Below are positions 1 through 34,706 of a stretch of 34,706 nt of DNA, one piece after another. A model generated the notes under the pieces. It did no database searches, was not told where the DNA came from, and saw only the letters and a program-made list of their open reading frames with translations. Source of the stretch: Gemmatimonadota bacterium (GTDB lineage Bacteria > Gemmatimonadota > Gemmatimonadetes > Longimicrobiales > Gaopeijiaceae); the NCBI GenBank assembly GCA_026706635.1, contig JAPOYJ010000021.1:1-34706 (forward strand), written 5' to 3'. The translations under genes were made by a program, and so were the position numbers. Each line of letters begins with the position of its first letter. Within the stretch, counting starts at the first letter, position 1.

Positions 1-39
1 AACTCCCTCAGCCTCCCACCTTGCCCTCGACCCGGAGGT

Positions 40-426
40 TCATGAATAAGGCAGGTTGAAATACGTGAATCGGGATCGGCCAGTCTCCTGCACCGAGAAG
101 CTCCCGTCCGCCTCCACAAACAAGTCCCCGAGGCTAACGAACTCCCCGGGGCCCTCTCCCTTTCCGCCCACGACGAAGAGAAGGGAGCCCTGGGGAGTCC
201 ACACGCTGACCTGCGAGTTTGCCGGATCCACGGCGAACACGCGATTCCGCTCTGGATCGGCCACTATGTGAGGCCATGAAAAGAACACGTCCTTGCCGGG
301 CGCATCGCCGAACCGGTACTCGCCCTCGGTCACCCACGTCGGCTGCTCCCCGTCAACCAGCGGCTGGGTGCCGCCATCCCCCACGATGCACAGAGAGAGA
401 ATCCAGAGGAGTTGCCAAGCCATCAT
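40..426 (-). pseudogene. Truncated secreted 6-bladed beta-propeller protein
   Basis: The 128-residue product begins with a hydrophobic signal segment (MMAWQLLWILSLCIVG). It continues with propeller-type sequence: a WPHIVADPERNRVFAVDP strand, a VSVWTPQGSLLFVVGGKGEGPGEF segment in two parts and a FTYFN strand. Proteins of this class are usually 350-400 residues with six blades, and only about one blade is present before a TGA at 42..40. Just past the stop another frame reads a short propeller-like stretch (LRVEGKVGG), so a frameshift or decay is likely. I placed the start at the ATG pair at 426/423; there is no clear ribosome-binding site. It lies 61 bases downstream of a complete propeller gene on the same strand and probably arose by duplication of it. 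The window edge hides the rest. Confidence 0.6.
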
Positions 427-487
427 ATCAGTCAATACTCGATTCCGCCAACTGTCTCTCGGGCCATGTCTCCTGGGACCTCCGCCA

Positions 488-1690
488 TCAGCGCACCAGC
501 GGGTAGACCTCGACCAGCTCCTCGTCAAGGGCACCCTTCGCCTGGACGAGTACCCGATCCTCCGCAATGTCCACGACAGCCATGTCCACCGGGACCGTGA
601 TCCGCATCTTGCGCTCCCACGCCTCGGTGAAGCCGACCCAGACCACCTCCTCCTGAAGCGGGTTGGGGTACTCCCGGATCCAGAGCAGGCCGTCGGCGCC
701 GCCCATCATGTCGGAAAAGGCGGGAAGGGTGGCGCGGGCCGGCAGGCCCTCGAGCAGGCGCTCCGATCTGAACTCGTTCGCCCGCAAGGTATCGCTGACG
801 AAGCGCACCCAGTCTGCCTCAGCGCTCTCTCGAGACTGCTCGAATGAGACGACTTCCACGGGGGTCCCGGCCTCGTCGTAACGCGTGATCGTGATCGAGT
901 CGGTATCCGCCAGGTAGGCGTAGCGATTGGTGACCGCGGCCACGGCAGTTCGTCCGAAGATCACGGGTTCCCAGCTACTAGATAAGTTGCCGGCGTCGTT
1001 AACCTCCCTCAACGCCCACTGCTCCTCACCGGGACGGGTGCCCTCGAAGACGATCTCCCCGTCAGAAAGACGAACGATCCTGTATGTCACCGGCCGCCGG
1101 ACCTCCATCGGCCCGGCGGGCAAGCGGTTACCCCACCATCCCATCTCCGAGATTTCGAGCAGCACGCTGTTTCCGAAGGCTCCAACGATCCTGCTCATTT
1201 GCGCACCGATCGGTCCGAGTTTCGTACCCCCGATGTACCTCCCGTGCGCGTCGAGCCGGGTTGCTCGCATGAGGAATGATGCGTCCGAGGTGACCAGTCC
1301 GTCCCCGTGACGAGCGATCGAGGCCAGATTCATGTAGTCGCCGGGACCTTCTCCCTTCCTGCCGTGCCGGGAAAGCAGCCGTCCCGCAGCATCCAGGATC
1401 AGGACTTCGTACGACATGACATCCGCGATAGCGATGCCGTCGCCGAAGAAGACCGCTCCGGAGACCCGGCCCAGCGGGAGAGACTCGTCCGCCCCCACCA
1501 CCAGGCTTGGTTCCGCAGCGATCCGGAACGACTCGTCACCAGGCCACGCGGAGAAGAGGTCCACAGCCGCCGGGCGACCCGTGGCCCCCGGGTCCGATGG
1601 CTCGTCCCGGTAGGCGGCGCAGAGCACCACGCAGGAAAGGGCGAGCATCGCTTTCGCCAGCGGTCTCCGTAGGGCGTCCGTCATGGCCAT
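488..1690 (-). CDS. Secreted 6-bladed beta-propeller protein
   Basis: This 400-residue protein has an N-terminal signal segment (residues about 12-26, ALSCVVLCAA) and then a repeated propeller pattern. Strands such as GIAIADVMSYEVLILDAAG are followed by RLLSRHGRKGEGPGDYMNL; the GRKGEGPGdf turn is the hallmark of the 6-bladed propeller family common in Bacteroidota and Gemmatimonadota. Full length for the family. The ATG at 1690 lies two bases after the TAG of the upstream DsbA-like gene, so the two are almost certainly co-transcribed and translationally coupled. The protein is probably exported to the periplasm or outer surface. Its molecular role is not known. In Bacteroidota, related propellers sit beside small secreted NVEALA peptides, which gives the small Cys-rich peptide in this operon a possible parallel. 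Confidence 0.8.
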   Translation of the reverse strand: MAMTDALRRPLAKAMLALSCVVLCAAYRDEPSDPGATGRPAAVDLFSAWPGDESFRIAAEPSLVVGADESLPLGRVSGAVFFGDGIAIADVMSYEVLILDAAGRLLSRHGRKGEGPGDYMNLASIARHGDGLVTSDASFLMRATRLDAHGRYIGGTKLGPIGAQMSRIVGAFGNSVLLEISEMGWWGNRLPAGPMEVRRPVTYRIVRLSDGEIVFEGTRPGEEQWALREVNDAGNLSSSWEPVIFGRTAVAAVTNRYAYLADTDSITITRYDEAGTPVEVVSFEQSRESAEADWVRFVSDTLRANEFRSERLLEGLPARATLPAFSDMMGGADGLLWIREYPNPLQEEVVWVGFTEAWERKMRITVPVDMAVVDIAEDRVLVQAKGALDEELVEVYPLVR

Positions 1691-1692
1691 CT

Positions 1693-2370
1693 CTAGCGCG
1701 AGCCTTCGATCAGTTCGAGGAGCTGTTCCTCGTCCGCGTACCCGACATGCCCCCCGAACTGGTAGAAGAACGTTGGGGTTGCGGTGACTCCCAGCGCGTC
1801 TCCGAGTCTCATGTCCTCCTCCAGCCTTCGTCCTGCCGCTTCGCTGCCGAGGCAGCGCTCGTACGCCGCCAGGTCACTCACGCCCGCCCTCTCGGCAAGC
1901 GCCCTCCAATCCCCCGTGTCCCGCCACTCCGTCGACCCGTAGAGCAGCGAATGTAGCTGTGGGAACCGTCCCTGCTCCTCGGCGCAGATCGCCGCGCTCG
2001 CGGCGGCCTCAGCCTTCGGGTGGATGGCTGTCAGCGGGTAGTGGCGGAATCCGATCGTAACCTCCGGGTGGGATTCCATGACATCCTCCAGGTGCGCGTG
2101 GGAATCTCGGCAGAACGGACACTCGTAGTCCCCGAACTCGATGATCATCGCGGCGCTCGCATCGACCGTGTCCATGCGAGCGCTCGTTGCCGCCAGCGCC
2201 TGCCAGTGCTCCTCAACGAGCACTGACAGGCGGGCCTCAGCGCGCCAAGCGGCGAAGCGCGTCCGGAGCGGGCTCTCGGGCAGGAACACGACGATGACGA
2301 GCACCGCCACGAGCCCGAGGTTGAGGAGATGGCCGGACCAGCTCGTTTCCTGCTTGTCCTTCCTGCCCAT
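1693..2370 (-). CDS. DsbA-like membrane-anchored thiol-disulfide oxidoreductase
   Basis: The 225-residue product has an N-terminal transmembrane anchor (about residues 15-31, LNLGLVAVLVIVVFLPE) followed by a DsbA/thioredoxin fold. The active site is Cys84-Pro-Phe-Cys87, in IIEFGDYECPFCRDSH. The helical insertion contains the AAAICAEEQGRF segment typical of DsbA-like family members, and the cis-proline loop is GVTATPTFF. It should act in the periplasm, oxidising or isomerising disulfides. Its start is three bases after the stop of the gene for a six-cysteine secreted peptide and its stop is two bases before the propeller gene. The obvious inference is that it folds or oxidises that peptide or the propellers. 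The substrate is not shown by the sequence. Confidence 0.85.
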   Translation of the reverse strand: MGRKDKQETSWSGHLLNLGLVAVLVIVVFLPESPLRTRFAAWRAEARLSVLVEEHWQALAATSARMDTVDASAAMIIEFGDYECPFCRDSHAHLEDVMESHPEVTIGFRHYPLTAIHPKAEAAASAAICAEEQGRFPQLHSLLYGSTEWRDTGDWRALAERAGVSDLAAYERCLGSEAAGRRLEEDMRLGDALGVTATPTFFYQFGGHVGYADEEQLLELIEGSR

Positions 2371-2373
2371 TCC

Positions 2374-2622
2374 CTATTTGGGGGGTTGCACGCATTTTCC
2401 CACTGCGACGAATCCGTTTCCGCAGCTAACCGCGCAGTTGTCTCCCTTGTCCCTGCAGACTTGGATCTGCCCGTCGGGGCAGGACAAGTGTCCGCCCTTC
2501 GGATCGCCATACACATCGAAATAATCGCATTTCATGGAACTCTCGGCGGCAACGGGCGTCGTGGCCAGCGCTGCGACTACTGCCGTCAGCAGTAGCTTCC
2601 TGATCGTCTTAACTCCGAACAT
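2374..2622 (-). CDS. Small secreted six-cysteine peptide
   Basis: I do not recognise this 82-residue protein. It has a clear Sec signal peptide: a basic start (MFGVKTIRK), a hydrophobic core LLLTAVVAALATTPV and a likely signal-peptidase site after VAA near residue 26. The mature part is about 56 residues with six cysteines (32, 48, 56, 63, 67, 77), enough for three disulfides, and ends GKCVQPPK. A strong ribosome-binding site AAGGAGG lies six bases before the ATG at 2622; this fixes the start and rejects longer upstream reading. It is the first gene of a compact operon with a DsbA-like enzyme and two propeller genes. Possible roles are a secreted effector, a bacteriocin-like or signalling peptide, or a propeller ligand; none is proven. 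Confidence 0.8.
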   Translation of the reverse strand: MFGVKTIRKLLLTAVVAALATTPVAAESSMKCDYFDVYGDPKGGHLSCPDGQIQVCRDKGDNCAVSCGNGFVAVGKCVQPPK

Positions 2623-2628
2623 GACATG

Positions 2629-2635
2629 CCTCCTT
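2629..2635 (-). promoter_or_regulatory. Strong Shine-Dalgarno site of the peptide gene
   Basis: On the minus strand AAGGAGG lies six bases before the ATG at 2622. It is the best ribosome-binding site of the whole operon, while the next two genes start two or three bases after the preceding stop without their own strong site. Expression of the operon is therefore probably led by the peptide. Confidence 0.8.
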
Positions 2636-2753
2636 GGTGGGTGTGTGGGGGCCGCCCAGATTGCATCCGGAGAGCCGCCCGCATCGTTCTTGCTGCGGAC
2701 AATCGGATGCGCCACCCCATCCCGGAACACGCAAATCGGGGAATAGTGCGACA

Positions 2754-3925
2754 TTATCGGGATAGGCGCGCGTCTTCGCAAGGCCAACCACCTCCGGCCA
2801 TCCGTGCACCCACCCACGACCAGAAAATCCTCCGAGACATCTCCACGCCCTCGGCCGCCGCGCCAAGGCTGCAACCGACGAGGCGGCGGCTGTATCGCTG
2901 GAGGGAACGTCTCTGGCACCCCGACCTATGTGCTACCGTGGGCCAGCTGTGGCCGCGCCGTCGCTGCCCGATCGCCCACCACAGCACCGACCATGACAGC
3001 ATCTCCTTCGGACGGCACCGGAGCGGCATCTCGCCTCTCCAGTACCCCCTGAGGGTCGAAGGGTCACACGACCACAGGGCGCAAATCGCGCCCACGGTTG
3101 TCGGAGGAGGAGGGTCATACGAACCGAAGCGGTCGCACTCCGCCAGCCACAGTCTGAATCGTGCCTCGACCTGTTGGGGAGCACGTTGGACCAGATGCAG
3201 TGGCCGACCAAGTAGGCGAAAAGCACATCGAGAGAGTGTTCTCGGTGGCAGCGCCAGGTCCCGACTCACGGAAGCCGTTGGCTTCCCGGCGCATCGATCC
3301 TCTCCGCATGCCCGTAGGAGCAATGACCATCCGACCAGCTGCTCGGACCGTCGGTCGAGATGGGCCGTGGCGAGGGCGCGACGATACGTCCCCGAATCAA
3401 CATCGACCGAGGCGGCTAAATCGCCAAGAACACGACTTGACAAACGGGGGGGGGAGAGGGTAGATTGTGATTCCAATTCGCAACCGGCAAATGTGCGATA
3501 CGACACTCGCGGAGGAGAGGGCGGAGTCCGGGGCTGTCCAAGATCAGAGAGCCAAGTGCCTGCGTCGGGTCCCGCCCCGCGCCGAGCGCCGCCGCGACGG
3601 CCGGTCCCAAGCGCTCGCCGGCCTCCTCTGCCCACACAACGCGACCCCCGCGTGGGACGAGACCACGCGAGTGCTGTAGAGCATCGATGGACAGGGGTGC
3701 GACGATGACGAGCTCAGGGCCTGGGCTGCGACCTACCTCGTGCAGAACCCACTCGGTCTCCTCCCGACCAAGAGCAGGTACGGCGAGGATCGCTACCTCC
3801 GACTCGGCCAGCGACTCGCGAAAGGCGCCCCGATCACGCGCAGCCCGGACCTGCACCGGGGCCACAGCGTCCCGGACGATCGCTTCGGGGGAACACCCCG
3901 CCAATTCCGAGTAGACGACGACCAT
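2754..3925 (-). pseudogene. HTH regulator with receiver-like N-terminus, frameshifted
   Basis: The N-terminal part (3925 to about 3446) reads MVVVYSELAGCSPEAIV, then a receiver-like alternation of strands and helices (SEVAILAVPAL, GPELVIVAPLS), ending DSPGLRPLLREC. It is then closed by a stop at 3416. The C-terminal part is in another frame down to 2754. It contains two tandem HTH modules, one with VLGDLAASVDVDSGTYRRA and LALPPRTLSRCAFRLLGRPL, the other with TVGAICALWSCDPSTLRGYW and SGCQRRSLQRYSRRLVGCSL. Both keep the pattern helix-turn-helix, then a PKE/EQL-[LM]xW segment, then a second HTH. The frames meet exactly at a run of nine C on the coding strand; one more base there would join them into one protein of about 390 residues. 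A sequencing error, phase variation or real decay are all possible. It lies upstream of the peptide operon on the same strand and may regulate it. Confidence 0.65.
3446..3454. repeat. G9 homopolymer at the frameshift
   Basis: Nine consecutive G on the plus strand (C on the coding strand) sit exactly where the two reading frames of the regulator meet. Changing the run to ten or seven restores a continuous frame. Homopolymers of this length are hotspots both for slippage in vivo and for read errors. Confidence 0.9.
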
Positions 3926-4187
3926 CTCCCCGTCTGGCCCTCCTCAGCCAGAATCCAATAGCGCGACCACTACAGCCCGCTCCCACCGCACCGTCGGACA
4001 TTCTGGCACGGTGCGCCCCACTCCACCAGAGGAGCGCTCAGGGTTGCAGCACTTGACACCAAGGCGCCTGCGAGCGCACATAGTGTCACTGTGGGGCTAG
4101 GATCCCACCCGGGTACTGAACCGGCGTGGGACCGGACGTCAGCTAGCCGTGCACAGAGGCACGCACCAGCAATCAATGGAGGAGGCT

Positions 4188-4601
4188 ATGGGAGCCCAGT
4201 ACACCAAGCAGAGTCGAAGAGGCGGGATCCGGCCGGTGACCGCTCTGGCAGTTGCATTCGGCCTTGTCACCCTGGGAGCGGCGTGCGCAAGCGGAGGCGG
4301 CGGGGAGCGGGGGCCGCGTCGCGACCCGAACCTCATCACCGCCGAGGAGCTGGCCGACTACCACAACCTCGACTGCTACGACGCGGTGCGGAGGCTCCGC
4401 CCCAGGTGGCTCCAGGGCAGGGCAGGCGACCCCACCGTCGTCCGCGACGGGAGCCGTCTCGGACCGGCGTCGGATTACCTGGCGCAGATTCGGGTCGGAC
4501 AGGTCGCGTCGATCAGATACCTGAGCGCCACCGAGGCGACGATGCGCTTCGGCACCGGGGTGAACGGAGGTGCCATCGTGGTGACAACGGTCGGCAGCTA
4601 G
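4188..4601 (+). CDS. Lipoprotein with TonB-plug-like C-terminal domain
   Basis: This 137-residue protein starts at the ATG at 4188, next to the ribosome-binding site GGAGGAGG (4178-4185). An N-terminal signal ends in a lipobox-like LGAAC, followed by a glycine-rich linker (ASGGGGERG). The C-terminal domain resembles the small plug-like modules of Gemmatimonadota lipoproteins: ITAEELADYHNLDCYDAVRRL, split as a helix pair, then VASIRYLSATEATMRFGTG and NGGAIVVTT. The closing motif matches the YGxxxNGVIxITT end of TonB-dependent receptor plugs. Function unknown; probably anchored in the outer membrane or periplasm. A terminator follows directly, so it appears to be a single-gene unit. The 260-base region upstream has a TTGACA box at 4053 but I see no convincing -10 partner. 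Confidence 0.7.
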   Translation: MGAQYTKQSRRGGIRPVTALAVAFGLVTLGAACASGGGGERGPRRDPNLITAEELADYHNLDCYDAVRRLRPRWLQGRAGDPTVVRDGSRLGPASDYLAQIRVGQVASIRYLSATEATMRFGTGVNGGAIVVTTVGS

Positions 4602-4636
4602 CGGCCCGCGGGAGTCCCGCCTAGCGGTCGCTTTTT
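4600..4636 (+). terminator. Intrinsic terminator after the plug lipoprotein
   Basis: Overlapping the stop codon, AGCGGCC pairs with GGTCGCT and the inner GCGGG pairs with CCCGC around an AGT loop, with a small bulge on the right arm. Five T residues (4632-4636) follow. Confidence 0.6.
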
Positions 4637-4706
4637 CGGGTGGGGGGCGAAATGTGGACACCTTCGCCTACGGGGGACAGGTGCCCGGAGCGCTGTCCGG
4701 GAGCAC

Positions 4707-4739
4707 CTAACAGCCCATCGACAACCCTGGCACGGCATT
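4707..4739 (+). repeat. Degenerate arm of the dispersed repeat
   Basis: CAGCCCATCGACAACC followed by CACGGCAT resembles the left end of the dispersed repeat found intact at 31123 and 29221 (CAGCCCGCGGACAACC then CACGGCA). No matching right end is obvious, so this may be a decayed copy or chance. Confidence 0.3.
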
Positions 4740-4814
4740 TGCGGTCTCAATTCTGTTGATCCGCGGCGTCGAGTCGGCGCCGCAAGAGGCACTCACGGAC
4801 GCAGGAGGTGAGCC

Positions 4815-4997
4815 ATTCGCAAGTCAACCGTCAACCTGTTGGGAGCGGCGACGCTGGTCGCTGCCGGCCTGGCGCTGTTGCGGCAAGGCAACAATCGGCT
4901 TGAGCCCGTAGTCGAGGACAGGACCGAGAAGTTGACCCCGGACGAGAAAGTCCCTGCCGACATCAGGCTGGAGAGGCTCAGAGAGCTGGGCATCTAG
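4815..4997 (+). CDS. Small membrane peptide with apparent ATT start
   Basis: This 60-residue frame reads (M)RKSTVNLLGAATLVAAGL at the N-terminus, a basic start plus a hydrophobic segment like a transmembrane or signal anchor. It is followed by a polar, charged tail (EPVVEDRTEKLTPDEKV, then DIRLERLRELGI) and a TAG at 4995. No ATG, GTG or TTG exists before the conserved-looking basic start: an in-frame TGA lies six bases upstream. A strong ribosome-binding site GGAGGTGA ends three bases before ATT at 4815, so ATT is the best start, a rare codon known from infC. A base change or sequencing error from ATG is the alternative. Codon use is high in G/C at third positions, as in neighbouring genes. 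Function unknown. A strong hairpin lies downstream. Confidence 0.6.
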   Translation: MRKSTVNLLGAATLVAAGLALLRQGNNRLEPVVEDRTEKLTPDEKVPADIRLERLRELGI

Positions 4998-5059
4998 CTG
5001 CTAGCTAGCAGCGGACCAGGGTGGACGGAGCGCAAGCTCGCTCCGCCCTGACCGACCCG

Positions 5060-5095
5060 AGAGAGGGGGTGGCCGAAGGTGGTCGCCCCCTCTCT
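5060..5095. terminator. Bidirectional hairpin terminator
   Basis: AGAGAGGGGG (5060-5069) pairs perfectly with CCCCCTCTCT (5086-5095), extended inward by GGCC/GGTC around a GAAGGT loop. It sits between the convergent small membrane peptide and the ferredoxin gene. The T-run is weak on both sides (TTCAATT on the plus strand). Confidence 0.65.
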
Positions 5096-5107
5096 TCAAT
5101 TCCGGGA

Positions 5108-5341
5108 TCACTCGAAGTGGGAGATGTTCTTCTCGATGTAGTCGCTCCATTCGGGCGGCACATCCGTGTCCGGGAAGATCGCCTGCACAGGACACTCGGG
5201 CTCGCACGCCCCGCAGTCGATACACTCGTCCGGGTGGATGAGGTACTGGTCGTCGGCCTCGTAGATGCAGTCCACGGGGCAGACCTCGACGCAGCTCGCG
5301 TCCTTTGTGCCGATGCACGGCTCCGTGATTATGTAGGTCAC
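5108..5341 (-). CDS. fdxA: 7Fe ferredoxin ([3Fe-4S][4Fe-4S])
   Basis: This 77-residue ferredoxin carries the N-terminal pattern Cys9-x7-Cys17-x3-Cys21-Pro with a free Cys25, and a second cluster Cys40-x2-Cys43-x2-Cys46-x3-Cys50-Pro. This spacing is that of Azotobacter FdI-type seven-iron ferredoxins, in which Cys9, 17 and 50 hold the 3Fe cluster and Cys21, 40, 43 and 46 the 4Fe cluster. It is a soluble cytoplasmic electron carrier; the partner is not indicated. The start is GTG at 5341, preceded by AAGGGCGGAG, giving MTYIITEPC. It stands alone, with a hairpin terminator after it and a short dispersed-repeat copy about 30 bases upstream in its promoter region. Confidence 0.9.
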
Positions 5342-5368
5342 CGCTCCGCCCTTTCAGTAGCGCCCCTG

Positions 5369-5405
5369 CTGGCGGCCCTTGGCGGGTCTGTCCACGGGCT
5401 GCCAG
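5369..5405. repeat. Minimal copy of the dispersed inverted repeat
   Basis: A left arm CTGGCGGCCCTTGG faces a right arm TGTCCACGGGCTGCCAG with almost nothing between them. The right arm matches the ends of the longer copies at 34117-34360 and 31123-31303. The pair can form a hairpin in the leader or promoter region of the ferredoxin gene. Confidence 0.55.
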
Positions 5406-5466
5406 ACCCGAATGATCACCCAACGCAATCGCCTTCGCAACACTCCGTCGGCTTCCCGGGTGCCGG

Positions 5467-6312
5467 CTACCCGTCTGACTCCAGATTGACCCTAAAGTGT
5501 TCCCGTGTCGCGTCGACCGCGTTGTCGAGCCCCGGGGTGGAGGAGGAGAAGGGGTGGGTCGCCTCGAAGGTGTGGCCCGACCCGCCGATCACTCTCAGCC
5601 GGGCGGCCGGAGATGCCTCGGCCAGCCGCTCACCGTCTTTGACGGGGACTGTCAGGTCCTCCTCGCCGTGGACAACCAGCCAGGGGGAACGCACCCGGGC
5701 GGCAGCGGCCAGCACGTCGAGACGCCGCCAGTTCTCGCGCAGGTCGTCCCAGAGCGCTCTGTAGAGCGGCATCCGCTGTTTGGTGCGGGCATTCTCGATC
5801 CACGTCACCCCCTGGATCTCCCACTCCCGCACCTGGTGCTCGCTCCAGCGGTGGAAGCTGGAGACCGCCGACCAGGTTGCGAGCGCCGAGAGCTCCGGAC
5901 GCTCGGCCGCCGCGACGATGGCCACCCCACCGCCTCGGCTGTGCCCCAGGAGACCCAGCGAATCCACTGGCCGACCGCTCCGCCACCGGCCAGCGAGGGT
6001 CCAGTCGATCATCCAGTGCAGATCCTCGAGCTCGCGGGAAAGGGTGTTGCGCCCGAAGGCATCCAGGTCGGTGAAGTGCATTAGCTCCGGGCCCGTCCCA
6101 TTCAGCGAGAAGTTGAAGGAGACGACCGCGTGCCCGTCCCGGGCGAGACTATCCCCCAGATGCGGGAAGAACCCCCAGTCCTTGAAGCCCTTGAAGCCAT
6201 GCGCGACCAGCACCGCAGTGCGCGGCTCGTCCCCCGCCCGCCAGCGAAGGTCGGCCCGGACCACGTCGCCGTGCGGAGGGGCGAGCTCGATGCGCTCGTG
6301 CTCCACGGTCAC
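5467..6312 (-). CDS. Alpha/beta hydrolase
   Basis: The 281-residue protein has an alpha/beta-hydrolase fold with all catalytic elements visible: an oxyanion region AVLVAHGFKGFKDWG near residue 35, a nucleophile elbow GLLGHSRGGG, an acid loop VVHGEEDLTVPV and a histidine loop GGSGHTFEATHPF. It is a serine hydrolase or esterase of unknown substrate, and looks cytoplasmic (no signal peptide). I start it at GTG 6312, eight bases after GGAG; this GTG overlaps the TGA of the adenosyltransferase gene (GTGA), so the two genes are translationally coupled. GTG at 6321 is also possible. Longer readings into the upstream gene are only shadows. Confidence 0.85.
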   Translation of the reverse strand: MTVEHERIELAPPHGDVVRADLRWRAGDEPRTAVLVAHGFKGFKDWGFFPHLGDSLARDGHAVVSFNFSLNGTGPELMHFTDLDAFGRNTLSRELEDLHWMIDWTLAGRWRSGRPVDSLGLLGHSRGGGVAIVAAAERPELSALATWSAVSSFHRWSEHQVREWEIQGVTWIENARTKQRMPLYRALWDDLRENWRRLDVLAAAARVRSPWLVVHGEEDLTVPVKDGERLAEASPAARLRVIGGSGHTFEATHPFSSSTPGLDNAVDATREHFRVNLESDG

Positions 6313-6878
6313 TGATGCCACTCCACGTCGCCGCGGCCAGCGAGGGCGTTCTCGGCCCGGGCTGCGGCGAAGAGGTAGTCCGAGAGCCGGTTGAGGTACC
6401 GGACGATCAGCGGGTCCACGGGCGAGGCGGCGGCCAGCGCCACAACCCTGCGCTCCGCCCTCCGGCAGACGGCCCTTGCCAGGTGCAGACTCGCCGCCGG
6501 GCCGCTCCCGCCCGGAAGTACGAAGTTCCGGAGAGGCCCGGCCTCGTCGAGCGCCTCGTCGATCCACTCCTCCATCTCGGCGATCCGGCCCGAGGGCAGG
6601 GAGGGCAGCCTGGGCGACGGCCGGTTCCCCTCTGGCGGGGGCGTGGCCAGGTGGGCGCCGATCGCGAAGAGATCCGACTGAAGGAGGGGAAGCGAGATTA
6701 TCCACGGACTGCTAGTCTCCGCGTTGGCCGTCTGGGCCACCGCCGCCGCCGCGCCGATGGCGGCATTCAGCTCGTCCACCGTGCCATACGCCTCGACCCG
6801 CATGTCGTCCTTTGCCACCCGGGGACCCCCGAAGAGCGCCGTCCGGCCCGAGTCGCCACGTCGCGTGTATATCCTCAT
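6309..6878 (-). CDS. Cob(I)alamin adenosyltransferase, PduO type
   Basis: The protein transfers the adenosyl group of ATP to cob(I)alamin. Its 189 residues start MRIYTRRGDSGRTALFGG, the P-loop-like ATP motif of PduO-type enzymes, followed by RVEAYGTVDELNAAIG. The C-terminal part carries FVLPGGSGPAASLHLARAVC and RRAERRV, then the LNRLSDYLFAAAR helix, all family signatures. A segment ETSSPWIISLPLLQSDLF contains an insert encoded by one arm of the dispersed repeat (6692-6715), in a loop between helices, with the frame kept open. The stop overlaps the start of the alpha/beta hydrolase. The start at 6878 is only 19 bases from the divergent start at 6898. An adenosylcobalamin-dependent enzyme is not in this window. 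Confidence 0.9.
   Translation of the reverse strand: MRIYTRRGDSGRTALFGGPRVAKDDMRVEAYGTVDELNAAIGAAAAVAQTANAETSSPWIISLPLLQSDLFAIGAHLATPPPEGNRPSPRLPSLPSGRIAEMEEWIDEALDEAGPLRNFVLPGGSGPAASLHLARAVCRRAERRVVALAAASPVDPLIVRYLNRLSDYLFAAARAENALAGRGDVEWHQ
6692..6715 (+). repeat. Right arm of the dispersed repeat inside a gene
   Basis: This 24-base segment, ending TTATCCACGGACTGCTAG, matches the right end of the intact copy at 31280-31303 at 23 of 24 positions and the copy at 29260-29283 closely. Here it lies within the adenosyltransferase reading frame and encodes part of SSPWIISL. Confidence 0.8.
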
Positions 6879-6897
6879 CGGCGTATATCTTACCAGC
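6879..6897. promoter_or_regulatory. 19-bp divergent, probably leaderless promoter region
   Basis: Only 19 bases separate the two divergent ATG codons. On the plus strand TATCTT (6886-6891) fits a TANNNT -10 element six bases before the ATG at 6898; on the minus strand TAAGAT fits a -10 eight bases before the ATG at 6878. Neither gene has room for a ribosome-binding site, so leaderless transcripts from overlapping -10 boxes are likely. Confidence 0.45.
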
Positions 6898-7344
6898 ATG
6901 GCCACCACTCCACACGGGGCAGGCGGGACCGATGGGCAATCGACCGACGTTGCCGCCCGCACGAACGAGCTCTACTGGAGCTCCGACGCGGGCGTCAACC
7001 GGCTGGCCCGGGAGCTGGGCCTCTCGAAGGGGGCGCTCTACCAGCTCGTCGCGCCCCTCTCGGCTGGCCTTCCGTGCCCGCGCTGCGGGGCCGAGATGGG
7101 GTACTCGAACCGGACCACTCGCGACCGCGGGCTGGTTTCGTGCGCGGAGTGCGGGCTGGAGGACCAGGCCGAGCGGATCCGGGCGCATCGGCCCGCGAAG
7201 GGGGAGGGGGAGATCGAGGGAGGTGCCGACCTCTCGCTGGCGAAGCTGGTGGTGGTATCGGCCTTCGCCGGCGCAGCCGTCGCCTTCCTGCTGAGCGCTG
7301 CACTGAAGAGGAGGACAGGAGAACATGATCCAGATGGCATCTAG
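6898..7344 (+). CDS. HTH / zinc-ribbon membrane-anchored protein
   Basis: The 148-residue protein contains a short helix-turn-helix (about residues 30-52, GVNRLARELGLSKGALYQLV). A zinc ribbon follows with CPRCGAEM and, about 20 residues later, CAECGLE. There is an acidic linker and one C-terminal transmembrane helix (LAKLVVVSAFAGAAVAFLLSAAL in two parts), with a short basic tail. This looks like a membrane-tethered DNA-binding or regulatory protein. I do not know a named family. The start at 6898 has no ribosome-binding site and is probably leaderless. The end overlaps the next gene by 20 bases, implying coupling with the DsbA-like lipoprotein. Confidence 0.7.
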   Translation: MATTPHGAGGTDGQSTDVAARTNELYWSSDAGVNRLARELGLSKGALYQLVAPLSAGLPCPRCGAEMGYSNRTTRDRGLVSCAECGLEDQAERIRAHRPAKGEGEIEGGADLSLAKLVVVSAFAGAAVAFLLSAALKRRTGEHDPDGI

Positions 7345-8098
7345 CCGTCCATCGCAGCTGTGGACGGCCCCTCTGCTGGTCGCTGCGCTCGGGTGTGGAG
7401 GGAGCGGGGCTGGCGAGAGCGCGGGCAGCGGCGACGCGCCCGCAGTCTCCGAGGGGCGGAGCGCTATCCCCGCCTCCGGCCTCACCCCGGAGCTCCTTGC
7501 CGACAGCGCCCTCTCGCGACGGCCCGGAGCCCACGAGATCCCGCTGCACGAGCTGGGCTTCCTGTACGGGTCGCCGGAAGCTCCGATCTCGGTCGTCGAG
7601 TTCAGCGACTACGGGTGCGGGTACTGTCGCCGCTTCCAGATCGAGACCTTCCCCACCCTGCTGAGCGACTTCATCGAACCGGGGCGGGTGAAGTGGAGGT
7701 ATGTGACGTACCTCAGCGGGGCCTTCCCCAAGAGCCCCTCGGCCGCCATGGTGGCCGAGTGCGCCGGCGAGCAGGGGCTGTTCGCGCCCGTCAGCCGTCT
7801 GATCTACGAACATCAGAGGGTGTGGCGGCGCGGCGCGGATCCGGTCGCGGCGGTCACGGCGCTGGCGACCGAGGCTGGCGCCGACGAGGGCGAGATCGAG
7901 GCCTGCGTCTCCGAACGGCGACCGATGGCCCGCCTCCGGGCCGGCATCGCCGCCGGCAGGCGACTCGGAGTGCGCGGGACGCCCTACTTCCTCGTCGAGG
8001 GCGCCCCGGCACCGGGAGCCCAGCCGCTGGAGTGGTGGGTCAGGATCTTCACTGCCATCGAGGCCGAGATCGAGAGCGGGGCGGGCGACGCGTCGTGA
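7325..8098 (+). CDS. DsbA-like thiol oxidoreductase lipoprotein
   Basis: The 257-residue product begins with a lipoprotein signal (LLVAALGC, lipobox cysteine at residue 24), then a low-complexity Gly/Ser/Ala linker. A thioredoxin-fold domain with Cys98-Gly-Tyr-Cys101 follows (VVEFSDYGCGYCRRF), and a cis-proline loop GVRGTPYFLVEG near the end. It would work at the periplasmic face of a membrane as a disulfide oxidase or isomerase. The start ATG 7325 follows AGGAG and overlaps the end of the HTH/zinc-ribbon gene. Its last 50 bases overlap the convergent membrane protein gene on the other strand. It differs from the DsbA-like protein at 1693-2370 in having a lipid anchor and a CGYC rather than CPFC site. 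Confidence 0.85.
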   Translation: MIQMASSRPSQLWTAPLLVAALGCGGSGAGESAGSGDAPAVSEGRSAIPASGLTPELLADSALSRRPGAHEIPLHELGFLYGSPEAPISVVEFSDYGCGYCRRFQIETFPTLLSDFIEPGRVKWRYVTYLSGAFPKSPSAAMVAECAGEQGLFAPVSRLIYEHQRVWRRGADPVAAVTALATEAGADEGEIEACVSERRPMARLRAGIAAGRRLGVRGTPYFLVEGAPAPGAQPLEWWVRIFTAIEAEIESGAGDAS

Positions 8099-9632
8099 CG
8101 GGGGCCTCCCCTCCCAGCACGACCTCGAAGTCCTCCTCGTAGCCAACTCGGTCGGGCGACGGGAGGTAGCGGGAGAGCTTCACATCGGCGACCGCGAGCT
8201 CGCGGTCGAATGCCTTGCGGTCGCGCTCCGACGCCGCGGCGCTCTCGTCGGAGGTCGAATAGACGACGCTGCCGAGCTTCTGCCGGTCCAGACCCAGCTT
8301 CCGCATCAGCTCGGCCTCGACCATGCTCCCCCTCACCTCCGGGAAGCGGTAGCGCAGCCCAGCGTCGGCGGCCTCCACGTCGGCGTTGAACTCGGCCGCG
8401 AGGCGTTCGAGCTCCGCGGTCACCTCTTCGGGCGCCACTCTCCACCCCTCGAGCCGCCGGATCACACCTTCGACGGCCCCTGAGACCGGGAGCCAGCGCG
8501 CCTTGCGCACACTCCCGGCGTAGACGTGGCCGACGAGGAGGCGACGGACGTTGCGCCTCTTGCGGGCCTCATTCTCGGCCCGCAGACCAAACCACCGCAC
8601 CAGGGGGATGCCGAAGAACATTGTGCTGAAGACGGCCGGCACGACGCCCACTCCGTAGAACCAGAGCGCATCGACCGGCGTGCTCGAGAGAGCGGGACCA
8701 AGCCCGAGGACGACCGAGGCGCCTAGGTTGAACCCGTTGAGCGACCCCACGAGCGCGTTCGCTCCCCCGGCGTTGCCGGTCAGCTTCTTCGGGTACTCCA
8801 GCCTGAGCCACGCCGGGCTGGGCTCGGCGGCCCGCACCCTTCCATGGGCGCTCTTCATGAGACCGGGGAAGGCGTAGACGAGCTCGCCGCCCTCGGAGAC
8901 GCGCGGGTCGCCGCCGTAGGCCCCGGTGAGCCGTCCCATCTCCTCCTGCGCCTCGGCCAGGGGCAGGCCAGTGTGCGCGACCAGCTCGGTGGCCGTCAAC
9001 ACGCCCTTGCGGGCCCTGATCAGCTGGAGCACGCTGCGGTCCCTCTGCTGCTGGGTCGGCTTGGGCTCCTCGGGGCCGAAGATGAAGGCGAAGACCTTCT
9101 TGTAGAAGGGCGGCTGGGCCTCCTTCGGCAGCCTGCGGGCGTAGCTGTCGCCGTAGTAGAGGCTGCCACGGCGCCATCCCCGGCCACCGAAGATCCAGTG
9201 GAGTATCAGGAAGTCTCCGAACCCGAAGCCTCCCCGGCGTCCCCCGAAGCTGTCTCGATCCTTCGAGGCGGCGACCATCATCGCCACGATGAGCAGCACG
9301 AAGAGCACGAAGTAGGCTACGAGCATCACCGCTGTCCAGACCTTGAACCCGGTCCTGAAGGCAGACCAGGCCGCCCTCCGGAAGCGGACTCCCCACGGTT
9401 CGCGGTCACGCGCGACCAGCTTCGGATCGAATTGGTAGAGGAGCTCGCCGGAATCGGTGACCTCGAGGTGGCCGCGAAGCGTCTCCAGCAGGCCCCTCAG
9501 CGCCGTCTCCGCCCTGTCGTCGGGCATTCCAGTGGCCGATACGACATCGCCCAGGGTGGCGCGGCCGCCAAGGCGGAGAAGGGCTGCGCGGAGAGTCGTG
9601 TCCGGCTCGGTCGGCAGGGTCGCAGTCGTCAA
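8049..9632 (-). CDS. Membrane protein with repeated winged-helix-like domains
   Basis: The 527-residue protein has an N-terminal winged-helix-like module (GGRATLGDVVSATGMPDDRA, ending LEVTDSGELLYQF). It is followed by a transmembrane helix (WTAVMLVAYFVLFVLLIVAM) and a glycine-rich segment. A second similar module has VLTATELVAHTGLPLAEAQE and ends GGELVYAFPG. There are further hydrophobic helices around residues 290-350, then a third degenerate module (GWRVAPEEVTAELERL to LRYRFPEV). Each module ends in a beta-wing of the form GELxYxF. I know no assigned function; similar architectures occur as hypothetical membrane proteins in Gemmatimonadota. The start is ATG 9632. The 3' end overlaps the DsbA-like lipoprotein gene by 50 bases, tail to tail. 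Confidence 0.75.
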   Translation of the reverse strand: MTTATLPTEPDTTLRAALLRLGGRATLGDVVSATGMPDDRAETALRGLLETLRGHLEVTDSGELLYQFDPKLVARDREPWGVRFRRAAWSAFRTGFKVWTAVMLVAYFVLFVLLIVAMMVAASKDRDSFGGRRGGFGFGDFLILHWIFGGRGWRRGSLYYGDSYARRLPKEAQPPFYKKVFAFIFGPEEPKPTQQQRDRSVLQLIRARKGVLTATELVAHTGLPLAEAQEEMGRLTGAYGGDPRVSEGGELVYAFPGLMKSAHGRVRAAEPSPAWLRLEYPKKLTGNAGGANALVGSLNGFNLGASVVLGLGPALSSTPVDALWFYGVGVVPAVFSTMFFGIPLVRWFGLRAENEARKRRNVRRLLVGHVYAGSVRKARWLPVSGAVEGVIRRLEGWRVAPEEVTAELERLAAEFNADVEAADAGLRYRFPEVRGSMVEAELMRKLGLDRQKLGSVVYSTSDESAAASERDRKAFDRELAVADVKLSRYLPSPDRVGYEEDFEVVLGGEAPVTTRRPPRSRSRPRWQ

Positions 9633-9679
9633 GGAGGAGCTCCCAGGTTGCCTCGGCGCGCTCGGGGAGCCGTGGAGGC

Positions 9680-9697
9680 TTGTCCGCGGACTACCAG
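9680..9697 (+). repeat. Possible solitary right arm of the dispersed repeat
   Basis: TTGTCCGCGGACTACCAG resembles the right end TTATCCACGGACTGCTAG of the dispersed repeat with four differences. No partner arm is evident nearby. Confidence 0.3.
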
Positions 9698-9849
9698 GTG
9701 CCGAGCAGGTGGCAGGGGTTTATGAAGATCATTTCGGGGGTGCCCGCGGCGCAACCGAGGACGTGGCCCGCGCACGCAAGGGTAAACGCTGACAGAACGA
9801 TGATGGCCGGGGTGTAGCCTAGTCTCTCGACGGCGCGATTCGGGAGCAA
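9691..9849 (-). CDS. Possible small cysteine-containing secreted peptide
   Basis: A 52-residue frame on the minus strand reads a hydrophobic signal-like segment (TPAIIVLSAFTLACAG) and then a short tail with cysteines, ending EMIFINPCHLLGTW. Third codon positions are almost all G or C, as in real genes here. However, the only usable start is TTG at 9849 with no ribosome-binding site, and the frame is antisense to the leader of the regulator at 9862. It ends inside a possible repeat arm. It may be real or chance. Confidence 0.3.
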   Translation of the reverse strand: MLPNRAVERLGYTPAIIVLSAFTLACAGHVLGCAAGTPEMIFINPCHLLGTW

Positions 9850-9861
9850 GGAGGGCTATCG

Positions 9862-10722
9862 ATGCCGGTCAGTCAGGAGGGGCGCGCTTCGCTAACTCTG
9901 CTGGGCCCGCCCTACACCCGATTCGAGGAACTCGACCCGGCGAGCCCCAGGCTGCCGCGCGAAGGCGGCTGGGCGATGACGTGGAATCTCGGAAGCGAGG
10001 AGTGGCGAGGCGGCGAGGAGCTGGCGAAGGGTCGGCTAGCGGGCATCGCGCTGGTCGTCATCCTCCCCGAGACCACGGCCCAGCTATCGGTTCTACGCGT
10101 GCTGCGCCTCATGGAGCGGACGCGCCCCCAGGCGGTCCTGCCCCATCACGAAGTCCCGAGTCCCCGCGAGGTGAAGAGCGTGCTCCGTCGCCCCCCGACC
10201 TCGCTCGCCGCCAGCGTGACCGACTACCTGGAGTGGCGGGGGGTGACGCTCAGTGGCGGCACTCGGAGGATACTGCGGCGCACCGTCGAGCTCAGTGACC
10301 GCGTGCAGACGATCGCGGCCCTCTCCAGCAACCTGTACATCTCGAGGCGCGCACTCGGGCGGCGTCTGCTCAACCAGCAGCTTCCGGTACCGTCCCACTG
10401 GCTGCAGATCGCGAGAATTCTCCGCGCGACGATCAAGCTCCAGAACTCCGACGCGAGCCTCTTCACCGTTGCCTCGTCTCTGGGGTACCCCGATGGCTTC
10501 TCGCTCAGCAACCAGATGAAGCGGCTGTGCGGTGTGCGTCCACTCGAGGCACGCCGACTCCTGGGCTGGGAGTGGCTCTTCGAGACGTGGCTGGGCGCGG
10601 AGGCGGCTCGCGGGACCCTCTCCCCGCGGCTCCTCGCGACGCGTCCCTCCATAGCTCCGACTGGTCCACTGGAAGCCGACCGGTCGTCGATCACGCCGTC
10701 CTCCGCCGCTGGCCTTCGATAG
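9862..10722 (+). CDS. AraC-like HTH transcriptional regulator
   Basis: The 286-residue protein has an N-terminal region resembling a degenerate receiver (GRLAGIALVVILPETTAQL, then VLRVLRLMERTRPQAVLPH). A C-terminal DNA-binding part follows with two helix-turn-helix stretches. The first is DRVQTIAALSSNLYISRRAL, the second FTVASSLGYPDGFSLSNQMK, matching the AraC-family pattern in which the second HTH has Gly-Tyr and Phe-Ser. A proline/serine-rich tail ends it. It has a good ribosome-binding site (AAGGAGG, before GCTATCG and the ATG). No phosphoacceptor aspartate is obvious, so signalling by phosphorylation is unlikely. The large BTAD-ATPase regulator starts a few bases after its stop, probably in the same operon. 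Confidence 0.8.
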   Translation: MPVSQEGRASLTLLGPPYTRFEELDPASPRLPREGGWAMTWNLGSEEWRGGEELAKGRLAGIALVVILPETTAQLSVLRVLRLMERTRPQAVLPHHEVPSPREVKSVLRRPPTSLAASVTDYLEWRGVTLSGGTRRILRRTVELSDRVQTIAALSSNLYISRRALGRRLLNQQLPVPSHWLQIARILRATIKLQNSDASLFTVASSLGYPDGFSLSNQMKRLCGVRPLEARRLLGWEWLFETWLGAEAARGTLSPRLLATRPSIAPTGPLEADRSSITPSSAAGLR

Positions 10723-10739
10723 CGAAGCAGACCACCACC

Positions 10740-13700
10740 TTGTCGGCGAGGGCGGGAAGGGGAGACAGGCAGCGACGCCTGCGGCTCGAGTTCTTCGGTG
10801 GCCCGTCGCTCTGGCAAGGCCACCAGCGGATCGGACTCTCGCCGTCTCAGGCGGGCCTGCTCTCCGTCGTCTTTGGCACCGGCCGCCCCATCACGCCCCG
10901 GTCCCAGGTTCAGGTGCTACTCTGGGAGGAGGACGACGGCAAGGCCGTGCGGCACCGACTGAGCCAGCTGATCTACCAGACCAACACCCGCTGCCGCGCC
11001 CGGGTCGTCACCCTGGAGGGCGAGTACGCACGGGCCAACACCGATGTGGTTGCCACCGACCTCGAGGAGTTCGGCGAGCTGGTCGGCGCATCCGATCTGC
11101 TGATGGCCAGCGACCTCGTGGAGCGCGGATTTCTCTCGGCGTTTCCGAAGAGAAGAACCGACGCACTTTCCGACTGGATCCAGAAACAGGCTGTGGGCAG
11201 GCGCAAGCTGGTGTTCGACCGCGCCGCCGCCCGGTGGGCGGCCGCCGTGAAGTCGAACGACTGGTCTGGGGCGCGCGTTGCCGCGGAGGCTGTTGCGATG
11301 CTGGTTCCCCGCGACGAGGCGATCCTCGAGCGCGCACTGCACAGCCACGCCGGGGGCGGAGCGGTGCACGAGGCCGAGGCGGCGTACCGGCTTGCCCTGA
11401 AGGACGGGGGAAGCGGGGGATCTGGCGTGACCCACCTGGGCGCCACGCCGCCAACCGACCTCTCAGGTGCGAAGGCCCCGGCCAGCAGTCGGTGCCCCTT
11501 CCTGGGCCGGGCGAGCGAGCTGGCACAGTTGAAGAGCGCAATCCGCCGCAAGCTGCCGACGCACGGCCGCTGGCAGACGGTCGTCGTGAGCGGCGAGGCG
11601 GGGATCGGCAAGACGAGGCTCGTCGAGGAGGCCACGGTGGACGCACGCCGTCGAGGCTACCGGGTCCTGCGGGGCAGCTCGGGCGAACTGGAGCGCACGG
11701 TCCCCCTGAGCCCGCTCCTCGAGGGTCTGAACCAGCCCTGGGTTGCTCAAGTCGTCGAGTCCGCGGACGGTCGATGGAGGCAACGCCTGAGGTCGCTCCT
11801 CCCGCAGCTGACCAGCCGGACGCAGAGTGAACCAGATGCGCCCGCCCCTCCGAACGCGGATTGGCTAGTACACAGAAGGCACACATGCGACACCTTCCTG
11901 CACCTCTTTTCGACGATTGCGGCATCCAGCCCGATCGTCCTCGTGCTCGACAACCTCCATGCAATCGACGAGGCGTCGGCAACGGTGGTCGAGTTCATGC
12001 AGAGGCGCTGGCACCGGGGCGAGATCACCCTCATCCTCTGCCACCGACCCGAGGAGCTGCCGGGCAACGACGCTGCCGCACGGCTGTTGGCGACGACCGG
12101 TGCCATGCAGGGGGCGACGGCCATCCGGCTACGCGCCCTTCCCGAAGCTGCCGCCGCCGAGCTGGCCTCCCACTTCGGCGAGAGCGGGTTGGGGAGGCGG
12201 GGCAGGGCGCTGGCAGCGGAGCTTGCGGGCGGCAATCCGCTCCTTCTGATCGAGCTTGCCAGGGAGATTGCCGAGCGAGGTCACCAGAGAGCCGAAGAGG
12301 TGGAGCTCCCCGCCAGGGTGCGGTCGATGGTGTCCCGCCGCCTGTCAGCTCTTGGCCGGGGGAATAGACGGCTCCTCGATGCGGCCGCTGTGCTGCGGTG
12401 CCCAGCCGCAGCGGATGAGCTGGCCGACATCGCTTTGAAGAGCCGCCGCGAGTGCCTCGAAGCGCTGGCACGGCTCCAAGAGATGGGTCTGGTGACGATG
12501 GCCGAAGACGGGGCGACCATTCGCCACGGAGCGGTGCGCCTCGCGGTGTACCGGGAGCTGGAGACCAACCTGCGATCGGAGCTCCATGGCCTGGCGGCCG
12601 ACTTGCTTCGCGCGAGCAACAGGCGGCATCCCCCGGAGGCCGTGGCCCGCCACTACCAACTTGCAGGCCAGCGCGACCGCGCGTGCCGCTTTGCCGTGGA
12701 GGCCGCTCGTCCCGGGTTGCGCCACAAACCCGGCGTGCGGTGCACACTACTGGAGGTTGCCTACGGGGTCTGCGAGGAGGCCGAGCGAAACCGCGTGGCC
12801 CTGCCGCTGGCGAGGGAGCAGCTGCTGGCCCGGAGGTTGGCCTCCGCTCTGCGCTACGGGGAAGTGGCGCTCCGCGCCGGAAACACGCTCTCCGGGCTGG
12901 AGCGCCTCGAGGCCCGCCTGGTGGCGGTCGCGGCAGGGGAGCACCTTGGCCAGGGCACGTTGGACGACACAACCCGCCAACTGTCGAGGATACGCAAAGA
13001 GTTGGACCGAGAGTGCCCCGACGCCCGGGGCGACTCCTTGCGGGCAGCCGTGCTCGACATCACTGCCGAGGCCTTCCTGCGCGCGAATAGGCGCGAGGAG
13101 GCCACCGAGCTCGCGCGCCAGGCGGCCATCCTCCAGAACTCCCCGGTGCCCCGGGCCAGGTGCCTGAGCCTTGCCACCCAGGCACTGCTGGGCACGAGCG
13201 CCGAGTCGGCGGGGAGCCTGCAACTTGCCGAGAAGGCCGTCTCCGCCGCGCGCGAGCACGACCTCGGCGTCGAGCTCGCGCTGGCTCTCCGGAGGTGTGT
13301 CGAGGCGCTGGCCGAACACGGCCTCCTAGCCGACGACAAGGGTCGCGGGATCGTCGCGCTCTCCGAGTTGGAGGGTGCCTCGGATGCCGACCTCGGGGCG
13401 CATGTCTTCACCCTGCTAACGCTCGCGGATTGGCACGTTGCGACCGGCAGCCACGCGCTCGCCCAGGCGGCGATGAAGACGGCGATCCCCCTCACAGAGG
13501 GGATGGACTGCCCCGAGATCCGAGCTCGCACCCAGCTCGCGCACGCCAGGCGGGCGCTTTCCGCGCACAACGCCGATGCGGCTCTCAGATCGCTCGGGGC
13601 CATCTCTGGCCCACCATCGGACAGCCCGTCCGGCGTGCGAACAAAGGACAGGGCAGTGGAGGGCATCGCGGCCCCCAGTCGGGCGGTCGGACCTCGCCTC

Positions 13701-14087
13701 CGAGGATCGATCGTGGGCGTCTGGGGACATGCGTGCCTCGAATCGGGCTCGGTCGCGCAGGCGATGGAGGCGGCCAGCCAGCACCCGCTGGCCGACAGGC
13801 TCGGGGGCGAACCAGTGGAGCTGGTGCTCTTCCACGCATCTCTCCTGGCCCGTCGCGCCAAGGTACCCGAGGCTCTTGAGCTGCTGAATCGGGCCGCCAG
13901 CGGCTACGCGCGGGGCAGAAGGCTCTCGTGGCTGCGGGTGGCGCTGGCAATCTCGCGCCTGGGCCGCCGAGGTGGGGCACCCGATCCCGGTCTCGCCGCC
14001 GAGGCCCGAGGTGTCGCCGAGGAGATCGGCCTTCCCGCCTTCGCGCTCCGCTTCGCCCCCTTCATCGATGAGGACGCACCGCGCTGA
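10740..14087 (+). CDS. BTAD / STAND-ATPase / TPR transcriptional regulator
   Basis: The protein has about 1115 residues. The N-terminus carries a winged-helix and BTAD-like module (LEFFGGPSLW through DVVATDLEEFGELV and a helical repeat region). An AAA/STAND-type ATPase domain follows, with Walker A GEAGIGKTR near residue 285 and Walker B IVLVLDNLHAIDEA near residue 398. After that comes a long helical TPR-like C-terminus. This layout matches SARP/MalT-like signal-integrating regulators. The start is uncertain: a long reading from GTG 10527 overlaps the previous gene by almost 200 bases and its N-terminus looks non-coding, so I chose TTG 10740, 17 bases after the upstream stop. It lacks a clear C-terminal LuxR HTH, so DNA binding would be N-terminal. 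Probably co-transcribed with the AraC-like regulator. Confidence 0.75.
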   Translation: MSARAGRGDRQRRLRLEFFGGPSLWQGHQRIGLSPSQAGLLSVVFGTGRPITPRSQVQVLLWEEDDGKAVRHRLSQLIYQTNTRCRARVVTLEGEYARANTDVVATDLEEFGELVGASDLLMASDLVERGFLSAFPKRRTDALSDWIQKQAVGRRKLVFDRAAARWAAAVKSNDWSGARVAAEAVAMLVPRDEAILERALHSHAGGGAVHEAEAAYRLALKDGGSGGSGVTHLGATPPTDLSGAKAPASSRCPFLGRASELAQLKSAIRRKLPTHGRWQTVVVSGEAGIGKTRLVEEATVDARRRGYRVLRGSSGELERTVPLSPLLEGLNQPWVAQVVESADGRWRQRLRSLLPQLTSRTQSEPDAPAPPNADWLVHRRHTCDTFLHLFSTIAASSPIVLVLDNLHAIDEASATVVEFMQRRWHRGEITLILCHRPEELPGNDAAARLLATTGAMQGATAIRLRALPEAAAAELASHFGESGLGRRGRALAAELAGGNPLLLIELAREIAERGHQRAEEVELPARVRSMVSRRLSALGRGNRRLLDAAAVLRCPAAADELADIALKSRRECLEALARLQEMGLVTMAEDGATIRHGAVRLAVYRELETNLRSELHGLAADLLRASNRRHPPEAVARHYQLAGQRDRACRFAVEAARPGLRHKPGVRCTLLEVAYGVCEEAERNRVALPLAREQLLARRLASALRYGEVALRAGNTLSGLERLEARLVAVAAGEHLGQGTLDDTTRQLSRIRKELDRECPDARGDSLRAAVLDITAEAFLRANRREEATELARQAAILQNSPVPRARCLSLATQALLGTSAESAGSLQLAEKAVSAAREHDLGVELALALRRCVEALAEHGLLADDKGRGIVALSELEGASDADLGAHVFTLLTLADWHVATGSHALAQAAMKTAIPLTEGMDCPEIRARTQLAHARRALSAHNADAALRSLGAISGPPSDSPSGVRTKDRAVEGIAAPSRAVGPRLRGSIVGVWGHACLESGSVAQAMEAASQHPLADRLGGEPVELVLFHASLLARRAKVPEALELLNRAASGYARGRRLSWLRVALAISRLGRRGGAPDPGLAAEARGVAEEIGLPAFALRFAPFIDEDAPR

Positions 14088-14149
14088 GGTCCCTGCCCCA
14101 GCCGGTAGCGCTGCACCACCGCTGGATCGCTTCGCTCGCCTCTCCATAC

Positions 14150-14253
14150 TGTAATGTATGATTTACATTGTGTAATCCATACTTTACAAAGTCCAGTTCC
14201 GCGGCTTGCCGCAGTGTATTCTGCGCTTTACAATATGTAATCCACGATTTACA
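14150..14253. promoter_or_regulatory. Array of four 18-bp TGTAa-N8-TTACA operators
   Basis: Four inverted repeats of the form TGTAw-N8-TTACA stand at 14150-14167, 14171-14188, 14215-14232 and 14236-14253. The clearest are TGTAATCCATACTTTACA and TGTAATCCACGATTTACA. Start-to-start distances are 21, 44 and 21 bases, so two close pairs are repeated at a 65-base period. The block is AT-rich in a very GC-rich neighbourhood. TACA and TGTA half-sites also face each other across three bases between neighbours, reminiscent of BlaI/MecI sites. It lies between the BTAD regulator and the M23 peptidase gene. Confidence 0.7.
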
Positions 14254-14273
14254 ATGCTCGTGCCCCTGGCATC

Positions 14274-14366
14274 GCTCTGCGTTCCCTGGAGGACCGCTTC
14301 GTCGCGCCTTGCCAGCGGGCGGCTAGCGCGAGGCTACCCACGGCGAGTCTGCCCATGGATCGCTAG
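14274..14366 (+). repeat. Degraded copy of the dispersed inverted repeat
   Basis: This segment shares a 23-base exact block (14297-14319, equal to 31232-31254, around GTCGCGCCTTGCCAGC) with the intact copy. It also shares GCGCGAGGCTACCCACGG and a right-end-like CCCATGGATCGCTAG. The left end is missing or unrecognisable. It lies just upstream of the M23 peptidase gene, in the plus orientation. Confidence 0.65.
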
Positions 14367-14457
14367 CCCTCGCGCCGGGAACCGGATAGCTTCCGGTTCC
14401 CGGCGGGCGACCAGTACCGCGGGCTGCAGCCGTCCCCAACACCCCAAGGGCTTCAGA

Positions 14458-15255
14458 GTGGCTTCCAGAGGCGCCGATAGCAGGGCCGCGCCCAAGCGTG
14501 CGGATGGTGTCACCGTAATGGTGGTTCCAGGCGGGGGCGCGGGGACGCGCACCATTGAGCTGTCGCGGCGGCGCCTGTGGGTATCCGGCGTGATGGCTGC
14601 GATCCTCCTCGCTCTGATGGCGACGGTCACGGCCACCTGGGTGCCGCTCGCCCGCAAGGCGGCCACCACCGACGAGCTGGCCCGCCGAGTCGACTCTCTC
14701 CTCTTCGAGCAATCCCGCGTGGTCGAGGTGGTCCGGCGGATGGAGCTATTGGAAGACAAGCAGGGCCAGTTGGAACTCCGACTGCGGACCGGCGGCCCGA
14801 TCGACTCGGCACTCTGGGTGCCACTGCCGACCGACGCGGCCGGGGGCGCGACGATGGCGGCGGCCAGCGGCACGAGCGAGCCGACCGCGTGGCCGCTGGC
14901 AGTCGCCGGGGCCCTTACCCGGACGCACCTGGGCGGAGCGGCCGGAGACCACCGGGGCATCGACATAGCGGTGCCGAGCGGATCGTACGTGCGCGCGGCG
15001 GGCGACGGGGTGGTCATCGAGGCGGCCGAGGACCCCGACTACGGACTCTTCATCCTGATCGACCACGGCAACGGTCTCCGCACGCGCTACGGGCACGCCT
15101 CCTACCTGGTCCCCGACCGGGGGTGGGAGGTGCGCCAGGGCGAAGTCATCGCCCTCTCGGGATCGAGCGGCAGGTCTACCGCCCCGCACCTCCATTTCGA
15201 GATATTGAGGAACGGGCGGCCTATCGACCCCTTCACCATGGTCACACGTCCGTGA
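14458..15255 (+). CDS. M23 (LytM) family metallopeptidase
   Basis: This 265-residue protein has a short cytoplasmic N-terminus (VTVMVVPGGGAGTRTIELS), one transmembrane helix (VSGVMAAILLALMATVTATW) and a coiled-coil-like linker. A C-terminal M23 domain follows. The zinc site shows His165-x3-Asp169 (DHRGIDIAVPSG) and the HxH motif His244-Leu-His246 (APHLHFEI), as in active LytM endopeptidases that cut peptidoglycan cross-links. The start is uncertain: GTG 14458 with AAGGG upstream is my choice, ATG 14518 the alternative; longer readings run through the repeat remnant and are not credible. The bactofilin gene is 53 bases downstream; M23 peptidase and bactofilin genes are often neighbours and act together in cell shape. 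Confidence 0.85.
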   Translation: MASRGADSRAAPKRADGVTVMVVPGGGAGTRTIELSRRRLWVSGVMAAILLALMATVTATWVPLARKAATTDELARRVDSLLFEQSRVVEVVRRMELLEDKQGQLELRLRTGGPIDSALWVPLPTDAAGGATMAAASGTSEPTAWPLAVAGALTRTHLGGAAGDHRGIDIAVPSGSYVRAAGDGVVIEAAEDPDYGLFILIDHGNGLRTRYGHASYLVPDRGWEVRQGEVIALSGSSGRSTAPHLHFEILRNGRPIDPFTMVTRP

Positions 15256-15308
15256 GCGCGCGCTAGCGGGCGCGGCCACCTTCCACAGCGAGTAGCGGGG
15301 CGGGCAAC

Positions 15309-15764
15309 ATGTCTAGAGGCCGATCGGCGACGGCGACTTCCTCCGACAAGATCATCTCCATCATCGGACCTGGGATGCACGTCGTCGGAGACTGCCATTC
15401 CACCGACACCGTGCGCATCGAGGGCCGCCTGGAGGGTTCCGTGCGGGCGGACAAGGCCGTCGTGGTCGGTGAGGGCGGAGAGGTAACCGGCGACATTCGG
15501 ACCCAGGACGCCGTAATCGCCGGCCAGGTGAAGGGTGCCCTCGATGTGGACTCCCGCCTCGAGCTGCACGCGACGTGCGTAGTCGACGGCGAGGTGCGTG
15601 CCAAGCGCATCAGGCTGGACGAGGGAGGGATCGTGCATGGCAACATCAGCATCGGTCCCAAGGACGCGCCCCAGCATCCGCCCGCCCAGCCACAACTGAC
15701 CGATAGGCAGGGAGGCGGCGGGTCGCGAGGAGTCGCCAAGGGGAAGTTTGGCCACGGCAAGTAG
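15309..15764 (+). CDS. Bactofilin
   Basis: The 151-residue protein has the bactofilin (DUF583) beta-helix, with repeated short strands: HVVGDCHSTDTVRIEGRLEG, VRADKAVVVGEGGEVTGDI, DAVIAGQVKGALDV and CVVDGEVRAKRI. It has flexible ends with a proline/glutamine and glycine-rich C-terminal tail (HPPAQPQL, then GGGGSRG). Bactofilins polymerise into membrane-associated filaments without nucleotide and recruit peptidoglycan enzymes such as the M23 peptidase encoded just upstream. The stop overlaps the TTG start of the Nif3-like gene by 17 bases, so the three genes probably form one transcript. The ATG at 15309 has only a weak ribosome-binding site. Confidence 0.9.
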   Translation: MSRGRSATATSSDKIISIIGPGMHVVGDCHSTDTVRIEGRLEGSVRADKAVVVGEGGEVTGDIRTQDAVIAGQVKGALDVDSRLELHATCVVDGEVRAKRIRLDEGGIVHGNISIGPKDAPQHPPAQPQLTDRQGGGGSRGVAKGKFGHGK

Positions 15765-16545
15765 CTCGGGCCGAGCGTCGGCGACCCACACCGCAGCACT
15801 GGACGAGATTGCGCGGTTCCTGGACGGCTACCTGGAGGTGGAGGGCGCCCGGGACTACCCCCATGCCCTGAACGGCCTCCAGGTCGAGGGACCGAGGACG
15901 GTCGAGCGAGTCGCCGTCGCCGTGGACGCGAGCGAGGCCGTCATCGCCAAGGCGGGCCCTTGGGCCGATCTCCTCTTCGTGCACCACGGCCTCTTCTGGG
16001 GCGGCCTGCAGCCGCTCACCGGGCCGCTGTACCGGCGAGTCAGGGGTCTGATCGGGAGCCGCACAGCGCTCTACAGCTGCCACCTCCCCCTCGACCGACA
16101 CCCTGAGGTCGGCAACGCCGCGCTCGTGGCGCGTGGGTGCGGCGTGCGCGACATCGAGCCCTTCGGCGACTACCGGGGCTCCCCGGTCGGGTGGATGGGC
16201 GAGGTCGCTACGGTCTCCCTCGCTGGTCTTCGCGAATCCCTCGCGAACCACCTGGGCGGACCGGTGCGTGTGGTTCCCGGCGGCCCCGGGCAGGTTAGGA
16301 AGGTGGGGATCGTGACGGGTGCCGGAGGATCGGCCTTGCCGGAGGCCCGGGCCGCGGGGCTGGATGCGCTGATCACCGGCGAGGTGGGCCACCACAGCGC
16401 CGTCGACGCTCGCGAGGCCGGGGTTTCGCTCCTCCTGGGCGGACACTACGCCACCGAGGTAGGGGGCGTCAGGGCGGTTGCAGGCCTCCTGGAGGACCAC
16501 TTTGGCGTGCAGTGTCGGTTCGTCGACTCGCCCACCGGGTTCTGA
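15748..16545 (+). CDS. Nif3-like dinuclear metal center protein
   Basis: The 265-residue product belongs to the Nif3/DUF34 family. Signature segments are HALNGLQVEG near the start, VAVAVDASEAVIAKA, LLFVHHGLFWGG with paired histidines that bind metal, LYSCHLPLDRHPEVGN, and the C-terminal GEVGHHSAVDAREAGVSLLLGGHYATE, which supplies the other metal-binding histidine and glutamate residues. It has the short form of the family without the PII-like insert. The biochemical role is unsettled (GTP cyclohydrolase activity has been reported for a homologue). It starts at TTG 15748, preceded by GGGGAAG and overlapping the bactofilin gene. The next gene begins eight bases after its stop. Confidence 0.9.
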   Translation: MATASSSGRASATHTAALDEIARFLDGYLEVEGARDYPHALNGLQVEGPRTVERVAVAVDASEAVIAKAGPWADLLFVHHGLFWGGLQPLTGPLYRRVRGLIGSRTALYSCHLPLDRHPEVGNAALVARGCGVRDIEPFGDYRGSPVGWMGEVATVSLAGLRESLANHLGGPVRVVPGGPGQVRKVGIVTGAGGSALPEARAAGLDALITGEVGHHSAVDAREAGVSLLLGGHYATEVGGVRAVAGLLEDHFGVQCRFVDSPTGF

Positions 16546-16552
16546 CAGCCGC

Positions 16553-17365
16553 ATGAGGAACGGGTCCACGGTCACCTGCCCGGCGTGCCGCTACCCCGAG
16601 AACGCCGTCGCCGCCAACTACTGCGCCCGCTGCGGCGCGGCGCTCCGGGGCCCGCCATGCCCCGCCTGCGAGTCGCCGTCGGAGGTGGGGGACCGCTTCT
16701 GCACCGCCTGCGGAAGCGCCCTGCGGAGCCCGGGAGGCCGCCGTGCGGTCGCTCAGCCGAGGGTGGTCTGGGCGGCGGGCGGCATAGCCGCGGCGACGAT
16801 CCTGGTCGCAGTCGCGCTGCTCCTCCTCCGCCAGGGTGGATCGGCGCCCGCGGTGCCCCCGCCGGCCGTCCAGCCGGAGGCGATGGGTGCGCCCGGGGCA
16901 CTCGGACCGACCAGCGCTGTGGATCTGGGCTCGATGACTCCCCGGCAGGCCGCGGACCGCCTATTCGCGCGGGTGATGACCTCGCTCGAGAGCGGCGACA
17001 CGGCCCAGGCGACGCTCTTCCTCCCGATGGCCATCGCCTCGTACGACCGGATCGTCGCCCTTTCCCTCGACGACCGCTTCCACCTCTCGCTCCTGCACGC
17101 CGCGGCCGCCGACGGGGCTTCGGCGCTGGCCGTAGCGGAGGCCGGGCTGGCGGTCAGACCCACCCACCTCCTCTGCCTCGCCGCTGCGGCGCGGGCGGCG
17201 CTGATGGTCGGCGACGAGGCCAGGGCCCGGGGGCACTATCGCACCCTCGTTGACGCCTACGCGGAGGAAGTGGCCTCCGGGTTGCCGGAGTACAGCGCCG
17301 AGACGGGGCACGCCGACCTCCTGCCCGTGCTCCTCGAGGAGGCGCGCGAGCACCTCGGTTCCTAG
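16553..17365 (+). CDS. Double zinc-ribbon, single-TM, TPR-like protein
   Basis: This 270-residue protein begins MRNGSTVTCPACRYPE. It carries two zinc ribbons, CPACRYPEN with CARCGAALRG, then CPACESPSE with CTACGSALR. A transmembrane helix follows (VVWAAGGIAAATILVAVALLLL) and then an external helical domain. That domain resembles TPR repeats (DRIVALSLDDRFHLSLLHAA, ALAVAEAGLAVRPTHLLCLA and ARGHYRTLVDAYAEEVASGL). Zinc ribbon plus TPR proteins of this kind are common in Gemmatimonadota, with unknown function. The start is ATG 16553, with GACAGCC but no strong ribosome-binding site. It is in line with the Nif3-like gene and probably co-transcribed. Confidence 0.75.
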   Translation: MRNGSTVTCPACRYPENAVAANYCARCGAALRGPPCPACESPSEVGDRFCTACGSALRSPGGRRAVAQPRVVWAAGGIAAATILVAVALLLLRQGGSAPAVPPPAVQPEAMGAPGALGPTSAVDLGSMTPRQAADRLFARVMTSLESGDTAQATLFLPMAIASYDRIVALSLDDRFHLSLLHAAAADGASALAVAEAGLAVRPTHLLCLAAAARAALMVGDEARARGHYRTLVDAYAEEVASGLPEYSAETGHADLLPVLLEEAREHLGS

Positions 17366-17392
17366 CCGAGTGGCTGGATAGCCGAGTAGCTC

Positions 17393-18808
17393 GTGGACCG
17401 ACTCTCCACGCCTAGGGACGGCCACTCGCGCACTACTGGGCGGGGGACGGCCCGCTCCTTGCTGCTGATCTCTGCGCTCGCGGGTGCGGCGGGGGGTGCG
17501 GTGGCGACGGCACAGGAGGTGGGGAGGACGGCGAGTACGATCTTCGGAGTGGTCTACGACAGCACCGCCCAGGCTCCGCTGGCGGGCGCGAGGGTCGCCG
17601 TGGTCGGGACGTCGGCCGTCTCGGACACCGACGAGCTGGGACGCTACCGGATCGAGGGCGTCCCGACGGGCCCGCAGCGCCTGACCTTCTTCCACCCCCG
17701 ACTGGGCGTGCTCGGTGTAGGGGCCGGGGAGACCGGCGTTCTGGTGGCGGCCGAAGAGGAGACCGAGGCGAATCTCGCGGTGCCGTCGCACGAGACGATG
17801 CTGAACATCAGGTGCTCGGTCGCCGGACGCGACGGGGACGTATCGGTAGGAGGCACCGTGACCGACGAGATCACGGGCGTGCCGCTGCCAAGGGCGCGCG
17901 TCGCAGCTGCCCACCGCCGCAGGGCGGGAGCACCGCCCCGGGTGGTCGAGACCCGCACCGACCGAACCGGAAGGTACCTCCTTTGCAACTTGGTGAGCGT
18001 CCTCGAGCCGTCGTTGACCGCCCACTTAGGCACGAGCAAGTCCAGGCCGCATCTGGTCGGGCGTCCCGGCCCCCAGATCGTCGACCTGAGCATCCGGATC
18101 GCCGACCCGGTTGAGATCTCGGGAACGGTCCTCGACCACGCCACCCGGGCACCGCTCCCCGGCGCACGGGTACGTCTGCTCGGCGCCGACCGAGACCTCC
18201 TGGCCGACAGCGCGGGGCGCTTCGCGCTCTCGGGGGTCGCTCCAGGCGTGCACGCAATCAGGACCGACCACCTCGGCTACGCGCCGCGCATTGACTCGCT
18301 GACCGTCTTTAGCCGCGAGGCGCTGGGCCTCGAGATCCACCTGGCACCCCAGGCGGTGGAGCTGGCGCCGCTCGTCGTCACCGGGCGCAGAGGTGCGCCG
18401 GAGGTCTACACGACCCCGGGAACGCGCTTCTCCGGGCTGACCGAGGCGCAGGTCGACTCGGTGCTGCCGCGCGTGGCGGATGTGGCGTCGCTGCTTAGGG
18501 CCTCCTCCACTCCCGGCCTCTCGGTGCGGACCGTCTGGGTGCCCGACGCCCACGGGCTGGTGAGGGAGGGGCTCTGCGTGGAGGTGCAGCGGCGGCGCAG
18601 GGGCGGCGCGGCGAACGCCTGCAACATGGTCCACGTGCGCCTGAACGACGGCCCGGTCCCGGAGGCGATCTTCTTCCTGAAGGAGCTGAACCCGCAGGAT
18701 GTGCGCTGGCTCCAGGTGATCAACCCGATCGAGGCCGGGTTCCTCTACGGCGGGCGCGGCACCAACGGTGTGCTACTCATCTACACCAGATCCGGCGGCC
18801 CCGGATGA
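17393..18808 (+). CDS. Carboxypeptidase-regulatory-like / TonB-plug protein
   Basis: The 471-residue protein has an N-terminal signal segment (SLLLISALAGAAGGAVATAQ). Three carboxypeptidase-regulatory-like beta domains follow: FGVVYDSTAQAPLAGARVAV, GGTVTDEITGVPLPRARVAA and SGTVLDHATRAPLPGARVRL. The C-terminal plug-like domain has VELAPLVVTGRR and ends INPIEAGFLYGGRGTNGVLL. No barrel follows, so this is not a receptor; it may be a surface or periplasmic protein that mimics a plug. The GTG start at 17393 has a weak ribosome-binding site. Related modules occur in the lipoprotein at 4188 and the receptor at 24893. Its role is unknown. Confidence 0.7.
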   Translation: MDRLSTPRDGHSRTTGRGTARSLLLISALAGAAGGAVATAQEVGRTASTIFGVVYDSTAQAPLAGARVAVVGTSAVSDTDELGRYRIEGVPTGPQRLTFFHPRLGVLGVGAGETGVLVAAEEETEANLAVPSHETMLNIRCSVAGRDGDVSVGGTVTDEITGVPLPRARVAAAHRRRAGAPPRVVETRTDRTGRYLLCNLVSVLEPSLTAHLGTSKSRPHLVGRPGPQIVDLSIRIADPVEISGTVLDHATRAPLPGARVRLLGADRDLLADSAGRFALSGVAPGVHAIRTDHLGYAPRIDSLTVFSREALGLEIHLAPQAVELAPLVVTGRRGAPEVYTTPGTRFSGLTEAQVDSVLPRVADVASLLRASSTPGLSVRTVWVPDAHGLVREGLCVEVQRRRRGGAANACNMVHVRLNDGPVPEAIFFLKELNPQDVRWLQVINPIEAGFLYGGRGTNGVLLIYTRSGGPG

Positions 18809-18947
18809 TGCTAGGCGGATACCGGCCCATCCTGCTGCGCCCTCTCCGACTCCGACGCACCCACATCGGTCGGTGCCATTGCCTCCGCACGGGTCGCCCA
18901 CGAACTTACACCGTGGCGGCGAGGCGCCAATTTCCTCAGCGAGGGCA

Positions 18948-19964
18948 ATGACAAGACACTCCGCAGGACGCCTGACGGCCGCTACTGGCGCAATCGCCGT
19001 GCTCCTATCGGCGTGCGGGGGCTCCGAGCCGGGGTTGGCCCGGGGGAAGCTCATCTACGACGCCTGCGCTCCCTGCCACGGGGAGGACGGCGCCGGGAGG
19101 GAGGAGCTGGCGGCGCCGGCGATCGCGGGTGCCTTCGACTGGTACCTGAAGGCGCAGCTACTCAAGTTCCAGGATGGTGCCCGGGGCTACCACCACACGG
19201 ATCTCGAAGGGCTTCGGATGCGGCCGATGTCGCGTGCGCTCTTCGCCGACCGGGGCGACATCGAGTCGGTGGTCGAGTACGTCGTCAGTCTGCCGATCCC
19301 CGATCCGCCGCCCACCATCGAGGGGGGCGACCTGGAGGCGGGCGAGGCGGAGTACCTGGCTCTCTGCGCGAACTGCCACGGCCGCGACGGCCGCGGGGTC
19401 GAGACCGGTGTGCGCGAGCTGGACGCCCCTTCGCTCCTGCACCTGAACGACTGGTACCTGGAGTCCTCGATCGCCAAGTACCGCGACGGCGCCAGGGGAG
19501 TGGGGGACGCGGCCGGCGCCACCATGCGCGCACCAGTGGTCGACTTCACGGACGAACGCATTCGCAACGTCACCACCTACGTCATGTCGCTTCAGCGCCT
19601 GCCGAGGAAGGTCGCCGCTCCGCCTCCGCCTCCACTCGACCCTGTAGATGTCGATCCGGCGATCCTGCCCGAGGGAGTGACGCTGGCGATGGCGCAGGAG
19701 GGCCAGGAGATCTTCAACGGCGCCAAGGGAATCTGCTTCACCTGCCATCTGCGCGAGGGAACCGGAGGTCCGCTGGCGCCCAGTCTTACCGACGCCGTGT
19801 GGCTCAACATCGACGGGGAGTACGAGTCGATCGTGGAGATCGTCGTCGCTGGGGTTCCCCAGCCCACGCAGTATCCCGGCGTGATGCAGCCCCGTGCCGG
19901 CCGGCCGCTCACCGACGAACAGGTGCGCGCCGTCGCCGCCTACGTCTACACGCTCGGCCGCTGA
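18948..19964 (+). CDS. Triheme cytochrome c lipoprotein
   Basis: This 338-residue lipoprotein (LLSAC, Cys23) has three c-type heme sites: Cys40-Ala-Pro-Cys-His44, Cys140-Ala-Asn-Cys-His144 and Cys263-Phe-Thr-Cys-His267. Each has a plausible downstream methionine ligand (RMRPMSRA, TMRAPVVDF and GVMQPRAGRPL). The first two domains are paired repeats with similar DWYLKAQLLKFQDGARG and DWYLESSIAKYRDGARG segments, like the diheme c4/cytochrome c553 type. Standing first in the operon, it is likely to give electrons to the CuA centre of subunit II, as a lipid-anchored donor. The start is ATG 18948 with GAGGG upstream. The 139-base gap before it holds the promoter, with no element I can name. Confidence 0.9.
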   Translation: MTRHSAGRLTAATGAIAVLLSACGGSEPGLARGKLIYDACAPCHGEDGAGREELAAPAIAGAFDWYLKAQLLKFQDGARGYHHTDLEGLRMRPMSRALFADRGDIESVVEYVVSLPIPDPPPTIEGGDLEAGEAEYLALCANCHGRDGRGVETGVRELDAPSLLHLNDWYLESSIAKYRDGARGVGDAAGATMRAPVVDFTDERIRNVTTYVMSLQRLPRKVAAPPPPPLDPVDVDPAILPEGVTLAMAQEGQEIFNGAKGICFTCHLREGTGGPLAPSLTDAVWLNIDGEYESIVEIVVAGVPQPTQYPGVMQPRAGRPLTDEQVRAVAAYVYTLGR

Positions 19965-19970
19965 CCCGAA

Positions 19971-20153
19971 ATGGCTACAGGAAACCCCACCCCAGGTCGG
20001 AAGCACATGGAGCTCGCCGCGGCAATTCCTCCGCCTCCTCCCGACGAGTCCAACGAGGCGATAATCTTCGCCCGCAAGACGCTCGTCTGGACCTTCCGCC
20101 TGGCGGTGGGGTTCATCGGGGTGGCGGTGGTCTACACCTTCATACTGCAGTGA
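19971..20153 (+). CDS. Small single-TM protein in the oxidase operon
   Basis: The 60-residue product has a polar start, a proline run (IPPPPPDES) and one transmembrane helix at the end (TFRLAVGFIGVAVVYTFIL). It lies six bases after the cytochrome c stop and 17 bases before subunit II, so it belongs to the operon and is likely an oxidase accessory subunit or assembly factor. I do not recognise a family. The start could also be ATG 20007, which has GGAAG upstream and would give 48 residues. Confidence 0.65.
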   Translation: MATGNPTPGRKHMELAAAIPPPPPDESNEAIIFARKTLVWTFRLAVGFIGVAVVYTFILQ

Positions 20154-20170
20154 GAAAAGGGAGCTGACTG

Positions 20171-20899
20171 GTGGGTCTAGTGGAGCGCGTCGGGCACTTC
20201 TTCGACGACATCGGGCTGATCAGGATCGGGTCGTCGTACGCGGCGGACATCGACTTTCTGATCCTTCTCGTGCTCGTGGCGGTGGGGGTTTGGTTCCTCG
20301 CCGCCGAATCTGTCTTCATGTACTTCATCGTGAAGTTCCGGGAGAGGCCTGGGCACAAGGCCGACTACATCGACGGCACCAACAAGCGGCACAAGCGGTG
20401 GATCACCTATCCCCACCTCGCGGTGCTGGCCTTCGATGTTCTCATCGTCGTGGTCTCCTTCAAGGTCTGGCATAAGATCAAGATGGACCTTCCGGAGAAC
20501 CCGGACGCTGTCATCCGCGTGATCGGCCAGCAGTGGGCGTGGACCTTCCAGCACCCGGGCGCGGACGCCGAGCTTGACACGCCCGACGACATCTTCACCG
20601 TCGACGAGCTGCACGTCGAGAACGGTAAGCTATACCACTTCAAGCTCGAGGCGCTCGACGTCCTGCACAGCTTTTCCGTGCCGGTATGGCGCATCAAGCA
20701 GGACGCGGTCCCGGGACGCAGTATCACCGGGTGGTTTCAGCCGACCGTAATTGGGGAGTTTGACGTCCAGTGCGCCGAGATCTGCGGCTTTGGGCACGGG
20801 GTGATGGCGGGCAGGGTCATGGTCGAGGATCCCGCGACTCACTCCGCGTGGATCGAGGCCAACACGCCCGACGCCTACGCCGCGGTGCCGGCAGAGTAG
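20171..20899 (+). CDS. coxB: Cytochrome c oxidase subunit II (CuA)
   Basis: The 242-residue subunit has two transmembrane helices (about residues 28-56 and 80-100) and a periplasmic cupredoxin domain with the full CuA ligand set: His166, Cys201, Glu203 (backbone), Cys205, His209 and Met212, in CAEICGFGHGVMAG. The QQWAWTFQHPG segment is the conserved aromatic path for electron entry. There is no fused C-terminal cytochrome c domain; the separate triheme cytochrome c upstream probably fills that role. It starts at GTG 20171, preceded by GGGAG. It transfers electrons from cytochrome c to heme a of subunit I. Confidence 0.93.
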   Translation: MGLVERVGHFFDDIGLIRIGSSYAADIDFLILLVLVAVGVWFLAAESVFMYFIVKFRERPGHKADYIDGTNKRHKRWITYPHLAVLAFDVLIVVVSFKVWHKIKMDLPENPDAVIRVIGQQWAWTFQHPGADAELDTPDDIFTVDELHVENGKLYHFKLEALDVLHSFSVPVWRIKQDAVPGRSITGWFQPTVIGEFDVQCAEICGFGHGVMAGRVMVEDPATHSAWIEANTPDAYAAVPAE

Positions 20900-20918
20900 C
20901 GAGAACGGAGAGAGCGAA

Positions 20919-22652
20919 GTGGCCGAACCCGCAGTCGCCGTGATGGCCCACCACGAAGAGGAGGACCACGCGCACCACGGCCCCGAGGGATGGCTGAAGT
21001 ACCTCTGGTCCACGGACCACAAGGTCATCGCCATGCAGTACATGTTCACCGGCATGTTCATGGCGCTGATCGGCGGTTTCATGGCCTACGTCTTTCGCAT
21101 GCAGCTCGCCTTCCCCGGCATCAACGTGCCTGGCTTCGGGATGGTCTCGCCGGGCGAGTACAACGCCTTGGTGACCAACCACGGCACACTGATGATCTTC
21201 TGGGTCGCAATGCCGGTGCTCCTTGCGGCCTTCGGAAACTACCTGATTCCGCTGATGGTCGGGGCGGACGACATGGTCTTCCCCAAGATCAACCGACTTT
21301 CGTTCCAGATCTTCTTCCTGAGCACGATCGTCATCCTGGCGTCGCTCGTCGTGGAGGGAGGCGGCTTTGCCGGAGCATGGACCGCGTATCCGCCGCTATC
21401 GGCCAACGAGACCTACAACCTGACGCCGCTCGGAAGCACGCTCTGGGTCGTCGGAGTCGGCCTCGAGTTCGTGGCCTTCCTCCTGGGTGGGATCAACTTC
21501 ATCACCACCCTCATGAACTCGCGGGCGCCCGGCATGCGCGCCTTCGACGTGCCGATCGTGGTGTGGATGATCGTGGTGGCGAGCATTCTCTTCATGCTCT
21601 CGGTGGGTCCGCTGCTGGCCGGTGCGATCATGCTGATCTTCGACCAGACGCTCGGCACAGGGTTCTTCGACCCGGCGACCGGGGGCGATCCGATCCTCTG
21701 GCAGCACCTCTTCTGGTTCTTCGGCCACCCCGAGGTCTACGTCGTGCTCCTACCGGCGATCGGGGTCGTGGCGGAGATCATCACGACCTTTGCGCGCAAG
21801 AAGCTCTTCGGCTACCGGATCGTCATCTTCACGATCGTGGCGACGGGGGTGCTCAGCTTCTTCGTCTGGGCCCATCACCAGTTCATTGCGGGGATCGATC
21901 CGCGCATGGCCAACATCTTCACGGTCACGACGTTGCTGATCTCGGTCCCAATTGCCGAGATGTGCTTCGTCTACATCGCAACGCTCTACGGCGGCTCGAT
22001 AAGGCTCACCACGCCGATGCTCTGGGCGCTGGCATTCATCGCCGAGTTCCTGATAGGGGGCGTCACTGGTATCTTCCTGGGCGCCGCGGGCGCCGACATC
22101 TACTTCCACGACACCTACTTCGTGCTGGCGCACTTCCACTACACCTTCTTCCCGATTGCCATCATAGGGACCTTTGCGGCCTTCAGCTACTGGTTCCCCA
22201 AGATGTTCGGGAAGATGATGGACGAGCGCCTCGGCAAGTGGCACTTCTGGCTCACGATCATCCCCTTCAACTTCATCTTCATCCCCCTCTTCGTGCTGGG
22301 GATGGGAGGACAGCACCGGCGCATCTACAACTACGCGCACTTCCCGGAGCTGGCCATCCCCTGGTTCCAGAACATGAGGATCGTGGCAACGGTGTCGCTG
22401 CTCGTCATGCTCGCCGCGCAGCTCATCTTCTTCTACAACTGCTACAAGAGCTGGCGACGCGGCCAGAAGGCGCCGAGGAACCCCTGGAGGGCCAACTCCC
22501 TCGAGTGGACGACCGAGTCGCCGCCTCCGCACGGCAACTGGCGTCCCGACGAGCTGCCGGTCGTCTATCGGGGCCCCTACGAGTACAGCGTGCCGGATCG
22601 GGACGACGACTACTGGCCGCAGAGCGAACCCGATGGCCGGGGTGCCCGATGA
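20919..22652 (+). CDS. coxA: Cytochrome c oxidase subunit I
   Basis: The 577-residue catalytic subunit has twelve predicted transmembrane helices. Ligands are visible: His88 (NHGTLMIFW) and His407 for heme a, His405 for heme a3 (AHFHYTFF), and CuB His270, His319 and His320 (FGHPEVYV; WAHHQF). Tyr274 forms the cross-linked residue and Glu272 is present, so this is an A1-type heme-copper oxidase with a D-channel glutamate. It reduces oxygen to water and pumps protons. A C-terminal extension after the last helix carries RAPxNPW-like sequence (RNPWRANSLEWTTESPPPHG) as in many caa3/aa3 subunits I. It starts at GTG 20919 with GGAGAG upstream and its stop overlaps subunit III by four bases. Confidence 0.95.
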   Translation: MAEPAVAVMAHHEEEDHAHHGPEGWLKYLWSTDHKVIAMQYMFTGMFMALIGGFMAYVFRMQLAFPGINVPGFGMVSPGEYNALVTNHGTLMIFWVAMPVLLAAFGNYLIPLMVGADDMVFPKINRLSFQIFFLSTIVILASLVVEGGGFAGAWTAYPPLSANETYNLTPLGSTLWVVGVGLEFVAFLLGGINFITTLMNSRAPGMRAFDVPIVVWMIVVASILFMLSVGPLLAGAIMLIFDQTLGTGFFDPATGGDPILWQHLFWFFGHPEVYVVLLPAIGVVAEIITTFARKKLFGYRIVIFTIVATGVLSFFVWAHHQFIAGIDPRMANIFTVTTLLISVPIAEMCFVYIATLYGGSIRLTTPMLWALAFIAEFLIGGVTGIFLGAAGADIYFHDTYFVLAHFHYTFFPIAIIGTFAAFSYWFPKMFGKMMDERLGKWHFWLTIIPFNFIFIPLFVLGMGGQHRRIYNYAHFPELAIPWFQNMRIVATVSLLVMLAAQLIFFYNCYKSWRRGQKAPRNPWRANSLEWTTESPPPHGNWRPDELPVVYRGPYEYSVPDRDDDYWPQSEPDGRGAR

Positions 22653-23218
22653 GACCTATCGCGACCACGCGGGCCGCGACGGGAATCGCCACCGGTAAGC
22701 TCGCCGTCTGGTGGGTCCTCGCCTCCGAGGTCGTCATCTTCGGCGGGCTCCTCGCCTCGTACGTGATGTTCCGCCTCGGCCACCCAGAGTGGGCGGACGC
22801 GGCCGCCCTCACCAACACCAAGATTGGCGCCTTCAACACCCTCGTGCTCCTCACCTCGAGCCTCACCGCCGTCCTTGCACACCAGGCGGCGGAGCGTGGC
22901 AACGGTCGTCTGGCGGCGCGCTACCTGTACATGACGATCGGCGGAGCCGCGACCTTCATCGGGGTCAAGACGTACGAGTGGTGGTACGAGATCAGCCACG
23001 GGTACACGATCACCTCGAACGGCTTCTGGGCCTTCTACTATTCGGCAGCCGGGCTTCACGCATTCCACGTGATCGCCGGGGCGGTGATCATGGCGGTCGT
23101 GGCGCGCGACGCGGCACGCAACCTCGAGCTGCACCGCGTCGAGCTGATCGGAATATACTGGCACTTCGTCGACATCGTCTGGATCTTCCTGTTCCCGCTG
23201 CTCTACATAGCGAAGTAG
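22649..23218 (+). CDS. coxC: Cytochrome c oxidase subunit III
   Basis: The 189-residue protein has five transmembrane helices, the short form of subunit III without the first two helices. Typical segments are KLAVWWVLASEVVIFGGLLA, ALTNTKIGAFNTLVLLTSS, GVKTYEWWYEISHG, the YYSAAGLHAFHVIAGAVIM helix and IGIYWHFVDIVWIFLFPLLY. The ATG at 22649 overlaps the TGA of subunit I (ATGA). It stabilises subunit I and supports proton uptake. Confidence 0.92.
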   Translation: MRPIATTRAATGIATGKLAVWWVLASEVVIFGGLLASYVMFRLGHPEWADAAALTNTKIGAFNTLVLLTSSLTAVLAHQAAERGNGRLAARYLYMTIGGAATFIGVKTYEWWYEISHGYTITSNGFWAFYYSAAGLHAFHVIAGAVIMAVVARDAARNLELHRVELIGIYWHFVDIVWIFLFPLLYIAK

Positions 23219-23226
23219 AGGACGAG

Positions 23227-23946
23227 ATGGCCGGCCACTCGAAAGACTCCGGGTTCCTCGGCAACCACTACTTCAGGATCTACCTGCTTCTCCTCGCGCT
23301 GCTCGCCGTCAGCATAGCCGGGCCCGAGGTGGGCGAGAGACTCGACCGGGAGGTCTCGCTCTTCGGCCTTCGCCTGGGCCTCGGGGTGACGCTGACACTG
23401 ATCACTGCCTTTGGGATCGCGGTCTGGAAGGCGTGGCTGGTGATCAAGCACTTCATGCACCTCTCGATCGAACGGCCGATCGCCAAGATATTCCTGGCAG
23501 CGTCCGTCCTCCTTCTGGCTCTCTTCTGGGGGGGCGTCGCACCCGATGTCCAGCTGCACGAGGGGCGCGGATGGGAGAACCTGGCTGCGAAGGAGGCGAT
23601 CGACCGCGGGATAGCGAAGGCGGAGGACCACTACGACGACCATGCGGAGCACGTCGCCGAGGCGGTTCCGGTCAGCCTGGTGCCCACGACCAAGTCAACC
23701 GAGAACCTCCTCCCCGGTGGGTACAATCTGGCGCACGCCGCCTTCTGGACCGTCCTGGTGCTGGTGGCGATCGGGACGAACGCGGTTGCGATCATCCTGT
23801 CGATCGGGGTGTTGATCCTCATCTTCGAGACGCTCAGCCACAGCCCCCTGGTACGCCTGATGATGGGCCCGCTCGTCGGTCTCCTCCGACGACTCCCGGG
23901 CGCCGGCAGGGTGCACGCCCGCCTTGCCAAGGCGCTGGACCGCTAG
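23227..23946 (+). CDS. Extended cytochrome c oxidase subunit IV
   Basis: The N-terminal 110 residues have the prokaryotic subunit IV form: a basic start, three hydrophobic helices (YLLLLALLAVSIAG, GVTLTLITAFGIAVW, IFLAASVLLLALFW) and the conserved AWLVIKHFMHLS between them. The protein has 239 residues, more than twice the usual length. An acidic, histidine-rich linker (EDHYDDHAEHVAEAV) follows, then one further hydrophobic region (FWTVLVLVAIGTNAVAIILS and VLILIFE) and a basic tail. The extension may be an operon-specific fusion or an extra subunit joined to subunit IV. It starts at ATG 23227, with only eight bases between the subunit III stop and its start. Confidence 0.8.
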   Translation: MAGHSKDSGFLGNHYFRIYLLLLALLAVSIAGPEVGERLDREVSLFGLRLGLGVTLTLITAFGIAVWKAWLVIKHFMHLSIERPIAKIFLAASVLLLALFWGGVAPDVQLHEGRGWENLAAKEAIDRGIAKAEDHYDDHAEHVAEAVPVSLVPTTKSTENLLPGGYNLAHAAFWTVLVLVAIGTNAVAIILSIGVLILIFETLSHSPLVRLMMGPLVGLLRRLPGAGRVHARLAKALDR

Positions 23947-23961
23947 CGGCAGCAACCTGGC

Positions 23962-24564
23962 ATGACGGCCAACACGACCGTGCTGCCCTTCCGGCCCAGG
24001 CCGAGGCGGAGCGAGAAGGTCATCTCGAATGGCGTGCTCGGGATGATCCTTTTCGTCTTCGTCGAGATCATGCTCTTCGCCGGCTTCATCTCGGCCTTCG
24101 TGATCATCAGGGCGCGGGCCGTCGGCTCCGTCTGGCCCCCCCCTCACCAGCCGCGGCTGCCCTTCGAGCAGACGGCGGTGAACACGAGCGCCCTCCTGGC
24201 GAGCGGCATCCTCCTTCTGGCGGCGCACCGGATGCACCTGAAGGAGAGGTCGTCGCGCGCCGTGGGTGCGCTCCTGGCGCTGGCGACGCTTCTCGGCAGC
24301 GCCTTCGTCTTCCTGCAGGGGGTCGAGTGGGTGGCGCTGATCGGGGAGGGGCTCACGATGACATCATCGACGTACGGGTCCCTCTTCTATACGATCATCG
24401 GCGCGCACGCCGCCCATGCCGTCGTCGCCATCGGGGTGCTCGCCTGGGCCTGGTTGCGGGTCGCCAGGTCGAGTCTCTCGCGCGAGGCGATCTCCTCGGT
24501 CGCCATCTTCTGGTACTTCGTGGTCCTGGTGTGGCCCTTCCTCTACTTTCAGGTGTACCTATGA
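23962..24564 (+). CDS. Second subunit III-like heme-copper oxidase protein
   Basis: The 200-residue protein again has five transmembrane helices with subunit III features: MILFVFVEIMLFAGFISAFV, NTSALLASGILLLAAHRM, FLQGVEWVALIGEG, YTIIGAHAAHAVVAIGVLAW and IFWYFVVLVWPFLYFQVYL. It is a distant paralogue of the gene at 22649, with a different N-terminus (RPRPRRSEKVISNG). Having two subunit III-like proteins around a subunit IV is unusual but not unique among caa3-type operons. ATG 23962. Confidence 0.85.
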   Translation: MTANTTVLPFRPRPRRSEKVISNGVLGMILFVFVEIMLFAGFISAFVIIRARAVGSVWPPPHQPRLPFEQTAVNTSALLASGILLLAAHRMHLKERSSRAVGALLALATLLGSAFVFLQGVEWVALIGEGLTMTSSTYGSLFYTIIGAHAAHAVVAIGVLAWAWLRVARSSLSREAISSVAIFWYFVVLVWPFLYFQVYL

Positions 24565-24580
24565 GGGCTCCGAACTACCA

Positions 24581-24799
24581 ATGAAGACCACACTCGCACT
24601 CGCGCTTCTTGGTCTGGCGGCTCTTCCCGAGGCCACCCTCGCCTGTCCTGTCTGCTTCGACCGGGACGACGAGGCGAGGATCGCCTTCCTGGCCACGACC
24701 GGACTCCTCACCCTCCTGCCGCTCGGACTGGTGGCGGGGTTTGGGGTGTGGCTGCGGCGGCGTACGCGGGAGGAGGACGAGGACGGGGGAGAGGGGTAG
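24581..24799 (+). CDS. Small CPVCF membrane protein at the end of the oxidase operon
   Basis: The 72-residue product has a signal-like N-terminus (TLALALLGLAALPEATLA) followed at once by a Cys-Pro-Val-Cys motif (ACPVCFDRDDEAR). One transmembrane helix follows (FLATTGLLTLLPLGLVAGFGVWL), then a basic and acidic tail. The CxxC just after the signal cleavage site would lie on the periplasmic side, where a redox or copper-handling role in CuA assembly is possible, but this is inference. It begins 16 bases after the previous stop and closes the operon. Confidence 0.65.
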   Translation: MKTTLALALLGLAALPEATLACPVCFDRDDEARIAFLATTGLLTLLPLGLVAGFGVWLRRRTREEDEDGGEG

Positions 24800-24818
24800 T
24801 AGGGGCCGCGTTGGCGGT

Positions 24819-24843
24819 CCGGCGCCGTTGACCGGCGCTCCGG
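24819..24843. terminator. Hairpin between convergent operons
   Basis: GCGCCG (24822-24827) pairs with CGGCGC (24833-24838) around a TTGAC loop, flanked by CCGG and CCGG. It stands between the oxidase operon and the receptor operon, which end facing each other. No T-run follows on either strand. Confidence 0.4.
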
Positions 24844-24892
24844 GGTGCGATTATGGGCCGCTGGATTTCCGGCAGGGTCCCCGACGCCGTCG

Positions 24893-27118
24893 CTAACGCC
24901 TCTCCCCCACCTCGACACCGACTCGGAAGCGGCGCTCGACCAGCGACTGCCACCCCTCGGGACGAGCGTCCAGCAGGTTGTCCCCGCCCAGGGAGAGCGC
25001 GAGTCCCGCCCAGAGCTCCACGGCCAGCTGGACATCCACGCTCGCTAAGCGCTCCTGCACCTCCGTCGAAGTTCCGCCAATGCCCACGATCGGCGCCTCG
25101 CCGACAATGCGCACTCCAGCGTCCAACCGTGCGCCGACCGGCGAGTCCACCATCCACATCCCCCGCAGCTGCCCGCTGTGCCTGGAGCGCCGACTCAGCT
25201 GCGTACCCGAATCGCGGGAGTGCGCATCCAGGTAGGCGTAGCCAGCCGAGAAGGTACCAGCGCCCGTGATGGTCCGAAGCGCCACCTCGAAGCCCTGCAC
25301 CGCCACTGAGCTCAGGTTGCGCGGCGAGTAGATGGAGAATCCCGCCGGAGTGTGCCCCGCGAGGGCTAGCTCGATCAGGTCGTTGATCTCGTTCGAGTAG
25401 AGCTCGGCAGATGCCACGACCGCGCTGGCAGGCGTCCACTCCACCCCGCCCGACGCGCTCCACGAGCTCTCGGGGAGGAGATCGGCCGACCCCTGGATTA
25501 CGTAGCCAGCACCGAGATTCGCGAAGCTCCACGCCAGCTCCTTGAAGGACGGAGCTCGAAACCCCCTGGCGATGTTCGCCCGCAGGCGTAGCCGTCGGCC
25601 CACGGGGCGCGTCACCCCCACAGAGGGCGAAAGGTGCGTCCCCCACCGCGAGTTCCACCCCAGGCGGGCGCCTGCGGTCACGACCGCGCCGCCCATTTCG
25701 AGCTGGTCGCGCACAAAGAAAGCGGCCTGGCGATCCGCAACCTGTTCCTCGGTCAGCTTGTCGGGCGACCGAACCGAGCGCCGAGTCCCCTCGGCACCGA
25801 CCACCAGGGTGTGTTTCCCAAGGCCGACGCTGTAGCTGCTGGTCACCCTGGCCTCGCGCTCCCGCTGCGGGTCTTCGTCAGGGTTCATCCACGGACTCGT
25901 AGCCACGGGGTTGGCGCCGCGCGCGCTCCGGTAGAGGTGCTCGTAGTCCTGCAGGAAGAGTGTGCTCGTCCAGCTACCCGCCATGTCGCCCCCGTCGGCC
26001 GCTCGCCCAGTCAACCGCGCGTCGAACCAGCCGGAGAGCCCGCGGTTGTCGTTGAATCCGTTGAACCCACCTCCTACCGGCCAGCGCTGCCGCTCGCGCA
26101 GGAACGTCACCCCCGCGCCAAGTCGCCACCTCTCCGTCGCCTCGTAGTCGGCCCGAGTCCTCAGGTCCCATACACGCGCCAGCGGCCCCGGAGACTCCAC
26201 TCCGGCACCCGCGCCGAAGGGGCCCGGCACTCGGTCCTCCTGGCGCCATCCCGCAGTGGCCACTCCCCGAAGCCGGCCGCCGCCCCCCGCCGACAGCTCC
26301 GCGTCGCGTCTGCCGAGCCCACCCCACCTCGCCCGCCCGAAGATCCGAAAGCCCGGCTCCGGGGCCCGAGTCACTACGTTGACAACGCCAGCCAGGGCGT
26401 CGGAGCCGTACGAGGACGAGAGGGGGCCCTTCACGACCTCGACCCGCTGAACGGCCGTGGTCGATACCCGGCTCAGGTCGCGGTTCTCGATCAGCGCTCC
26501 GGGTGCGGGGTGCCCATCGACCAGGACCAGGACCCTGGCACCGCCAATCCCCCGAATGCGCACCTCCGAACCGGTAGGGGCGCCCACGCCGGTCTCGAGC
26601 CCCGGAACCCAGGCGAGCGCGCGGTCCACCGACGCGGCGCCGAGGGCCGCGATCCGCTCGGCCCCGAGCGTCGCCGTCGGCACGGCCAGCGACGATCGCC
26701 GGTCGCTCTGGCCATGCGCCCCAGCCACCACCTCGTCCAGCAGGAGCGGGTCCGGTAACAGTGCGATCCGCCACCCGACCCGCACCCCATCGTCCCACGC
26801 GACCACGCGCTCCCGATACCCGGGCGCGCGGACGAGCGCGCACGCACTCGGCCCCCACTCGGGCGAGACCGAAAAGCGGCCGTCGCGCACAACCGCGATC
26901 ACCCGCTCAACCGTACCGCGCGAATCGCTCCCACACCCGTGCGCGGAAGCCTCGCCGCCGGAAGACCAGATCAGCGTCGCCCCCGCCACGGCCGCGCCGG
27001 TTTCCCGATCGAGCACCTGCCCGTCTCCCTGCCCGGCCACCGGGCGGGCGAGGGCGGCCTGGACCGCGAGCACCGCGCCCGCGCCGAACCGAAGTAGCCG
27101 CGCTGTCCCCTGCATCAT
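24893..27118 (-). CDS. TonB-dependent outer-membrane receptor
   Basis: The 741-residue receptor has a signal peptide (residues 1-29), a carboxypeptidase-regulatory-like domain (about 30-120) and a plug domain: ASVDRALAWVPGLETGVGA, VRIRGIGGARVLVLVDGHP, and VQRVEVVKGPLSSSYGSDAL with AGVVNVVT. A long beta-barrel ends DNLLDARPEGWQSL then RRFRVGVEVGERR. The plug resembles BtuB/heme-type receptors. The barrel lacks the usual terminal aromatic residue. It starts at ATG 27118, four bases after the HmuY-like stop, so it belongs to the chelatase-HmuY-receptor operon. The likely cargo is a metal tetrapyrrole such as heme or a cobamide; the sequence cannot tell which. Confidence 0.88.
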   Translation of the reverse strand: MMQGTARLLRFGAGAVLAVQAALARPVAGQGDGQVLDRETGAAVAGATLIWSSGGEASAHGCGSDSRGTVERVIAVVRDGRFSVSPEWGPSACALVRAPGYRERVVAWDDGVRVGWRIALLPDPLLLDEVVAGAHGQSDRRSSLAVPTATLGAERIAALGAASVDRALAWVPGLETGVGAPTGSEVRIRGIGGARVLVLVDGHPAPGALIENRDLSRVSTTAVQRVEVVKGPLSSSYGSDALAGVVNVVTRAPEPGFRIFGRARWGGLGRRDAELSAGGGGRLRGVATAGWRQEDRVPGPFGAGAGVESPGPLARVWDLRTRADYEATERWRLGAGVTFLRERQRWPVGGGFNGFNDNRGLSGWFDARLTGRAADGGDMAGSWTSTLFLQDYEHLYRSARGANPVATSPWMNPDEDPQREREARVTSSYSVGLGKHTLVVGAEGTRRSVRSPDKLTEEQVADRQAAFFVRDQLEMGGAVVTAGARLGWNSRWGTHLSPSVGVTRPVGRRLRLRANIARGFRAPSFKELAWSFANLGAGYVIQGSADLLPESSWSASGGVEWTPASAVVASAELYSNEINDLIELALAGHTPAGFSIYSPRNLSSVAVQGFEVALRTITGAGTFSAGYAYLDAHSRDSGTQLSRRSRHSGQLRGMWMVDSPVGARLDAGVRIVGEAPIVGIGGTSTEVQERLASVDVQLAVELWAGLALSLGGDNLLDARPEGWQSLVERRFRVGVEVGERR

Positions 27119-27122
27119 GGCG

Positions 27123-28202
27123 CTACCGAAGTCGCCTGAACTTTACCGTGGGGTGCCCCGACTCGCCGCTCACGTTGTAGTAGCCGGTGACCTGCACCTT
27201 GTACACCTCGCCCTCGCCGGTTCTGACGAGAAAGACGTTGTAGGTGGGCCACATGCGGCTGTTCTCCTGCAGGTTGTACCAGTAGATCCCCGATGCGTCC
27301 TCGACGCTGACCGGAAAGGCCCCGCCGATCGTCGACAGGTAGCCCGCGTACTCCGGCGCGTCGTCGGCCTTCGACACCCGGCTGAAGTTTTCGGCCGCGT
27401 CGAGCGGGAAGGTGCCGGCGTCGCAATCGGCGTTGACCTGGATCGAGAGCTCGGGTGTGACCGAGATCTCCCATCCGCAACCCGCCGGGCTGCCGGGCGC
27501 ACCCTCGGAGAAGTTCAGGAATGCGGGCCCCCTCGAGATATCCGCCGCGATCGTCGCCGAGCTGCCTAGGGTGCCGCCCGCACCGTGCCGACGATACTCG
27601 ACGGTGGCGCCGAGCGGCCTCTGGCCGTCCATCGTGAGCTCCACCACCCTAAAGACCGCGAATCCGCGGTCGGACGACTCGCGCAGCTTCCACGCCGCTC
27701 CGGGATCGGCAACGAGAGTCTGCCGGGCGGGGTCGAAGCGAAACCACGACGCACCCGGATCGGGCACCACGGCATCGACCGAGAAGGACGCGCCGGAGAT
27801 GTCGGCATCGGTGACGGCCTCGAAGTCGGCGACTCCGTCCTCCGCGGTGAAGGCCAAGACCATCTCGGCGGTCGCGTTCGCGTTGTTTTCGAGATTGTCC
27901 CCCTCCACCGAACCCGGACCCGAGACGCCCCCGTTCAGGCGAATCTGAAAGCGCCGAAACGCCATCTGCCAGTCGGTCGAGGAGGAGGGGTCGGCGGGCG
28001 TCACGATCGCACCCTCGCCCTCCAGGCTCAGGTATGCGAAGTCCGTGGCCGAGGTTGCGTCGACCACGATCACCCCTTCCTCGAAGACCGGGGGGTCGGT
28101 GGACTCGCACCCCGTCGCCGACACCAGCAGCGCCAGCGGCAGAAGGGCGGCAGTGCGGAGGCCGGACGGTCCCGCGCTTCTCTCTTCGGTACGGAATCTC
28201 AT
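27123..28202 (-). CDS. HmuY-like heme-binding lipoprotein
   Basis: The 359-residue protein has a lipoprotein signal (LALLVSATGC). HmuY-type sequence follows: ATDFAYLSLEGEGAIVTPAD, then STDWQMAFRRFQIRLNGGVS, then a beta-rich domain. The C-terminal strand set is YWYNLQENSRMWPTYNVFL and VYKVQVTGYYNVSGESGHPT. HmuY proteins of Bacteroidota take heme from host proteins and pass it to a TonB-dependent receptor; the receptor gene here follows by four bases. The start ATG overlaps the stop of the chelatase-like gene (ATGA), which implies coupling. Which residues bind heme here I cannot say; in known HmuY they are two histidines, or methionines in some homologues. Confidence 0.8.
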   Translation of the reverse strand: MRFRTEERSAGPSGLRTAALLPLALLVSATGCESTDPPVFEEGVIVVDATSATDFAYLSLEGEGAIVTPADPSSSTDWQMAFRRFQIRLNGGVSGPGSVEGDNLENNANATAEMVLAFTAEDGVADFEAVTDADISGASFSVDAVVPDPGASWFRFDPARQTLVADPGAAWKLRESSDRGFAVFRVVELTMDGQRPLGATVEYRRHGAGGTLGSSATIAADISRGPAFLNFSEGAPGSPAGCGWEISVTPELSIQVNADCDAGTFPLDAAENFSRVSKADDAPEYAGYLSTIGGAFPVSVEDASGIYWYNLQENSRMWPTYNVFLVRTGEGEVYKVQVTGYYNVSGESGHPTVKFRRLR

Positions 28203-29179
28203 CGCTTGGATCCCACTTTCGGTTGATTGTGACTGCCTACTCCGGTCGAACCCTCGCCAAGGTGTTCCAGCGCCTGGGCTTCAATCCAGTCGGAGATGCG
28301 GGGGTGCGGCAGAAGGCCCTCGGTCGCCAGGTACTCGAGGCCCTCCAGCACCTGTGCGTACGGACCGAATCCGGAGACGCGGTACGGGATCACGACGACG
28401 GTATCCCAGCTGGCGTTCATCCTCGCCACGACCCTCCGGATCCGCTCCTCCGAGGCCGCTCTCGCCTCCGGCCAGTCCTCGCGTAGGGTGGCGACCTCAA
28501 CCTCTGCGTACCCGAGGTCGTGCAGGTGTCCCGCCGTCTGCTCCATCCGCGCCAGAACGCGGCGATTCTTCCCCTCGTCGCCCATTCCATGCCCGATCAT
28601 GACGACGCCGGTCCCCGCAGGCGGCGTCCCAGCTCCGGCGGCGCGCTCGGTCACGATCTCCGCCACCTCGTCGGATCCCGCAAGACCCTCCCGGGCAAGG
28701 AGCAGCTCCAGGTCTGTCGCGATCGGATCCACGGTCGAACCATCTACCATCTTGTGTCCGATCATCGCCACCCGCGGTGGATCGGAGCGGAGGCCGAGCA
28801 GGTACTCCGTCGAATGCAGGAAGGACTCGCCAGACACGAAGAGCCTCACCACGGCAGCGCGTGTGACCCCCTCTGCCGCGAGACGTCCCAGCGCGGCCTC
28901 GAGCGTGTTGGGGTCGGCCATCCCAAAGGCGATCTCCACGGGGAGCCGACCTCGCAGCGGGGCCACGGCAGCCTCGACGCTGGCGTTCCATCCCTCGTCG
29001 CCCCCGTGCGCCATGACGATCACGCCCGGCACCCCGGCCGAGGATCTCCCAGCACTCGCCACTTCGTGTTCGGTCGACAGGGATCTCTGGACAGTCGGCG
29101 GCCTGGCGGCGCAGGCGGCGAGCGTCCAGAGTGTCGCCAGAGCGGCCAGATGGGTACCGGCGTGTCGATGTCCGCGCAT
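28199..29179 (-). CDS. Exported CbiX/SirB-like chelatase lipoprotein
   Basis: The 326-residue protein begins with a lipoprotein signal (LAALATLWTLAAC). Two half-domains resembling CbiX/sirohydrochlorin chelatase follow: GVIVMAHGGDEGWNASVEAA and, about 130 residues later, GVVMIGHGMGDEGKNRRVLA. The two HG motifs hold the metal and catalytic histidine position of class II chelatases; FLHSTEYLLG supplies a second histidine in the first half. CbiX enzymes insert cobalt, and related ones iron or nickel, into tetrapyrroles in the cytoplasm, so an exported form is unusual. I start it at ATG 29179, which has GAGG seven bases upstream; ATG 29206 lacks a ribosome-binding site. First gene of an operon with an HmuY-like protein and a TonB receptor. 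Confidence 0.75.
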   Translation of the reverse strand: MRGHRHAGTHLAALATLWTLAACAARPPTVQRSLSTEHEVASAGRSSAGVPGVIVMAHGGDEGWNASVEAAVAPLRGRLPVEIAFGMADPNTLEAALGRLAAEGVTRAAVVRLFVSGESFLHSTEYLLGLRSDPPRVAMIGHKMVDGSTVDPIATDLELLLAREGLAGSDEVAEIVTERAAGAGTPPAGTGVVMIGHGMGDEGKNRRVLARMEQTAGHLHDLGYAEVEVATLREDWPEARAASEERIRRVVARMNASWDTVVVIPYRVSGFGPYAQVLEGLEYLATEGLLPHPRISDWIEAQALEHLGEGSTGVGSHNQPKVGSKR

Positions 29180-29220
29180 ATGTAGGCCTCGGTTGGCGGA
29201 TTCCATCGCGGGTCGCTCGG

Positions 29221-29283
29221 CTAGCAGCCCGCGGACAACCTCCCACGGCAGGTGCTCGCGCGAGACTACCCACGGACTGCCAG
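29221..29283 (+). repeat. Short copy of the dispersed inverted repeat
   Basis: A 63-base copy with left end CTAGCAGCCCGCGGACAA and right end CTACCCACGGACTGCCAG. The ends are imperfect inverted repeats of each other and match the longer copy at 31123-31303, whose middle is missing here. It sits in the divergent intergenic region upstream of the chelatase gene. Confidence 0.75.
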
Positions 29284-29339
29284 AGAGCGACGCAGGAGCG
29301 CCAAGGGATGTAGTACCCGGTCGGGGGTGTCAAGTTGCG

Positions 29340-29369
29340 GTTGGCCAACTCAAAGTATATTCTTGAAGT
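29340..29369. promoter_or_regulatory. Palindromic sites over the promoter of the ATPase gene
   Basis: GTTGGCCAAC (29340-29349) is a perfect palindrome. It overlaps a 22-base imperfect palindrome at 29348-29369 (ACTCAAAG facing CTTGAAGT, 16 of 22 positions symmetric). TATATT at 29356-29361, inside the second, is a plausible -10 box for the ATPase gene that starts at 29400. A repressor, possibly autoregulation, is inferred. Confidence 0.4.
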
Positions 29370-29399
29370 AGCCCAGAGCACATCCGACCAGGTGTCGCC

Positions 29400-30593
29400 G
29401 TGATCCGCCGAGAGCTATCCGCCTCACTCATGAAGGCTTACCGCCAGCATCCCGTCGTGGCGGTCGCCGGTCCCCGCCAGAGTGGCAAGACCACGCTCTG
29501 TCGGACGCTCTTCCCAGCACTCCCGTACGCATCGCTCGAACCACTCGACGAACGGGCGCTCGCCGAGGCCGATCCGCACAGATTCCTCGGCAGATTCCCG
29601 CGCGGCGCCTTCATCGACGAGATCCAGCGCGCCCCGGCGCTGCTTCCCCACATTCGGCGATCCGTGGATGCCGATCCGAGGCCGGGACGCTGGATCCTGG
29701 CCGGTTCCCGGGACCTTGCGCCGATGGTCCAGGGTTCCCTCTCGGGAGTGAGCGAGAGCCTCACGCTACTGCCGCTCTCGTGGAGCGAAATCACCCGCTT
29801 CGAACGACGCCCCGGCACCCTCGAACGGGCGCTCTTCAGCGGGTCCTACCCACGTATCTTCGACCGGGGTTTAGGGCCGATGCGCTGGCTTCGGCGGCGC
29901 CTGGCCACCCTCGTGGAGCGCGACGCGAGGGCCATCCTCCGGATCGGCGACCTGGCCGCCTTCCATCGCTTCCTGGAGCTCTGCGCCGGCCGCACCTCGG
30001 AGCTCCTCCGCTACTCGTCGCTCGCCTCGGACTGCGGAATTTCGCAGCCCACCGCCAAGGCGTGGCTATCCGTGCTAGAGGCTGCCTTCATCGTCTATCG
30101 GCTCCCCCCGCACTCGGGAGCGCCCGGCAAGCGGGTCGTCAGAACCCCGAGGCTCTACTTCTACGACACCGGCCTAGTGTGCCGGCTCCTCGGAATTCGC
30201 GATCCCGCGCTCCTCACGGTGCATCCGCTTCGCGGCGCGGTTTTCAGGACCTGGGTCGTGTCGGAATTCGTGAAGCAGAGGGCGAACCGTGGAGTGGAAG
30301 GCGGACTCCGCTTCTACCGGGACCGGCATGGCTCCGAGATCGACCTCGTCGTGGACAGAGGCGGGCAGGGCGATAGTCCGGGACGCGACACGATCCTCGT
30401 CGAGACCAGATCGGCCGCCACCCCGACCGCGAGCTTCTTCGAGCGGGCCAGGCGGGTGCGGGGCCAGCTCGGCGGCGGCCATGTCGCGGTCGTCTACGGA
30501 GGCGACGTCGGGCAGCTTCGGAAGAGGTGGCGACTGACCCCCTGGCGGCAGCTGCCGAGACTACTCGGGGAACTCGCCGCCGGCCCTCGCTAG
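29400..30593 (+). CDS. AAA ATPase with DUF4143 nuclease-like domain
   Basis: The 397-residue protein has an AAA_14-type ATPase domain: Walker A GPRQSGKTT (residues 24-32), Walker B GAFIDEIQRAP, sensor ILAGSRD. A winged-helix region follows (SSLASDCGISQPTAKAWLSV), and a C-terminal DUF4143 domain with a PD-(D/E)xK-like arrangement: FYDTGLVCRLLGI, RGAVFRTWVVSEFVKQRANR, and FYRDRHGSEIDLVVDRGG, which carries the characteristic E-I-D-x-V. Such proteins are widespread and often horizontally transferred, with no settled function. The start is GTG 29400. The last 33 bases overlap the convergent TlpA-like gene. Confidence 0.85.
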   Translation: MIRRELSASLMKAYRQHPVVAVAGPRQSGKTTLCRTLFPALPYASLEPLDERALAEADPHRFLGRFPRGAFIDEIQRAPALLPHIRRSVDADPRPGRWILAGSRDLAPMVQGSLSGVSESLTLLPLSWSEITRFERRPGTLERALFSGSYPRIFDRGLGPMRWLRRRLATLVERDARAILRIGDLAAFHRFLELCAGRTSELLRYSSLASDCGISQPTAKAWLSVLEAAFIVYRLPPHSGAPGKRVVRTPRLYFYDTGLVCRLLGIRDPALLTVHPLRGAVFRTWVVSEFVKQRANRGVEGGLRFYRDRHGSEIDLVVDRGGQGDSPGRDTILVETRSAATPTASFFERARRVRGQLGGGHVAVVYGGDVGQLRKRWRLTPWRQLPRLLGELAAGPR

Positions 30594-31154
30594 CGCGGCC
30601 TCCAGCCCGGCGACAAAGGTCGGCTCTCCCTCCGGGACCGGGCCTATCCAGCTGAAGGCCACGCTTCCGTCCCGGTTGACCACCAGGGTCGAGGGGAGCC
30701 CCCGAGCCCCGAGCGCCTCCTTCGAGAGCTGGTCCGGATCGAGGGCGATCTCGTACTCGATCGCCATCTCGTCCACGTACTCCAGCACGGCCGCGAAGTC
30801 GGAGCGGAGGTCCACCGAGATCCCCAGCACGGCGAGCCCGTCGCCGCGGTAGCGATGGTACAGCTCGCCCAGGTACGGGATCTCCTCGCGGCAGGGGTGG
30901 CACCAGGTGGCCCAGAGGTTGACCAGCAGCACCTGGCCCCGGTAGTCGGCGAGTCTCACCGTGCGCTCCCCGTCGAGCGAGGCGACCGCGAGCGCAGGGG
31001 CCGGGTCGCCGCTTCGGAGGCCGGGCGCGTCGGCCGCCATGCACCCGGCGAGCAGTGCGACGGCGAGCGGGAGCGCGATCCGGGCGATCTGGGAGCTCTT
31101 GGCGAGGTTGGCGGCGACAGCTCTGGCAGCCCGTGGACAAACCTCCCACGGCAT
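30561..31154 (-). CDS. TlpA-like thioredoxin-fold lipoprotein
   Basis: The 197-residue protein has a lipoprotein signal (IALPLAVALLAGC) and a TlpA/ResA-type domain: GDPAPALAVASLDGERTVRL, then WATWCHPCREEIPYLGELY with the Cys-His-Pro-Cys active site, then GISVDLRSDF and a cis-proline GLPSTLVVNRDGS. It is a periplasmic thiol-disulfide reductase; roles in cytochrome c or CuA maturation are typical for the family. The first in-frame start is ATG 31154, which lies inside the left end of the dispersed repeat and has no ribosome-binding site. The repeat therefore supplies the first residues (MPWEVCPRAAR), and the true start may be non-canonical. Confidence 0.8.
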   Translation of the reverse strand: MPWEVCPRAARAVAANLAKSSQIARIALPLAVALLAGCMAADAPGLRSGDPAPALAVASLDGERTVRLADYRGQVLLVNLWATWCHPCREEIPYLGELYHRYRGDGLAVLGISVDLRSDFAAVLEYVDEMAIEYEIALDPDQLSKEALGARGLPSTLVVNRDGSVAFSWIGPVPEGEPTFVAGLEAALARAGGEFPE

Positions 31155-31303
31155 TCGCCCGGCGGAGCATCCCCGCTGGGCCGCTGCGCTCTGCGTTGCT
31201 CCTCGGACCAATAGCGCTGCGGCTATTGGCCCTTCGTCGCGCCTTGCCAGCGGGGCGCTTCGCCGGTCTCGGTGCTCGCGCGAGATTATCCACGGACCGC
31301 TAG
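31123..31303 (+). repeat. Dispersed repeat with terminal inverted repeats, best copy
   Basis: The 181-base element starts CTGGCAGCCCGTGGACAA and ends TTATCCACGGACCGCTAG; the ends are inverted repeats at 14 of 18 positions. Inside is a perfect 8-base hairpin CCAATAGC/GCTATTGG (31208-31229). Related copies: 29221-29283, 34117-34360 (inverted), 14274-14366, 5369-5405 and a single arm at 6692-6715. No reading frame for a transposase is visible, so this is MITE-like. Confidence 0.8.
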
Positions 31304-31441
31304 CCCGAGACCGCGGCCAGCGGTATCGTGGTCGGCGGGAATTGGGCTTTATCGTACGCATCTCGCTCAGATGGGCGACGATCACCATGGCGGCGCGACG
31401 GAGCTGCCGCGCCACCTCAACCTCTGCGGAAAGGAATCCGG

Positions 31442-31897
31442 ATGAGTACAATCTGGCACAGATGGCGTTGCTCGGCGCTGGCGGCACCGACGATCCTGGC
31501 ACTCTTTGCCTGCGGCGGCGCCGCGCAAGTCGAGGACCTGGTGCCCGACGCCGACGGCTTCTACACGACCAAGAGCGGCCTCCGCTTCCAGATCCTAACC
31601 GAGGGCGAGGGCCCGAAGCCCAAGTGGGGGGACCGCGTGCTCCTGGACTACTCGACCGCTCGTCCGGACGGAACCGTGATCGACTCCTCCTTCGAGCGCG
31701 GCAAACCCGATGTGATGGCGCTCCGCGATGTCGTGCGCGGCTTCCGCGAGGCGCTCGAGCTGATGCCGGTCGGCAGCCGCTACAAGGTGATCGTGCCCGG
31801 AAAGCTGGCGTATGGTCGGGAGGGGATTCCCGGGCTGGTTGGTCCGAATGAGGCGCTCACCTTCATCATCAACCTCCACGAGATCGTGGAGCGGTGA
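31442..31897 (+). CDS. FKBP-type peptidyl-prolyl isomerase lipoprotein
   Basis: The 151-residue protein has a signal ending in a lipobox-like cysteine (PTILALFAC) and a C-terminal FKBP domain: GDRVLLDYSTARPDGTVIDS, FREALELMPVGSRYKVIVPG, AYGREGIPGLVGPNEALTF and INLHEIV. The active-site aromatic pattern DSSFERG and the AYG motif are present. It would catalyse prolyl isomerisation in the periplasm or outer envelope. The start is ATG 31442, eight bases after AGGA. The dispersed repeat at 31123-31303 lies upstream and may hold its promoter. Confidence 0.88.
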   Translation: MSTIWHRWRCSALAAPTILALFACGGAAQVEDLVPDADGFYTTKSGLRFQILTEGEGPKPKWGDRVLLDYSTARPDGTVIDSSFERGKPDVMALRDVVRGFREALELMPVGSRYKVIVPGKLAYGREGIPGLVGPNEALTFIINLHEIVER

Positions 31898-32044
31898 GTG
31901 CAACTGGTCCTGGGCGGCCTTCCCGGCGGCCGGCGTAGGGAAACCGGCAGGGCACCTGGCTGACGGGGGCTTCCAGCTGACCAGCGACTCCTCCGCGTGG
32001 TCGTCATCGCGGCGGTGCCGGGGGCTCGCGCTGCGAGGTCGAGG

Positions 32045-32548
32045 TCAATCGTCACGCCCGAGGTGCCTGAGAGTCACCAGGGTGACGCCGAAGCGCACGG
32101 CATAGTAGGTAATCGCGCCGGGAATGAGGGCAGCCATGTAGAGAGGCTCTGCCAGCGCCGCGGTAGCGGCTGCGCTGGCACCCAATCCGAGCCCGGTCCC
32201 AAGGAGCGAGCCTACGAAAGCGGCTCCAGGTGGCGCTCCGGCAATCCAGTTGGCCGCCGCCGTCGCAGGAGACGATATGAGGCCAAGGCACAAGAACCAG
32301 GAACCTAGCTCATCATCATCGCAACGCGAGAATCCAACGAGGTCTCCCGCGGCGATTCCGAGGATCGTCGCGAAACCCAGATCGCGAGGCTCGTCGTTCG
32401 GTTCCCCGGCCCGCGATTTCTCCCTGTGCGTGAGTGGTGCCGATCCGACACGAACCGGGCTGTCGGCCGCCTGTAGCGGGCCAGCATGACCAGCGGTCCA
32501 GAAGGGGCTCCGCCTCGCCTCCGCGATGGCCGCGGAAAGGAGGGACAC
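32045..32548 (-). CDS. Small glycine/alanine-rich membrane protein
   Basis: The 167-residue product has a polar N-terminus of about 60 residues and several hydrophobic, small-residue-rich segments: GFATILGIAAGDLVGFSRC, WFLCLGLISSPATAAANWIA, AFVGSLLGTGLGLGASAAAT and YMAALIPGAITYYAVRFGVT. Multi-pass membrane proteins of this style are common as hypothetical proteins in Gemmatimonadota. I do not recognise a family. The start GTG 32548 follows the LRR gene stop by four bases, so it is translated from the same transcript as the LRR lipoprotein. Confidence 0.6.
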   Translation of the reverse strand: MSLLSAAIAEARRSPFWTAGHAGPLQAADSPVRVGSAPLTHREKSRAGEPNDEPRDLGFATILGIAAGDLVGFSRCDDDELGSWFLCLGLISSPATAAANWIAGAPPGAAFVGSLLGTGLGLGASAAATAALAEPLYMAALIPGAITYYAVRFGVTLVTLRHLGRDD

Positions 32549-32552
32549 TACC

Positions 32553-34064
32553 TCACTGACAGCGCCACCGTCCAGGAGGGCTGTGGCTCCTGATCGACGT
32601 GAGCCAACTCAGAAACGCCGGATCGTCGGGCGCGCACAGACTCGTACCGTGCCACCGGAAAGTGGCCAAATCCAGGCCGACCAGCTCTGCGGGCAGGGGA
32701 CCCCACAACGACGACGCCTCGGAAACATCAAGCCAATCGAGGAGCCAAAGGCTGCCCAGCTCCGGGGGAATCGGGCCCGTCACGAAGTTGCCGGATAGCC
32801 GCAGCTCTTCAAGACTCGACAAGCTGCCCAGCTCCGGCGGAATCCGTCCTGTTAAGGAGTTGCGACTTAGCCACAGGATTCTGAGACTCGACAGGCTGCC
32901 CAGCTCCGGGGGAATCGGGCCCGTCACGGAGTTGCCGGATAGCCGCAGCTCTTCAAGACTCGACAAGCTGCCCAGCTCCGAAGGAATCGGGCGCGTCAGC
33001 GAGTTGAAACTTAGCTCCAGGAATTCGAGACGCGACAGGTTGCCCAGCTCGGGTGGAATCGGCCCCGTCAGGCGGTTGCTGCGCAGAGACAGTCCCTCGA
33101 GACTCACCAAGTTGCCCAGCTCCGGTGGAATCGGGCCCGACAGGGAGTTTAGGTCGAGATTCAGATACTCGAGGTCCGACAAGCTGCCCAGCTCCGTAGG
33201 AACCAGGCCCCTCAGGCGGTTGTAGTATAGGGACAGGAATTCGAGACTCGACAGGTTGCCCAGCTCCGGCGGAATCCGGCCCGTCAGCGAGTTCTCGCTG
33301 AGATCCAGATACTCGAGGTTGGACAGGCTGCCCAGCTCCGTCGGAATCGGGCCCGTCAGGCGATTCGTACGCAGGGACAGTTCATCGAGACTCGCCAGGT
33401 TGCCCAGCTCGGGCGGAATCGGCCCCGTCAGGGGATTGTTGTCGAGCTTCAGGTCTTCGAGATTCGACAGGTTGCCCAGCTCGGGCGGAATCGGCCCCGT
33501 CAGCGAGTTGTCCCAAAGCGCCAGATCTTCGAGACTCGACAGGTTGCCCAGCTCCGGTGGAATCGGGCCCGTCAGCGCGTTGTCCCAAAGCGCCAGATCT
33601 TCGAGACTCGGCAGGTTGCCCAGCTCCGGTGGAATCGGGCCCGTCAGCGAGTTTACGGGCAGCGACAGGTATTCGAGACTCGACAAGCTTCCCAGCTCGG
33701 GCGGAATTGTGCCGACTAGGTTGTTTCCTGCGAGGGCGATGCTGACCACCTGCCCCGCGTCATCGGTTTCCACACCGAACCAGGTGCCGATCTCGTCGTC
33801 GGACAGCCACCCATCATTGTTCTCCCACTCTCCACCGTCGGTGCTCTCGTATAGCAAGGCGAGCACCTCGCGACCTGACAAGCCAGGAGGCTCCGGCTTG
33901 GACGAGTCGCACGCCGCAACGAGCAAGACAGCGCCGAGGCGCAGCCACGAGCACCCCGTGGCCAGCAGCGGCTTGGTCAGGTGGCGATGCCGCTCGACAA
34001 TGGCCGCGGCCCGGTCGGGGCCGCCCAACGGCGAACCCAGACCAAATCCTCTGACCGCCCCCAT
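32553..34064 (-). CDS. Plant-type leucine-rich-repeat lipoprotein
   Basis: The 503-residue protein has a lipoprotein signal (LGAVLLVAAC) and a cap region (EVLALLYESTDGGEWENNDG, WLSDDEIGTWFGV) like the N-terminal caps of plant LRR proteins. At least fourteen 24-residue repeats follow, of the form LEYLSLxxNSLTGPIPPELG-NLSS. A fifteenth is irregular, and a C-terminal cap has two cysteines (SLCAPDDPAFLSWL, GRWRC). The repeats form a curved solenoid for protein binding on the cell surface. The start ATG 34064 follows AAGGGGG. Repeat units are nearly identical at DNA level in places. The next gene (32045-32548) follows by four bases. The ligand is unknown. Confidence 0.85.
   Translation of the reverse strand: MGAVRGFGLGSPLGGPDRAAAIVERHRHLTKPLLATGCSWLRLGAVLLVAACDSSKPEPPGLSGREVLALLYESTDGGEWENNDGWLSDDEIGTWFGVETDDAGQVVSIALAGNNLVGTIPPELGSLSSLEYLSLPVNSLTGPIPPELGNLPSLEDLALWDNALTGPIPPELGNLSSLEDLALWDNSLTGPIPPELGNLSNLEDLKLDNNPLTGPIPPELGNLASLDELSLRTNRLTGPIPTELGSLSNLEYLDLSENSLTGRIPPELGNLSSLEFLSLYYNRLRGLVPTELGSLSDLEYLNLDLNSLSGPIPPELGNLVSLEGLSLRSNRLTGPIPPELGNLSRLEFLELSFNSLTRPIPSELGSLSSLEELRLSGNSVTGPIPPELGSLSSLRILWLSRNSLTGRIPPELGSLSSLEELRLSGNFVTGPIPPELGSLWLLDWLDVSEASSLWGPLPAELVGLDLATFRWHGTSLCAPDDPAFLSWLTSIRSHSPPGRWRCQ
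32751..32980 (-). repeat. Recent 144-bp-spaced duplication inside the LRR gene
   Basis: The 86 bases at 32751-32836 and 32895-32980 differ at a single position (the A/G change of CACGAAG versus CACGGAG). The offset is exactly two 72-base repeat units. A similar near-identical adjacent pair lies around 33500-33650 (AAAGCGCCAGATCTTCGAGA in both). Confidence 0.85.
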
Positions 34065-34116
34065 TTGATCCCCCTTCCGGCCTACACCGTCCATATCCTG
34101 GCTGCGCTGATCACGG

Positions 34117-34360
34117 CCAGCAGTCCGTGGACACACTCGCGCGAGCACCAAGAGCGGCGAAGTGCCGGGCCGGCAAGGCGCTTCGCGGTGTGCACGGCAG
34201 AGCCATTACGCCCGAGGAGCAACGCAGGGCACCGCGCGCGGGACGTAGCACCCCGGAGCGCCACCCCGGGTTCCGAACTCCGTTGCGTAGTTCAGGTACT
34301 CCGGTCCCCCAGGGATGCAGCGCTGCTCCTGCCGCAAAAGTGCTGTCCACGGGCTGCCGG
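34117..34360 (-). repeat. Inverted copy of the dispersed repeat
   Basis: A 244-base copy in the reverse orientation. Ends CCAGCAGTCCGTGGACAC and TGTCCACGGGCTGCCGG are inverted repeats of each other. The reverse complement shares GGTGCTCGCGCGAG, TGCGTTGCTCCTCGG and CGCCTTGCC blocks with the copy at 31123-31303. Confidence 0.7.
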
Positions 34361-34500
34361 AGAGGCAGAGCCAAAGCTACCTTGCCCATGGGCGGTGGGG
34401 CAAGTCGACGGCGGGTACCCCGTCACAGCGGCCCTCGTCGCGTCCTCCCAAAATGCCTCAGTCCCCAGAAGGACTGGCCGCACCCGCAATCCGCCTGACC

Positions 34501-34653
34501 CTACCCAACCACCTCCGCAACATCCTTACCGGCGATCGCCGCGAAGAGCTCCTCCAGCTCCTCGGCGTCGCTGAAGGAGACCCTGATGGACCCGGCACCT
34601 TTGCCCGTCCATCGTGGAGCCGCCCGTGCCCCCAAGCGCTTCGCCCAGTGCTG
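34501..34653 (-). pseudogene. parB: 3' fragment of parB
   Basis: The minus-strand frame reads QHWAKRLGARAAPRWTGKG then AGSIRVSFSDAEELEELFAA and IAGKDVAEVVG, ending in TAG. This resembles the C-terminal dimerisation domain of ParB chromosome-partition proteins (a G-x-I-x-I-x-F-x-x-AEELExL strand-helix pattern). The frame is closed at 34656 by a stop just inside a sequence that looks like an insertion-sequence end. So the gene is split by an insertion, or only its tail remains. The assignment to ParB rests on this short tail. Confidence 0.5.
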
Positions 34654-34706
34654 TTACCGGCCACGCAAAATTGCAGAGAACTGGCCGTCGAAAATGGCAG
34701 GTTTTC
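34652..34706. mobile_element. Probable IS21-type insertion-sequence end
   Basis: Starting with TGTTACCGGCCACGCAAAAT, the segment contains alternating GGCC and AAAATxG blocks (GGCCACGCAAAATTG, then GGCCGTCGAAAATGG). The style is that of IS21-family ends, which begin with TG and carry several internal repeats. Its base composition differs from the parB fragment it abuts. The element continues past the window, so no transposase gene can be seen. Confidence 0.4.

What the first reader, a model, noticed from the sequence alone, without database searches (positions are those of the whole stretch)
40..2635. Operon of a six-cysteine secreted peptide, its own DsbA-like enzyme and beta-propeller proteins
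The sequence shows four same-strand genes: an 82-residue Sec-exported peptide with six cysteines and the strongest ribosome-binding site, a membrane-anchored CPFC thiol oxidoreductase three bases later, a full propeller two bases later, and a truncated propeller. Known context: in Bacteroidota, small NVEALA peptides are coded beside 6-bladed propellers. Inference: this is a parallel system in which the enzyme forms the peptide's disulfides and the propeller exports, binds or senses it. I know of no description for this peptide.
Basis: partly seen in the sequence, partly recalled or inferred. Interest (0 to 1): 0.78.

Follow-up and report, generated by a model that had tools for sequence, protein, structure and literature searches.

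The report
Disulfide-rich secreted peptides with DsbA-propeller partners
A soil and marine bacterial phylum carries many copies of a gene set that pairs a tiny, fast-changing secreted peptide full of cysteines with its own disulfide-making enzyme and a propeller-shaped protein, apparently an undescribed system for making and using disulfide-locked peptides.

Summary
In detail: minus-strand genes for an 82-aa Sec-type peptide (2374-2622, six Cys), a membrane-anchored DsbA-like enzyme (1693-2370, CPFC, cis-Pro) and a 6-bladed propeller (488-1690), 3 and 2 bp apart. The fourth gene (40-426) is a propeller interrupted by a repeated-element end at base ~55, not a designed short propeller. Searching by the enzyme alone shows a far larger system: 58 of 85 enzyme loci across the class have a small exported Cys-rich peptide on the same strand within 3 kb (71 same strand, 5 opposite; 0 in 400 kb random DNA; 5 of 80 generic DsbA loci, two credible). 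64 of 67 distinct peptides have an even Cys number. Enzyme and propeller are fused in ten ORFs, each with a peptide nearby, and fused propellers have no cysteine, so the peptide is the likely substrate. VKOR can reoxidise the enzyme. Disulfide formation is well supported but not shown; the propeller's job and the peptide's purpose remain inference. No family model or paper found describes it.

The parts
2374..2622 (-). Six-cysteine secreted peptide gene, 82 aa (signal peptide residues 1-26 = 2545-2622; predicted mature peptide residues 27-82 = 2377-2544)
   Evidence: signal part nearly invariant, six Cys in each of seven homologues; cleavage site inferred from the AxA motif
2629..2635 (-). Ribosome-binding site AAGGAGG, 6 nt before the peptide ATG
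   Evidence: the same or nearly the same motif at all six operons checked
1693..2370 (-). Membrane-anchored DsbA-like thiol oxidoreductase, 225 aa; CPFC at 2110-2121; cis-Pro loop TP (residues 198-199)
488..1690 (-). 6-bladed beta-propeller, 400 aa, exported; only cysteines at residues 20 and 24 in the signal region
40..426 (-). Second, diverged propeller gene interrupted after residue ~124 by a repeated element; the stop codon comes from the element
1..55 (.). End of a repeated element (insertion-sequence-like), present at the ends of at least six other contigs of this genome
2753..2781 (-). Promoter-like site (TTGCGA-17-GATAAT) upstream of the peptide gene; consensus match only

Best explanation
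A dedicated oxidative-folding module for secreted peptides. The peptide goes to the periplasm by Sec and loses its signal peptide. The membrane-anchored DsbA-like enzyme, recharged by the genome's VKOR, forms or sorts its three disulfides. The exported propeller, which can be fused to the enzyme and has no cysteines of its own, binds the peptide, either holding it for the enzyme or acting as its cognate receptor or carrier. The folded, mostly acidic, fast-diverging peptide then acts outside the cytoplasm, most likely in interactions between bacteria or with the environment. Shown here: the gene set, its conservation, cysteine conservation and parity, enzyme-propeller fusion, cysteine-free fused propellers, VKOR present and DsbB absent. 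Inferred: disulfide formation in the peptide, propeller binding, and the final role.
For: All six other close homologous loci have the order peptide > DsbA-like > propeller on one strand. Six Cys in every homologue; signal peptide dN mostly 0.05-0.2 and DsbA about 0.08 against mature peptide 0.16-0.88 among distinct loci. Enzyme-anchored survey: 34/45 and 24/40 loci have a same-strand small exported Cys-rich ORF within 3 kb; 71 same strand against 5 opposite; 0 in 400 kb random DNA; generic DsbA loci 5/80, and the two credible ones are those that also have a propeller. 64/67 non-redundant peptides have an even Cys number, p 3e-16. 60 of 71 lie upstream of the enzyme. Ten enzyme-propeller fusions, each with a peptide nearby. 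Zero Cys in the fused propeller part; window propeller none after the signal. CxxC present in every full-length family member and a TP loop in most. VKOR in the window's genome and in 22 of 26 genomes, DsbB in 0 of 26. Fusion model: membrane helix, ScsC/DsbA-type domain (Z about 20-22) and NHL-type propeller (Z about 22).
Against: No direct evidence of expression, secretion or disulfides. The enzyme's nearest solved relatives include ScsC-type proteins, some of which are isomerases or linked to copper, so it may isomerise rather than oxidise. 27 of 85 loci had no peptide by this scan, though at least two of those (L085, L091) have a Cys-rich ORF that narrowly missed the filter. Propellers are abundant, so part of the propeller adjacency is background, and about ten class-wide peptide loci have no propeller. 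Nothing tests the final function.
Confidence: 0.68

Rival explanations
1. The DsbA-like enzyme serves the propeller, as DsbL serves the 6-bladed arylsulfate sulfotransferase AssT in uropathogenic E. coli; the peptide is incidental.
For: Adjacent and fused enzyme and propeller genes; a known precedent for a dedicated DsbA paired with a 6-bladed propeller (Grimshaw et al. 2008, cited in PMC4460558; that AssT is a 6-bladed propeller is my own knowledge).
Against: Fused propellers have zero cysteines; the window propeller has none after its signal; 47 of 66 separate propellers have at most one. Peptides occur with the enzyme even without a propeller.
Confidence: 0.04
2. The enzyme is a reductase, isomerase or metal-stress protein of ScsC type and the peptides are metal-binding, metallothionein-like.
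For: Best profile matches in the PDB include ScsC and copper-resistance thioredoxins; peptides are Cys-rich, about 14% of mature residues, and mostly acidic.
Against: Near-perfect even Cys parity points to paired cysteines; cysteine spacing differs between subfamilies instead of keeping a metal motif; VKOR is available as an oxidant.
Confidence: 0.12
3. A bacteriocin-like weapon: the peptide is a disulfide-stabilised antibacterial and the propeller is an immunity or recognition protein (a version of the best explanation with this final role).
For: Conserved leader with fast-changing core, tandem copies with divergent cores, patchy presence among close relatives, decayed and duplicated cassettes, precedents in sublancin and glycocins with dedicated thiol-disulfide enzymes (PMC6405829).
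Against: No dedicated exporter next to the window-type operons; peptides are acidic, only 1 of 71 has a net charge of +2 or more, unlike most membrane-active bacteriocins.
Confidence: 0.3
4. A signalling or self-recognition peptide sensed by its cognate propeller (a version of the best explanation with this final role).
For: Neighbouring, co-inherited propeller with intermediate divergence (propeller dN 0.10-0.21); animal 6-bladed propellers such as LRP6 bind disulfide-rich ligands (titles of structural matches 8dvm and 5gje; analogy only).
Against: No regulator or receptor kinase is conserved in the neighbourhood; no interaction tested.
Confidence: 0.25
5. Chance or hitch-hiking neighbourhood of abundant gene families, with no functional link.
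For: Propellers are an expanded family: a random gene has one on the same strand within 3 kb 16% of the time.
Against: Propeller near the enzyme in 35/45 and 20/40 loci, gene fusions, and a peptide-enzyme linkage that is absent from random DNA.
Confidence: 0.03

Closest known systems
Sublancin/glycocin clusters (sunA with BdbA/BdbB thiol-disulfide oxidoreductases)
   Same: A small disulfide-bonded secreted peptide encoded beside its own thiol-disulfide enzymes (PMC6405829).
   Different: Gram-positive, ABC-peptidase export, S-glycosylation, no propeller; the peptides here match no family model.
E. coli heat-stable enterotoxin II pathway (Sec > DsbA > MacAB-TolC)
   Same: Small Sec-exported peptide whose disulfides are made in the periplasm by DsbA, then sent out across the outer membrane (PMC5985334).
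   Different: Uses the general DsbA and a general pump; no dedicated enzyme or propeller; no family match to our peptides; MacB-like permeases sit next to only a few of our loci.
AssT-DsbL-DsbI operon of uropathogenic E. coli
   Same: A 6-bladed propeller with its own DsbA-like oxidase in one operon (reference in PMC4460558; the fold of AssT from my own knowledge).
   Different: There the propeller is the substrate; here the propellers lack cysteines and a cysteine peptide is present.
Epsilonproteobacterial DsbI (DsbB-like membrane domain plus C-terminal beta-propeller)
   Same: A disulfide-bond enzyme physically joined to a periplasmic propeller of unknown role (PMC4460558).
   Different: The redox half is DsbB-like, not DsbA-like; no dedicated peptide; PF02600 absent from our genomes.
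Bacteroidota NVEALA peptides beside 6-bladed propellers (PF14055)
   Different: PF14055 does not match the peptide and is absent from 101 genomes of the class; a DsbA-like partner for NVEALA was not tested.

Membership tests
DsbA-like thioredoxin family (PF01323/PF13462) | Family profile match over its cut-off | tested here: met
   PF13462 E 2.4e-14, 54.3 bits (cut-off 23.2); PF01323 E 6.8e-13, 49.3 bits (cut-off 25.6)
DsbA-like thioredoxin family (PF01323/PF13462) | CxxC active site and cis-proline loop | tested here: met
   CPFC at residues 84-87 and TP at 198-199; both Cys and TP invariant in a 22-member alignment
DsbA-like thioredoxin family (PF01323/PF13462) | Oxidase (rather than reductase or isomerase) activity | not testable with these tools
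   Needs biochemistry; VKOR present and DsbB absent fit oxidation
DUF5128 6-bladed propeller (PF17170) | Profile match over the cut-off | tested here: inconclusive
   Full propeller 22.3 bits against cut-off 22.9; interrupted propeller 26.8 bits
DUF5128 6-bladed propeller (PF17170) | 6-bladed NHL-type propeller fold | tested here: inconclusive
   Model of the fused relative L077: Z 22.4, rmsd 3.8 over 266 residues to the Brat NHL domain. The window propeller itself was not modelled; sequence search gives NHL proteins at E 0.0008
NVEALA peptide family (PF14055) | Profile match | tested here: not met
   No match in the peptide; none in 101 genomes of the class, while the Bacteroides control rings
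Sublancin/glycocin-type bacteriocin cluster | Peptidase-ABC transporter and glycosyltransferase beside the peptide | tested here: not met
   None recognised among the gene calls in the first 12 kb of the window, nor among the most frequent neighbour families
Beta-defensin (PF00711) | Profile match over the cut-off and six-Cys defensin framework | tested here: not met
   15.1 bits against cut-off 21, covering only residues 54-80 with four of the six cysteines

The most novel reading that the evidence does not exclude
A phylum-wide, previously undescribed class of diversifying disulfide-locked peptides, each made by a dedicated membrane DsbA and recognised by a cognate beta-propeller: a bacterial counterpart of animal Cys-rich ligand and propeller-receptor pairs, used for competition or self-recognition.
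Probability: 0.35. Interest if true: 0.88.

Novelty: new variant of a known kind. Interest (0 to 1): 0.7.

Why it matters
If right, a mostly uncultured phylum (Gemmatimonadota: soils, sediments, sponges) holds a large untapped pool of genetically encoded disulfide-rich peptides together with the enzyme that folds each one. It gives a direct handle on three open questions: what the very numerous 6-bladed propellers of these bacteria do, why a Dsb enzyme would be joined to a propeller, and how bacteria make dedicated oxidative-folding lines for single peptides. The peptide-enzyme pairs are small and can be tested in laboratory E. coli.

Tried and rejected
Weak peptide hits in other genomes (E 0.009 and above; weak hits) are mostly chance: the best one (G030) lies inside a formyltransferase-like gene. 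NVEALA and defensin membership rejected. The DsbA-serves-the-propeller model rejected by cysteine counts. Horizontal transfer was suspected because L071, assigned to another genus, is 99.2% identical to L021 over a whole 6.5-kb contig, but misbinning explains it equally well, so it is not claimed and L071 is not independent evidence. L131, named Gammaproteobacteria, is a 3.8-kb high-coverage contig and may also be misbinned. Export genes near some loci (RND, MacB, CarboxypepD_reg) are not consistent, and no random control was tallied, so they are not built into the model. The AlphaFold model of the peptide has pLDDT 57 and was not used. Positive selection is not claimed: dN/dS exceeds 1 in only some pairs, on few sites, with high dS and uncertain alignment. 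Literature searches found no description, but the library lacks most subscription journals.

Full report
WHAT IS THERE. On the minus strand at the start of the window lie a peptide gene (2374-2622), a DsbA-like gene (1693-2370) and a propeller gene (488-1690), separated by 3 and 2 bp, with AAGGAGG ahead of the peptide. The peptide has a Sec-type signal and six cysteines. The DsbA-like protein has one membrane segment, CPFC and a TP loop. The fourth gene, 40-426, is not a short propeller by design: its homologues run to 400-470 aa and match it to residue ~124, exactly where the first 55 bp of the window begin. Those 55 bp recur at the ends of at least six other contigs of the genome. A repeated element, probably an insertion sequence, cut the gene and broke the assembly.

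WHERE IT COMES FROM. The window is contig 6 of a 2.8-Mb genome. The phylum is therefore Gemmatimonadota; the genus is not known to me.

Homologues of the peptide occur at two loci in each of two genomes of the genus (G001, G019), at one in a third (G013), and at one in a genome assigned to another genus (G227, near-identical to a G019 locus and possibly misbinned). Every one is followed by the enzyme and then a propeller on the same strand. All carry six cysteines; five columns are invariant in the automatic alignment and the first cysteine is offset only by gap placement. The enzyme is 82-86% identical to the window's and the propeller about 65%; the whole peptide precursor is about 50%, with a nearly fixed signal and a variable core. 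Nonsynonymous change is mostly 0.05-0.2 in the signal peptide, about 0.08 in the enzyme, 0.10-0.21 in the propeller and 0.16-0.88 in the mature peptide among distinct loci (the two closest copies, L018 and L019, are lower throughout). Solo propellers with leftover enzyme tails show that the cassette duplicates and decays.

A MUCH LARGER SYSTEM. I then searched by the enzyme alone, which does not favour peptides. Forty-five loci from relatives and 40 spread over the class were scanned for small ORFs with a ribosome-binding site, a hydrophobic signal and at least four cysteines. 34 and 24 of them have one within 3 kb on the same strand; in all 71 peptides on the enzyme's strand and 5 on the other. 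Seven of the first 45 loci had been found through the peptide itself; without them it is 27 of 38. Some loci within the sets are close relatives of each other. The same scan found none in 400 kb of random DNA from two complete genomes and 5 in 80 loci of generic DsbA-like proteins from many phyla; two of those five are credible, L131 and L167, and both also have a propeller. The window itself holds a second DsbA-type gene (7325-8098) with no peptide near it. Of 67 peptides non-redundant at 80%, 64 have an even number of cysteines, mostly six or eight (p 3e-16 against even odds). The subfamilies differ in sequence and spacing, and ten tested members match no Pfam or NCBIfam family over its cut-off. 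Tandem peptides share a leader and differ in the core (L098, L093, L086, L076).

THE PROPELLER LINK. Ten ORFs join the enzyme (N-terminal, with its membrane segment) to a propeller (C-terminal); all ten have a peptide on the same strand nearby, eight of them within about 450 bp (in L109 the peptide gene overlaps the fusion start by 4 bp). The fused propellers contain no cysteine, and the window propeller none after its signal, so the propeller is not the enzyme's substrate. This separates the system from the AssT-DsbL pair of E. coli. The model of one fusion gives a membrane helix, an ScsC/DsbA-like domain and an NHL-type 6-bladed propeller. Caution: propellers are an expanded family here, and a random gene has a 16% chance of a same-strand propeller within 3 kb, against 35/45 and 20/40 observed.

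HOW IT PROBABLY WORKS. Sec export, signal cleavage, disulfide formation by the anchored enzyme, reoxidation by VKOR (present in the window's genome and in 22 of 26 genomes; DsbB in none), with the propeller binding the peptide. The enzyme could be an isomerase instead: its nearest solved relatives include ScsC-type proteins. Mature peptides are acidic, median net charge -5, only one of 71 at +2, which argues against a classic cationic membrane-active peptide. In some sister lineages RND, MacB-like or large CarboxypepD_reg outer-membrane-type genes lie alongside; MacB pumps are known to export small disulfide-bonded peptides (PMC5985334), but this neighbourhood is not general and was not tested against a control.

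NOVELTY. No held paper describes it and no family model names the peptides. The principle, a dedicated thiol-disulfide enzyme for a secreted peptide, is known from sublancin and glycocins. The propeller partner, the DsbA-propeller fusion and the phylum-wide scale appear new. I rate it a new variant of a known kind, with a fair chance of being more.

Noticed in passing
window 1-55: Repeated element end that also terminates contigs C4, C53, C55, C71, C74 and C83 of the same genome; it interrupts the propeller gene at 40-426. A possible transposase fragment on contig C11 (L299), near a partial copy, looks IS1380-like by eye only.
   Followed up: partly
window 7325-8098 (+): A second DsbA-type (lipoprotein-like) thioredoxin gene with no Cys-rich peptide or propeller beside it; serves as an internal negative control.
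   Followed up: partly
L018 13031-13174 (-): Chimeric small ORF: start of an Hsp20-type small heat-shock gene joined to the last ~20 residues of the DsbA-like enzyme, next to a solo propeller; an intact Hsp20-type gene lies at 4774-5229. A recombination scar of the cassette.
   Followed up: no
L082, L091, L092, L093: In a sister family the enzyme and peptide genes are near an HlyD-type adaptor, with RND pump genes in most and TolC-type genes at L091 and L092; possible export route or shared ancestral locus.
   Followed up: partly
L088, L094, L248; L085, L099, L244, L247, L250: MacB/FtsX-like permeases, or very large (up to about 1190 aa) proteins that appear CarboxypepD_reg-type, beside peptide-enzyme pairs, with a small PDZ-like gene in some (family tally: MacB_PCD 4, CarboxypepD_reg 8 of 149 neighbours).
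   Followed up: partly
L121 (G021) and other random control regions: Tandem arrays of 6-bladed propellers with no Cys-rich peptide nearby; 24 propeller ORFs in 400 kb, so this family is strongly expanded in the genus.
   Followed up: no
L021 and L071: A 6.5-kb contig assigned to a different genus is 99.2% identical to part of L021: recent transfer or misbinned contig.
   Followed up: partly
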